Shown piece after piece: positions 1 through 39,394 of a stretch of 39,394 bases of DNA (position 1 is its first letter; the number at the start of each line of letters is the position of its first letter). The stretch is from Chitinophaga pinensis (lineage in GTDB: Bacteria; Bacteroidota; Bacteroidia; UKL13-3). The stretch covers positions 1 through 39,394 of the forward strand of contig CAMCEM010000010.1 of the NCBI GenBank assembly GCA_945873755.1, written 5' to 3'. The notes under the pieces are model-generated. The model saw only the letters and a list, made by a program, of their open reading frames with translations, searched no databases and was not told the origin of the DNA. Position numbers and translations under genes: made by a program.

Positions 1-2
1 CT

Positions 3-773
3 ACAATGGACGGAACTTTGGGTAAAGAACTACAACGCAGCTTACGCAAATTAGGTTTTGAGTTTTTCTTTAGCCATAAAGTAAAATCTGCTAAAGCCAA
101 AGGCAAAGAAGTAACCATTGTAGCCGATAACGAAAAAGGCGAAGAAGTAACCTTTACTGGAGATTATTGCTTGGTTTCTGTAGGCCGTAAAGCTTATACA
201 GAAGGTTTAGGATTAGAAAACATTGGTTTAAAAACCGATGAACGCGGACGTGTAGAAACTGATGCGCATTTGGAAACTGTTATTAAAGGAATTTACGCCA
301 TTGGCGATGTGGTAAAAGGTGCCATGTTAGCTCATAAAGCTGAAGAAGAGGGTGTGTTTGTGGCTGAAACCATTGCAGGTCAAAAACCACATATCAACTA
401 TAACTTAATTCCAGGAGTGGTTTATACTTGGCCGGAAGTGGCTGGTGTAGGCGCCACCGAAGAAGAATTGAAAAAGGCTGGTACAAAATATAAAATGGGT
501 AGTTTCCCTATGCGTGCTTTAGGCCGAGCCAGGGCGAGTATGGATATTGATGGATTGGTTAAAGTATTGGCAGATGCGGAAACGGATGAAATTTTAGGCA
601 TGCACATGATTGGTCCGCGTGTAGCTGATTTAATAGCAGAAGCTGTGGTAGCAATGGAATTTAGAGCTACTGCCGAAGACATTTCAAGAATGAGTCATAC
701 ACATCCAACTTATGCCGAAGCAGTAAAAGAAGCATGTTTGGCAGCTACTGAAAATAGAGCGTTGCACATGTAA
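3..773 (+). CDS. lpdA: Dihydrolipoamide dehydrogenase (E3), C-terminal part
   Basis: The frame is open from the window edge, so the ATG at 6 is internal and the N-terminal FAD-binding half is missing. The visible 256 codons cover the end of the NAD-binding domain, the second FAD contact (YAIGDVVKGAMLAHKAEEEG, about residues 97-116) and the whole dimerisation domain. The catalytic base region HTHPTYAEAVKEA near the C-terminus carries the His-Pro and downstream Glu typical of E3. The family reoxidises the dihydrolipoyl group of 2-oxo acid dehydrogenase and glycine cleavage complexes using FAD and NAD+ in the cytoplasm. Full-length relatives are about 465 residues. The other subunits are not visible. 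A terminator follows about 55 bp after the stop. Confidence 0.95.
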   Translation, partial: TMDGTLGKELQRSLRKLGFEFFFSHKVKSAKAKGKEVTIVADNEKGEEVTFTGDYCLVSVGRKAYTEGLGLENIGLKTDERGRVETDAHLETVIKGIYAIGDVVKGAMLAHKAEEEGVFVAETIAGQKPHINYNLIPGVVYTWPEVAGVGATEEELKKAGTKYKMGSFPMRALGRARASMDIDGLVKVLADAETDEILGMHMIGPRVADLIAEAVVAMEFRATAEDISRMSHTHPTYAEAVKEACLAATENRALHM

Positions 774-820
774 ACAATTGAAAAATTGAAAGATTAGAAG
801 ATTGAAAGATTTTTCATTCA
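774..820. repeat. Short degenerate AT-rich tandem repeat after lpdA
   Basis: Just after the lpdA stop there are imperfect 8-bp units of the form ATTGAAAG / ATTAGAAG. They lie between the stop codon and the terminator. This is one of several small arrays of 7-8 bp units in the window's intergenic regions. Confidence 0.5.
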
Positions 821-829
821 TATTTGATA

Positions 830-861
830 AAATCCGTTGCAGTTTGTAACGGATTTTTTTT
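830..861 (+). terminator. Rho-independent terminator of lpdA
   Basis: A 9-bp perfect stem (AAATCCGTT, 830-838, with AACGGATTT, 848-856) and a 9-nt loop are followed by a run of T to 861. It is placed to end the lpdA transcript. Confidence 0.85.
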
Positions 862-869
862 GTAAACAC

Positions 870-895
870 GTAGGGGCAAACCTATGTGTCTGCCC
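870..895. repeat. Small imperfect palindrome (GTAGGGGCA...TGCCC)
   Basis: GGGGCA at 873-878 can pair with TGCCC at 891-895 around a centre containing CCTATGTG. The block is G+C-richer than its surroundings. Its GTAG start and TGTCT arm resemble the GTAGAGACG palindromes found inside valS (37989 and 38187). A link to those is inferred from this resemblance only. Confidence 0.45.
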
Positions 896-921
896 AAATA
901 ATAAAAATAATTGTTTTTTGT

Positions 922-929
922 TATATTTG
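922..929 (+). promoter_or_regulatory. Candidate -7 box for the 967 gene cluster
   Basis: TATATTTG matches the Bacteroidota -7 consensus TAnnTTTG exactly and lies about 38 bp before the ATG at 967. I see no good TTTG box at the expected upstream distance, so this is a weak call. Confidence 0.3.
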
Positions 930-966
930 GTTTCGATAATTTTATAAAACATTCGTTCATTAATCA

Positions 967-1743
967 ATGAAAAACCTTATTATATTTTTGCTTATAATTT
1001 TATTTTCTGCTTCCATGCTTTACGGTCAGAGTGATTATAAATGTAATTGCAAATTGGTTTATGGAAGTAAATGGGGTTTAAACAGAATCACCTATTTCAA
1101 TGATTCTTTGGTAACAAAAGAGTATGCTTCAAGTGCATTAGACTCAACTGGAAAATTACTTTACAGCAACTCAAATAAATTTGAGGATATATATCAAAAA
1201 GTAAATTTTCGATGGTTAAAGCTTGATACTTTTTTTATTTTAAACAATATAATTGGTAGAAGAATAGGTAATTACTTTTATCCTCATTTTCCAGCAGATT
1301 CAATAAAAAAGGGAGATAAATTTGTTAGGTATAAGAAGTCCTTTGATAAATTTGAGTCATACTCTGACAGAATAAATGCTCATGTTTTTTATAAAATGGG
1401 TGATTCTGTTTTAAATGGAGAACAAATATCCTATTTTGAAAAGGAAGACTGGACTTTGATAAACAGGAGTTCTATTGATGAAATTACTAAAAAAAACTTA
1501 AATGATTTTCCATTTATTAAAAATGATACGGCCAATATTTATGATTCTTTAGATTATTTTGCATACCAAGAAACTTGTTCCAATCCTGATCCAAATAATC
1601 CAAATTGTTATTTTTGTGATTTTTCAATTTTCAAAAAAGGAGAAACTCCATACAAAAAAGAAAAAGGAATAGAGTTAATATATTTGGAAGGTGATTGTGA
1701 AAAGTTTTTAAAAGATAAACCTACTTTTGTAAAAGGTCGATAA
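967..1743 (+). CDS. Exported protein of unknown function
   Basis: The 258-residue product starts with a classical signal peptide (MKNLIIFLLIILFSASMLYG, cleavage probably just before QSDYK), so it should reach the periplasm or outer membrane. The mature part is rich in Lys, Asp, Tyr and Phe. It has two Cys close to the mature N-terminus (CNC) and a Cys-rich stretch around residues 200-220 (ETCSNPDPNNPNCYFCDF), which could form disulfides or bind metal. I do not recognise a family. It is the first of three consecutive exported proteins, 12 bp upstream of the next gene, which suggests one transcript. Confidence 0.75.
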   Translation: MKNLIIFLLIILFSASMLYGQSDYKCNCKLVYGSKWGLNRITYFNDSLVTKEYASSALDSTGKLLYSNSNKFEDIYQKVNFRWLKLDTFFILNNIIGRRIGNYFYPHFPADSIKKGDKFVRYKKSFDKFESYSDRINAHVFYKMGDSVLNGEQISYFEKEDWTLINRSSIDEITKKNLNDFPFIKNDTANIYDSLDYFAYQETCSNPDPNNPNCYFCDFSIFKKGETPYKKEKGIELIYLEGDCEKFLKDKPTFVKGR

Positions 1744-1755
1744 AAAGTTGCATAT

Positions 1756-2256
1756 ATGTTCAAAAACCTAATTGTATTTCTAATTTCTATATTGCTTTTT
1801 AGTTGTAACAATTCTAAACCAAAACTACCAAATGATGATTTAGTGGGCGAAGTTATTAGTGTTTGTCAAGATTCTATTTTAACACAATGGCTAGATGGAA
1901 ATTGGTATAAAAATGTAAAATTGAATTTTAGAATCACTAACAATTCTAAACATATTTATTATACAAAATTGTATTATGATCAAACTTTGATTTATGGAAA
2001 TAATACGGACTATTTATATAATGGAGATTCTATAATTTCATCGGAACTTTGTGATTTTTATATTAGCATTAAAGATTCAATTTTACCAAATGAAACCAAA
2101 ATTTATTTTACGAAATTAGTACCTAATAAGTTCAGAAATAATACTGTAAAAGTAAAATTCAATTATTTATTTCAAACGGAATCGTCAGATACAACAGGAA
2201 AGTTCAAATCAGTGCCATTAACTTTTGATTTAACTAAAGTAGTAAATTGTAAATAA
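1756..2256 (+). CDS. Putative lipoprotein of unknown function
   Basis: The 166-residue product begins MFKNLIVFLISILLFSCNNS. The hydrophobic stretch ending in LLFSC is a lipobox for signal peptidase II, so this is probably a membrane-anchored lipoprotein. The mature part has alternating hydrophobic and polar residues, as in a small beta-sandwich, with patterns such as KLNFRITNNSKHIYYTKLYY. No family is recognised. It lies 12 bp after the previous exported protein and 6 bp before the next, so the three probably form an operon. Confidence 0.75.
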   Translation: MFKNLIVFLISILLFSCNNSKPKLPNDDLVGEVISVCQDSILTQWLDGNWYKNVKLNFRITNNSKHIYYTKLYYDQTLIYGNNTDYLYNGDSIISSELCDFYISIKDSILPNETKIYFTKLVPNKFRNNTVKVKFNYLFQTESSDTTGKFKSVPLTFDLTKVVNCK

Positions 2257-2262
2257 AATAAA

Positions 2263-2691
2263 ATGTATAAAACTATAATTTCACTTACTTTATTTTTAAT
2301 ATTTTTTGTTATTAACGCAAATGCGCAAGTAAAAGAGTTTAAAATAATTTATGGGCAAAAAGAACTTATTTTTCACGATAATGATACCATTGATGCAAAA
2401 ATTTTTGAAGCTGATACAATTAGGATAATTCCTAATTTATTTAATCCCATGAACAAATATAGTTTTGAAGGTGGTCAAATAATTGTTAAAACCATTGGCA
2501 ATAAAGCAGGAACTAAAAACGATAAATCATATTATTCTACCAATTTCGAAACCATATTGCCAAAATATGTGAAAGATATTTTTAAAAGTAGAAAAGTAAC
2601 CCAAGTAGGTATTCATACAAATTTAAAAGTAACTATAGCCAATTATAAAGAGGAATTAAAAGAGTTTATCTTTTATTTTTATTTGAAATAA
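2263..2691 (+). CDS. Small exported protein of unknown function
   Basis: The 142-residue product has a signal peptide ending at ANAQ (MYKTIISLTLFLIFFVINANAQ), a very common cleavage context in Bacteroidota. The mature region is about 120 residues with no cysteine and no motif I recognise. It is third in the exported-protein run, 6 bp after the lipoprotein gene. Function is unknown; co-expression with its two neighbours is inferred from spacing. Confidence 0.75.
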   Translation: MYKTIISLTLFLIFFVINANAQVKEFKIIYGQKELIFHDNDTIDAKIFEADTIRIIPNLFNPMNKYSFEGGQIIVKTIGNKAGTKNDKSYYSTNFETILPKYVKDIFKSRKVTQVGIHTNLKVTIANYKEELKEFIFYFYLK

Positions 2692-2788
2692 TATTACTTA
2701 ATTATCTTACTAACCAATCAACTTGTCAACTTAATAATTTCCAATTCTCAATTTTAAAAAGCATATTTGCCGCTAATAGGAAATACAC

Positions 2789-4060
2789 ATGTTACAGATT
2801 AATTTTATACGCGAAAACGCAGAAGTAGTAAAGGCTGGTTTAGCCAAAAAACATTTTAAAAATATTAGTGCAGTTGATGAATTATTGCAATTAGATGAAG
2901 AAAAACGCAAAGCACAAGTTGCCACTGAAAGTAATGCTGCAGAAGCAAACCAATTAGCAAAAAAAATTGGCGAGTTAATGAAAGCTGGCAATAAAGAAGA
3001 AGCAGAAGCCATTAAAGCCCGCACCTTGGAAATAAAAGAAAACTCAAAACAATTAGAGGAACGCTTAAAGCAATTAGAAGAAGAAATTTTTAATATTTTG
3101 GTTACGTTTCCTAACTTGCCAAACAGCACAGTTCCAGAAGGTAGAACTCCCGAAGAAAATGTAAATGTATTTTCTAAAGGTACAATTCCTGTTTTACACG
3201 AAGGTGCAATGCCTCATTGGGAATTAGCCGCCAAATACGATATTATAGATTTTGAATTAGGAAATAAAATTACTGGTGCTGGTTTTCCGGTTTACAAAGG
3301 CAAAGGAGCAAGATTACAACGTGCGTTAATCAATTTCTTTTTAGACGAAGCAACCAAAGCAGGATACCATGAAATAATGCCGCCTTTAATGATTAATGCG
3401 GATAGCGGTTTTGGAACAGGTCAATTACCCGATAAAGAAGGTCAAATGTATCATGTAACAGTGGATGATTTGTACCTAATTCCTACTGCTGAAGTTCCTA
3501 TTACTAATTTATACCGCGATGTAATTTTAAAAGAAGAAGAATTACCAATAAAAAATGTAGGTTATACGCCTTGTTTCAGACGTGAAGCAGGCAGTTATGG
3601 CGCGCATGTGCGTGGTTTAAATCGTTTGCACCAATTCGATAAAGTAGAGATAGTTCAAATAGCAAGTCCAAGCCAATCGGCTGCATTGTTAGACGAAATG
3701 GTGATGCATGTTCAAGGACTTTTAGAAAAACTAGAATTACCATACAGAATCCTTTGTTTATGTGGTGGTGACATGAGTTTCGCCTCTGCCATTACTTACG
3801 ATTTTGAAACTTTTTGCGTAGCGCAAGACAGGTGGTTAGAAGTAAGTAGTGTTTCTAACTTTGAAACCTTTCAGGCCAATCGCTTAAAATGTCGTTTTAA
3901 AGGAACAGATGGTAAAAACCAATTGGTTCATACCTTAAACGGAAGTGCATTGGCATTGCCACGTATAGTTGCTACTTTATTAGAAAACCACCAAACTCCG
4001 GAAGGAATTAAAATACCAAAGGCTTTAGTTCCTTATACTGGTTTTGAATTTATAAACTAA
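2789..4060 (+). CDS. serS: Seryl-tRNA synthetase
   Basis: The 423-residue product has the full class II layout. The N-terminal part (about residues 25-105) is a long Lys/Glu-rich coiled-coil arm that contacts tRNA-Ser. The catalytic core includes the TAEVPITNLYRD serine-binding region, motif 2 (TPCFRREAGSYG) and motif 3 (NGSALALPRIVATLLENHQ). It charges tRNA-Ser with serine in the cytoplasm. Length is normal for bacterial SerRS. The ATG at 2789 fits the family N-terminus (MLQINFIRENAEVVKAGLAK). The gene stands alone, with a tRNA-binding protein gene 59 bp downstream. Confidence 0.97.
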   Translation: MLQINFIRENAEVVKAGLAKKHFKNISAVDELLQLDEEKRKAQVATESNAAEANQLAKKIGELMKAGNKEEAEAIKARTLEIKENSKQLEERLKQLEEEIFNILVTFPNLPNSTVPEGRTPEENVNVFSKGTIPVLHEGAMPHWELAAKYDIIDFELGNKITGAGFPVYKGKGARLQRALINFFLDEATKAGYHEIMPPLMINADSGFGTGQLPDKEGQMYHVTVDDLYLIPTAEVPITNLYRDVILKEEELPIKNVGYTPCFRREAGSYGAHVRGLNRLHQFDKVEIVQIASPSQSAALLDEMVMHVQGLLEKLELPYRILCLCGGDMSFASAITYDFETFCVAQDRWLEVSSVSNFETFQANRLKCRFKGTDGKNQLVHTLNGSALALPRIVATLLENHQTPEGIKIPKALVPYTGFEFIN

Positions 4061-4119
4061 TGTCTGCAAGAAAACTCCAATTTCTAATTGACATTGTGTT
4101 TTCTTTTAATTATTAACTA

Positions 4120-4458
4120 ATGAAAACCATTACTTGGGCTGATTTTGAAAAAGTTGCCATGTATGTTGGCACTATTATAAAAGTGGAAGATTTCCCGGAA
4201 GCAAAAAAACCAGCCTATAAAATTTGGGTTGATTTTGGCGAAGAGATTGGAACTAAAAAAACATCAGCCCAAGTAACTTTTCATTATTCAAAGCAAGATT
4301 TATTAGGTAAACAAATTTTGGCTGTGTTGAATTTTGAACCCAAACAAATTGCTAATTTCACCAGCGAATTCCTCCTTACAGGCTTTGCCGATGCTGATGG
4401 GAATATTATTATTTCCACTGTTGAAAAACCAATTCCAAACGGAAGCAGGTTGATTTAA
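4120..4458 (+). CDS. CsaA-like tRNA-binding domain protein
   Basis: This 112-residue protein is a single EMAP/Myf-type OB-fold, as in CsaA and the C-terminus of bacterial MetRS. The N-terminal strand pair (VAMYVGTIIKVEDFPEAKKPAYKIWVDFG), the central KKTSAQVTFHYSKQDLLGKQILAVLNFEPKQIANF stretch, and the final ADGNIIISTVEKPIPNGSRL are all characteristic. CsaA proteins bind tRNA and have been linked to chaperone or secretion roles; the cellular function is not settled. It sits just after serS, which fits a translation theme but may be chance. Confidence 0.9.
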   Translation: MKTITWADFEKVAMYVGTIIKVEDFPEAKKPAYKIWVDFGEEIGTKKTSAQVTFHYSKQDLLGKQILAVLNFEPKQIANFTSEFLLTGFADADGNIIISTVEKPIPNGSRLI

Positions 4459-4561
4459 TTTAAAAAAAATATTTTGCCATTATTTCAAATATTTTATCAT
4501 TATATATATATAAAAGCACAAAAACGTTTTATATATTTAACAAAATATATAAATAAAAGAT

Positions 4562-4590
4562 TTTGTATTTAACAAAAACGTATATATTTG
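4562..4590 (+). promoter_or_regulatory. Bacteroidota-type promoter for the AAA ATPase gene
   Basis: TTTG at 4562-4565, a 17-bp spacer, then TATATTTG at 4583-4590, which matches the -7 consensus TAnnTTTG. The ATG follows 20 bp later. The surrounding 150 bp is extremely AT-rich. Confidence 0.5.
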
Positions 4591-4610
4591 TTGCATAATA
4601 AATACAAAAA

Positions 4611-5834
4611 ATGGGAACTTATAAAACAGACGAGCTTGAAATTAAACGAATGTTCAATAATTTCTTGCTGCGCATAAAAAAAACTAAGCTTGATTTTACA
4701 AGACCATTATTAAATGAAATTAACTGGAACGACCGGTTTATAGCCATAAAAGGTGCAAGAGGTTGTGGTAAAACCACTTTATTGCATCAATACATAAAAG
4801 CAAATTTGCCTATAAACGATTGCGTAATTTATGTTTCGCTCGATGATGTGTATTTTACCAATAACCGCTTGATTGATTTTGTAGATGATTTTGTAGCAAA
4901 TGGTGGAACACATTTGTTTTTAGATGAAGTACATAAATATCCCACTTGGAGTCCGGAGTTAAAAAGCATTTACGATAACCACACTGATTTAAAAATAATA
5001 TTTACAAGTTCTTCGGTTTTAGAAATTTATAAAGGCAGCGCTGACTTAAGCCGAAGAGTGGTGGTTTACGACCTAGAAGCATTGTCGTTTAGAGAATATT
5101 TGGTATTAGGCGAAGGGCTTTCTTTTTCACCCATTTCAATGGATGATTTATTGAAAAATCACATTGAAATTGCGATGGGAATTACTGATAAAATAAAAAT
5201 TATTCCTGCTTTTAAACGTTATTTAGAATATGGAGTTTATCCGTTTTTTACAGAAGGGACAAGCAGTTACTCGCACAAATTAGCATACACAGTGAATTTG
5301 ATTTTGGAAACTGATTTACCTGCCGTGTTTAACATGGAATATAAAAATGTTTTTAAACTAAAAAAACTATTGCATTTCTTGGCTACTTCTGGTCCTTATA
5401 AACCCGATATTACTAAGCTTGCAGCACAATTGGAAATTTCGAGAAATACACTTTTACTGTTTTTAAATTACTTACATACCGCTAAATTAGTTAACCTACT
5501 TAAAACCGATAAAGGCAGCGAAAGCATTTTAACTAAACCCGAAAAAATTTATTTAAACAACACCAATCTAATGCATGCTTTGGCAGGCGAACCAAAGGAA
5601 ATTGGTGCGGTTAGAGAAGTGTTTTTCTTTAATCAATTGGCTACAAAAAATGTGGTGCGCTACACTCCCATTGGCGATTTTTTGGTAAATAATAAATATA
5701 CTTTTGAAGTAGGAGGAAAAACCAAAACTTTTAACCAAGTAAAGGATATGAAAGATGCTTATTTAGCCATTGATGGCGTAGAATTAGGAATGGGAAATAA
5801 AATTCCGTTATGGATGTTTGGTTTGTTTTATTAA
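4611..5834 (+). CDS. AAA-type ATPase (AAA_14-like), DUF4143-type layout
   Basis: The 407-residue product has a Walker A motif GARGCGKT at residues 48-55 and a Walker B-like segment LFLDEVHKYPTW near residue 105, followed by a sensor-like FTSSSVLEIYKGSADLSRR. The C-terminal half carries a winged-helix-like region (ITKLAAQLEISRNTLLLFLNYLHTAKLV) and a possible nuclease-like end (NQLATKNVVRYTPIGDFLVNNKYTFEVGG). Archaeal and bacterial relatives are common, often scattered and laterally transferred, with no agreed function. It is transcribed alone and converges with recO, overlapping it by 4 bp at the stops. Confidence 0.85.
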   Translation: MGTYKTDELEIKRMFNNFLLRIKKTKLDFTRPLLNEINWNDRFIAIKGARGCGKTTLLHQYIKANLPINDCVIYVSLDDVYFTNNRLIDFVDDFVANGGTHLFLDEVHKYPTWSPELKSIYDNHTDLKIIFTSSSVLEIYKGSADLSRRVVVYDLEALSFREYLVLGEGLSFSPISMDDLLKNHIEIAMGITDKIKIIPAFKRYLEYGVYPFFTEGTSSYSHKLAYTVNLILETDLPAVFNMEYKNVFKLKKLLHFLATSGPYKPDITKLAAQLEISRNTLLLFLNYLHTAKLVNLLKTDKGSESILTKPEKIYLNNTNLMHALAGEPKEIGAVREVFFFNQLATKNVVRYTPIGDFLVNNKYTFEVGGKTKTFNQVKDMKDAYLAIDGVELGMGNKIPLWMFGLFY

Positions 5835-6559
5835 TTTAACACTTCCATTAACACCTTATGCGATTTAAGTTCATTAAATCCATCAATATGGGTTTTAAAG
5901 TAAAACAAGGCATGGTTTAAAAGCTCATTGCGTTCCATTTTATTCATTTCTATAGTGCTAAATGAATCAATACCAATATTACATAACTGAAACCAATAAT
6001 TTGCTAAAGCCGGTTCAATAACATTAATATCGCCATATTCATTGGGTTTAAATTCACCTTCTATTAAATCGAAACAATTGTTTTCAGTACTATAATTCAA
6101 TTTAGGATTAAAACCCAAATATTGGCTTAACTGAATCATAAAATAAACAGGGAAATTGGCATTGTTCTGATTTGTTAAATCTAAAAACTGTATGAAAGTA
6201 AATAAAAAATCGAACATGTTTTTATCCGTTTGATTTTCGGCTTGAATAGTTTTATGTAGCAATTCACCAATAAAAATACCAATACTACTTTTTACTAAAT
6301 TAAAATGCAAATTATTTAAAACAGGCTGGCATTTTAATTCTTTAATTCTTTGTAAGTTTTTATTTAATTGATGGTAAACTTCTAATTCCAATAAGTTTAA
6401 CACCAATAAATGCGATGGTTTTATTGCTCCTTTTCGATTTTTAACCCCATTGATTAAATACGATTGAAGGCCATATTGATCGGTAAAACATTTTAAAATT
6501 ACGCTGTTTTCGCTATAATTTATTGTTTTAATTACAATGGCATTGGTTTTGGTAAGCAT
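5831..6559 (-). CDS. recO: DNA repair protein RecO
   Basis: The 242-residue product has the N-terminal OB-fold of RecO (MLTKTNAIVIKTINYSENSVILKCFTDQYGLQSYLINGVKNRKGAIKPSHLLVLNLLELEVY) and the helical C-terminal domain. RecO loads RecA on SSB-coated DNA together with RecR in the RecFOR recombination pathway. I do not see the four cysteines of the zinc-binding motif found in some RecO proteins. Such forms are usual in Bacteroidota. The 3' end overlaps the convergent AAA ATPase gene by 4 bp. Confidence 0.9.
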   Translation of the reverse strand: MLTKTNAIVIKTINYSENSVILKCFTDQYGLQSYLINGVKNRKGAIKPSHLLVLNLLELEVYHQLNKNLQRIKELKCQPVLNNLHFNLVKSSIGIFIGELLHKTIQAENQTDKNMFDFLFTFIQFLDLTNQNNANFPVYFMIQLSQYLGFNPKLNYSTENNCFDLIEGEFKPNEYGDINVIEPALANYWFQLCNIGIDSFSTIEMNKMERNELLNHALFYFKTHIDGFNELKSHKVLMEVLN

Positions 6560-6597
6560 CCTTGCGAAATGTTAGTCATAATTTTAAAGAAAAGTGA

Positions 6598-6936
6598 TTA
6601 TAAATCCATTACCGTTTTCAAATTAAATTTTAGCTTTTCTTGCTGTTCTTTGGTTAATTTACTTAGCTTCTTCAAAAATCTTTTGTTGTCTATTACACTA
6701 ATTTGATCTACTAAAATATCACTTGCTTTATCTAATTGATTGTTATTTAAATGCACTCTCAACAAATCAATTTCTAATTTAACATTTGTTGTAATAGGGC
6801 ATATCAAAGTAGAGAAATGAACATCATTGAGCAAATTAGTTTGAATTACAACAACAGGTCTTGTTTTGCTTGGCTCAGCTCCCATACTTGTTTTTAAATC
6901 AACAAGCCAAATATCGAATTGTTTAATTTCCATCAA
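6598..6936 (-). CDS. MazF/PemK-family endoribonuclease toxin
   Basis: The 112-residue product matches the MazF/PemK fold. It has the N-terminal FDIWLVDLKTSMGAEPSKTRPVVVIQ signature, the central STLICPITTN strand and the ILVDQISVIDNKRF segment that carries family residues. These toxins cleave mRNA at short sequences when not bound by antitoxin. The gene overlaps the upstream antitoxin by 14 bp, or by 11 bp if translation starts at the second Met (6933). That is typical of a translationally coupled pair. Cleavage specificity cannot be read from sequence. Confidence 0.9.
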   Translation of the reverse strand: MMEIKQFDIWLVDLKTSMGAEPSKTRPVVVIQTNLLNDVHFSTLICPITTNVKLEIDLLRVHLNNNQLDKASDILVDQISVIDNKRFLKKLSKLTKEQQEKLKFNLKTVMDL

Positions 6937-7156
6937 TCATCATTTCAAAATCTGCTAATCTTTCCAATGAGTCAACCTTAGTAATACTTGACTCATAAGA
7001 CAATTGCTTTTTCAAAAGCTTTTTCTTATTGTATTGATTATATAATTCTACAGCTTCATTTATATATCTGTTTCTGTTTGTGTTTAGTTTCAAAACAATT
7101 TTATTGGTTTCTTCAAACACTGGGGCGTTTAATTTGAGTGCTACTGATTTTAACAT
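6923..7156 (-). CDS. RHH-type antitoxin partner of MazF-like toxin
   Basis: I place the start at Met 7156 (MLKSVALKLNAPVFEETNKI). A longer reading from 7177 would begin inside the candidate promoter. The 77-residue product looks like a ribbon-helix-helix protein: an N-terminal strand (KSVALKL), a helix, NRNRYINEAVELYNQYNKKKLL as the second helix, and a tail (residues 55-77) likely to wrap the toxin. Antitoxins of this type neutralise the toxin and repress their own operon. The stop overlaps the toxin start. The RHH assignment is by pattern only. Confidence 0.75.
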   Translation of the reverse strand: MLKSVALKLNAPVFEETNKIVLKLNTNRNRYINEAVELYNQYNKKKLLKKQLSYESSITKVDSLERLADFEMMIDGN

Positions 7157-7164
7157 ATTAAATA

Positions 7165-7198
7165 CAAAAATACACATTTTATTATTGCATTAATCAAA
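7165..7198 (-). promoter_or_regulatory. Candidate promoter of the toxin-antitoxin pair
   Basis: Read on the minus strand, TTTG lies at 7198-7195 and TATTTTTG (TAnnTTTG) at 7172-7165, with a 22-bp spacer. The predicted transcription start would fall almost on the antitoxin ATG at 7156, so the message would be nearly leaderless. Confidence 0.3.
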
Positions 7199-7222
7199 AA
7201 TTTTTATAAATTAGTAACCATT

Positions 7223-8401
7223 ATGTGGCGCAAAAGTTTAGGCATTTATCCATTTCGTTACAATAACCAATTAGAATTACTGCAAAGTGGCAATTCTTTT
7301 TTCGAAAAACTATCGGATTTAATTAAAAATGCAGTTTCTGAAATTCATATTCAAATATATATTTTTGAATCTGATACTACTGGAATAATCATTAAAGATT
7401 TACTAATAGATGCAGCAAAAAGAGGTGTAAAAATATATGTAGTTTTAGACGCTTATGGAAGTAAAAAATTTAATAAAAACTGGCAAGAAACTTTTACAAA
7501 AGCTGGAATTGAACTATACTTTTACTCTCCCATTAAGTTTGGAAATATTTTACATATGGGCATGCGCTTGCACCATAAAATTATATGTATTGATAATCAA
7601 TTTGCATTGGTTGGAGGAATAAATATTTCTAATAATTACAGCGGCTATTCACCCCAAACACCTTGGATTGATTTTGCAATATTTGTCAAGGGCAAAATAG
7701 TTCATGATTTATTACAACTTTGTTTTCAAACTTTAAGAACTGTTAGTAATTACCCTAAAATAAAAACAAAAATTGATACGCATATTGAAAAAAAACCAAT
7801 ACAAGCAAGGGTTTTACAAAATAATTGGGTGAAATTTAAGTTTGGTATTACCCATGAATATAAACAACATATAAGAAAATCGGATAAAGAAATAACCCTA
7901 TTTGCAAGTTATTTTATTCCTTCTTTTACATTAAAAAAATTGCTTAAAAATGCTGCAAAAAGAGGTGTAAATGTTCAAATAGTTTTGGCTTCCAATTCCG
8001 ATGTTGGCATAGCCAAATACGCCTCTGAATATTTTTATATTGATATGCTAAAATCGGGAATTAAACTTTATGAATGGAAACCAAGTGTGCTGCATGCAAA
8101 AGTGGCAATTATCGATTCTAATTGGTTTTGTATAGGTTCCTATAATTTAAACCATTTGAGCGATTTTGGTAGTATGGAATGTAATTTAGAAATATTAGAT
8201 AAAAGTTATATTGAATCCTTGAAACCAATTTTTAATAATTTTATTTTAAAAGATTGCGATAAAATACTCCTTTCTGATTTTAATAAAAAAAATACTGTTA
8301 AAAATAAATTCATAAATTTTTTATCCTATAAATTATACCGTTTTTTACTCCTTATTTTATTTATTTTACAAGGTAAAAACAACAGAAAACCAAAGAAATA
8401 A
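7223..8401 (+). CDS. Phospholipase D / cardiolipin synthase family protein
   Basis: The 392-residue product has two HKD motifs: H117-x-K119-x4-D124 within LHHKIICIDNQFALVGGINI, and H291-x-K293-x4-D298 within LHAKVAIIDSNWFCIGSYNL. Each is followed by the usual Gly-Gly/Ser-x-N segment. Family members make cardiolipin from phosphatidylglycerol or hydrolyse phosphodiesters. No N-terminal membrane anchor is seen, but a short hydrophobic segment (LYRFLLLILFILQG) near the C-terminus could anchor it. It lies alone between the toxin-antitoxin pair (divergent) and the M48 protease gene. Cardiolipin synthase is the likelier role, given the length and spacing of the motifs. Confidence 0.85.
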   Translation: MWRKSLGIYPFRYNNQLELLQSGNSFFEKLSDLIKNAVSEIHIQIYIFESDTTGIIIKDLLIDAAKRGVKIYVVLDAYGSKKFNKNWQETFTKAGIELYFYSPIKFGNILHMGMRLHHKIICIDNQFALVGGINISNNYSGYSPQTPWIDFAIFVKGKIVHDLLQLCFQTLRTVSNYPKIKTKIDTHIEKKPIQARVLQNNWVKFKFGITHEYKQHIRKSDKEITLFASYFIPSFTLKKLLKNAAKRGVNVQIVLASNSDVGIAKYASEYFYIDMLKSGIKLYEWKPSVLHAKVAIIDSNWFCIGSYNLNHLSDFGSMECNLEILDKSYIESLKPIFNNFILKDCDKILLSDFNKKNTVKNKFINFLSYKLYRFLLLILFILQGKNNRKPKK

Positions 8402-8459
8402 ATATTTAATTTATTTTGTATTTATTAAAATATTATTTTGCATCCTTTAATTAATAAAT

Positions 8460-9296
8460 ATGAACAAAATAACACTTTCCATTTTAACAATATTGGTAGT
8501 ATTTGCCTCGTGTAGCAAAGAAGAAGGAGTAACTGAAGACAAATGTGCCGGCAAATATGCTTCGAGCACTTTTACCAACTTAGTAATAAGTTTAGACCAA
8601 GATAAGCAAATGGGTTTGGCTGCTGTAGCGGAAATTGAAGGCAATGCTACCGAATACCCAATTTTAGATTCTGCTACAAATAAAGTGGCTTATGGGCATA
8701 TAAACAGAATAACAAAAAATATTTTAGATAGCGGTGGAGCATATTACAGAAATGATTTTGCTTGGAGAGTAAGAATCATTAACAAAGATGTGCTAAATGC
8801 ATTTTGCACTCCAGGAGGTTATATTTATGTTTATACTGGTTTAATTAAGTTTTTAGATAACGAAACACAATTGGCTGGTGTTATGGGACACGAAATTGCT
8901 CATGCCGACAAGCGTCACAGTGCAAATCAAATGCTAAAAAATTATGGTGTTGGTGCTTTAACTACTATTTTGTCAGGTGGAGATCCTGGAGCTTTATCTA
9001 ACCTTGCTACACAGCTAATCGGCTTATCTTTTAGCCGTTCTGATGAAACTGAGGCAGATAAATTTTCAGTAAAATATTTAAATGGAACAAGTTACGATGG
9101 TCGTGGCGCAAAATATTTCTTTGAAAAACTAATAGCAGCAGGACAAACAGGTGGCACACCCGCTTTTTTAAGTACACACCCAAATCCTGAAACCAGAGTA
9201 GAAGATATTACTAAAGTTTGGGAATGTTATGGAAGTAAAGTGGGTCAAACTTTTGATGCACAATACATGGCGTTTAAGGCCAGCTTACCTAAATAA
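8460..9296 (+). CDS. M48-family zinc metalloprotease, lipoprotein
   Basis: The 278-residue product starts with a lipobox signal peptide (MNKITLSILTILVVFASCSK), so it is likely anchored in a membrane facing the periplasm. The zinc site is HEIAH at residues 144-148 (VMGHEIAHADKRHS), with the third ligand in ETEADKFSVKYL (Glu198). The pattern VRIINKDVLNAFCTPGGYIYVYTGLI upstream and STHPNPETRVEDI at the end match BepA/LoiP-type M48 proteins, which act in quality control of outer-membrane proteins. A strong terminator follows. Confidence 0.92.
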   Translation: MNKITLSILTILVVFASCSKEEGVTEDKCAGKYASSTFTNLVISLDQDKQMGLAAVAEIEGNATEYPILDSATNKVAYGHINRITKNILDSGGAYYRNDFAWRVRIINKDVLNAFCTPGGYIYVYTGLIKFLDNETQLAGVMGHEIAHADKRHSANQMLKNYGVGALTTILSGGDPGALSNLATQLIGLSFSRSDETEADKFSVKYLNGTSYDGRGAKYFFEKLIAAGQTGGTPAFLSTHPNPETRVEDITKVWECYGSKVGQTFDAQYMAFKASLPK

Positions 9297-9313
9297 TAAA
9301 AACTAAATTTTTT

Positions 9314-9345
9314 AAAAAGCGGAATTTAAAAGTTCCGCTTTTTTT
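9314..9345 (+). terminator. Rho-independent terminator after M48 protease gene
   Basis: Stem AAAAAGCGGAA (9314-9324) pairs with TTCCGCTTTTT (9333-9343) around an 8-nt loop and continues into a T run. It lies 18 bp after the protease stop codon. Confidence 0.85.
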
Positions 9346-9356
9346 GTGCAAAATTA

Positions 9357-9480
9357 TTTGGGCGTTCCCTGCTTTCCATTGCCAAGCCCAACAGCAGGTC
9401 AGGCTATTCGCTGCAATCTTTTATTCAGCCCAAATGCCAAATCCAATAAAAGGATTTTCGCTTCTATCCTTAACGCATTT
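9357..9480. repeat. G+C-richer structured intergenic element
   Basis: The block starts TTTGGGCGTTCCCTGC and ends near CTATCCTTAACGCATTTG. It contains a CCTGCT/AGCAGG stem (9368-9373 with 9393-9398). Its base composition is richer in G and C than anything nearby. Two overlapping open frames cross it, but neither resembles a protein. From memory I associate the opening GGGCGTTCCC and closing AAAGGATTTTCGCT phrases with intergenic repeats in other Bacteroidota genomes; this was not checked. It may be a mobile palindromic element or a structured RNA. Confidence 0.5.
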
Positions 9481-9519
9481 GTTTTTAAAATTATCATTAA
9501 AAAACTTACATTTGCCTTT

Positions 9520-9705
9520 GAAAGGTCGGTAATATTTGAAAAAAATTAATACTAATTTTAAAACAGCTGAACCGCTTTGCCAAAACCAGGCTTTTTTACC
9601 CTAGTGGGATTTTTAATAACTTGTTATTAAAGACGTTAGAAGGTTGCGGCTCCTGTGGAGGCTAAATCCTATTCATTTCGGATTTTTATCAAAAACCGAC
9701 CTTTC
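9520..9705. repeat. 186-bp element bounded by 11-bp perfect inverted repeats
   Basis: GAAAGGTCGGT at 9520-9530 is the exact reverse complement of ACCGACCTTTC at 9695-9705. Inside are an 18-bp palindrome (TTAATAAC-TT-GTTATTAA, 9613-9630) and a hairpin-like GGCTCCTGTGGAGGC. No open frame is seen. The layout suggests a small non-autonomous element or a folded RNA. Nothing recognisable lies between 9706 and 9796. Confidence 0.5.
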
Positions 9706-9796
9706 TTTTTAAATAAATTCGAGGAATAATATTACAAAAAATTAATTTTAAATGTATAGTATAGCTATGTGTACTTGTTTAATAAAAAATAACTTG

Positions 9797-9861
9797 AACC
9801 ACATAGATTCTGTGTTAAACAAAAAGTTTAAACACTATGCTTTCTATGTTTCTATGTGGTT
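9797..9861. repeat. Solo copy of the AACCACATAG inverted-repeat element
   Basis: AACCACATAG (9797-9806) pairs with CTATGTGGTT (9852-9861), and inner segments GTGTTAAAC and GTTTAAACAC also pair. The right arm (9835-9861) is nearly the same 27-bp sequence as the one downstream of the GxxExxY gene at 35614-35640. Here no gene lies between the arms, so this looks like an empty or internally deleted form of that element. Confidence 0.7.
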
Positions 9862-9937
9862 TTATTATTTAACTTGTAATTAGTAGTTTAAATAAAACTT
9901 CAATGTTAGCGGAATTGAGAACCGATGTTTCTTAAAC

Positions 9938-9970
9938 AAAAAAAGCAGCTCAAATTGAACTGCTTTTTTA
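9938..9970 (-). terminator. Rho-independent terminator of fabI
   Basis: AAAAAGCAG and CTGCTTTTT form a stem flanked by A and T runs on both sides, so it could work in either direction. It lies about 20 bp after the fabI stop on the minus strand. Confidence 0.75.
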
Positions 9971-9988
9971 AAAATATTTATTTAAAAC

Positions 9989-10807
9989 CTATTCAGTTTC
10001 TTTGCCCACGTTAAATACATCGGGGCTAAAGCCTGTAAAGCTAAATCCACCATCGTGGAAAAGGTTTTGCATGGTTACCATACGGGTAAAATCGCTAAAC
10101 ATGGCTACGCAATATTCTGCACATTGCTCTGCATTGGCATTGCCTAACGGACTCAATGCTTCAGCATAATCAAAGAAATCGCCAAAACCTTTAACACCAC
10201 TGCCAGCAGTAGTTTTAGTTGGGCTTTGCGAAATGGTATTGATACGTACTTTTTTATGCTTGCCATATTGGTAACCAAAACTGCGGCTAATACTTTCTAA
10301 TAACGATTTTGCATCAGCCATTTCGCTGTAATCAGGGAAAATACGTTGCGCAGCAATATAAGTTAAAGCCACTACCGAACCCCAATCGTTGATAGCATCT
10401 TTTTTATAACAAGTAGCTAATAAACGGTGGAAACTCATAGCCGATATATCAAGCGTATCGTGCATAAACTTATAATCTAAATTGGTATAAACATTGCCTT
10501 TTCTTATGTTCATACTCATACCCACTGAATGTAAAATAAAATCTAACTTACCACCTAAAATTTCCATCGACTTATCGATTAAATTTTCCATGTCTTCATT
10601 TTTACTTACATCGCAAGGAATTATTTGTGCATTGTTACAAGCTACTGCCAAGTTATTAATTTCGCCCATACGCATTGCAATTGGTGCATTGGTTAATACA
10701 AATTCAGCACCTTGCTCGTGGCATTTTAAAGCTACTTGCCAAGCAATTGATTTATCGTTTAAAGCACCAAATATGATCCCTTTTTTTCCTTTTAGTAAAT
10801 TATTCAT
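9989..10807 (-). CDS. fabI: Enoyl-[acyl-carrier-protein] reductase (FabI type)
   Basis: The 272-residue product is a short-chain dehydrogenase-like protein with the FabI signature. The cofactor-binding N-terminus reads GKKGIIFGALNDKSIAWQVA, followed by DFILHSVGMS. The active-site region has a Tyr-x6-Lys arrangement (YSEMADAK) after VALTYIAAQR, and RINTISQSPTKTTAGSGVKGF provides the substrate loop. It reduces the enoyl-ACP double bond, the last step of each cycle of fatty-acid elongation, in the cytoplasm. Length is slightly above the usual 260. It is transcribed alone, divergent from the M1 peptidase gene. Confidence 0.95.
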   Translation of the reverse strand: MNNLLKGKKGIIFGALNDKSIAWQVALKCHEQGAEFVLTNAPIAMRMGEINNLAVACNNAQIIPCDVSKNEDMENLIDKSMEILGGKLDFILHSVGMSMNIRKGNVYTNLDYKFMHDTLDISAMSFHRLLATCYKKDAINDWGSVVALTYIAAQRIFPDYSEMADAKSLLESISRSFGYQYGKHKKVRINTISQSPTKTTAGSGVKGFGDFFDYAEALSPLGNANAEQCAEYCVAMFSDFTRMVTMQNLFHDGGFSFTGFSPDVFNVGKETE

Positions 10808-10905
10808 TTTTTTGTTAATAGTTAAATTAAGTTAATAGGTTGATTGGTATATTTTTAAATCCTACCTTAATAAATTGTAATGCGCAATTTTAAGGTTTTT
10901 CTACT

Positions 10906-10913
10906 TAGATTTG
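10906..10913 (+). promoter_or_regulatory. -7 box of the M1 peptidase promoter
   Basis: TAGATTTG matches TAnnTTTG and lies 12 bp before the ATG at 10926. The upstream TTG (10911), which could be read as a start, falls inside this box. That favours the ATG as the true start. I see no convincing TTTG at the expected upstream distance. Confidence 0.4.
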
Positions 10914-10925
10914 AAAATATTTTTT

Positions 10926-12560
10926 ATGAAAAAACCACATATTACTTTTTATCTTCTAATTTTTAGCTTGCTTATAACGCTAAAGGTAAATAGTCAGCCA
11001 TTTTCAAAACAAGATTACTTGCACGGAAAGCTTTCCAAATTGCGCAGCAACTTTGATGTAAAAATGTATGAAATAACTGTAAAAGTAAATATTGACCAAA
11101 AGTATATTTCTGGCAAAAACGATATTACTTTTTTGGCACTTGCCGATTTAAACAAAATACAAATTGATTTAAAAATGCCTATGCAAATAGAAAAAGTAGA
11201 AATGGATAATAAACCACTTTTATACGAGCAAGATAGCAATGCTTATTTTATAAAATTTCCTACTACTATAAAAAAAGGAAGCAAAGCCACTATATCAGTT
11301 TACTTTAAAGGAAATCCACCTATTGCAAAAAATGCACCTTGGGATGGAGGATTTGTATTTAGTAAAGACAGTGCCAATAAACCTTGGGTAGGTTTGGCTT
11401 GTGAAGGTTTGGGTGCTTATTGTTGGTTGCCTTGCAAAGACCATTTAAGCGATGAAGCAGAAACTATGATTATGCATTTGCAAGTACCAAACGGATTAAC
11501 TGGAGTAAGCAATGGCAAGCTAGTAGGCCGCATTCCCCTACCCGATGGTTACACGCAGTTTGATTGGAAAACCAGTTACCCAATCAACAATTATAACATT
11601 ACTATCAACATAGCCGATTACGTGCAAATACAGGATGATTATCGCAGTCCACTGAACGGAATTTTGGTATTAAATTATTATGTATTGCACGAAAATGAGC
11701 AAAAAGCCAAAGTTCATTTTAAACAAGTTAAAGATATGATGGCTTGTTTTGAACGTTTTTTTACGCCTTATCCTTTTTGGAACGATGGCTATAAATTGGT
11801 TGAAACTCCTTATTGGGGCATGGAACACCAAAGCTGTGTGGCTTATGGAAACGATTATAAAAATAACGAATGGGGTTTTGATTTTATAATAGTTCATGAA
11901 AGCGGACACGAATGGTTTGGCAATAATTTAAGTATGAAAGACCATGCCGATATGTGGATTCATGAAAGCTTTACAACATATAGTGAAGCAGTATATGTAG
12001 AATTTAAACAGGGTTATGACAAAGCAGTAAAATACCTAAATAGCCAAAGGCATCACATAAAAAACTTAGCGCCTATTATAGCTCCGCGCGATGTTTATTT
12101 TCATGGCCGAAAAGACAATGATGTGTATTACAAAGGCACGTGGATGTTGCATACCATGCGTAAAATGTTAAATAGTGATACTTGTTGGTTTAATATGTTA
12201 TACGAGTTAAACGATGATTTGAAACACCAAACCTTAACCAGTGCCGATATAGAAAATTATATTAGCAAGCGCACCCGTTATAATTTTGCACCATTTTTTA
12301 ACCAATATTTACGCAAAACTAATTTGCCAGTTTTTGAATACCAATTTATAGAAAAGGAAGATAAATTAGAGTTAAAGTACCGCCTAAAAACCGATGTAAG
12401 CGGACTAGAAATGCCAATAAAAGTAATGTTAACCAAAAACAAATTTGAATACATTATTCCTGCAAGCCATTGGAAAATAGTAGAACTACAATATGCCACA
12501 AAAGATAATTTTAAAGTAGATTTAGAAAATTTTTTAATAGAAGTGAAGGAAGTGAAGTAG
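10926..12560 (+). CDS. M1-family metallopeptidase (aminopeptidase), exported
   Basis: Starting at the ATG at 10926, the 544-residue product has a signal peptide (MKKPHITFYLLIFSLLITLKVNSQ). The zinc site is H324-E-S-G-H328 with E347 (HESGHEWFGN...WIHESF), exactly the HExxH-x18-E spacing of clan MA M1 enzymes. The usual GxMEN exopeptidase motif appears as WGMEHQS, a variant of the substrate-binding loop. The N-terminal beta domain is present. The C-terminus is short and lacks the large alpha-helical domain of PepN, a form common in Bacteroidota. It probably trims peptides in the periplasm or at the cell surface. Confidence 0.92.
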   Translation: MKKPHITFYLLIFSLLITLKVNSQPFSKQDYLHGKLSKLRSNFDVKMYEITVKVNIDQKYISGKNDITFLALADLNKIQIDLKMPMQIEKVEMDNKPLLYEQDSNAYFIKFPTTIKKGSKATISVYFKGNPPIAKNAPWDGGFVFSKDSANKPWVGLACEGLGAYCWLPCKDHLSDEAETMIMHLQVPNGLTGVSNGKLVGRIPLPDGYTQFDWKTSYPINNYNITINIADYVQIQDDYRSPLNGILVLNYYVLHENEQKAKVHFKQVKDMMACFERFFTPYPFWNDGYKLVETPYWGMEHQSCVAYGNDYKNNEWGFDFIIVHESGHEWFGNNLSMKDHADMWIHESFTTYSEAVYVEFKQGYDKAVKYLNSQRHHIKNLAPIIAPRDVYFHGRKDNDVYYKGTWMLHTMRKMLNSDTCWFNMLYELNDDLKHQTLTSADIENYISKRTRYNFAPFFNQYLRKTNLPVFEYQFIEKEDKLELKYRLKTDVSGLEMPIKVMLTKNKFEYIIPASHWKIVELQYATKDNFKVDLENFLIEVKEVK

Positions 12561-12570
12561 ACGATGGACA

Positions 12571-12588
12571 ATAGTTTATAGACGATAG
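12571..12588 (+). repeat. Dispersed 18-bp repeat, copy 1
   Basis: ATAGTTTATAGACGATAG differs at one base from the reverse complement of 26340-26357. Both copies lie just after gene ends, with similar GACAATAG/GACGATAG-like units around them. Confidence 0.55.
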
Positions 12589-12641
12589 TTGAGTAAAAAC
12601 TTACTGGTTTATTTACTTTGGGTTATTATTCCTAAATTTTC

Positions 12642-12801
12642 AAACATACACATCACCAAAGTATCATACCATCCTAAACGTTAAAACATACACCTCACCG
12701 TGGTATCATGCCATCCTAAACGTTAAAACATTCACATCACCAAGGTATCATGCCATCATTAACGTTAAAACATACACAACACCGCGGTATCATGTCATCA
12801 T
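12642..12801. repeat. Four 42-bp tandem repeats
   Basis: The unit, starting AAACATACACATCACC and ending near CCTAAACGTTA, recurs with a period of exactly 42 bp (anchors at 12645, 12687, 12729, 12771). The last copy is incomplete. Each unit carries an imperfect palindrome GGTATCATGCC. The period is a multiple of three and one frame is open across all units (14-residue repeat with TSPxYH), but there is no start codon. It fills most of the 340-bp gap between the M1 peptidase and the surface-protein cluster; the rest is plain AT-rich DNA. Confidence 0.85.
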
Positions 12802-12853
12802 AAAAATATAAACTAAAAAATAACCAATGATATTATTATAAATAAAATTTTAA

Positions 12854-12885
12854 TTTGTTTTTTCAAATAATTAATTATTAGTTTG
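12854..12885 (+). promoter_or_regulatory. Candidate promoter of the surface-protein cluster
   Basis: TTTG at 12854-12857, a 20-bp spacer, then TTAGTTTG at 12878-12885 (one mismatch to TAnnTTTG). The first ATG is at 12902. It is placed to drive the four genes up to 16646. Confidence 0.4.
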
Positions 12886-12901
12886 TTAAAACTTTAAATT
12901 T

Positions 12902-13612
12902 ATGAAAACATTTCAAAACATTAACATTATTTTTAATATTACTTTTTAGCATTAAAGCAAATGCACAATTGAAAGTATTTTCGAATAATAAAATACAAAT
13001 TGGACCTATTTGGAGCACCAATTTACCAACTACTCGATTATTTTAAATGGCGATGCTTACTTTAATTGTTACCCAGCCATTGGTGGTTTTTCTTTTTTAA
13101 ATTATCAAAACACTTTTGGTGGCAATACTTATAATGACCCTGCTTTGATACCTCAACACAATAATGGTATGTGGTTAGGAAATAGCTCTACTCAACTTTA
13201 TAGAATGTATTCCAATGAAATTTATGCCAACCAAACTTATATTGGCTCTGACGAAAATATAAAAACAAATATTAGAAGCTATTCAGGCGATAGTGCGTTA
13301 AGTAAAATTTTACAATTAAACGCCTATAGTTACGATTTAAAAGCAGATACCACTTTTGATGCTTTGGATACTTGCTCCCAAGCAGTAAAAGAATTGCGAA
13401 TATCAAGGCTAACAAACCTTAACAAAAATCAAATTGGCTTAATGGCACAACAAATAAAAACATTAGTACCCGAAGCAGTAAAAATAGATGAGGTAACAGG
13501 CAAACATGCGGTTAATTATACCATGCTTATTCCTTTATTAATTGAAAGCCTTAAAAAGCAACAAGAACAAATTAATTTATTAAAGCAAGAAATTGAATTA
13601 TTAAAGAATTAA
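12902..13612 (+). pseudogene. S74 (tail-fibre chaperone) domain protein with two frameshifts
   Basis: The ATG at 12902 opens a frame that stops after 15 codons. Shifting one frame near the A run at 12905-12918 gives a perfect signal peptide (TLTLFLILLFSIKANAQ) and mature start LKVFSNNKIQIGP. A second shift around 13018-13040 returns to the original frame, which then reads through to the stop at 13612. The intact 3' part has the S74-type signature GSDENIKTNI, followed by NAYSYDL, QIGLMAQQIKTLVPEAV, and a C-terminal coiled coil. S74 domains are intramolecular chaperones that trimerise fibres. Two compensating shifts mean either decay, sequencing error or unusual decoding. Confidence 0.65.
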
Positions 13613-13616
13613 TAAC

Positions 13617-14201
13617 ATGAAAAAGATATTTTTATTAATTTTATTTTTGGCATGCTTATATTTTAAGAGCAATGCACAATTTAACAAACAATGGTTAGTT
13701 AGTGGAGGTTTTCAGCTAGATAAATATAATTTTTCATCAAAAAATTTACCCGTTTCAACCGGTTCAGGTACATCAAAATACTCGGTCACAAATTATGCTG
13801 TAGGAGTTGAAGTTGGTCGATATTTTTACAAAAACATTTCATTAAGTTATAAGTTAGTTTATCAAAATTGGGATGCAATTCCTCAAAAAACCATATCAAT
13901 TTTAAATGGAATAATGGTTGAAAAATTAATTCCAATACATGAAAATATTTCTTTAAATGTTGGTTTAACTCCATTTTATGAATTTATTTCAGATAAAAAA
14001 AACTACAATAAAGAAGTTTCAGAAACATACAACTGGGGTAGTATTTTATCTTTAGGTTTTTCATTTATAATTGATAATAATATAGTTTTAGGTACTCATC
14101 TGTTCCGAAAATTTAATTCTTTTCCCGACCAAATTAATGGTTTTTCAAGTTTAAGTGGTTACTGTGTCACTGTTAAATATGTTATTAAAAAGTCAAATTA
14201 A
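13617..14201 (+). CDS. Outer-membrane beta-barrel-like protein
   Basis: The 194-residue product has a signal peptide ending SNAQ (MKKIFLLILFLACLYFKSNAQ). The mature part shows alternating aromatic/hydrophobic strands (NYAVGVEVGRYFYKNISLSYKLVYQNW, ISLNVGLTPFYEF, GSILSLGFSFIIDNNIVLGTHLFRKF). It ends in a strand, as in small 8-stranded outer-membrane barrels of the OmpA/PorT-like superfamily. No enzyme motif is seen. It starts 4 bp after the S74 gene and ends 2 bp before the next gene, so the four genes are probably one operon. Confidence 0.75.
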   Translation: MKKIFLLILFLACLYFKSNAQFNKQWLVSGGFQLDKYNFSSKNLPVSTGSGTSKYSVTNYAVGVEVGRYFYKNISLSYKLVYQNWDAIPQKTISILNGIMVEKLIPIHENISLNVGLTPFYEFISDKKNYNKEVSETYNWGSILSLGFSFIIDNNIVLGTHLFRKFNSFPDQINGFSSLSGYCVTVKYVIKKSN

Positions 14202-14203
14202 TC

Positions 14204-14794
14204 ATGAAAGCATATAATTATATAATTTTTTTAATAAATTTTTCTTTGATAGTAAATGTTTTAAATAACAATTTAAATGCTCAGCAAAAATCTAACTTTT
14301 CATTTCATATTGGAACAAATATTAATAATCCACATCAACTAATTGAAAACACTAATAGTACTTATGATGTTAATGAACAAAAGGCAATGGGAAGTCTTTT
14401 TGGTGCGATTGGTTACAAAAGTAAATTTTTATTAATACTAAATAATGAAATTTCTCAAACCAATGTTAAATTTGGTTCAAATAATGATCTATTTTTAAAT
14501 GGAAGAATTTATTTATTAAAAAAATTAATTAATTTAAAACCATTTATTGAAACTGGATTTTTAATCAACACTTATGGTGATAATAATTTAAGGATTGAAA
14601 ATCTATTTGGTTTTATTGTTAGTAATGGCATTATTTTTAAATTAAACAAATATGTTTATCTAGACTTTTCAATTAATTACGTATATAAAGAATATAAATT
14701 TGAAAATTTAAATTTTCCACAAAAAAACTTGGATATAGAAACTAAAATTGACAGATTTAATTTAAAAACGGGTCTTATCTTTAATTTGCTATGA
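14204..14794 (+). CDS. Exported protein, probable small beta-barrel
   Basis: The 196-residue product has an N-terminal signal peptide (MKAYNYIIFLINFSLIVNVLNNNLNAQ). It contains repeated short strands such as FLLILNNEISQTNVKFG, NLKPFIETGFLINTYG and YVYLDFSINYVYKEYKF, and ends with a strand and hydrophobic residue (LKTGLIFNLL). This fits an outer-membrane barrel. I do not recognise a specific family. It is very AT-rich and Asn-rich, like its neighbours. It lies 2 bp after the previous gene and 4 bp before the T9SS substrate gene. Confidence 0.7.
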   Translation: MKAYNYIIFLINFSLIVNVLNNNLNAQQKSNFSFHIGTNINNPHQLIENTNSTYDVNEQKAMGSLFGAIGYKSKFLLILNNEISQTNVKFGSNNDLFLNGRIYLLKKLINLKPFIETGFLINTYGDNNLRIENLFGFIVSNGIIFKLNKYVYLDFSINYVYKEYKFENLNFPQKNLDIETKIDRFNLKTGLIFNLL

Positions 14795-14798
14795 TCTT

Positions 14799-16646
14799 AT
14801 GAAAAAAATTTTGTTTATTTTTTTATTTATCTCAAAATTATATGCCCAAAATATAATTAAAAATGGTGGTTTCGAAAGTTTAGTTGAACCTTTATTATTT
14901 TATGATTGTAATTATTCAATAAATAATATACCAGGAGGAGGACTTGCTGGTGATGCAAGGTGCTTTCCTTTTTGGCATGAAAAAGTACCGAATTGGAAAA
15001 ACTATTCATTTTCCCCAGAAATTGTAACATCTATTGCATATCCTGGCATTACAGGGAATGCAGCTACTTTTGCATTTATAACAACTACTTCAAATGGAAC
15101 CTCAACTTTCTATGAAGCAATTTTTCAACAAAATGATTCATATTTAAAAAATGGGATACCAACAATAGAACCAATTTTTAAAAATGGAAAAAGTTATATT
15201 GTTAGTTTTAAATTTAAATTTATTAATGGCTCCCTAGGTTTCGTTAACCCTTCGATTAAATTAATAGCTGGTTTATTTAATGAAGATAGAAATTTACCTG
15301 GAACTAGTCCTAAAAACAATATAAACAATCTAAATAATGATTTAATTGGAATTACTCCAAATACTTTAGCTGAAAACCAATGGCATTATTTTAAAACTTA
15401 TTATACTCCAACTTCTAACAAAGAAGGTTTTGCAATATTGCCAGTTGGTTTAGGCGGTGGTGTTACATCTGCAACTTTAATTTATGATGATATAATTATC
15501 ACCGAAACTTGTTGTATTCCAAATGTGGTTTATAATAATGTTACAAACCCACCATCAGCAAATGTGCAAGATTATATTCGATGTAATTCAGATGTAACAT
15601 TTACTAATAGTAGCAATACTTATTTAGCAGCAAAAAACGAAATACTTTTACAAAACAATACTTTAATAACAGATGTTGCATCATTTGTTGCAACTGCCGA
15701 AGATTGCTTAGCAAAACCTGTTGAATTATATACACAAATAGTACAAGCTAAATGTAAATTTAAAGTATTTTTAAGTGCTTGTTATGGCAGCGGGCAATAT
15801 GAATTTTATTTTGGTGAGGAGTTGAGTGAAAATAAGGTTAAAGATTATTCATTGGTAAATGCTGGAAGTTCTATCACTGTTAAAGTTAAAGATTTGGTGA
15901 GTGGTTTAATAGTTTCAAAAGTTATCACATTACCAACAAATGACTCAACCTTAAATCCAAACCCAACTAAATACAAAGGAGCATTTACTTTTAATATAGG
16001 CAATGTTTTCACCCCTAATGGCGATGGTATAAATGATGTATTTAGGGTAATTGATAGTTCCAAAGCAAGGTTTGCTTATAATGCTTATGCTTATAAATTT
16101 TGGGTCTGGAATAGATGGGGTAATAATCTTTTAGAAATAGAAAAAGAAATACCTGATGACGATATTAATGGTTTTAATGACCAAGAAATTTTTTGGAATG
16201 GAAGAGAATGGCAAAATGAAGGTGATATGGTTGTAGAAGGTACATATTATTATTTGTTACAATTCCAAAATTGTAATCGAAAACAAATTGATTCTTCATT
16301 AGGTTACCGTGGCACAATAACTTTAATAAATGATGAAAGTGATTTTACGAAGCAAACTAGTACTTTAGAAGAAACTATAGGTAATAAATTCAAAAGTTCA
16401 ATATATCCTAGTCCAAGCAATGGCAGCATAAAACTAAAACTTTTTGTAAATGATAATAACAATCCATTTTTAAAAATTACAGATATAATGGGCAAAGAAC
16501 AACTTGTAAAATATACATTAATTGAAAATAAAAATGGGGTAATAGTTTACGAAATTGATTGCTCACAACTTAATAATGGCATTTATTTTTGTACTATTTT
16601 TAAAAATAATACCACCGAAACAATTAAATTTAGTATAGTAAAGTAG
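14799..16646 (+). CDS. T9SS-secreted surface protein with gliding-motility C-terminal domain
   Basis: The 615-residue product has a signal peptide (MKKILFIFLFISKLYAQ). Its N-terminal half (NIIKNGGFESL...) is a carbohydrate-binding or jelly-roll-like module of the kind found in secreted adhesins. Near residues 400-520 is the gliding-motility-associated domain (NVFTPNGDGINDVFRV...WNRWGN...GTYYYLLQ). The C-terminal 85 residues are a separate T9SS sorting domain (SIYPSPSNGSIKLKL...LNNGIYFCTI...). Such proteins cross the outer membrane by T9SS and are released or attached to the surface. Having both end domains in tandem is notable. It is last in the four-gene cluster. Confidence 0.9.
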   Translation: MKKILFIFLFISKLYAQNIIKNGGFESLVEPLLFYDCNYSINNIPGGGLAGDARCFPFWHEKVPNWKNYSFSPEIVTSIAYPGITGNAATFAFITTTSNGTSTFYEAIFQQNDSYLKNGIPTIEPIFKNGKSYIVSFKFKFINGSLGFVNPSIKLIAGLFNEDRNLPGTSPKNNINNLNNDLIGITPNTLAENQWHYFKTYYTPTSNKEGFAILPVGLGGGVTSATLIYDDIIITETCCIPNVVYNNVTNPPSANVQDYIRCNSDVTFTNSSNTYLAAKNEILLQNNTLITDVASFVATAEDCLAKPVELYTQIVQAKCKFKVFLSACYGSGQYEFYFGEELSENKVKDYSLVNAGSSITVKVKDLVSGLIVSKVITLPTNDSTLNPNPTKYKGAFTFNIGNVFTPNGDGINDVFRVIDSSKARFAYNAYAYKFWVWNRWGNNLLEIEKEIPDDDINGFNDQEIFWNGREWQNEGDMVVEGTYYYLLQFQNCNRKQIDSSLGYRGTITLINDESDFTKQTSTLEETIGNKFKSSIYPSPSNGSIKLKLFVNDNNNPFLKITDIMGKEQLVKYTLIENKNGVIVYEIDCSQLNNGIYFCTIFKNNTTETIKFSIVK

Positions 16647-16654
16647 TTTTTAAT

Positions 16655-16830
16655 TTAACTTTTAGTAATAACTAAAAACCTTTCATTGTTAATTTTAAGC
16701 GAACCGTAATTAAAATAATCGTAGCCAAATGGCGAGCTTTTGCTGAAAAGCATACACATCATCAGTTGTAAAATTTCAGCTCTTGTTTGAGCGAATCTGC
16801 ACCAGCAAAAAATATTGAATTTCAACAAAA
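16655..16830 (-). pseudogene. Possible gene remnant (C-terminal fragment)
   Basis: Read on the minus strand, a frame without start runs about 55 codons to a TAA at 16655-16657. It ends FGYDYFNYGSLKINNERFLV and a few residues more, and contains FAQTRAEILQLMMCM. Composition is richer in G and C than the flanks. No family is recognised and no start codon or promoter is seen. It could be the 3' remnant of a lost gene or an interspersed repeat that happens to be open. Confidence 0.3.
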
Positions 16831-16884
16831 AAAATCAAAGAAGTTTGAAACCTGATAGTTTTTTACATTAAATTATATAGTGTA

Positions 16885-17505
16885 TTAGTATTCGTACATT
16901 CCCAAAACATCCAATATATTATTCAACTCATCAAAATCTTTTAAGCCTGTTTTTTCTTCATTGCCACCTATAATATTTAAGGCATAAGGTTGGTAAGTAG
17001 CTAATGTTTCTTTTATGTTTTCGGGTGCTGTATCAAAACCCCAAAATATTTTATAATTAGCACAAATAGTTTTTAACTGTGCTTCATTTATATTATTTTT
17101 TTCAAAACTATTGTATAAATGAAAAGCATCTACTTTATCAGAATAATTATTTAAAATTATATTTAAAGCATTAAAATCAAATAAGCTGGTATCAATTTTT
17201 TTGACTATGGGTTTATCAAGTTCTGCAAGTTCTGAAGGAAATAAATCGTTTTTAATTTCAACAACATCAATGTTCAACATTTCACAAATGTCATTTACTT
17301 CTTTTATAGTTTGATTGCCAAATTCTGCAACAATAAAACAACCAGAAGTCCAATCAATTAATTCTTTGGCTTTTACAGGAGGTATATAATTAAAACTTTT
17401 AACATCAAAACAAAAACCCATATAATCAATGCCAGCAGCGGCTGCAAAACGTGCATCGCTTAAATTGGTAATATTCCCTAACTTTATTTTAACCTTTTGG
17501 TCCAT
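16885..17505 (-). CDS. Degenerate TrpF-like (phosphoribosylanthranilate isomerase) protein
   Basis: I use Met 17505 (MDQKVKIKLGNITNLSDARFAAAAGIDYMGFCF); the longer reading from 17559 overlaps the previous gene. The N-terminus aligns with TrpF, but the usual KICG start is replaced by KIKLG, so the catalytic Cys is missing. The catalytic Asp and following GGTG loop are also not evident: the segment reads AFHLYNSFEKNNINEAQ. The phosphate-binding end reads NIIGGNEEKTGLKDFDELN. The fold is probably a TIM barrel but isomerase activity is doubtful. It is last in the run with DUF2480 (11-bp gap) and pyk, not in a trp operon. Confidence 0.7.
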   Translation of the reverse strand: MDQKVKIKLGNITNLSDARFAAAAGIDYMGFCFDVKSFNYIPPVKAKELIDWTSGCFIVAEFGNQTIKEVNDICEMLNIDVVEIKNDLFPSELAELDKPIVKKIDTSLFDFNALNIILNNYSDKVDAFHLYNSFEKNNINEAQLKTICANYKIFWGFDTAPENIKETLATYQPYALNIIGGNEEKTGLKDFDELNNILDVLGMYEY

Positions 17506-17515
17506 TAAATTTTCA

Positions 17516-18034
17516 TTATTTTTTTTTGTAAATAGGTACATTGCTGCATGCTTCGCCATACATTAAGCTTTTTACAACAGGCAACAGTTTATTACTCATT
17601 TTCATGTAAGCAGCTACAGGTAATTCGTTGTGACTACAACCTTTTAAAATTATACGCTTATCTACAAAATCAGAAATGTTTATTTGGTTTATTGCTTTGT
17701 TATACAATTCAATTTCTAATTGTTCTAAATTACCAAAAACATATTTGTTTGCATAAGGTTGCACTGCACTTGCCAAAAGCATAAATGCCCAAGTTGGAAT
17801 TATAGCATCGGAACTACAATAAAAAGCTATATTTTGATTTTGGTATTGAGTCCAATCGTGGTTTTTAACAAAATCTCTAAAATCTTTTTCTTTTAAAATT
17901 ATTTCCCTAAAAAGCCAATCTTTAATATCGAATAATACCCTTTTTCCTGGGTGACGAAATGTTTCTAAATCAATAGTTATTAAACCACTATTTGCAACTT
18001 TATTTTCTATTAAATTTACTTCTGCTAAATCCAT
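17516..18034 (-). CDS. DUF2480 family protein
   Basis: The 172-residue product matches the Bacteroidota-specific DUF2480 family: an N-terminal stretch with LITIDLETFRHPGKRVLFDIKDWLF, the segment AFYCSSDAIIPTWAFMLLAS, KGCSHNELPVAAYMKM, and the conserved end SLMYGEACSNVPIYKKK. The conserved Cys and His residues (CSS, CSH, ACS) may bind metal. No signal peptide is seen, so it is likely cytoplasmic. Function is unknown. It lies 6 bp after the lipoprotein gene and 11 bp before the TrpF-like gene on the same strand. Confidence 0.9.
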   Translation of the reverse strand: MDLAEVNLIENKVANSGLITIDLETFRHPGKRVLFDIKDWLFREIILKEKDFRDFVKNHDWTQYQNQNIAFYCSSDAIIPTWAFMLLASAVQPYANKYVFGNLEQLEIELYNKAINQINISDFVDKRIILKGCSHNELPVAAYMKMSNKLLPVVKSLMYGEACSNVPIYKKK

Positions 18035-18040
18035 AAATTA

Positions 18041-18427
18041 TTATTGTCTTACAATCATGGTTCTAGTAATGGTTTTTTGCCCTAGTACTTGAACCACATT
18101 GGTATCGCTTTTTGTTCCACTTTGTGCTCGTAAATAATAATTACCTTGTAAAATGTAACCAAAATCGGCTTCACCTCCAAAACTAGTTATGGAGTTTAAA
18201 TAAAAATTTCTTTTTAAATCTTCGTAAGTTGGATATAGGAAAACTTGAGCTCCATTAATTACATTATTTCCATTTGTACCATCTAACACTATAACTTTTA
18301 ATCTACCGCTAAATTGAGAACTATCGTTAGTAATAATAGTTTGGTTTGGATTTGCTGTTGTTTCCGATTTTGTGCATGATGAAACTATAATAACAAGCAA
18401 CATCAATGAAAAGATTAATTTATTCAT
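18041..18427 (-). CDS. Small putative lipoprotein
   Basis: The 128-residue product starts MNKLIFSLMLLVIIVSSCTKSE, a lipobox with Cys18 as the lipidation site. The mature part resembles a small carboxypeptidase-regulatory-like beta-sandwich (SGRLKVIVLDGTNGNNVINGAQVFLYPTYEDL...GEADFGYILQGNYYLRAQSG). Such domains are common in surface lipoproteins. It lies 8 bp after pyk and 6 bp before the DUF2480 gene on the minus strand, so it may be cotranscribed. Function is not known. Confidence 0.75.
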   Translation of the reverse strand: MNKLIFSLMLLVIIVSSCTKSETTANPNQTIITNDSSQFSGRLKVIVLDGTNGNNVINGAQVFLYPTYEDLKRNFYLNSITSFGGEADFGYILQGNYYLRAQSGTKSDTNVVQVLGQKTITRTMIVRQ

Positions 18428-18435
18428 AATAGTAT

Positions 18436-19872
18436 TTATTTAATTTCTGATATTTTAATGGTATTCACTCTATGTCTTTCTATAATTGGCATACTTGCAG
18501 TATTAATTACAATTTGTCCTGGCTTTACAAAGCCACCTTTTTGTAATTTATTGTTTACATCTAGCATCGAATCATCAGTACTTTCAAATTCGCGATATAA
18601 AAATCCTCTTACACCCCAAACCAAACTCAATGTATTAACCAAGCGTGGGTTGGTTGTAAAAATAAAAATACTTGCTTTAGGTCGAAAAGATGAAATTTTA
18701 TACGCAGAATAACCTGAAAAAGTCATGCCAACAATTGCACTTGCTTTTAAATGATCGCTCACCCTAACGGCTGTAAAACATATTTCGTCCGATAAAAAAG
18801 TTTCACTTTCGGGTTTAGGTCTATTGTCTTTAAAATAAGGGGCATTTGTTCCAGTTTCTACTTCCATAATTGTTCTACGCATGTAACTGATTGCATTTAC
18901 AGGATAAGCACCAACAGAAGTTTCGGCACTTAACATCACAGCGTCAGCTCCATCCATTACTGCATTTGCAATATCGTTTAATTCAGCACGAGTAGGAACA
19001 GGACTAACTATCATGCTTTCCATCATTTGCGTAGCAATAATTACTGGCTTGCTGGCTTCAATACATTTTTTAACAATTTGTTTTTGAATAACTGGTACTT
19101 TTTCCATTGGCAATTCTACTCCCAAATCTCCTCGAGCAACCATTACTCCGTCTGATGCTGCAATAATTTTATCAATATTTGTTACAGCTTCAGGTTTTTC
19201 TATTTTAGAAATTACACGTGGTTTCCAATCGTTTAATTCAATAATGTTTTTAATAAAAATTACATCATTTTCCGATCGTACAAACGAAAGTGCAACCCAT
19301 TCTACTTTGTTTTCTATTCCAAACTTCAAATCATCCAAATCTTTTTGAGTCATGCTTGGAATACTCATTTTAGTATTTGGAAGATTAAACCCTTTTTTGT
19401 TAGAAAGCCATCCACCAAAAATAACCTCCGCTTTTACCAAGTTTTTCTTATTGGTTTCAATCACTTTTAATTCTAATTTTCCATCATCTAACAATATTCT
19501 TTCACCTGGATTTACATCTTTAGGTAAGTTTTCAAAATTTATGAAAATTCTATTACTTGTTCCAATGCATTTTTCGGTAGTTACTTCAATTATTTCCCCT
19601 TTTATAAGTTCAACTTTACCGTTTTCCATTTCACCTACACGCAACTTTGGTCCTTGTAAATCAAGCAACATGCACACATTGGTTTTTAAATCTTCGTTTG
19701 CTTGCCTAATATTATTAATTACTTGTTGATGATCTTCGTATGTACCATGCGAAAAGTTTAAACGGCATACGTCTACCCCTTCGTTTATTATTGCTTTTAA
19801 GTTTTCTAAACTGCTTGTAGCAGGTCCAATTGTAGCAACTATTTTTGTTCTATTAAAAAGTTCTTTGTTCAT
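18436..19872 (-). CDS. pyk: Pyruvate kinase
   Basis: The 478-residue product is a standard pyruvate kinase. The N-terminus reads NRTKIVATIGPATSS, then RLNFSHGTYEDH and LLDLQGPKLRVG. Near the middle are SKIEKPEAVTNIDKI (active-site Lys), VARGDLGVELP and KPVIIATQMMESMI, and then PTRAELNDIANAVMDGADAVMLSAET. It converts phosphoenolpyruvate and ADP to pyruvate and ATP, the last step of glycolysis. The C-terminal domain is complete. It follows the IPExxxVDY gene by 17 bp and precedes the lipoprotein gene by 8 bp. Confidence 0.97.
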   Translation of the reverse strand: MNKELFNRTKIVATIGPATSSLENLKAIINEGVDVCRLNFSHGTYEDHQQVINNIRQANEDLKTNVCMLLDLQGPKLRVGEMENGKVELIKGEIIEVTTEKCIGTSNRIFINFENLPKDVNPGERILLDDGKLELKVIETNKKNLVKAEVIFGGWLSNKKGFNLPNTKMSIPSMTQKDLDDLKFGIENKVEWVALSFVRSENDVIFIKNIIELNDWKPRVISKIEKPEAVTNIDKIIAASDGVMVARGDLGVELPMEKVPVIQKQIVKKCIEASKPVIIATQMMESMIVSPVPTRAELNDIANAVMDGADAVMLSAETSVGAYPVNAISYMRRTIMEVETGTNAPYFKDNRPKPESETFLSDEICFTAVRVSDHLKASAIVGMTFSGYSAYKISSFRPKASIFIFTTNPRLVNTLSLVWGVRGFLYREFESTDDSMLDVNNKLQKGGFVKPGQIVINTASMPIIERHRVNTIKISEIK

Positions 19873-19889
19873 TTATTATATTTAATTAA

Positions 19890-20309
19890 TTATAAAATTA
19901 AATTTACCTTTTGTTTTAACCTACTTTGATCTATTAAGCTTATATGCTGAATTTCCTTAATTGCTTTAACCTTATTTAAAAAATTCTTCTTGTCAAAAAA
20001 GGTTAAACCACCTTCAATTAAAATAAAATATTGAATAGTACGCAATTCTGAAAATAAATTTATTCCATCATCTGAGTTTGAAAAAAAAGTATACTTCAAA
20101 TGGTTTAGCTCATCGTTAAAAACAAATTTATTAAAATAAAAGCTTTCGTTAGTAGATTGGTTGAACCACTCAATGCTATTTTCTCTGTGCAAATCTAAAT
20201 CGAAAGCTTTATTTAAAAGCCAAGCAAGTCTAGCAATTTTTTCAAAGCTTAGAATGCCATAAAAAAACGTTTCGTCCTCATTGTCAATATCTAATGTAAA
20301 TTTTTTCAA
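19890..20309 (-). CDS. IPExxxVDY family protein
   Basis: The 139-residue product fits the Bacteroidota IPExxxVDY family. It has a hydrophobic ARLAWLLNKAFDLDLHRE segment near residues 27-45, an acidic and aromatic middle, and a C-terminal part where IKEIQHISLIDQSRLKQK occupies the place of the family motif. The IPE and VDY residues themselves are diverged (IQHISLID). This family is commonly encoded next to pyruvate kinase, as it is here. Function is unknown. No signal peptide is seen. Confidence 0.75.
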   Translation of the reverse strand: MKKFTLDIDNEDETFFYGILSFEKIARLAWLLNKAFDLDLHRENSIEWFNQSTNESFYFNKFVFNDELNHLKYTFFSNSDDGINLFSELRTIQYFILIEGGLTFFDKKNFLNKVKAIKEIQHISLIDQSRLKQKVNLIL

Positions 20310-20376
20310 GCAAAAACAGTGCTAATATACAATTAGAAAATGAAGTAAATGTTATTTATTTGAAAACAAGCACAAT

Positions 20377-21492
20377 TTAATTTATAGCAGTATGCAAATT
20401 AGGCAATTTACCAAGCTCTTTTAAATAAGAAATATGAGAATTGATTGCTGAAAAAAAGGTTTTATTTTCTAAATATTTAACTCCATATTCTTTGGCTGTT
20501 TGCTTTACAATTTTTGAAATAGCTGGATAATGAACATGAGAAATTTTTTGAAACAAATGATGTTCAATTTGATAATTTAAACCTCCCACATACCATGACA
20601 ATATTTTATTATTTGGTGAAAAGTTAACAGTTGTATTTAATTGATGAATTGCCCAATCGTTTTCTATTATACCTTCAGCACTTGGCATTGGATGGTCAGT
20701 ATGTTCCACTGTATGTGCCAATTGAAAAACAGTGGTTAAAATTATTCCTGCAAAAAAGTGCATTAACAAAAAACCCAATAACACATGTACAAATGGAATA
20801 TGAAATAAAAACATTGGCATAAAAAGAATTAGAGTAAAATAAAATATTTTAACACCAATTATTTTTGATAAAATAAACACATTTTGTTTTTTAGAAGCCT
20901 TGTTCACTCCATTTTTAGTAAACTGATAAAACTGAATAAAATCTTTTGCAACAGCCCAATAAAATGTAAGTAAGCCATAAAAAAAGAAAGCATATAACCA
21001 TTGAAAACGATGAAAACTTTTCAATTTAGTATGAGGCGAAAACTTTAAAACTAATCTATCTGAAATATCATCATCGAGGTGGGTAATATTGGTATAAGTA
21101 TGGTGCAAAATATTGTGTTGCAGTTTCCAATTAAAAACTGAACCTCCAACCAAATTTAATGTATGACCAACTAAATAATTTATTTTTTTATTTGATGAAT
21201 ATGCACCATGGTTAGCATCGTGCATTACACTCATTCCAATACCTGCAAGGCTAATGCCCATTATGCTCCAAAGTACCAAGCTAATTCCTAAATTAGGAGC
21301 ATATGAAAGTAATAATGCAAATGGTAAATAATATGCAAATAATAAAATAAAAGTTTTTAAAACCATTGCCGTATTTGCATGTTTCGAAATATTATTTTCT
21401 ACAAAATATTGATCAACACGTTTTTTTAAAATGGAGTAAAATTGTGTTTTATTTTTATCTATAAATTTAACTTGCTCTTTAAATTGTGACAT
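20377..21492 (-). CDS. Membrane fatty-acid desaturase (acyl-lipid/acyl-CoA type)
   Basis: The 371-residue product has the three histidine boxes of integral-membrane desaturases: HDANHGAYS near residue 91, HNILHHTYTN near 125, and QIEHHLFQKISHVHYPAI near 310. The Gln in the third box is typical of front-end (delta-5/6-like) desaturases. Four or more hydrophobic segments flank the boxes. It would introduce a double bond in acyl chains using O2 and a di-iron centre at the inner membrane. No cytochrome b5 domain is fused, so an external electron donor is needed. It stands alone on the minus strand. Confidence 0.9.
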   Translation of the reverse strand: MSQFKEQVKFIDKNKTQFYSILKKRVDQYFVENNISKHANTAMVLKTFILLFAYYLPFALLLSYAPNLGISLVLWSIMGISLAGIGMSVMHDANHGAYSSNKKINYLVGHTLNLVGGSVFNWKLQHNILHHTYTNITHLDDDISDRLVLKFSPHTKLKSFHRFQWLYAFFFYGLLTFYWAVAKDFIQFYQFTKNGVNKASKKQNVFILSKIIGVKIFYFTLILFMPMFLFHIPFVHVLLGFLLMHFFAGIILTTVFQLAHTVEHTDHPMPSAEGIIENDWAIHQLNTTVNFSPNNKILSWYVGGLNYQIEHHLFQKISHVHYPAISKIVKQTAKEYGVKYLENKTFFSAINSHISYLKELGKLPNLHTAIN

Positions 21493-21651
21493 AATACAAA
21501 TAAAAGTACTTTACGTTGATTTACAACGAATAATTACAGATACAAAATATAATATATATTAATTAAAAAAAGTAGAATTTTTAAAACTTTTAAAGCTAAA
21601 TATAATTATACATTTATAAATTTTAATGATAACATTGCATTTCAAATTTTT

Positions 21652-22128
21652 ATGCAAACAGCCTCAATTTCAGAAATAAAAAAAGAGTTACAAACACTGC
21701 ATGCTGTACAATTAGTAGAGCTTTGCATTAAAATTGCTAAATATAAAAAAGACAATAAGGAATTTTTAAATTACTTGCTTTTTCAAACCCATAACGAAAC
21801 GCAATTTATTGAAAATATAAAACTTGAAATGACAGCATTGTTTGGAGATATAAACAGAACCAACTTGTATTTTGCAAAAAAAACCATTCGAAAAATATTA
21901 CGCTTAGCCAATAAAAACGCAAAATATTCGGGGATTGTTACTACCAATATTGAGCTTTTAATGCATTTTTGCAAAGAATTAAATAATACAGGCCTTGATT
22001 TTAAAAAAAGTACTGTTTTAAACAATCTATACAATGCGCAAATTAAAAAAATAAAAGAATCGCTGAGTTCTTTGCACGAGGACATTCAATACGATTACCA
22101 AAAAGATTTAGAAATATTAACACAATAA
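21652..22128 (+). CDS. Hypothetical cytoplasmic protein upstream of miaE
   Basis: The 158-residue product is helical, with many Lys, Glu, Leu and Asn and no signal peptide or membrane segment. Phrases such as LVELCIKIAKYKKDNKEFLNYLLF and FAKKTIRKILRLANKNAKYSGI look like packed amphipathic helices. I do not recognise the family. It ends 4 bp before miaE on the same strand, so cotranscription is likely. It may be functionally linked, but this rests on spacing alone. Confidence 0.8.
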   Translation: MQTASISEIKKELQTLHAVQLVELCIKIAKYKKDNKEFLNYLLFQTHNETQFIENIKLEMTALFGDINRTNLYFAKKTIRKILRLANKNAKYSGIVTTNIELLMHFCKELNNTGLDFKKSTVLNNLYNAQIKKIKESLSSLHEDIQYDYQKDLEILTQ

Positions 22129-22132
22129 AATA

Positions 22133-22714
22133 ATGCTAGGACTAAAACTACCAACCGACCCGCGTTGGGTAAATATAGTAGAAAAAAATTTAGAAGAAAT
22201 ACTTACCGACCATGCTTGGTGCGAGCAAAAAGCAGCTAGTAACGCCATAACCATTATAACCTACAACCCAGAATTAACTGATTTGGTTGAAGATTTATTG
22301 GAATTGGTTAAAGAGGAATTATCGCATTTTGAACAGGTTTTTAATATTATAAAAGAACGCGGTTACACTTTAGGCAGGGAGCGAAAAGACAGTTATGTAA
22401 ATGAATTGTACCAATTTATGCAAAAAGGAGGCAGTCGCAATGCAAGCTTTGTAGATAGAATGCTATTTTCAGCCATGATAGAGGCCAGGAGTTGCGAGCG
22501 TTTTAAAGTTCTTTCCGAAAACATTGAAGATGTAGAATTAGCAAAATTTTATTACGATTTAATGGCAAGTGAAGCCAGTCATTACACCACATTTATAAGT
22601 TATGCAAGAAAGTATGGAACCGATGTGGATGTAGACAAACGCTGGAAAGAATGGCTGGAACATGAAGCAAAAGTTATTGCCAATTATGGCAAACAAGAAA
22701 CCATACATGGGTAG
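22133..22714 (+). CDS. miaE: tRNA-(2-methylthio-N6-isopentenyl)adenosine-37 hydroxylase
   Basis: The 193-residue product is a ferritin-like di-iron protein with the MiaE pattern: HAWCEQKAASNAITIITYNP, LVKEELSHFEQVFNIIKERGY, IEARSCERFKVLSENI and MASEASHYTTFISYAR. The paired Glu and ExxH residues would hold two irons. MiaE hydroxylates the isopentenyl group of ms2i6A at position 37 of tRNAs reading UNN codons, in the cytoplasm, with O2. It depends on MiaA and MiaB, which are not in this window. The 3' side is directly followed by heptanucleotide repeats. Confidence 0.92.
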   Translation: MLGLKLPTDPRWVNIVEKNLEEILTDHAWCEQKAASNAITIITYNPELTDLVEDLLELVKEELSHFEQVFNIIKERGYTLGRERKDSYVNELYQFMQKGGSRNASFVDRMLFSAMIEARSCERFKVLSENIEDVELAKFYYDLMASEASHYTTFISYARKYGTDVDVDKRWKEWLEHEAKVIANYGKQETIHG

Positions 22715-22925
22715 GATTGGGTTGTTGATTTAGAGATTTGTTGATTTAGAGATTTAGAGAATTGCTTATTGTCTATTGCTTATTGCCTATTGCTCATTGC
22801 TTATTGCTTATTGCCTATTGCTCATTGCCTATTGCTCGTTGCCTATTGCCTATTCCTCATTGCTTATTGCTCATTGCCCATTGCTCATTGCCCATTGCTC
22901 ATTGCCTATTGCTCATTTCCCAACT
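22715..22925. repeat. Heptanucleotide tandem array (TTGCYYA), about 23 units
   Basis: From about 22761 to 22920 the sequence is built of 7-bp units such as TTGCTTA, TTGCCTA, TTGCTCA and TTGCCCA in imperfect alternation. A shorter array of GATTTAGA 8-mers precedes it (22727-22758). The long open frames across it (Leu/Ile/Ala/Cys-rich) come from the repeat itself and are not genes. Units of the opposite orientation recur at 29737-29790. Confidence 0.85.
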
Positions 22926-22945
22926 CCCATTTCCCATTCCTAAAT

Positions 22946-23908
22946 CTATTTCATACTTTTCAACAACTTCTTCGCTTCTTTTTCTTTCTTTCCTTTATAT
23001 TTAATTAACGCTTCTAACAATATTTTAGCTTCTGAAAATTTTTGAGTTTTAACAAAATTTTGTGCTTTTAAAAACTGGGCCTCTTCATTAAAATTATTAA
23101 TATTATTTAAATAAAATAAGCTACTGTCGAATTGGCTTTTATTAAATAATTTTTCTGCTGTTTCAAAATTAATGGTATCTTGTTTTTGATTTAAATAAAA
23201 ATCAATATTATTATTTTGCATTTGGTTGCTATATGCTTGTGGAATGCTGGCAGCTTTGGCTTTTGAAGCACTTTTAATAACTACTTCATCTTTTCTAACA
23301 GGTGTTGGGTCATCAGCCTCAAATAACTTCTTTTCATCTAATGCTTTTATGCTTTCTGTTTGAACTGCCTCTCCCATCGATTCTTTTGAAACATCATCTT
23401 GTAAAATTTGAGGAGCAGTTAAATTATTTTCATTTTCTTGATCAATTATTACCTCTTTTATTGCTTTGGGGTTATAGTTATCGGTTAGTACTTTATCTTG
23501 TTTATTTTCTTTATGTATTAAAAAAGCAGTAGTATCTAACTGTTCAAAAACTGCAGGTGGAATGGCTTCATTTTTTGTTTTATTTTCTGCAAATTCGTTA
23601 TTTAAATTTTGTGTATTGTACCACACCAAACCAAAACTTACCAATAAAATAGCTGCTGCACTCCAATACCAAATCAATGGTTTAATTTTATTTTTTTGTT
23701 TAATTATTTCATCCACTGCTTTATTAACTTTATTAACCTTATCAATCAATAAACCTTTATCCAACATGGCATCAATTCCTTCTTTCACATCGGCACATAG
23801 TTCGCATGTTTTTACATGTTTTTTCATGTAAACTAAGTTGACTTCGCTAATGGTATTATTAGCATAAGCTTCCCAAATATTATTTTCTATGCACTTTGTT
23901 GTATCCAT
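22946..23908 (-). CDS. Anti-sigma factor with zinc-finger N-terminus
   Basis: The 320-residue product starts with a ZAS-type zinc site (H31-x3-C35-x2-C38 in HVKTCELC) in a cytoplasmic helical domain. One membrane segment (PLIWYWSAAAILLVSFGLVWYN, about residues 78-99) follows. The long periplasmic part is Lys/Asp/Asn-rich and ends with a TPR-like stretch (EKLFNKSQFDSSLFYLNNINNFNEEAQFLKAQNFVKTQKFSEAKILLEALIKY). Its start overlaps the end of the ECF sigma gene by 22 bp, as usual for a sigma/anti-sigma pair. The signal sensed is unknown. Confidence 0.85.
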   Translation of the reverse strand: MDTTKCIENNIWEAYANNTISEVNLVYMKKHVKTCELCADVKEGIDAMLDKGLLIDKVNKVNKAVDEIIKQKNKIKPLIWYWSAAAILLVSFGLVWYNTQNLNNEFAENKTKNEAIPPAVFEQLDTTAFLIHKENKQDKVLTDNYNPKAIKEVIIDQENENNLTAPQILQDDVSKESMGEAVQTESIKALDEKKLFEADDPTPVRKDEVVIKSASKAKAASIPQAYSNQMQNNNIDFYLNQKQDTINFETAEKLFNKSQFDSSLFYLNNINNFNEEAQFLKAQNFVKTQKFSEAKILLEALIKYKGKKEKEAKKLLKSMK

Positions 23909-24507
23909 AAAAATAGGGCTAATCCAATGGTTATTCCTTTTTCTTCTAATATTATTTTTAAATTTCGTTTGCCATTTTGAATATAACTTTTCACTTCATT
24001 TTCGGTGTAACCAGTTTGATTAGCAATTTCAATATAACTTTTATTTTTAAGGTAAAATAGTTCAATGCATTCGCGTTGTTTGTCTTTTAAATTAAGTATT
24101 GCATTTTCAACAGCTACTAATTTTTCTTCTTTTTCTGCCTTGTCATCATCCTGATTCAAAATTGCACCCAATTGCATAAAAATATTTTCATTTTCCTCCT
24201 CACCTTGGTTAATACTTACCAATTTGTTAGGTTTACGCAATAAAATAAAACAATGGTTTTTACAAACTGTATATAACCAACTTTTAAAATTTGTAATTTG
24301 ATGCTTTTGTAAATCGGTAAAAAGTTTTTCGAAAATATTCATCGCAGCATCGTGGGCTGCATCTTCATTTTTAAGGTATTTATTGCAAACTGCAAAACAC
24401 ATAAGCGAATGGCGTTTAAATAATTCGCCAAGCACCAAATTGTTTTTGGTATTTTGGTATTCTAATACCAAATCTTCATCGCTCTTTATGTGTAAAGTGT
24501 TGTTCAA
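23887..24507 (-). CDS. ECF-type RNA polymerase sigma factor
   Basis: The 206-residue product has region 2 (LVLGELFKRHSLMCFAVCNKYLKNEDAAHDAAMNIFEKLF...FKSWLYTVCKNHCFILLRKP) and region 4 (LKDKQRECIELFYLKNKSYIEIANQTGYTENEVKSYIQNGKRNLKIIL). Between them is an acidic insert of about 30 residues. The C-terminal tail is hydrophobic (GITIGLALFLWIQQSA), an extension often seen in Bacteroidota ECF factors next to membrane anti-sigmas. It would direct RNA polymerase to a small regulon that includes its own operon. Overlap with the anti-sigma gene indicates translational coupling. Confidence 0.9.
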   Translation of the reverse strand: MNNTLHIKSDEDLVLEYQNTKNNLVLGELFKRHSLMCFAVCNKYLKNEDAAHDAAMNIFEKLFTDLQKHQITNFKSWLYTVCKNHCFILLRKPNKLVSINQGEEENENIFMQLGAILNQDDDKAEKEEKLVAVENAILNLKDKQRECIELFYLKNKSYIEIANQTGYTENEVKSYIQNGKRNLKIILEEKGITIGLALFLWIQQSA

Positions 24508-24583
24508 AAAAACAAATATGAATTTTTTTATGGAATTTATTTATTAAATGTTTCTAAGAGTTAAATCAAATTAAATTTTACAT

Positions 24584-26248
24584 ATGAAATCATTATTTTT
24601 AAGTGCCGTTTTATTATTGAGTACATTAACTTACGCTCAAAACAAACCCATTAAAGCAAAACTGCAACGGGCAACAGTTTATTTACAAGGAGCACATTTA
24701 TTTTACAACGAAACCATTAATTTAAATCAAGGTATTAACGATTTAGTTTTTGAAAATATTTCGCCAAGCATGAATGTTACCTCGCTGCAAGCCAATAGCA
24801 AAGAGGGAACTGTAATGGAAGTAAGGCAAAATATTAAATATAAAGAGCAACCTAAACCTACAAAAAAGTATGAAATAGAAATAGAAAGGGTGCAAGATTC
24901 ATTAGAAAATTTTAAGTTTATAGAAACCGATTTAAACAATAAACTAAAGGTATTGGCTAACGAAAAAAGTTTATTAACCAACAATAAATTAATGCGAGGC
25001 GAGCTATTTAACGATTCGCTTTTATTGCTGCAAAACAGCCTTATTTTTTTAAAAGCCAAGCTAAATGAAATACATGAGCAAGAAACAAAAGTGGAAATAC
25101 AAAAAAGTAAAAACTTAAAAGTAGTAACTAAACTTAATGAACGTTTACAACTATTATATGATTTACAAAGCAATAATGGCGAAATAAATATAGAAGAAAC
25201 GCAACCCATTTACCAAGTAATTGTTACAGTATATGCCGAAACTACATTGCAAACACAAGTTAATTTTAATTACTTAATTGTAAATGCAAGTTGGGTTCCA
25301 ATGTACGATTTGCAAGCAACTACACTCACCAATAATTTCCAGTTAAAATACTTTGCAAATATTACCCAAAACTCGGGCTTAGACTGGAAAAATGCTAATT
25401 TAACTTTAAGTACATCGAACCCAAATGAAGCCAATTTTAAACCTGAATTAACACCATGGTATTTAAGTTTTTTAGAATACAGACAAAAGCAAAGTATCAA
25501 TTATTTATCAAACGCTTTAGCACCTGTACAAGCAACTCGAAAAAGTTTAATGGTAGATGCTGATGATGTAAAAAGCGAAAGTTTAAGTCAAATTGAAGAA
25601 AAACCTTTAACAGATTATATAACGGTAAGTCAAAACTTAATAAGAACTGAATACGAAATAAAACTAAACTACAACATAGCCAGCGATGGAAGGGCACATA
25701 AAGTATTAATAAACCAACGCGCAGTGCCAATGATATTGGCTTTTGCAGCAGTTCCAAAACTATGTACAGATGCTTTTTTACAAGCTAAAATTGTTGGGTG
25801 GGAAGATTTAAATATAATTCCAGGCAGTGCACGTTTATACTTTGATGGAACTTACGTTGGCGAAATGTATTTGAATGCCAATAGCAATAGCGACACTTTA
25901 AGTGTAAACTTAGGAAGAGATAAAACAATTGCCATTACTCGCAAAAAAATAAAAGAGAAGTTTAAAGTTAAATTTATTGATAACGAAAAAGTAGAAACAA
26001 GAACAATTGAGTTAATGGTTCGCAATACTAAAAACATTCCAATTGAAATGGAGTTAGAGGACCAAATACCAATAGTACAAGGCACTGAAGAAATAAAAGT
26101 AAAATTATTAAACAGCGATGATGCCGAACTAGATGAACTAACTGGTAAACTAAAATGGCGAGTAAAATTGGGAGTAAAAGACAATAAGAAAATTACCTTT
26201 ACTTACGAAATTAGGTATCCTAAAAATAAACCAGTGATGGGTTTGTAA
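24584..26248 (+). CDS. DUF4139/DUF4140 domain protein (MuiA-like)
   Basis: The 554-residue product has a signal peptide (MKSLFLSAVLLLSTLTYAQ), then a DUF4140 module (AKLQRATVYLQGAHLFYNETINLNQGINDLVFENISP), a long coiled coil (about residues 100-200), and a DUF4139 beta-rich C-terminus with WVPMYDLQA, NSGLDWKNANLTLSTSNPN and TFTYEIRYP. Relatives annotated as mucoidy inhibitor MuiA share this build. The role is unknown; localisation is likely outer membrane or periplasm. It is divergent from the sigma factor gene, a hint that it may belong to that regulon. Confidence 0.9.
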   Translation: MKSLFLSAVLLLSTLTYAQNKPIKAKLQRATVYLQGAHLFYNETINLNQGINDLVFENISPSMNVTSLQANSKEGTVMEVRQNIKYKEQPKPTKKYEIEIERVQDSLENFKFIETDLNNKLKVLANEKSLLTNNKLMRGELFNDSLLLLQNSLIFLKAKLNEIHEQETKVEIQKSKNLKVVTKLNERLQLLYDLQSNNGEINIEETQPIYQVIVTVYAETTLQTQVNFNYLIVNASWVPMYDLQATTLTNNFQLKYFANITQNSGLDWKNANLTLSTSNPNEANFKPELTPWYLSFLEYRQKQSINYLSNALAPVQATRKSLMVDADDVKSESLSQIEEKPLTDYITVSQNLIRTEYEIKLNYNIASDGRAHKVLINQRAVPMILAFAAVPKLCTDAFLQAKIVGWEDLNIIPGSARLYFDGTYVGEMYLNANSNSDTLSVNLGRDKTIAITRKKIKEKFKVKFIDNEKVETRTIELMVRNTKNIPIEMELEDQIPIVQGTEEIKVKLLNSDDAELDELTGKLKWRVKLGVKDNKKITFTYEIRYPKNKPVMGL

Positions 26249-26275
26249 ATAAATAATATGCTTGGCGAATGAGAA

Positions 26276-26316
26276 AGAATAGATGTTAATTGATTTTAAC
26301 GTCTATTCTCTTTTTG
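26276..26316 (+). terminator. Terminator after the DUF4139 gene
   Basis: AGAATAGATGTTAA (26276-26289) pairs with TTAACGTCTATTCT (26296-26309) with one G-T pair, forming a 14-bp stem, and is followed by a T-rich tail. It lies between convergent genes and could also end the MFS/ABC transcript. Confidence 0.8.
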
Positions 26317-26339
26317 TATAATTCTCTACCGGCTATTTT

Positions 26340-26357
26340 CTATCGTCCATAAACTAT
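26340..26357 (-). repeat. Dispersed 18-bp repeat, copy 2 (inverted)
   Basis: The reverse complement reads ATAGTTTATGGACGATAG, one base different from 12571-12588. It lies between the terminator and the convergent MFS gene end. Confidence 0.55.
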
Positions 26358-26370
26358 GGTCTCAAAACTA

Positions 26371-27588
26371 TTAATTAAACTTCATACTTTTCAATGCTTT
26401 TGCTTTCCATTGTGCAATAAGTACAACCGTAAGTGTGGCCATTCCGCCAAAAACTACCGATGGAGCTAAGCCTAAAAAACGTGCAGCTACCCCACTTTCA
26501 AAAGCACCAATTTCGTTTGAACTTCCTATAAAAATGGTGTTGATTGAAGAAACCCTTCCTCGCATATCATCAGGTACAAATATTTGCATAATAGCTCCAC
26601 GAATTATGACACTGATGCTATCGAATGCACCACTTAAAAAAAGCAAAAATAAACTTAAATAAAAATTAGTGCTTAATCCAAAACCAATCATACAGGCACC
26701 AAATGCTGCAACAACAAATATTAATGTTTGTCCGGGTTTATTAAAACTTCCATAAAATGAAAATACTATCATGGTAATACTTGCACCTAAAGCTGGAGCA
26801 GCTCTTAGGTAGCCTAAACCTGTTGCTCCTACATTTAATATTTCGTGGGCAAATGCAGGCAATAAAGCCACTGCTCCTCCAAATAATACCGAAAACAAAT
26901 CGAGTGAAAGTGCACTTAAAATTATTTTATTATTAAATACATATTTTATGCCTTCGGCTAAGTTTAACCAAATTGATTGCACTTTCATTTGCACCAAATG
27001 TTTATTTACTTTAATTAAACTTAAAAAAGTAAAAGCCATTAAAAACAAACAAATAATTACTAAAAAACTATAAGTTATTCCCAAGTAATTATACAAAAAA
27101 CCTGCACTTGCTGGCCCAGCAATGGAGGCTATTTGCCAAGTAGTACTGTAAAAAGTACTGCCTTTAACTAATTGCTCTTTACTTACCAATTGTGTTAAAA
27201 TGGATTGCCCAGCAGGAGCATAAAAACCCCTTCCTAAGCCTATTAGCATTACTAAAATATAAATAAAATTTACTTGAAAAGCAGGTAAATAATTTGATAA
27301 AGTAACGATTAATAAACCAATTGCACCAGCCAACATGGTAAGCATACTAAATTGCATTATTTTTTTTCGGTTGTGTTTATCTGCTACATGTCCAGCAAAC
27401 AAAGCAATGCTTAATGCAGGAACTGCTTCTGCCAAACCAATTAAACCTAAAGCCAACACATCGTTTGTAATTGCATAAATATGCCAACCAATAACTACAG
27501 CTATAATTTGGTAGGCAAGTGTTAAAAAAAAACGGGTGAAAATAAAATTTCGGTAACTGCTTATTCTAAATGGATGCTCAATACTCAT
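26371..27588 (-). CDS. MFS transporter (EntS-like)
   Basis: The 405-residue product has about 12 hydrophobic segments in two halves. Motif A of the major facilitator superfamily is visible after the second one (GHVADKHNRKKIM) and a second copy-like segment (DDMRGRVSSINTIF) lies in the second half. It would export or import small molecules with a proton gradient across the inner membrane. Substrate cannot be inferred; relatives include enterobactin exporter-like proteins. It begins 3 bp after the ABC-2 permease gene, so both are likely one transcript. Confidence 0.88.
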   Translation of the reverse strand: MSIEHPFRISSYRNFIFTRFFLTLAYQIIAVVIGWHIYAITNDVLALGLIGLAEAVPALSIALFAGHVADKHNRKKIMQFSMLTMLAGAIGLLIVTLSNYLPAFQVNFIYILVMLIGLGRGFYAPAGQSILTQLVSKEQLVKGSTFYSTTWQIASIAGPASAGFLYNYLGITYSFLVIICLFLMAFTFLSLIKVNKHLVQMKVQSIWLNLAEGIKYVFNNKIILSALSLDLFSVLFGGAVALLPAFAHEILNVGATGLGYLRAAPALGASITMIVFSFYGSFNKPGQTLIFVVAAFGACMIGFGLSTNFYLSLFLLFLSGAFDSISVIIRGAIMQIFVPDDMRGRVSSINTIFIGSSNEIGAFESGVAARFLGLAPSVVFGGMATLTVVLIAQWKAKALKSMKFN

Positions 27589-27591
27589 TAG

Positions 27592-28920
27592 TTAATTGCT
27601 CATTCTTATCCATTTCCAAATTTCTTTATAAGTAGGTTTTTTACCAAAGGTTAAAATACCAATTCGGTAAATGCGCGATGCAAGCCAAACGGTAAACATA
27701 AAACCAAAAACCATTAATGCCATTGATAATAATAACTCCCAAGTTGGCACACCAAAAGGCAATCGAATCATCATAACTACAGGTGATGTAAAAGGGATAA
27801 TGGAAAGCCAAAAAGCTGCACTACCGTTTGGTGCATTTAAAACTAATCCTTGTGCCAATGCTATTGAAAAAATTAAAGGCATAGTAACAGGTAACATAAA
27901 TTGTTGGGTATCGGTTTCATTGTCTACCGCGCTGCCAATTGCTGCAAACAAAGCTCCGTAAAACAAATAACCTGTAATAAAATAAAATATAAATACAGAA
28001 ATTAAATAAGGATAATTAAAGGCCAATAAACCATCTAAAAAAGCATTGCCACTTATGGCTTTTGCAGGCATGGTGTCAGGTATACTGGATGCTACATTTG
28101 CCATTTCTTTTACATTATCGCCCATTAATAATGAACTAACCAAAGGCATTGCTAATAAAATTAACGTAACCCATATAATAAATTGTAACAATCCCACACC
28201 AGCAATTCCTAATATTTTACCCATCATTAACTGAAAAGGTTTAACCGATGAAATTAAAATTTCTACAATGCGATTGGTTTTTTCTTCAATTATTCCTTTC
28301 ATAACCATTACGCCATATAAAAAAATAAACATGTAAATAAGCAAAGCACCTCCCATTCCTAAAGCAGTTGCTGCTCCCGAGTTTGAAGACTCTTCGGTAG
28401 CGTTTTCTAAATTAATTTTGGATGAATTGATTATTACTTTAGTATCATTTATTTTCTTAATAATAACCTCATCTATTTTAAAATGTGCCAGTTGTTCGTT
28501 TTTAATTATTTTTTCAATTTCATTTTCTACATAATCAATTTGTGAAATGCTGGGCTGCTCAACAGCAGAAAACTTAACTCCTTGTAAGTTATTTATACCA
28601 AACGAATCAGGGAGCTGTAGCAATGCAAAATACTTAGGATTTGCTTTTAAAAACTCAGCAGGAGTAAGAGTTTCGGTGCTTCCATATTCAAATTGAAATA
28701 CTTTATTATTATTAAATTTATTGGTTACAAATTCAAAATAATCATCATCAACAAAAACGGTTTTTACCTCTTCATTTCCCGGTCCATTAATAGTAAAATA
28801 TATAATTATTGCATAAAATAATACTATTAATAAAGGCGATAAAATTGTCATTACTAAAAACGACTTCTTTTTAATACGGGTTAAAAACTCACGTTTTAAT
28901 ATCAAAAATATTTTATTCAT
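27592..28920 (-). CDS. ABC-2 type transporter permease (NatB-like)
   Basis: The 442-residue product has the build of NatB-type permeases: an N-terminal cytoplasmic helix (LILKREFLTRIKKKSFLVMTILSPLLI), one membrane segment, a large periplasmic loop of about 150 residues, then five or so membrane segments with MVMKGIIEEKTNRIVEILISSVKPFQLMMGKILG. It needs a separate ATP-binding subunit. No such gene is adjacent in this window on either side, so the partner must be elsewhere. It is 3 bp upstream of the MFS gene on the minus strand. Confidence 0.88.
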   Translation of the reverse strand: MNKIFLILKREFLTRIKKKSFLVMTILSPLLIVLFYAIIIYFTINGPGNEEVKTVFVDDDYFEFVTNKFNNNKVFQFEYGSTETLTPAEFLKANPKYFALLQLPDSFGINNLQGVKFSAVEQPSISQIDYVENEIEKIIKNEQLAHFKIDEVIIKKINDTKVIINSSKINLENATEESSNSGAATALGMGGALLIYMFIFLYGVMVMKGIIEEKTNRIVEILISSVKPFQLMMGKILGIAGVGLLQFIIWVTLILLAMPLVSSLLMGDNVKEMANVASSIPDTMPAKAISGNAFLDGLLAFNYPYLISVFIFYFITGYLFYGALFAAIGSAVDNETDTQQFMLPVTMPLIFSIALAQGLVLNAPNGSAAFWLSIIPFTSPVVMMIRLPFGVPTWELLLSMALMVFGFMFTVWLASRIYRIGILTFGKKPTYKEIWKWIRMSN

Positions 28921-28994
28921 ACTTATAAAAATTAGGTAGCAAACATAATTCCTATAAATTAAAAAACATCATTGGTTTTTTCCTATTAAAAAAA

Positions 28995-29633
28995 TTATTT
29001 TAAAATTTTCAAACTCCAGTAAAGCATATTTAAAAATAATCCCATTATAATTGTCATTCCCCATACTGAAGCATTTTCGCTAGGGTTAACTATATGTTCA
29101 CCAATATCATTTAATAGTTTAAAAGGTTCATTCATTAAATCCCAACTGTTCCATCTTAAAAACCTTCCCAAATAAATTCCATAGCTGCTTAAAAAAAATA
29201 AAAATACAATTGAAATATTTTGAATCTTAAAATTAATATATGGTGATGAAATTTTAACCAAATGATAAAGGCTTTTAAAACCAAATAAAATACCTGTAAA
29301 AGCAAATGAAAGGATTAAAACTAAATCATACCAAATGGGTATAATTTTTCTAACTTTAATATGAAACAAATCGGTAAAAATATAAGGAGAATTAGGGAAA
29401 AATAAAATCCAAACTAATAGTACAATGACAAAAGCAATTTTACTGTTTCTTAAAAATTTATTACTTATTAAAATACTACTAAGTAAATAAGGAACTATAG
29501 CTAAAAGCAAATTCCAGTTAAGAAAAAGGAAGAAGTTTTTTTGAGTATAATAAACCCTATAAAAAGATAAACTTACACAAAATAAAACACAACAAAAAAG
29601 CCATATAGTTTGATAATATTTTTTAAAATCCAT
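28995..29633 (-). CDS. DUF1361 membrane protein
   Basis: The 212-residue product has six or seven hydrophobic segments. The conserved DUF1361 phrase is present as FFPNSPYIFTDLFHI, with a following WYDLVLILSFAFTGILFGFKSLY and an FLRWNSWDLM segment. Family members are inner-membrane proteins of unknown function. It stands alone on the minus strand, about 75 bp upstream of the ABC permease gene. Confidence 0.85.
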   Translation of the reverse strand: MDFKKYYQTIWLFCCVLFCVSLSFYRVYYTQKNFFLFLNWNLLLAIVPYLLSSILISNKFLRNSKIAFVIVLLVWILFFPNSPYIFTDLFHIKVRKIIPIWYDLVLILSFAFTGILFGFKSLYHLVKISSPYINFKIQNISIVFLFFLSSYGIYLGRFLRWNSWDLMNEPFKLLNDIGEHIVNPSENASVWGMTIIMGLFLNMLYWSLKILK

Positions 29634-29942
29634 TTTTAATTAACGACTAATTCTATTTATTAGTTTATTGAAAATGCGAAGTTCGGAATGAAAAAAATTC
29701 GGAATTGGAGATGAGAAATGAGAGTTTTACAATGTGCTTTCAGTAATAGGCAATAGGCAATCAGCAATAGACAATTAGTAATAGCAAATGAACAGTAAGA
29801 ATTTATAAAATTCAAATATTTGAAGATTGAAAATTTTAAAACCTAAGCAATTCAACATTCACAATTCAACATTCATAATTCATATTTCATATTTCATATT
29901 TCATAATTCATATTTCATAATTCATATTTCATAATTCATAAT
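29634..29942. repeat. Gap filled with heptanucleotide arrays
   Basis: The 309-bp stretch contains units of the inverse orientation of the TTGCYYA family (GGCAATA, AGCAATA, 29737-29790). It then holds an array of ATTCAAC, ATTCACA, TTCATAA and TTCATAT units (29849-29942), with a 7-bp period running up to the stop codon of the SDR gene. No gene or RNA is seen here. Confidence 0.8.
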
Positions 29943-30704
29943 TTACTTCCTATTAATAATACTTGCTATGGGCTGTGCAGTTGGCATAATAATTAGTTCA
30001 TTTATATTAACCCTAAACGGCCTGTTAATACAAAACCAAATGGCTTCGGCTATATCGTTTGCCACTAGGTTTTCAAAACCCTCATACACTTTTTTGGCTT
30101 TCTCTTCATCGCCATGAAAACGAACTATGGAAAATTCTGTTTCAACAGCCCCAGGATGAATAGCAGTTACTTTAACTCCAAAAGGCGCAAGCTCAATGCG
30201 CATTCCCTTGCTCAAAGCATCCACTGCATGTTTGGTAGCACAGTATACATTTCCGTTATTATAAACCTCCTTACCCGCTATGGAACCAATATTGATTACA
30301 TGGCCTTTTTGGTTATTTTTTAAAATAGGTAAAATACATTTACTTACATACAATAATCCTTTTATGTTAGTATCAATCATAGCTTCCCAATCGCTTAATT
30401 CGCCATCGTAAATTGGCCCTAAACCACTTGCCAATCCAGCATTATTTACCAGTACTTCTATGTTTTTCCAATCAGAATCCAACCCCTCAATGGCAGCTTG
30501 CACTTGGCTTTGAATGCGCACATCAAACACCAAAGGAAGTACTTTTATATTAAATTCAGTGGTTAAATCAAATGCCAATTTTTCAAGTCTTTCCTGCCTT
30601 CTTCCTGTTATTATTAAATCATATCCATTTAAAGCTAAAAGTTTGGCAGTAGCCTCCCCTATTCCTGCCGATGCACCGGTAATAAATGCAATTTTGTTTG
30701 TCAT
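29943..30704 (-). CDS. Short-chain dehydrogenase/reductase, YdfG-like
   Basis: The 253-residue product is a classical SDR. It has the TGASAGIG cofactor motif at residues 9-16, NNAG near residue 87, the catalytic Ser of INIGSIAG and YCATK with its Tyr and Lys. GRRQERLEKL after the second strand favours NADP(H). The stretch MIDTNIKGLLYVSK, the ending NVYCATKHAVDAL, FSIVRFHGDEEKA and VNINELIIMPTAQ match the YdfG group (3-hydroxy acid/serine dehydrogenases). Likely cytoplasmic. It is divergent from the YetF-like gene, with a 40-bp gap. Confidence 0.9.
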   Translation of the reverse strand: MTNKIAFITGASAGIGEATAKLLALNGYDLIITGRRQERLEKLAFDLTTEFNIKVLPLVFDVRIQSQVQAAIEGLDSDWKNIEVLVNNAGLASGLGPIYDGELSDWEAMIDTNIKGLLYVSKCILPILKNNQKGHVINIGSIAGKEVYNNGNVYCATKHAVDALSKGMRIELAPFGVKVTAIHPGAVETEFSIVRFHGDEEKAKKVYEGFENLVANDIAEAIWFCINRPFRVNINELIIMPTAQPIASIINRK

Positions 30705-30721
30705 TATTTTAATTATATTTG
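30693..30721 (+). promoter_or_regulatory. Promoter of the YetF-like gene
   Basis: TTTG at 30693-30696, a 17-bp spacer and TATATTTG at 30714-30721. The upstream box overlaps the first codons of the divergent SDR gene. The ATG lies 23 bp after the -7 box. Confidence 0.45.
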
Positions 30722-30744
30722 GTGTGCAAAATAATCAAATTAAA

Positions 30745-31260
30745 ATGAATCCATATTTAGAGATTGTACTTCGCTCTCTTGCAGTTTATGCTTTTATAGT
30801 TTTGGCTATTCGTTTATTTGGTAAAAAAGAGCTTTCGCAATTAAGCATTACCGATTTGGTTTTAATTTTATTAATAAGCAATGCAGTTCAAAATGCTATG
30901 GTAGGCGATGATACTACATTGCAAGGCGGATTATTGGCAGCATTCACTTTGTTTTTATTAAATTATATTATAAAATATATATCGTTTAAAAGTAATTTTT
31001 TTAGTAAAATATTAGAAGGAGAGCCTGTAATGTTGGTTTATAAAGGATTTATTAAAAAGGAAAACTTAAATTCCCAAAAAATATCTCACGAAGAACTGGA
31101 AGCAGTAGCAAGAGAACATGGTTTAAAAAATATAAGTGATGCCGAATTAATAATGCTTGAGAGAGATGGTAGCATAAGTGTAATATCGAAAGAATTGAAT
31201 GGGCAAACAATTCATAAACGCAAACGATTAAAAAAATATGGTGATAAAAGCATTGCCTAA
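30745..31260 (+). CDS. DUF421/YetF-like membrane protein
   Basis: I use the ATG at 30745 (MNPYLEIVLRSLAVYAFIVLAIRLFGKKELSQLS); an earlier in-frame reading at 30514 runs through the divergent SDR gene. The 171-residue product has three hydrophobic segments, then the YetF domain (GEPVMLVYKGFIKKENLNSQKISHEELEAVAREHGLKNISDAELIMLERDGSISVI). The phrase LSITDLVLILLISNAVQNAMVGDD is characteristic. Function is unknown; Bacillus YetF relatives affect spore or cell-envelope properties. The stop directly abuts the convergent umuC stop. Confidence 0.9.
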   Translation: MNPYLEIVLRSLAVYAFIVLAIRLFGKKELSQLSITDLVLILLISNAVQNAMVGDDTTLQGGLLAAFTLFLLNYIIKYISFKSNFFSKILEGEPVMLVYKGFIKKENLNSQKISHEELEAVAREHGLKNISDAELIMLERDGSISVISKELNGQTIHKRKRLKKYGDKSIA

Positions 31261-32526
31261 TTAATGTGTTTTTACTTCAATTATTTCTTTTAGGTTAGTG
31301 CTAAACCTAGGCGACAAGCGTTCTTGTTTCATTTTCCAAGTTCGTCCCAAATCGTGCCGAGCTAATTTTACTTTTTGGTTGCCAATGGTTTTGTTCAATT
31401 TATCCATTGCTTGCATTAACAATAAATGTTTGGGATTGCTATTTTCAAATAACGAAAATTGTTTTCTGTTCTCAGGAGTAATATCCATTACAACTACACC
31501 TGCTTTTTTGTAATAATAATTTTCTTTATAAATTTTTGCCAATCCTTCTAATGCAAACTTACCAATTTCTATACTTGAGTTAGTAGGATAAGGTGTTTTA
31601 ACAACAATATTTTGGCTGTATTGCGGCAAATCTTTTCTATGTCCGTTGGTATGCAAAAAAATCATGATGGCATTGCAACAACTTTTTTGTCTACGCAATT
31701 TTTGTGCGCAACTAGCTGCAAAAGTCGAAACCCTTTCTTGCAACACTGCCAACTCTTTATAGTTATGGTCGAACGATCGTGTAGTAGCAATATTTTGTTT
31801 AGCTACCGCTGTATCGGCCATTTCAAGTGTTGGTTTGCCTTCCAATTCATGTTTTAACCTCAACTCTACTACGCTCATTTTCTTTTTTACCCAATCATCG
31901 CTTAATTGAGTAAAATCGTAAGCCGTTTTAACTCCAATTTCAAAAAGCCTTTTCGAAAGCCTTCTGCCTATTCCCCACACATCTTCAACGGGCAACCATT
32001 TTAATGCCTTAATACGTTTTTCTTCAGTATCAATAATATAAATTCCGTTGGTTCGCTCCGCAAATTTTTTTGCTATTTTATTGGCTGCCTTAGCCAATGT
32101 TTTGGTAGGAGCAAAACCTATACTTATAGGAATACCAGTACTTTTGGTAACTACTTTTTTTATTTTTAAAGCTTCATCTGCTAAATTTAAATAATCGCAT
32201 TTATCATATAACAAAAAAGCTTCATCAATGCTGTATACTTCTATTTCGGGAGCAAATTGCGAAAGTAAATTCATTACCCGCGCACTCATGTCGCCATACA
32301 AAGCATAATTCGATGAAAAAACTTGAATATTGTTTTGGGTAAACATTTCTTGAAACTGATAAGCCACAGCACCCATGGGCACGCCCAGTTTTTTGGCTTC
32401 GTTGCTTCGAGCAATTACACAACCATCGTTGTTTGATAAAACTACAATTGGTACGCCATTTAAGTCAGGTCTAAAAACCCTTTCGCACGAAGCATAAAAA
32501 TTATTACAATCAACTAACGCAAACAT
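31261..32526 (-). CDS. umuC: Y-family DNA polymerase (UmuC / Pol V catalytic subunit)
   Basis: The 421-residue product begins [20 protein letters not shown] with the catalytic Asp, then [21 protein letters not shown] and VYSIDEAFL with the second catalytic acids. The helix-hairpin-helix region ([21 protein letters not shown]) and little-finger domain follow, with the family ending [12 protein letters not shown]. It performs translesion synthesis with UmuD'. umuD ends 3 bp upstream, so they form an operon. The stop is immediately adjacent to that of the convergent YetF-like gene. Confidence 0.96.
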
Positions 32527-32529
32527 AAT

Positions 32530-32979
32530 TTAGAATGACTTAATAACATGAACCACCATTCCCCAAACTATAAAATCGTTATCGGCAGTTACTTTTATGG
32601 GTTTATATAAATCGTTTTCGGGTACTAACCAAAGGCAATCTTTGTCAAGTTTTATACGTTTTACAGTAAATTCTCCATCAATATAACACACCGCAATTTT
32701 ACCATCTTTGGGCTCAAGGCTTTTATCAATTATTAATAAATCGCCATTGTCAATGCCCGCATTTTTCATCGAATTTCCTTTTACACGTCCATAAAAAGTA
32801 GCTGAAGGATTTTTAATAAATTCTTTATTCAAATCAATGGTTGCATCTATAAAATCATCGGCAGGCGAAGGAAAACCAGCACTAATTCCTTTTTCAACGT
32901 AAGGCAATTGCAAGTCAATTTCGGCTATTGCTGAAAAAAAATCGATGTTTTTACTGGTAAAAAGTTTAGCTGATTTCAA
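32530..32979 (-). CDS. umuD: UmuD-like S24 self-processing protein
   Basis: A LexA/UmuD-type S24 domain: the cleavage region SAGFPSPADDF, the catalytic Ser in GRVKGNSMKNAGI, and the catalytic Lys in GEFTVKRIKL. Length (about 150) is normal. No ATG is available. TTG codons lie at 33000 and 32979. I chose 32979 because the 33000 one lies inside a perfect -7 box (TATATTTG on the minus strand, 32998-33005). RecA-filament-stimulated cleavage yields UmuD', which joins UmuC. It is 3 bp from umuC. Confidence 0.9.
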   Translation of the reverse strand: MKSAKLFTSKNIDFFSAIAEIDLQLPYVEKGISAGFPSPADDFIDATIDLNKEFIKNPSATFYGRVKGNSMKNAGIDNGDLLIIDKSLEPKDGKIAVCYIDGEFTVKRIKLDKDCLWLVPENDLYKPIKVTADNDFIVWGMVVHVIKSF

Positions 32980-32997
32980 TGGAAGGAATTTAATCCT

Positions 32998-33005
32998 CAA
33001 ATATA
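32998..33005 (-). promoter_or_regulatory. -7 box of the umuDC promoter
   Basis: On the minus strand the sequence reads TATATTTG, an exact TAnnTTTG. A transcript starting about 6 nt downstream would begin before the TTG at 32979 and after the TTG at 33000. No clear upstream TTTG box or recognisable SOS operator was found. Confidence 0.4.
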
Positions 33006-33079
33006 AATATATAATTACTTAATGATTAAAAATAAATCCATAAAATTGATAATAGTAACAGCATGAAGGTGAAAAATAT

Positions 33080-33673
33080 TTAATTAAATTCATCCCAAGC
33101 ATCCCAACTTCTAATTGAAATTCCAATAAAAACAGATTGTGGTAAATGGTCGTAAGCCACATTTAAAAGTAAACGCCTATAAATTGGAATAAATGTTCCA
33201 ATAGTAAAAGTGGGTAAAATTTTATCATCTCGTTTATCTTCTATCCAAAACTTTTCACCTGTACCTTTTTCAATATATTCTCTGTAAATTCTTTCTCTGG
33301 TTATTCCCACACCAAAATAAAGTGGCATTTTGTGGGTTAATGCCACTACAAATGAGGGTATAAAAATAAAAGCGTATGTTTTGTTTGAATTGTTTGTAAA
33401 CAAATTATTTGAAGTAACACTGTCAAAATTTTGTAAATCACCTGGGGTTCCAAACTGACTTGGTGCTAAAAAATCTCTTATTCCAAAACGGTAACTTACT
33501 GCCATACCAATTGATTTGTAAAAAACGTGATTACCACCAAATAATAAATGTTCATGAGGCAAAACATTCATTCCAAAAGCAGTGTAATCAATCATATTTT
33601 TTAACTTTACTTTTTGGGCAGATGCGCTTAATCCAATAAATAAAAGTATTAATAATAATTTATTTTCTTTCAT
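33080..33673 (-). CDS. Exported protein, probable beta-barrel
   Basis: I use Met 33673 ([20 protein letters not shown]), which starts a clean signal peptide; the reading from 33700 adds nine residues of no clear role. The mature part shows strand patterns such as [20 protein letters not shown] and [18 protein letters not shown], with an ending ([16 protein letters not shown]) like a barrel strand. No family is recognised. It is divergent from trmD, with a gap of about 50 bp. Confidence 0.75.
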
Positions 33674-33727
33674 CAATGCGATAATAAAATTTTTTATCAA
33701 AAAATAACAGCTTTAATTTGCATAACC

Positions 33728-34405
33728 ATGCGTGTTGATATTATTACCTTACATACTGCATTAATTGAAGAAGTTTTTAATCATTCAATAATGAAAAGGG
33801 CCCAACAAAAAAATTTGGCCGAAATACATTTACATAACTTACGCGAATTTGGTTTTGGAAAACACCAACAAGCCGATGATTATGCATTTGGAGGCGGTGC
33901 AGGCATGGTGATGATGATTGAACCAATTGATAAATGCATAGAAAAACTAAAAGCTGAAAGAAGCTACGATGAGATAATATACATGAGTCCTGATGGGGAA
34001 GAATTTTGCCAACCAATGGCTAATAAATTATCAAGTTTAAAAAATATAATAATTTTATGCGGTCATTATAAAGGAATTGACGAAAGGGTTCGCCAATATT
34101 TAGTAACTAAAGAAATATCGATTGGCAATTATGTATTAACCGGAGGAGAGCTAGCAGCAGCCGTAGTAGTTGATGCTTTAGTTAGACTAATACCAGGAGT
34201 ATTAAACGATGCGCAATCGGCATTAACCGATTCATTTCAAGATAATTTAATTAGTCCGCCAGTTTACACAAAGCCCTTTGAATACAAAGGTTGGAAAGTA
34301 CCAGAAATACTTTTAAGCGGTCATCAAGCAAAAATTGAAGCTTGGAAAATGCAACAATCAATAGAAAGAACCAAAGAAAGAAGACCTAACATGCTAAAAG
34401 ATTGA
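33728..34405 (+). CDS. trmD: tRNA (guanine-N1-)-methyltransferase
   Basis: The 225-residue product matches TrmD throughout: [80 protein letters not shown], and [46 protein letters not shown]. It folds as a knotted SPOUT methyltransferase and makes m1G37 in tRNAs to prevent frameshifting. It lies upstream of rplS, as in many bacteria, but a dedicated rplS promoter is present in the 103-bp gap. Confidence 0.97.
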
Positions 34406-34450
34406 CAGTTGTGTTTTATTTAAAAATAATACAAATTCTTTTTAAAAATA

Positions 34451-34481
34451 TTTGGATTTTTATAAAATAGCCTTACTTTCG
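34451..34481 (+). promoter_or_regulatory. rplS promoter
   Basis: TTTG at 34451-34454, a 19-bp spacer and TACTTTCG at 34474-34481, a near match to TAnnTTTG. An upstream TTG at 34452, which extends the open frame, falls within the -33 box. This supports the ATG at 34509. Confidence 0.65.
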
Positions 34482-34508
34482 CAGTCCAATTTTTTGACCA
34501 AAGTAGTT

Positions 34509-34865
34509 ATGAATTTTACAGACGCAATAAAATTAGTTGAATCAGAATTTATTACAGGAAAAACATTTCCTGCTTTTAAAGCTGGTGATACTATTAACGT
34601 ATATTACAAAATTAGAGAAGGCGCTAAAGAGCGTATCCAACAGTATCAAGGTGTTTGCCTTCAACGCAGAAACGCTAATTTAGCTGAAACTTTTACAGTA
34701 CGTAAAATTTCAAATGGTGTTGGTGTTGAACGTATTTTTCCTTTACATAGTTTAAATATCGATAAAATCGAGGTGGTCAGCCGCGGAAAAGTTCGCAGGG
34801 CTCGTTTGTTTTACTTACGCGCTTTAACTGGTAAAGCTGCCAAAATTAAAGAGAAAAGAGGTTAG
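34509..34865 (+). CDS. rplS: 50S ribosomal protein bL19
   Basis: The 118-residue product is a standard bL19: [88 protein letters not shown]. It lies at the interface of the 30S and 50S subunits. I use the ATG at 34509; the open frame extends upstream to a TTG at 34452, which is part of the promoter. A terminator follows 20 bp after the stop. Confidence 0.97.
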
Positions 34866-34885
34866 TTTTTTCATAGTTAAATTGG

Positions 34886-34922
34886 AAAGCCCTGATTCAG
34901 TAATGAATTGGGGTTTTTTTTT
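34886..34922 (+). terminator. Rho-independent terminator of rplS
   Basis: AAAGCCCTGATTCA pairs imperfectly with TGAATTGGGGTTTT and is followed by a long T run (34914-34922). Confidence 0.7.
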
Positions 34923-34929
34923 AATAAAA

Positions 34930-34991
34930 ATTCGAAATTCGAAAAAAATTATTCAGAAAAAATGAACCACATAGAAATATAGAGAACATAG
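34930..34991. repeat. TTCGAAA units and outer copy of the 27-bp element
   Basis: Two TTCGAAA units (34930-34945) are the same heptamer found in valS. They are followed at 34965-34991 by a copy of the 27-bp element starting AACCACATAGAAATATAG, in direct orientation to the copy at 35064-35090. Between these copies is plain AT-rich sequence. Confidence 0.65.
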
Positions 34992-35063
34992 TTTATTGGT
35001 TTTAATTTTCTAAAATAATTGAAACTAATTAGAATATTAAACTTGAATTTCAAAAAAAAATTA

Positions 35064-35090
35064 AACCACATAGAAACATAGAGAACATAG
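35064..35090 (+). repeat. Left 27-bp inverted repeat of the GxxExxY unit
   Basis: The sequence begins AACCACATAGAAACATAG and ends GAGAACATAG. Its reverse complement matches 35614-35640 at 26 of 27 positions. It starts 69 bp before the GxxExxY ATG. Confidence 0.8.
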
Positions 35091-35132
35091 TTTTTTGCAG
35101 TTTTTCTATCTTAAATAAAATATTAATTAAAA

Positions 35133-35558
35133 ATGATTTACGAAAAATACTCGAAAAAGTACCTTGACGATTTAACCTATGAAATTATAGGTGCAGCTAT
35201 TGAAGTACACAAAGTTTTAGGGCCTGGATTATTAGAGAGCGCTTATCATCAGTGTTTAACTCATGAATTAACGTTAAGAAGAATTCCCTTTAAAACAGAA
35301 GCAATTATTCCAATTGAGTATAAAGATTTTGAATTTGAAACTAGTTTACGTTGCGATTTGTACATTGATGATATTTTTGTTGTTGAATTAAAAGCAATAG
35401 AATCCGTTTTACCAATACATGAAGCACAATTACTAACTTACATGAAATTGCTTAAAGCACCTAAAGGAATGATTTTAAACTTTAATGTGTTGAATATTTT
35501 TAAAGATGGTCAGAAAACTTTTGTAAATGATATTTACAGAAACCTACCTGAATTGTAA
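35133..35558 (+). CDS. GxxExxY protein (PD-(D/E)XK nuclease-like)
   Basis: The 141-residue product has the family motif G32-LL-E35-SA-Y38 after GAAIEVHKVLGPG. A PD-(D/E)XK-like catalytic set follows: D75 in LRCDLYID, E85-L-K87 in VVELKA and Q99 in HEAQLLTYMKLL. The family is widespread in Bacteroidota and others, often in several copies per genome, with no proven function. The gene is bracketed by nearly identical 27-bp inverted repeats (35064-35090 and 35614-35640), so it may be the cargo or the mobilising gene of a small element. No T9SS or signal sequence is seen. Confidence 0.9.
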   Translation: MIYEKYSKKYLDDLTYEIIGAAIEVHKVLGPGLLESAYHQCLTHELTLRRIPFKTEAIIPIEYKDFEFETSLRCDLYIDDIFVVELKAIESVLPIHEAQLLTYMKLLKAPKGMILNFNVLNIFKDGQKTFVNDIYRNLPEL

Positions 35559-35613
35559 ATATTTTAGACCAAAATCTTATGTAAAATACACTTATAAATA
35601 TGCAGTTTATAGG

Positions 35614-35640
35614 CTATGTTTTCTATGTTTCTATGTGGTT
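35614..35640 (-). repeat. Right 27-bp inverted repeat of the GxxExxY unit
   Basis: Ends with TCTATGTTTCTATGTGGTT and is the reverse complement of 35064-35090 with one mismatch. A third version is the right arm of the solo element at 9835-9861. Confidence 0.8.
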
Positions 35641-35753
35641 CAAAAAAGCAAACAAGTAATTTAAAATTAGTTCAACTATATATTTGAAAAAAAAATAAAT
35701 ATTTTATAATAAAAATATTATTTTATACAACAATATTTAACTTCCCAAAGTTT

Positions 35754-38456
35754 ATGACAAAAGAAATTTCAAAAACATATTCACCACAATCAATTGAAGA
35801 TAAGTGGTATAGTTACTGGTTAAGTAACAAATATTTTCACGCTACTCCCGATGAGCGTGAACCATATTCCATTGTAATTCCTCCGCCAAATGTTACAGGC
35901 GTTTTGCACATGGGCCACATGTTGAATAACACCATTCAAGATGTATTGACGCGTAGGGCGCGTATGCAAGGAAAAAATGCATGTTGGGTTCCAGGAACTG
36001 ACCATGCAAGTATTGCTACCGAAGCCAAAGTAGTTCAAATGTTGCGCGAACGTGGCATCAAAAAATCGGATTTAAGTAGAGAAGATTTCTTGAAATATGC
36101 TTGGGAATGGAAAGAAAAATATGGCGGAATTATTTTAGAACAACTCAAAAAATTAGGTGCTAGTTGCGATTGGGATAGAACCCGTTTCACCATGGAACCT
36201 AGTTTAAGTGAAGCCGTTATTGATGTATTTATTGACCTTTACAACAAAGGATTAATTTACCGCGAGCTTAGAATGGTAAACTGGGATCCGTTGGGTAAAA
36301 CAGCCTTAAGCGATGAAGAAGTTATTTTTAAAGATGTAAATTCTAAACTGTTTTACATAAAATACCATTTAACTGAAAATTCGAAAAATGAAATTCGAAA
36401 TTCGAAAAATAATGAAAATTCGAATTTAGATATTAGCATTTCGGATTTTGTGGTAATTGCAACCACTCGTCCTGAAACTATTTTGGCTGATGCTGCCATT
36501 TGTGTAAACCCGAATGATGAACGTTTTAAGCATTTGATTGGCAAAAAAGCATTGGTTCCTTTTGTGAATCGTGAAATTGAAATCATAGCCGATGAATATG
36601 TGGCCATGGATTTTGGAACAGGTTGCTTAAAAGTTACACCTGCTCACGATAAAAACGATTATGATTTAGGTAAAAAACATGGTCTTGAGGTTATTGATAT
36701 TTTAACTGAAGAAGGTTTTTTAAATGAAAAAGCGCAAGATGAACGCTATATTGGCAAAGACAGATTTGCAGTTAGAAGGCAAATTGCCATTGATTTAGAA
36801 GAAGCAGGATTTATTGAAAAAATAGAAGAATATAAAAACCAAGTTGGAACAAGCGAAAGAACGGGAGCTGTTATTGAACCTCGATTAACACTTCAGTGGT
36901 GGGTGGATATGAAAAAGTTTTTGGCTAAAAATCCAGAGGTGTTAGATGCAGTAATGAACGATGAAATTAAATTTCATCCTGCCAACATGAAAAACACTTA
37001 CAAGCATTGGATTGACAATATTAAGGATTGGTGTATCAGTCGCCAACTTTGGTGGGGACAACAAATTCCCGCTTGGTTTGCTCCAAATGGCGAGTTTGTT
37101 GTAGCAAAAACAGCTGAAGAAGCAGTTGAAAAATTTCGAATTTCGAATTTCGAATTTCGAATTTCCGAATTGAAACAGGACGAAGACGTACTAGACACTT
37201 GGTTCAGTTCGTGGCTTTGGCCAATCAGTGTTTTTGATGGTTTTAAGGAAGAAGGCAAAGAAGATATTAAGTATTTTTATCCAACCAACGATTTAGTTAC
37301 GGCTCCAGAAATTATGTTTTTTTGGGTTGCCAGAATGATTATGGCTGGTTACGAATGGATGGGACAAAAACCATTTTCCAATGTTTATTACACCGGAATT
37401 GTACGTGATAAGCAACGCAGAAAAATGAGCAAATCTTTGGGTAATTCACCTGATCCGTTAGATTTAATTGCGCAATATGGTGCAGACGGTGTACGTATGG
37501 GAATGCTTATTTGCAGCCCTGCAGGCAATGATATTCTATTTGATGAAAGTCAGGTAGAACAAGGTAGAAATTTTGCCAATAAAATTTGGAATGCATTCCG
37601 TTTGGTAAAAGGTTTAACCATAAAACCTGATGCTGAATTTGTGGGAGATTTATTAGCAAGCAATAAAATTTCGGAACAATGGTTTGAAGCTAGATTCAAT
37701 ATTGCTTTAGCAGAAATAGAAGAAAAATGTAAAGACTATAAATTAAGCGAAGCCTTAATGATGATTTACAAATTGATTTGGGACGATTACTGCGCTTGGT
37801 ATTTAGAAATGATAAAACCTGTTTATGGCGAAGCATTGAATCAAAGTACTTACGACCAAACTGTAGTTTTCTTTGAAAAATTGATGTTGGTATTACATCC
37901 GTTTATGCCATTTATTACAGAAGAAATTTGGCAAGAAATTACAGAAAGAAAAGAAGGAGAGAGTATTTGTATTGCACCATATCCAAACGTAGAGACGTAT
38001 AATTATACGTCTTTACAAAATACATTCGAAACCATTGCTAAAATACGCGAGTTGCGAAACAGCAAAGGAATTAGTCCGAAAGAAGCATTTGAAATTGTTA
38101 TTAAAACAACACAAACCGAATTATACGAACCTTACCAGTTTTTAATTAAAAAATTGGCCAATGTTTCGAGTATATTATTTAACGCTGTAGAGACGCATAA
38201 TTATGTGTCTATATCGGTTTCTACCGATCAAGTATTTGTTAAATTAAATATAGAAATAGATGCTGTAGCCGAAGCTGAAAAAATCAATAAGGAAATTGAA
38301 TATTTAATTGGTTTTATGGCAAGTGTAGATGTGAAGTTAAGTAACGAAAAGTTTGTAGCCAATGCCAAACCTGAATTGGTAGAAAAAGAACGCCAAAAGA
38401 AAGATGATGCTTTAGCCAAAATAGAAGTATTGAAGCAAAGTTTAGCAGGATTGTAA
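35754..38456 (+). CDS. valS: Valyl-tRNA synthetase
   Basis: The 900-residue product is a class Ia synthetase. HMGH is at residues 52-55 (PNVTGVLHMGHMLNN) and KMSKS at 557-561 (RRKMSKSLGNSPDP). The editing domain shows FVVIATTRPETILADAA and AMDFGTGCLKVTPAHDKNDYDLG. The C-terminal anticodon-binding part and coiled-coil arm (AEAEKINKEIEYLIGF...ERQKKDDALAKIEVLKQSLAGL) are present. It charges tRNA-Val. The protein is somewhat longer than usual. Four segments look like translated repeats: residues about 208-225, 460-473, 746-754 and 812-820. The reading frame is intact across all of them. Confidence 0.97.
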   Translation: MTKEISKTYSPQSIEDKWYSYWLSNKYFHATPDEREPYSIVIPPPNVTGVLHMGHMLNNTIQDVLTRRARMQGKNACWVPGTDHASIATEAKVVQMLRERGIKKSDLSREDFLKYAWEWKEKYGGIILEQLKKLGASCDWDRTRFTMEPSLSEAVIDVFIDLYNKGLIYRELRMVNWDPLGKTALSDEEVIFKDVNSKLFYIKYHLTENSKNEIRNSKNNENSNLDISISDFVVIATTRPETILADAAICVNPNDERFKHLIGKKALVPFVNREIEIIADEYVAMDFGTGCLKVTPAHDKNDYDLGKKHGLEVIDILTEEGFLNEKAQDERYIGKDRFAVRRQIAIDLEEAGFIEKIEEYKNQVGTSERTGAVIEPRLTLQWWVDMKKFLAKNPEVLDAVMNDEIKFHPANMKNTYKHWIDNIKDWCISRQLWWGQQIPAWFAPNGEFVVAKTAEEAVEKFRISNFEFRISELKQDEDVLDTWFSSWLWPISVFDGFKEEGKEDIKYFYPTNDLVTAPEIMFFWVARMIMAGYEWMGQKPFSNVYYTGIVRDKQRRKMSKSLGNSPDPLDLIAQYGADGVRMGMLICSPAGNDILFDESQVEQGRNFANKIWNAFRLVKGLTIKPDAEFVGDLLASNKISEQWFEARFNIALAEIEEKCKDYKLSEALMMIYKLIWDDYCAWYLEMIKPVYGEALNQSTYDQTVVFFEKLMLVLHPFMPFITEEIWQEITERKEGESICIAPYPNVETYNYTSLQNTFETIAKIRELRNSKGISPKEAFEIVIKTTQTELYEPYQFLIKKLANVSSILFNAVETHNYVSISVSTDQVFVKLNIEIDAVAEAEKINKEIEYLIGFMASVDVKLSNEKFVANAKPELVEKERQKKDDALAKIEVLKQSLAGL
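36375..36428 (+). repeat. TTCGAAA-type repeat inside valS (editing-domain loop)
   Basis: The segment carries five TTCGAA cores, twice as AATTCGAAA, and is translated as Asn/Ser/Lys/Glu-rich residues (ENSKNEIRNSKNNENSNL). It falls where other ValRS proteins have a short loop before the FVVIATTRPET strand. Confidence 0.7.
37131..37171 (+). repeat. TTTCGAA heptamer array inside valS
   Basis: Four perfect tandem TTTCGAA units (37134-37161) and a variant TTTCCGAA follow AAA. They are translated as KFRISNFEFRISE between the conserved AEEAVE and LKQDEDVLDTWFSS segments. The array stays in frame. Confidence 0.85.
37989..38016 (+). repeat. 28-bp palindrome inside valS, copy 1
   Basis: GTAGAGACGTATAA is followed by its near-perfect reverse complement TTATACGTCTTTAC, a 14-bp stem with one mismatch and no loop. 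It is translated as part of NVETYNYTSLQ. Confidence 0.8.
38187..38212 (+). repeat. Palindrome inside valS, copy 2
   Basis: GTAGAGACGCATAA meets TTATGTGTCTAT, the same type as 37989-38016 with some G-T pairs. It is translated as part of AVETHNYVSIS. Both copies start with GTAGAGACG and centre on ATAATTAT. Confidence 0.75.
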
Positions 38457-38733
38457 TTTGCTTAGACCTGACAGGTTTTGAAATCTGTCAGGTATTTTGC
38501 TCGGGAACAAAATCTATTGCCGTTGCTTTTAAGCATCGTTGAAGTTTTGAAGCAAAGTTTGTCTGGTTTGTAAATAGCTTAGACCTGACAGGTTTTTAAA
38601 ACCTGTCAGGTATTTTGCTCGGGAACAAAATCTATTTCCGTTGCTTTTAAGCAACGGATTAAGTATTGAAAAAAAGTTTGCTTTTAAAAGTATTAAGACC
38701 TGAAAGGATTTTAAAACCTGTCAGGTCTTTTTG
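38424..38733 (+). repeat. Three about 117-bp tandem copies including the valS 3' end
   Basis: Unit 1 starts within valS (38424), unit 2 at 38541 and unit 3 near 38660. Each has a valS-tail-like stretch, then an AGACCTGACAGGTTTT palindrome (38464, 38581, 38696). Units 1 and 2 also have TCGGGAACAAAATCTATT and a CCGTTGC/GCAACGG hairpin (perfect in unit 2, 38638-38657). This fills the 360-bp gap between valS and the next gene. Confidence 0.85.
38696..38733 (+). terminator. Likely valS terminator (last palindrome copy)
   Basis: AGACCTGAAAGGATTTTAAA pairs with AACCTGTCAGGTCTTT and is followed by T5, giving a terminator-like hairpin. The two earlier palindromes (38464 and 38581) lack the T-run but may contribute. 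Confidence 0.55.
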
Positions 38734-38816
38734 TTTACATCCGCACCATTTTAAAGTACTTTTCACTTTTTTTATTTTTGAAATTTAATGTATTGTTGAA
38801 CTTTAAACTTCACTCA

Positions 38817-39394
38817 ATGAAATTAACAATCAAAGCAATATTTATTTACTTATTTCTTTCCATTCCTACTTTCCTTTTGGCTCAACAAAAATTAGATACC
38901 ATATTTTATGATAGGTATTGGAGCGAGACAACTATAAAGGATAGCGTACATTTTTATAGAATTGCCACCAAATTGGAAAATAATTACAAAGTTGAAGATT
39001 ATTATGTTTCCAATAAAATTCAAATGATTGGATTTGTTGTTTCATTGAAGCAAGAGAGTAAAACAGGTTATTTTCAATATTTCCACGAAAACGGAAATTT
39101 ATCAAGTGAAGGTAATTTTGAATATAATGAAAGGGAAGGAACTTGGAAATATTATTACGAAAACGGAAAAATATGGTATCAAGCATTTTATTATAAAGGT
39201 TTGAAAAATGGTGAATTGAAAAGCTTTTATAGAAGTGGGGAATTAAAGAGAAAAGCTAAATTTAAATTGGACATTCTAGTCAAAGAAAAATGCTTTGATT
39301 CTAAAGTAAATAACGCTGATTATTTACCAATCATAACAGATCCAATGTTTGTTGGTGGTGAAAAAGCAATGGGTAAATTTCTCTCCGACAATAT
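38817..39394 (+). CDS. Exported MORN-repeat protein with TonB C-terminal-like end (partial)
   Basis: The gene starts at the ATG at 38817 and runs off the window edge after 192 codons. It has a signal peptide (MKLTIKAIFIYLFLSIPTFLLAQ) and then MORN-like repeats (GYFQYFHENGNLSSEGNF, GTWKYYYENGKIWYQAFY, GELKSFYRSGELKRKAKF). Near the edge is DPMFVGGEKAMGKFLSDN, which resembles the start of the TonB C-terminal domain. Proteins of this build are common in Bacteroidota and are often misnamed YwqK-like antitoxins. The role may be at the cell envelope. Confidence 0.85.
   Translation, partial: MKLTIKAIFIYLFLSIPTFLLAQQKLDTIFYDRYWSETTIKDSVHFYRIATKLENNYKVEDYYVSNKIQMIGFVVSLKQESKTGYFQYFHENGNLSSEGNFEYNEREGTWKYYYENGKIWYQAFYYKGLKNGELKSFYRSGELKRKAKFKLDILVKEKCFDSKVNNADYLPIITDPMFVGGEKAMGKFLSDN

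Follow-up and report, generated by a model that had tools for sequence, protein, structure and literature searches.

Gene-less intergenic hairpins in Chitinophaga pinensis share their arms with a unit bearing a predicted GxxExxY nuclease gene

Introduction

Among the described systems that come closest to the locus reported here are REPINs, in which REP doublets form hairpins and which go together with RAYTs, HUH tyrosine transposases, as set out in two papers (PMC3116915, PMC3733652). Others are MITEs and the intervening sequences of 23S rRNA (IVS), the latter with an open reading frame for an S23 or four-helix-bundle protein according to PMC4990558. Papers on Geobacter describe intergenic multicopy palindromes and heptamer repeats, with no tie to a nuclease gene in the passages concerned. 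The literature covered includes PMC4679880, PMC2996986 and PMC2700814.

The present analysis concerns a hairpin at positions 9797-9861 of a stretch of 39,394 nucleotides (the window), which makes up contig C10 of the draft genome G000 (3.13 Mb). A sequence-only reading had suggested that this gene-less hairpin may be a non-autonomous derivative of a unit that carries a GxxExxY gene elsewhere in the same window, moved in trans by the GxxExxY protein or another factor. The family name GxxExxY turns up widely in annotated bacterial genomes, and the open-access literature searched gave no function for it.

Like REPINs, these hairpins are short, dispersed and non-autonomous intergenic inverted doublets, a chromosomal partner gene is flanked by the same repeats, and repeat families are tied to specific proteins. 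Unlike in REPIN/RAYT systems, the partner is a predicted PD-(D/E)XK nuclease and not an HUH tyrosine transposase, the arms consist of three iterated words, and no GTAG/CGTC tag was seen by eye at the arm ends of the aligned copies. As in MITEs, the gene-less copies have the terminal inverted repeats of a gene-bearing unit (26 of 27 bases), here a putative autonomous partner, and insertion is into intergenic DNA and into other repeats; in contrast to MITEs, the partner belongs to PF13366 and is no DDE transposase, there is no firm target duplication, and the arms are directly joined as one hairpin. The arrangement of a small ORF within long inverted repeats recalls the IVS, of which ORF-less forms exist, but it is intergenic, lies outside 23S rRNA and encodes an unrelated protein. 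Since the hairpin lacks both the tag and transposase of REPIN/RAYT systems and the DDE partner of MITEs, it would work like these elements without being classed as a member of either, and the most fitting description is that of a non-autonomous derivative of a GxxExxY unit, similar to REPINs or MITEs. Related nuclease genes in many other bacteria are enclosed by similar mirrored repeats, which points to a family of small mobile DNA that has been little described.

Results

Structure and surroundings of the hairpin

The hairpin lies between the genes for an M48 peptidase and fabI. Its parts, and those of the repeat that encloses it, are as follows.

9722..9723, no strand: AG, a possible 2-bp target duplication with 9908-9909 (window compared with G006)
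9724..9909, minus (forward orientation on minus): whole repeat, long form of about 186 bp; absent at the syntenic site of G006, aligns with L016 at full length and with seven other copies
9797..9861, no strand: central hairpin, the part common to copies across the genus
9797..9806, plus: left arm end AACCACATAG, exact
9835..9861, plus: right arm, built of three CTATGT-type words; identical to the right end of the GxxExxY unit at 26 of 27 bases

The 10-bp arms and 65-bp length given by the sequence-only reading were borne out, with AACCACATAG at 9797-9806 and CTATGTGGTT at 9852-9861 both exact and a fold that beats all 200 shuffles of the segment (z -3.7). With at most one mismatch, the arm motif occurs 10 times in the window against a shuffle mean of 2.2 and a largest shuffle value of 7, and the 27-mer end of the gene-bearing unit, at up to three mismatches, is found at four places in the window and in none of 100 shuffles. 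The same reading had noticed that the right arm is nearly this unit end, and positions 9835-9861 indeed differ from 35614-35640 by a single mismatch. Three “ACATAG” words in one arm stand opposite three “CTATGT” words in the other. As an extent, however, 65 bp describes the hairpin and not the repeated unit, which measures about 186 bp (9724-9909) and has the hairpin in its middle; over this entire length the window copy can be aligned with L016, and about 180 bp are alignable across eight copies of the genome itself. The inner complementary segments that had been described are present in the window copy, but because its inner part has diverged from the family consensus they are partly peculiar to that copy.

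The surroundings form a repeat mosaic, as had been proposed, in the order of a terminator-like stem after the M48 peptidase gene, a Flavo-1 RNA, a folded segment at about 9520-9706 and then the element. The stem had been called a terminator; it reads as terminator-like, but a scan of 9290-10000 flagged no Rho-independent terminator, the scan being insensitive and also missing a plausible stem near 9310-9345. No rRNA match was found in 9300-10000, and Rfam gave no match at the hairpin itself, with overlapping ones (RmaA, 9881-9978) far below their gathering scores. The adjoining Flavo-1 RNA (RF01705) lies at 9393-9479 on the minus strand (54.6 bits, E 4.7e-11). The segment at 9520-9706, which is conserved in G006, has complementary ends, AAAGGTCGGT and ACCGACCTTTC, and folds as RNA with a z of -2.8 (1 of 200 shuffles equally good); Rfam, searched at E up to 1, gave no match to it, and it is a candidate structured non-coding RNA.

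Copies in the genome and presence or absence at matching sites

Exact matches to CTATGTGGTT number 26 in the draft genome against 11 for the reversed control. Sorted by eye, 14 of them fall in 11 gene-less hairpins, six are one-armed, three belong to the gene unit and three are apparently coding, so that about 11 gene-less hairpins stand against one gene-bearing unit with these ends. All 11 hairpins are intergenic, with no centre inside an ORF of at least 100 aa. A covariance model (R1) built from eight copies finds the hairpin in 9 of 10 genomes of the genus, G006 being the one without. Its matches in the genome itself are largely so by construction (8 of 10 distinct places built the model), and its copy counts include both strands, with contig ends perhaps counted double, as for L111 and L118, which are apparently one place split between contigs. 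Between most genomes of the genus only the core of about 65 bp is common, which reads AAACCACATAG-AT-ACATAG-ATT-ACATAG, followed by a short loop and then by the same words in mirror image; the genomes in which the long form was read are G000, G002 and G005. Over eight copies, none of the 22 stem pairs is altered on both sides, and at the ccoP-ccoG site covariation was judged by eye only.

At the window site, conservation of the hairpin in distant relatives had been named beforehand as the sign of a local regulatory or terminator role, and no such conservation was found. The only same-genus genome that keeps the M48 peptidase gene beside fabI in the fetched stretch, G006, has no hairpin there; its flanks join as TTCGAG|CGGAGTC, where the window has 186 extra bases (9724-9909). 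The junction of this insertion lies in a REP-like palindrome, and L016 is bounded alike. A possible 2-bp AG/CT target duplication is seen at the window copy, L016 and L006, and not at other copies. Between ccoP and ccoG (names read from the translated flanks), a hairpin is found in G001, G002, G003, G004, G005 and G009 and, shortened, in G007. This amounts to seven of the nine genomes in which the site was seen, so that some copies are old; G006 has no hairpin at this site, G000 has another repeat there, and G008 gave no match to the site. At three further sites, hairpins of G002 or G005 are absent from close relatives such as G001. Site 1 shows an insertion inside a REP-like palindrome, as at the window site, the G005 copy at site 2 was deduced from a gap together with an R1 match, and at site 3 only the left arm is present in G000 and G008. 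In total, comparison of orthologous intergenic regions shows presence and absence of the hairpin at five sites within the genus, with insertion inside another palindromic repeat at two.

The gene-bearing unit and its protein

The unit with the same ends as the hairpin lies between rplS and valS, named from a reading of the window ORFs, and has the following parts.

34965..35640, plus: gene-bearing unit, same ends as the hairpin, between rplS and valS
34965..34991, plus: additional left end, differing from the 27-bp end by 2 mismatches
35064..35090, plus: left end, which repeats the right end in inverted orientation with 1 mismatch
35133..35558, plus: GxxExxY gene (TIGR04256 / PF13366), predicted PD-(D/E)XK nuclease
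35614..35640, plus: right end of the gene-bearing unit, 27 bp

Of the 10 genomes of the genus, G000, G004, G005 and G007 have the unit, and G001, G002, G003, G006, G008 and G009 lack it. All four genomes that have it carry it at this single site, and no movement of the gene unit was seen among them. The window unit has two left ends in tandem (34965-34991 and 35064-35090), and G004, G005 and G007 have one. The coding sequence is under strong purifying selection, with a dN/dS of 0.03-0.10 among the four genomes.

The protein matches TIGR04256 (GxxExxY) with 128.9 bits against a cut-off of 35 (E 1.2e-37) and PF13366 with 127.3 bits against a cut-off of 22. In an alignment of 33 members, G-x-G-x-x-E-x-x-Y (E35, Y38) and K87 are invariant, and D75 and E85 nearly so. 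A search for relatives of solved structure by sequence found none at E up to 1. An AlphaFold2 model of the protein (pLDDT 94.4) gave nothing in Foldseek at E up to 0.001, the best match being SSO0001 (1.9e-3), which was also the best in VIA-align, with a Z of 8.9 over 99 residues at 23% identity, other nucleases scoring under 8. SSO0001, which we take to be a Cas4 (4ic1), is thus the nearest solved fold and has a PD-(D/E)XK active site, and the prediction for the GxxExxY protein is a nuclease of the PD-(D/E)XK kind, closest to Cas4. The likeness is distant at this Z, the Pfam profile Cas_Cas4 scores 15.4 bits, below its cut-off of 22.7, and unlike for Cas4 no cas genes were noticed beside the gene in the window. 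The fold by itself shows no function for the protein. In addition, the gene was found in 8 of 72,556 plasmid records and 0 of 50,697 phage records, so that it is mostly chromosomal and general carriage by plasmids or phages is rejected.

GxxExxY is present in 85 of 117 relatives. In these 85 genomes the word ACCRCANAGNNRCANAG has 357 matches (control 17), against 12 (control 4) in the 32 relatives without the gene, five of the 12 in G025, and at least two matches occur in 31 of 85 genomes with the gene and 1 of 32 without. These counts include the words beside the genes themselves and the statistic ignores phylogeny, so that part of the correlation is built in, each gene bringing its own flanking words. 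Within the genus, G006 has neither hairpins nor a GxxExxY gene, but as it is the single hairpin-less genome this could be coincidence or shared ancestry. Hairpins also occur in five genomes, G001, G002, G003, G008 and G009, in which no GxxExxY gene carries these ends, from which it follows that the gene is not needed for the hairpins to persist and may not be what moves them.

Inverted word-repeats around GxxExxY genes

In the genome studied, all four GxxExxY genes lie between inverted repeats of iterated words, one word per gene. Scoring one flank against the other, a value of at least 30 was reached by 4 of 4 genes of this genome and 17 of 30 in relatives, compared with 8 of 145 crossed flanks and 0 of 30 fabI controls (the crossed fabI value is meaningless, as some of those flanks are homologous). 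Among named loci, 48 of 80 reached this threshold against 45 of 800 crossed, and 30 of 80 against 11 of 800 reached at least 40. These fractions are no random samples, since the named loci are the 80 best out of 576 confirmed ones and each genome among the 30 relatives is represented by its best locus. Going by their record titles, the loci scoring at least 34 belong to Bacteroidota, Ignavibacteria, Planctomycetota, Chloroflexota, Acidobacteriota, Proteobacteria, Verrucomicrobiota and Chlamydiota. Their words follow a grammar of ACC and then N4-AG every 8-10 bp, as in ACCACAGAG, ACCACGAAG, ACCGCAAAG, ACCATTAAG and ACCACATAG. Of 118 pooled loci, 62 score at least 34, and the left arm has ACC in 47 of these. 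Over the 62 loci, protein identity correlates with arm similarity (Spearman 0.36, with a maximum of 0.19 in 1000 permutations and 0.01 for a random flank), a correlation that could stem from the common descent of entire units just as well as from recognition.

Within the genus, each protein clade keeps its own word, at fixed sites. Upstream of a sufS-like gene, one GxxExxY clade is found in G000, G003, G004 and G008 and another in G001, G002 and G005, both between the same neighbours and with similar outer words. Set against each other, L028, L132, L137 and L139 on the one hand and L136, L140 and L141 on the other show two clades at one intergenic site in different genomes, with flanks up to 94% identical. 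The presence of two clades at one site looks like the exchange of one GxxExxY unit for another.

Several further repeats were observed around genes of these and other families. In L028 and L132, gene-less hairpins of another word (AACCGCAAAG..CTTTGCGGTT) are nested downstream of the GxxExxY gene, and in distant genomes (L162, L166, L169, L198, L209 and L234) each flank of the GxxExxY gene resembles a complete hairpin of its own. Genes for four-helix-bundle proteins (TIGR02436; L091-L100 of G000) also lie in iterated inverted repeats of their own, for example L096 and L098, and 6 of 10 have a flank score of at least 30 compared with 0 of 45 crossed. The Y1_Tnp genes L302, L304, L305 and L306 are flanked by REP families of their own (e.g. 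CAACTCCGAAGGAGTTGAAT).

That GxxExxY genes generally go together with inverted word-repeats specific to their clade is a larger finding than the hairpin. No earlier description of this was found in the open-access literature searched, although the supplements of the Geobacter papers may hold one.

Discussion

The best explanation of the hairpin, to which we give about an even chance, is that it is a gene-less non-autonomous element that resembles REPINs or MITEs and has the GxxExxY protein as its partner. The recognition unit would consist of two inverted arms of three short words each, about one helical turn apart, in the layout ACC-ACATAG-nn-ACATAG-nnn-ACATAG, loop and mirror image, and in the gene-bearing form the same two arms bracket the gene for the predicted Cas4-like PD-(D/E)XK nuclease. 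The nuclease may recognise its own words in the hairpin, as a cruciform or as single-stranded hairpin DNA, and cut there, and copying or repair at the cut would then spread or remove gene-less hairpins, in a way comparable to the proposed spread of REPINs by RAYT transposases. The sequence-only reading of a non-autonomous GxxExxY derivative therefore stands as far as it describes a dispersed, gene-less relative of the unit ends that is present or absent at matching sites; that the protein binds, cuts and spreads it, and so is the mover, we infer. Against this explanation stand the five genomes that have hairpins but not the matching gene, the single site of the gene unit in the four genomes that carry it, the lack of a consistent target duplication, and the conserved outer parts of the long form, which are not clearly common to the gene unit.

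The hairpin could instead be a REP/BIME-type repeat moved by an HUH (RAYT, Y1_Tnp) transposase, the GxxExxY gene having inserted into such hairpins or picked them up. Y1_Tnp genes occur in 10 of 10 genomes of the genus, and the long form abuts or splits REP-like palindromes, so that REP dynamics may carry the element along, but G006 has four Y1_Tnp matches and no hairpins. Paired CATAG arms were found in none of 16 fetched Y1_Tnp regions of G000, G001, G005 and G009, with one lone 9-mer in L292, which sets the element apart from REPIN/RAYT systems, where the RAYT gene is flanked by the same repeat; for these 16 regions the arms are rejected as a Y1_Tnp repeat. As several of the regions have other flanking repeats of their own, and as arms of this kind accompany GxxExxY genes across phyla, we regard this origin as unlikely.

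The gene-less hairpins might also be dead remnants, left where units had inserted and the gene was deleted between the arms, with no mobilisation in trans. The hairpin does amount to the two ends of the unit joined via a TTTATAGG-like loop, and the unit has such a loop beside its right end too. One-armed remnants exist, with half a hairpin at site 3, and six genomes have no gene unit between rplS and valS; yet none of these six empty sites holds a hairpin. No gene-bearing copy was seen at the compared hairpin sites, and hairpins outnumber the units with these ends. The 180-bp gene-less long form, common to many sites, fits amplification of a gene-less form, and many copies alike over outer parts that the gene unit lacks, in a genome with a single unit, are largely what is seen. 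Simple decay of gene-bearing units thus explains the shared ends but not the long gene-less form at many sites, and is quite unlikely. It is very unlikely that selection keeps the hairpin as a local terminator of transcription or as an mRNA 3'-end structure, with an old and incidental dispersal: although all 11 copies are intergenic (convergent neighbours at 4 of the 7 hairpins with both neighbours called, divergent at none), the ccoP-ccoG copy is kept in seven genomes and one relative has an ordinary hairpin instead at site 2, selection on RNA structure is unsupported by the eight copies (0 of 22 pairs with two-sided changes), the admittedly insensitive scan gives no terminator at the window hairpin, and at the window site the neighbouring genes keep stems of their own while G006 manages without the hairpin.

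Taking the hairpin, then, as a non-autonomous partner of the GxxExxY unit, GxxExxY proteins may tentatively be seen as the mark of a class of small elements, mobile or selfish and carried on the chromosome, that extends over eight or more bacterial phyla, a view that we hold at somewhat less than even chances. In such elements, a stand-alone Cas4-like nuclease between inverted arrays of a clade-specific word (ACC-N4-AG) would spread gene-less hairpins in trans, in the manner of REPIN/RAYT systems but with an unrelated enzyme, and TIGR02436 would perhaps be a second, parallel case. The fixed link between each protein and its own mirrored word-repeats gives a directly testable substrate, and it would explain many unannotated intergenic repeats. 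If this is true, a PD-(D/E)XK nuclease can do for such hairpins what HUH transposases do for REPs.
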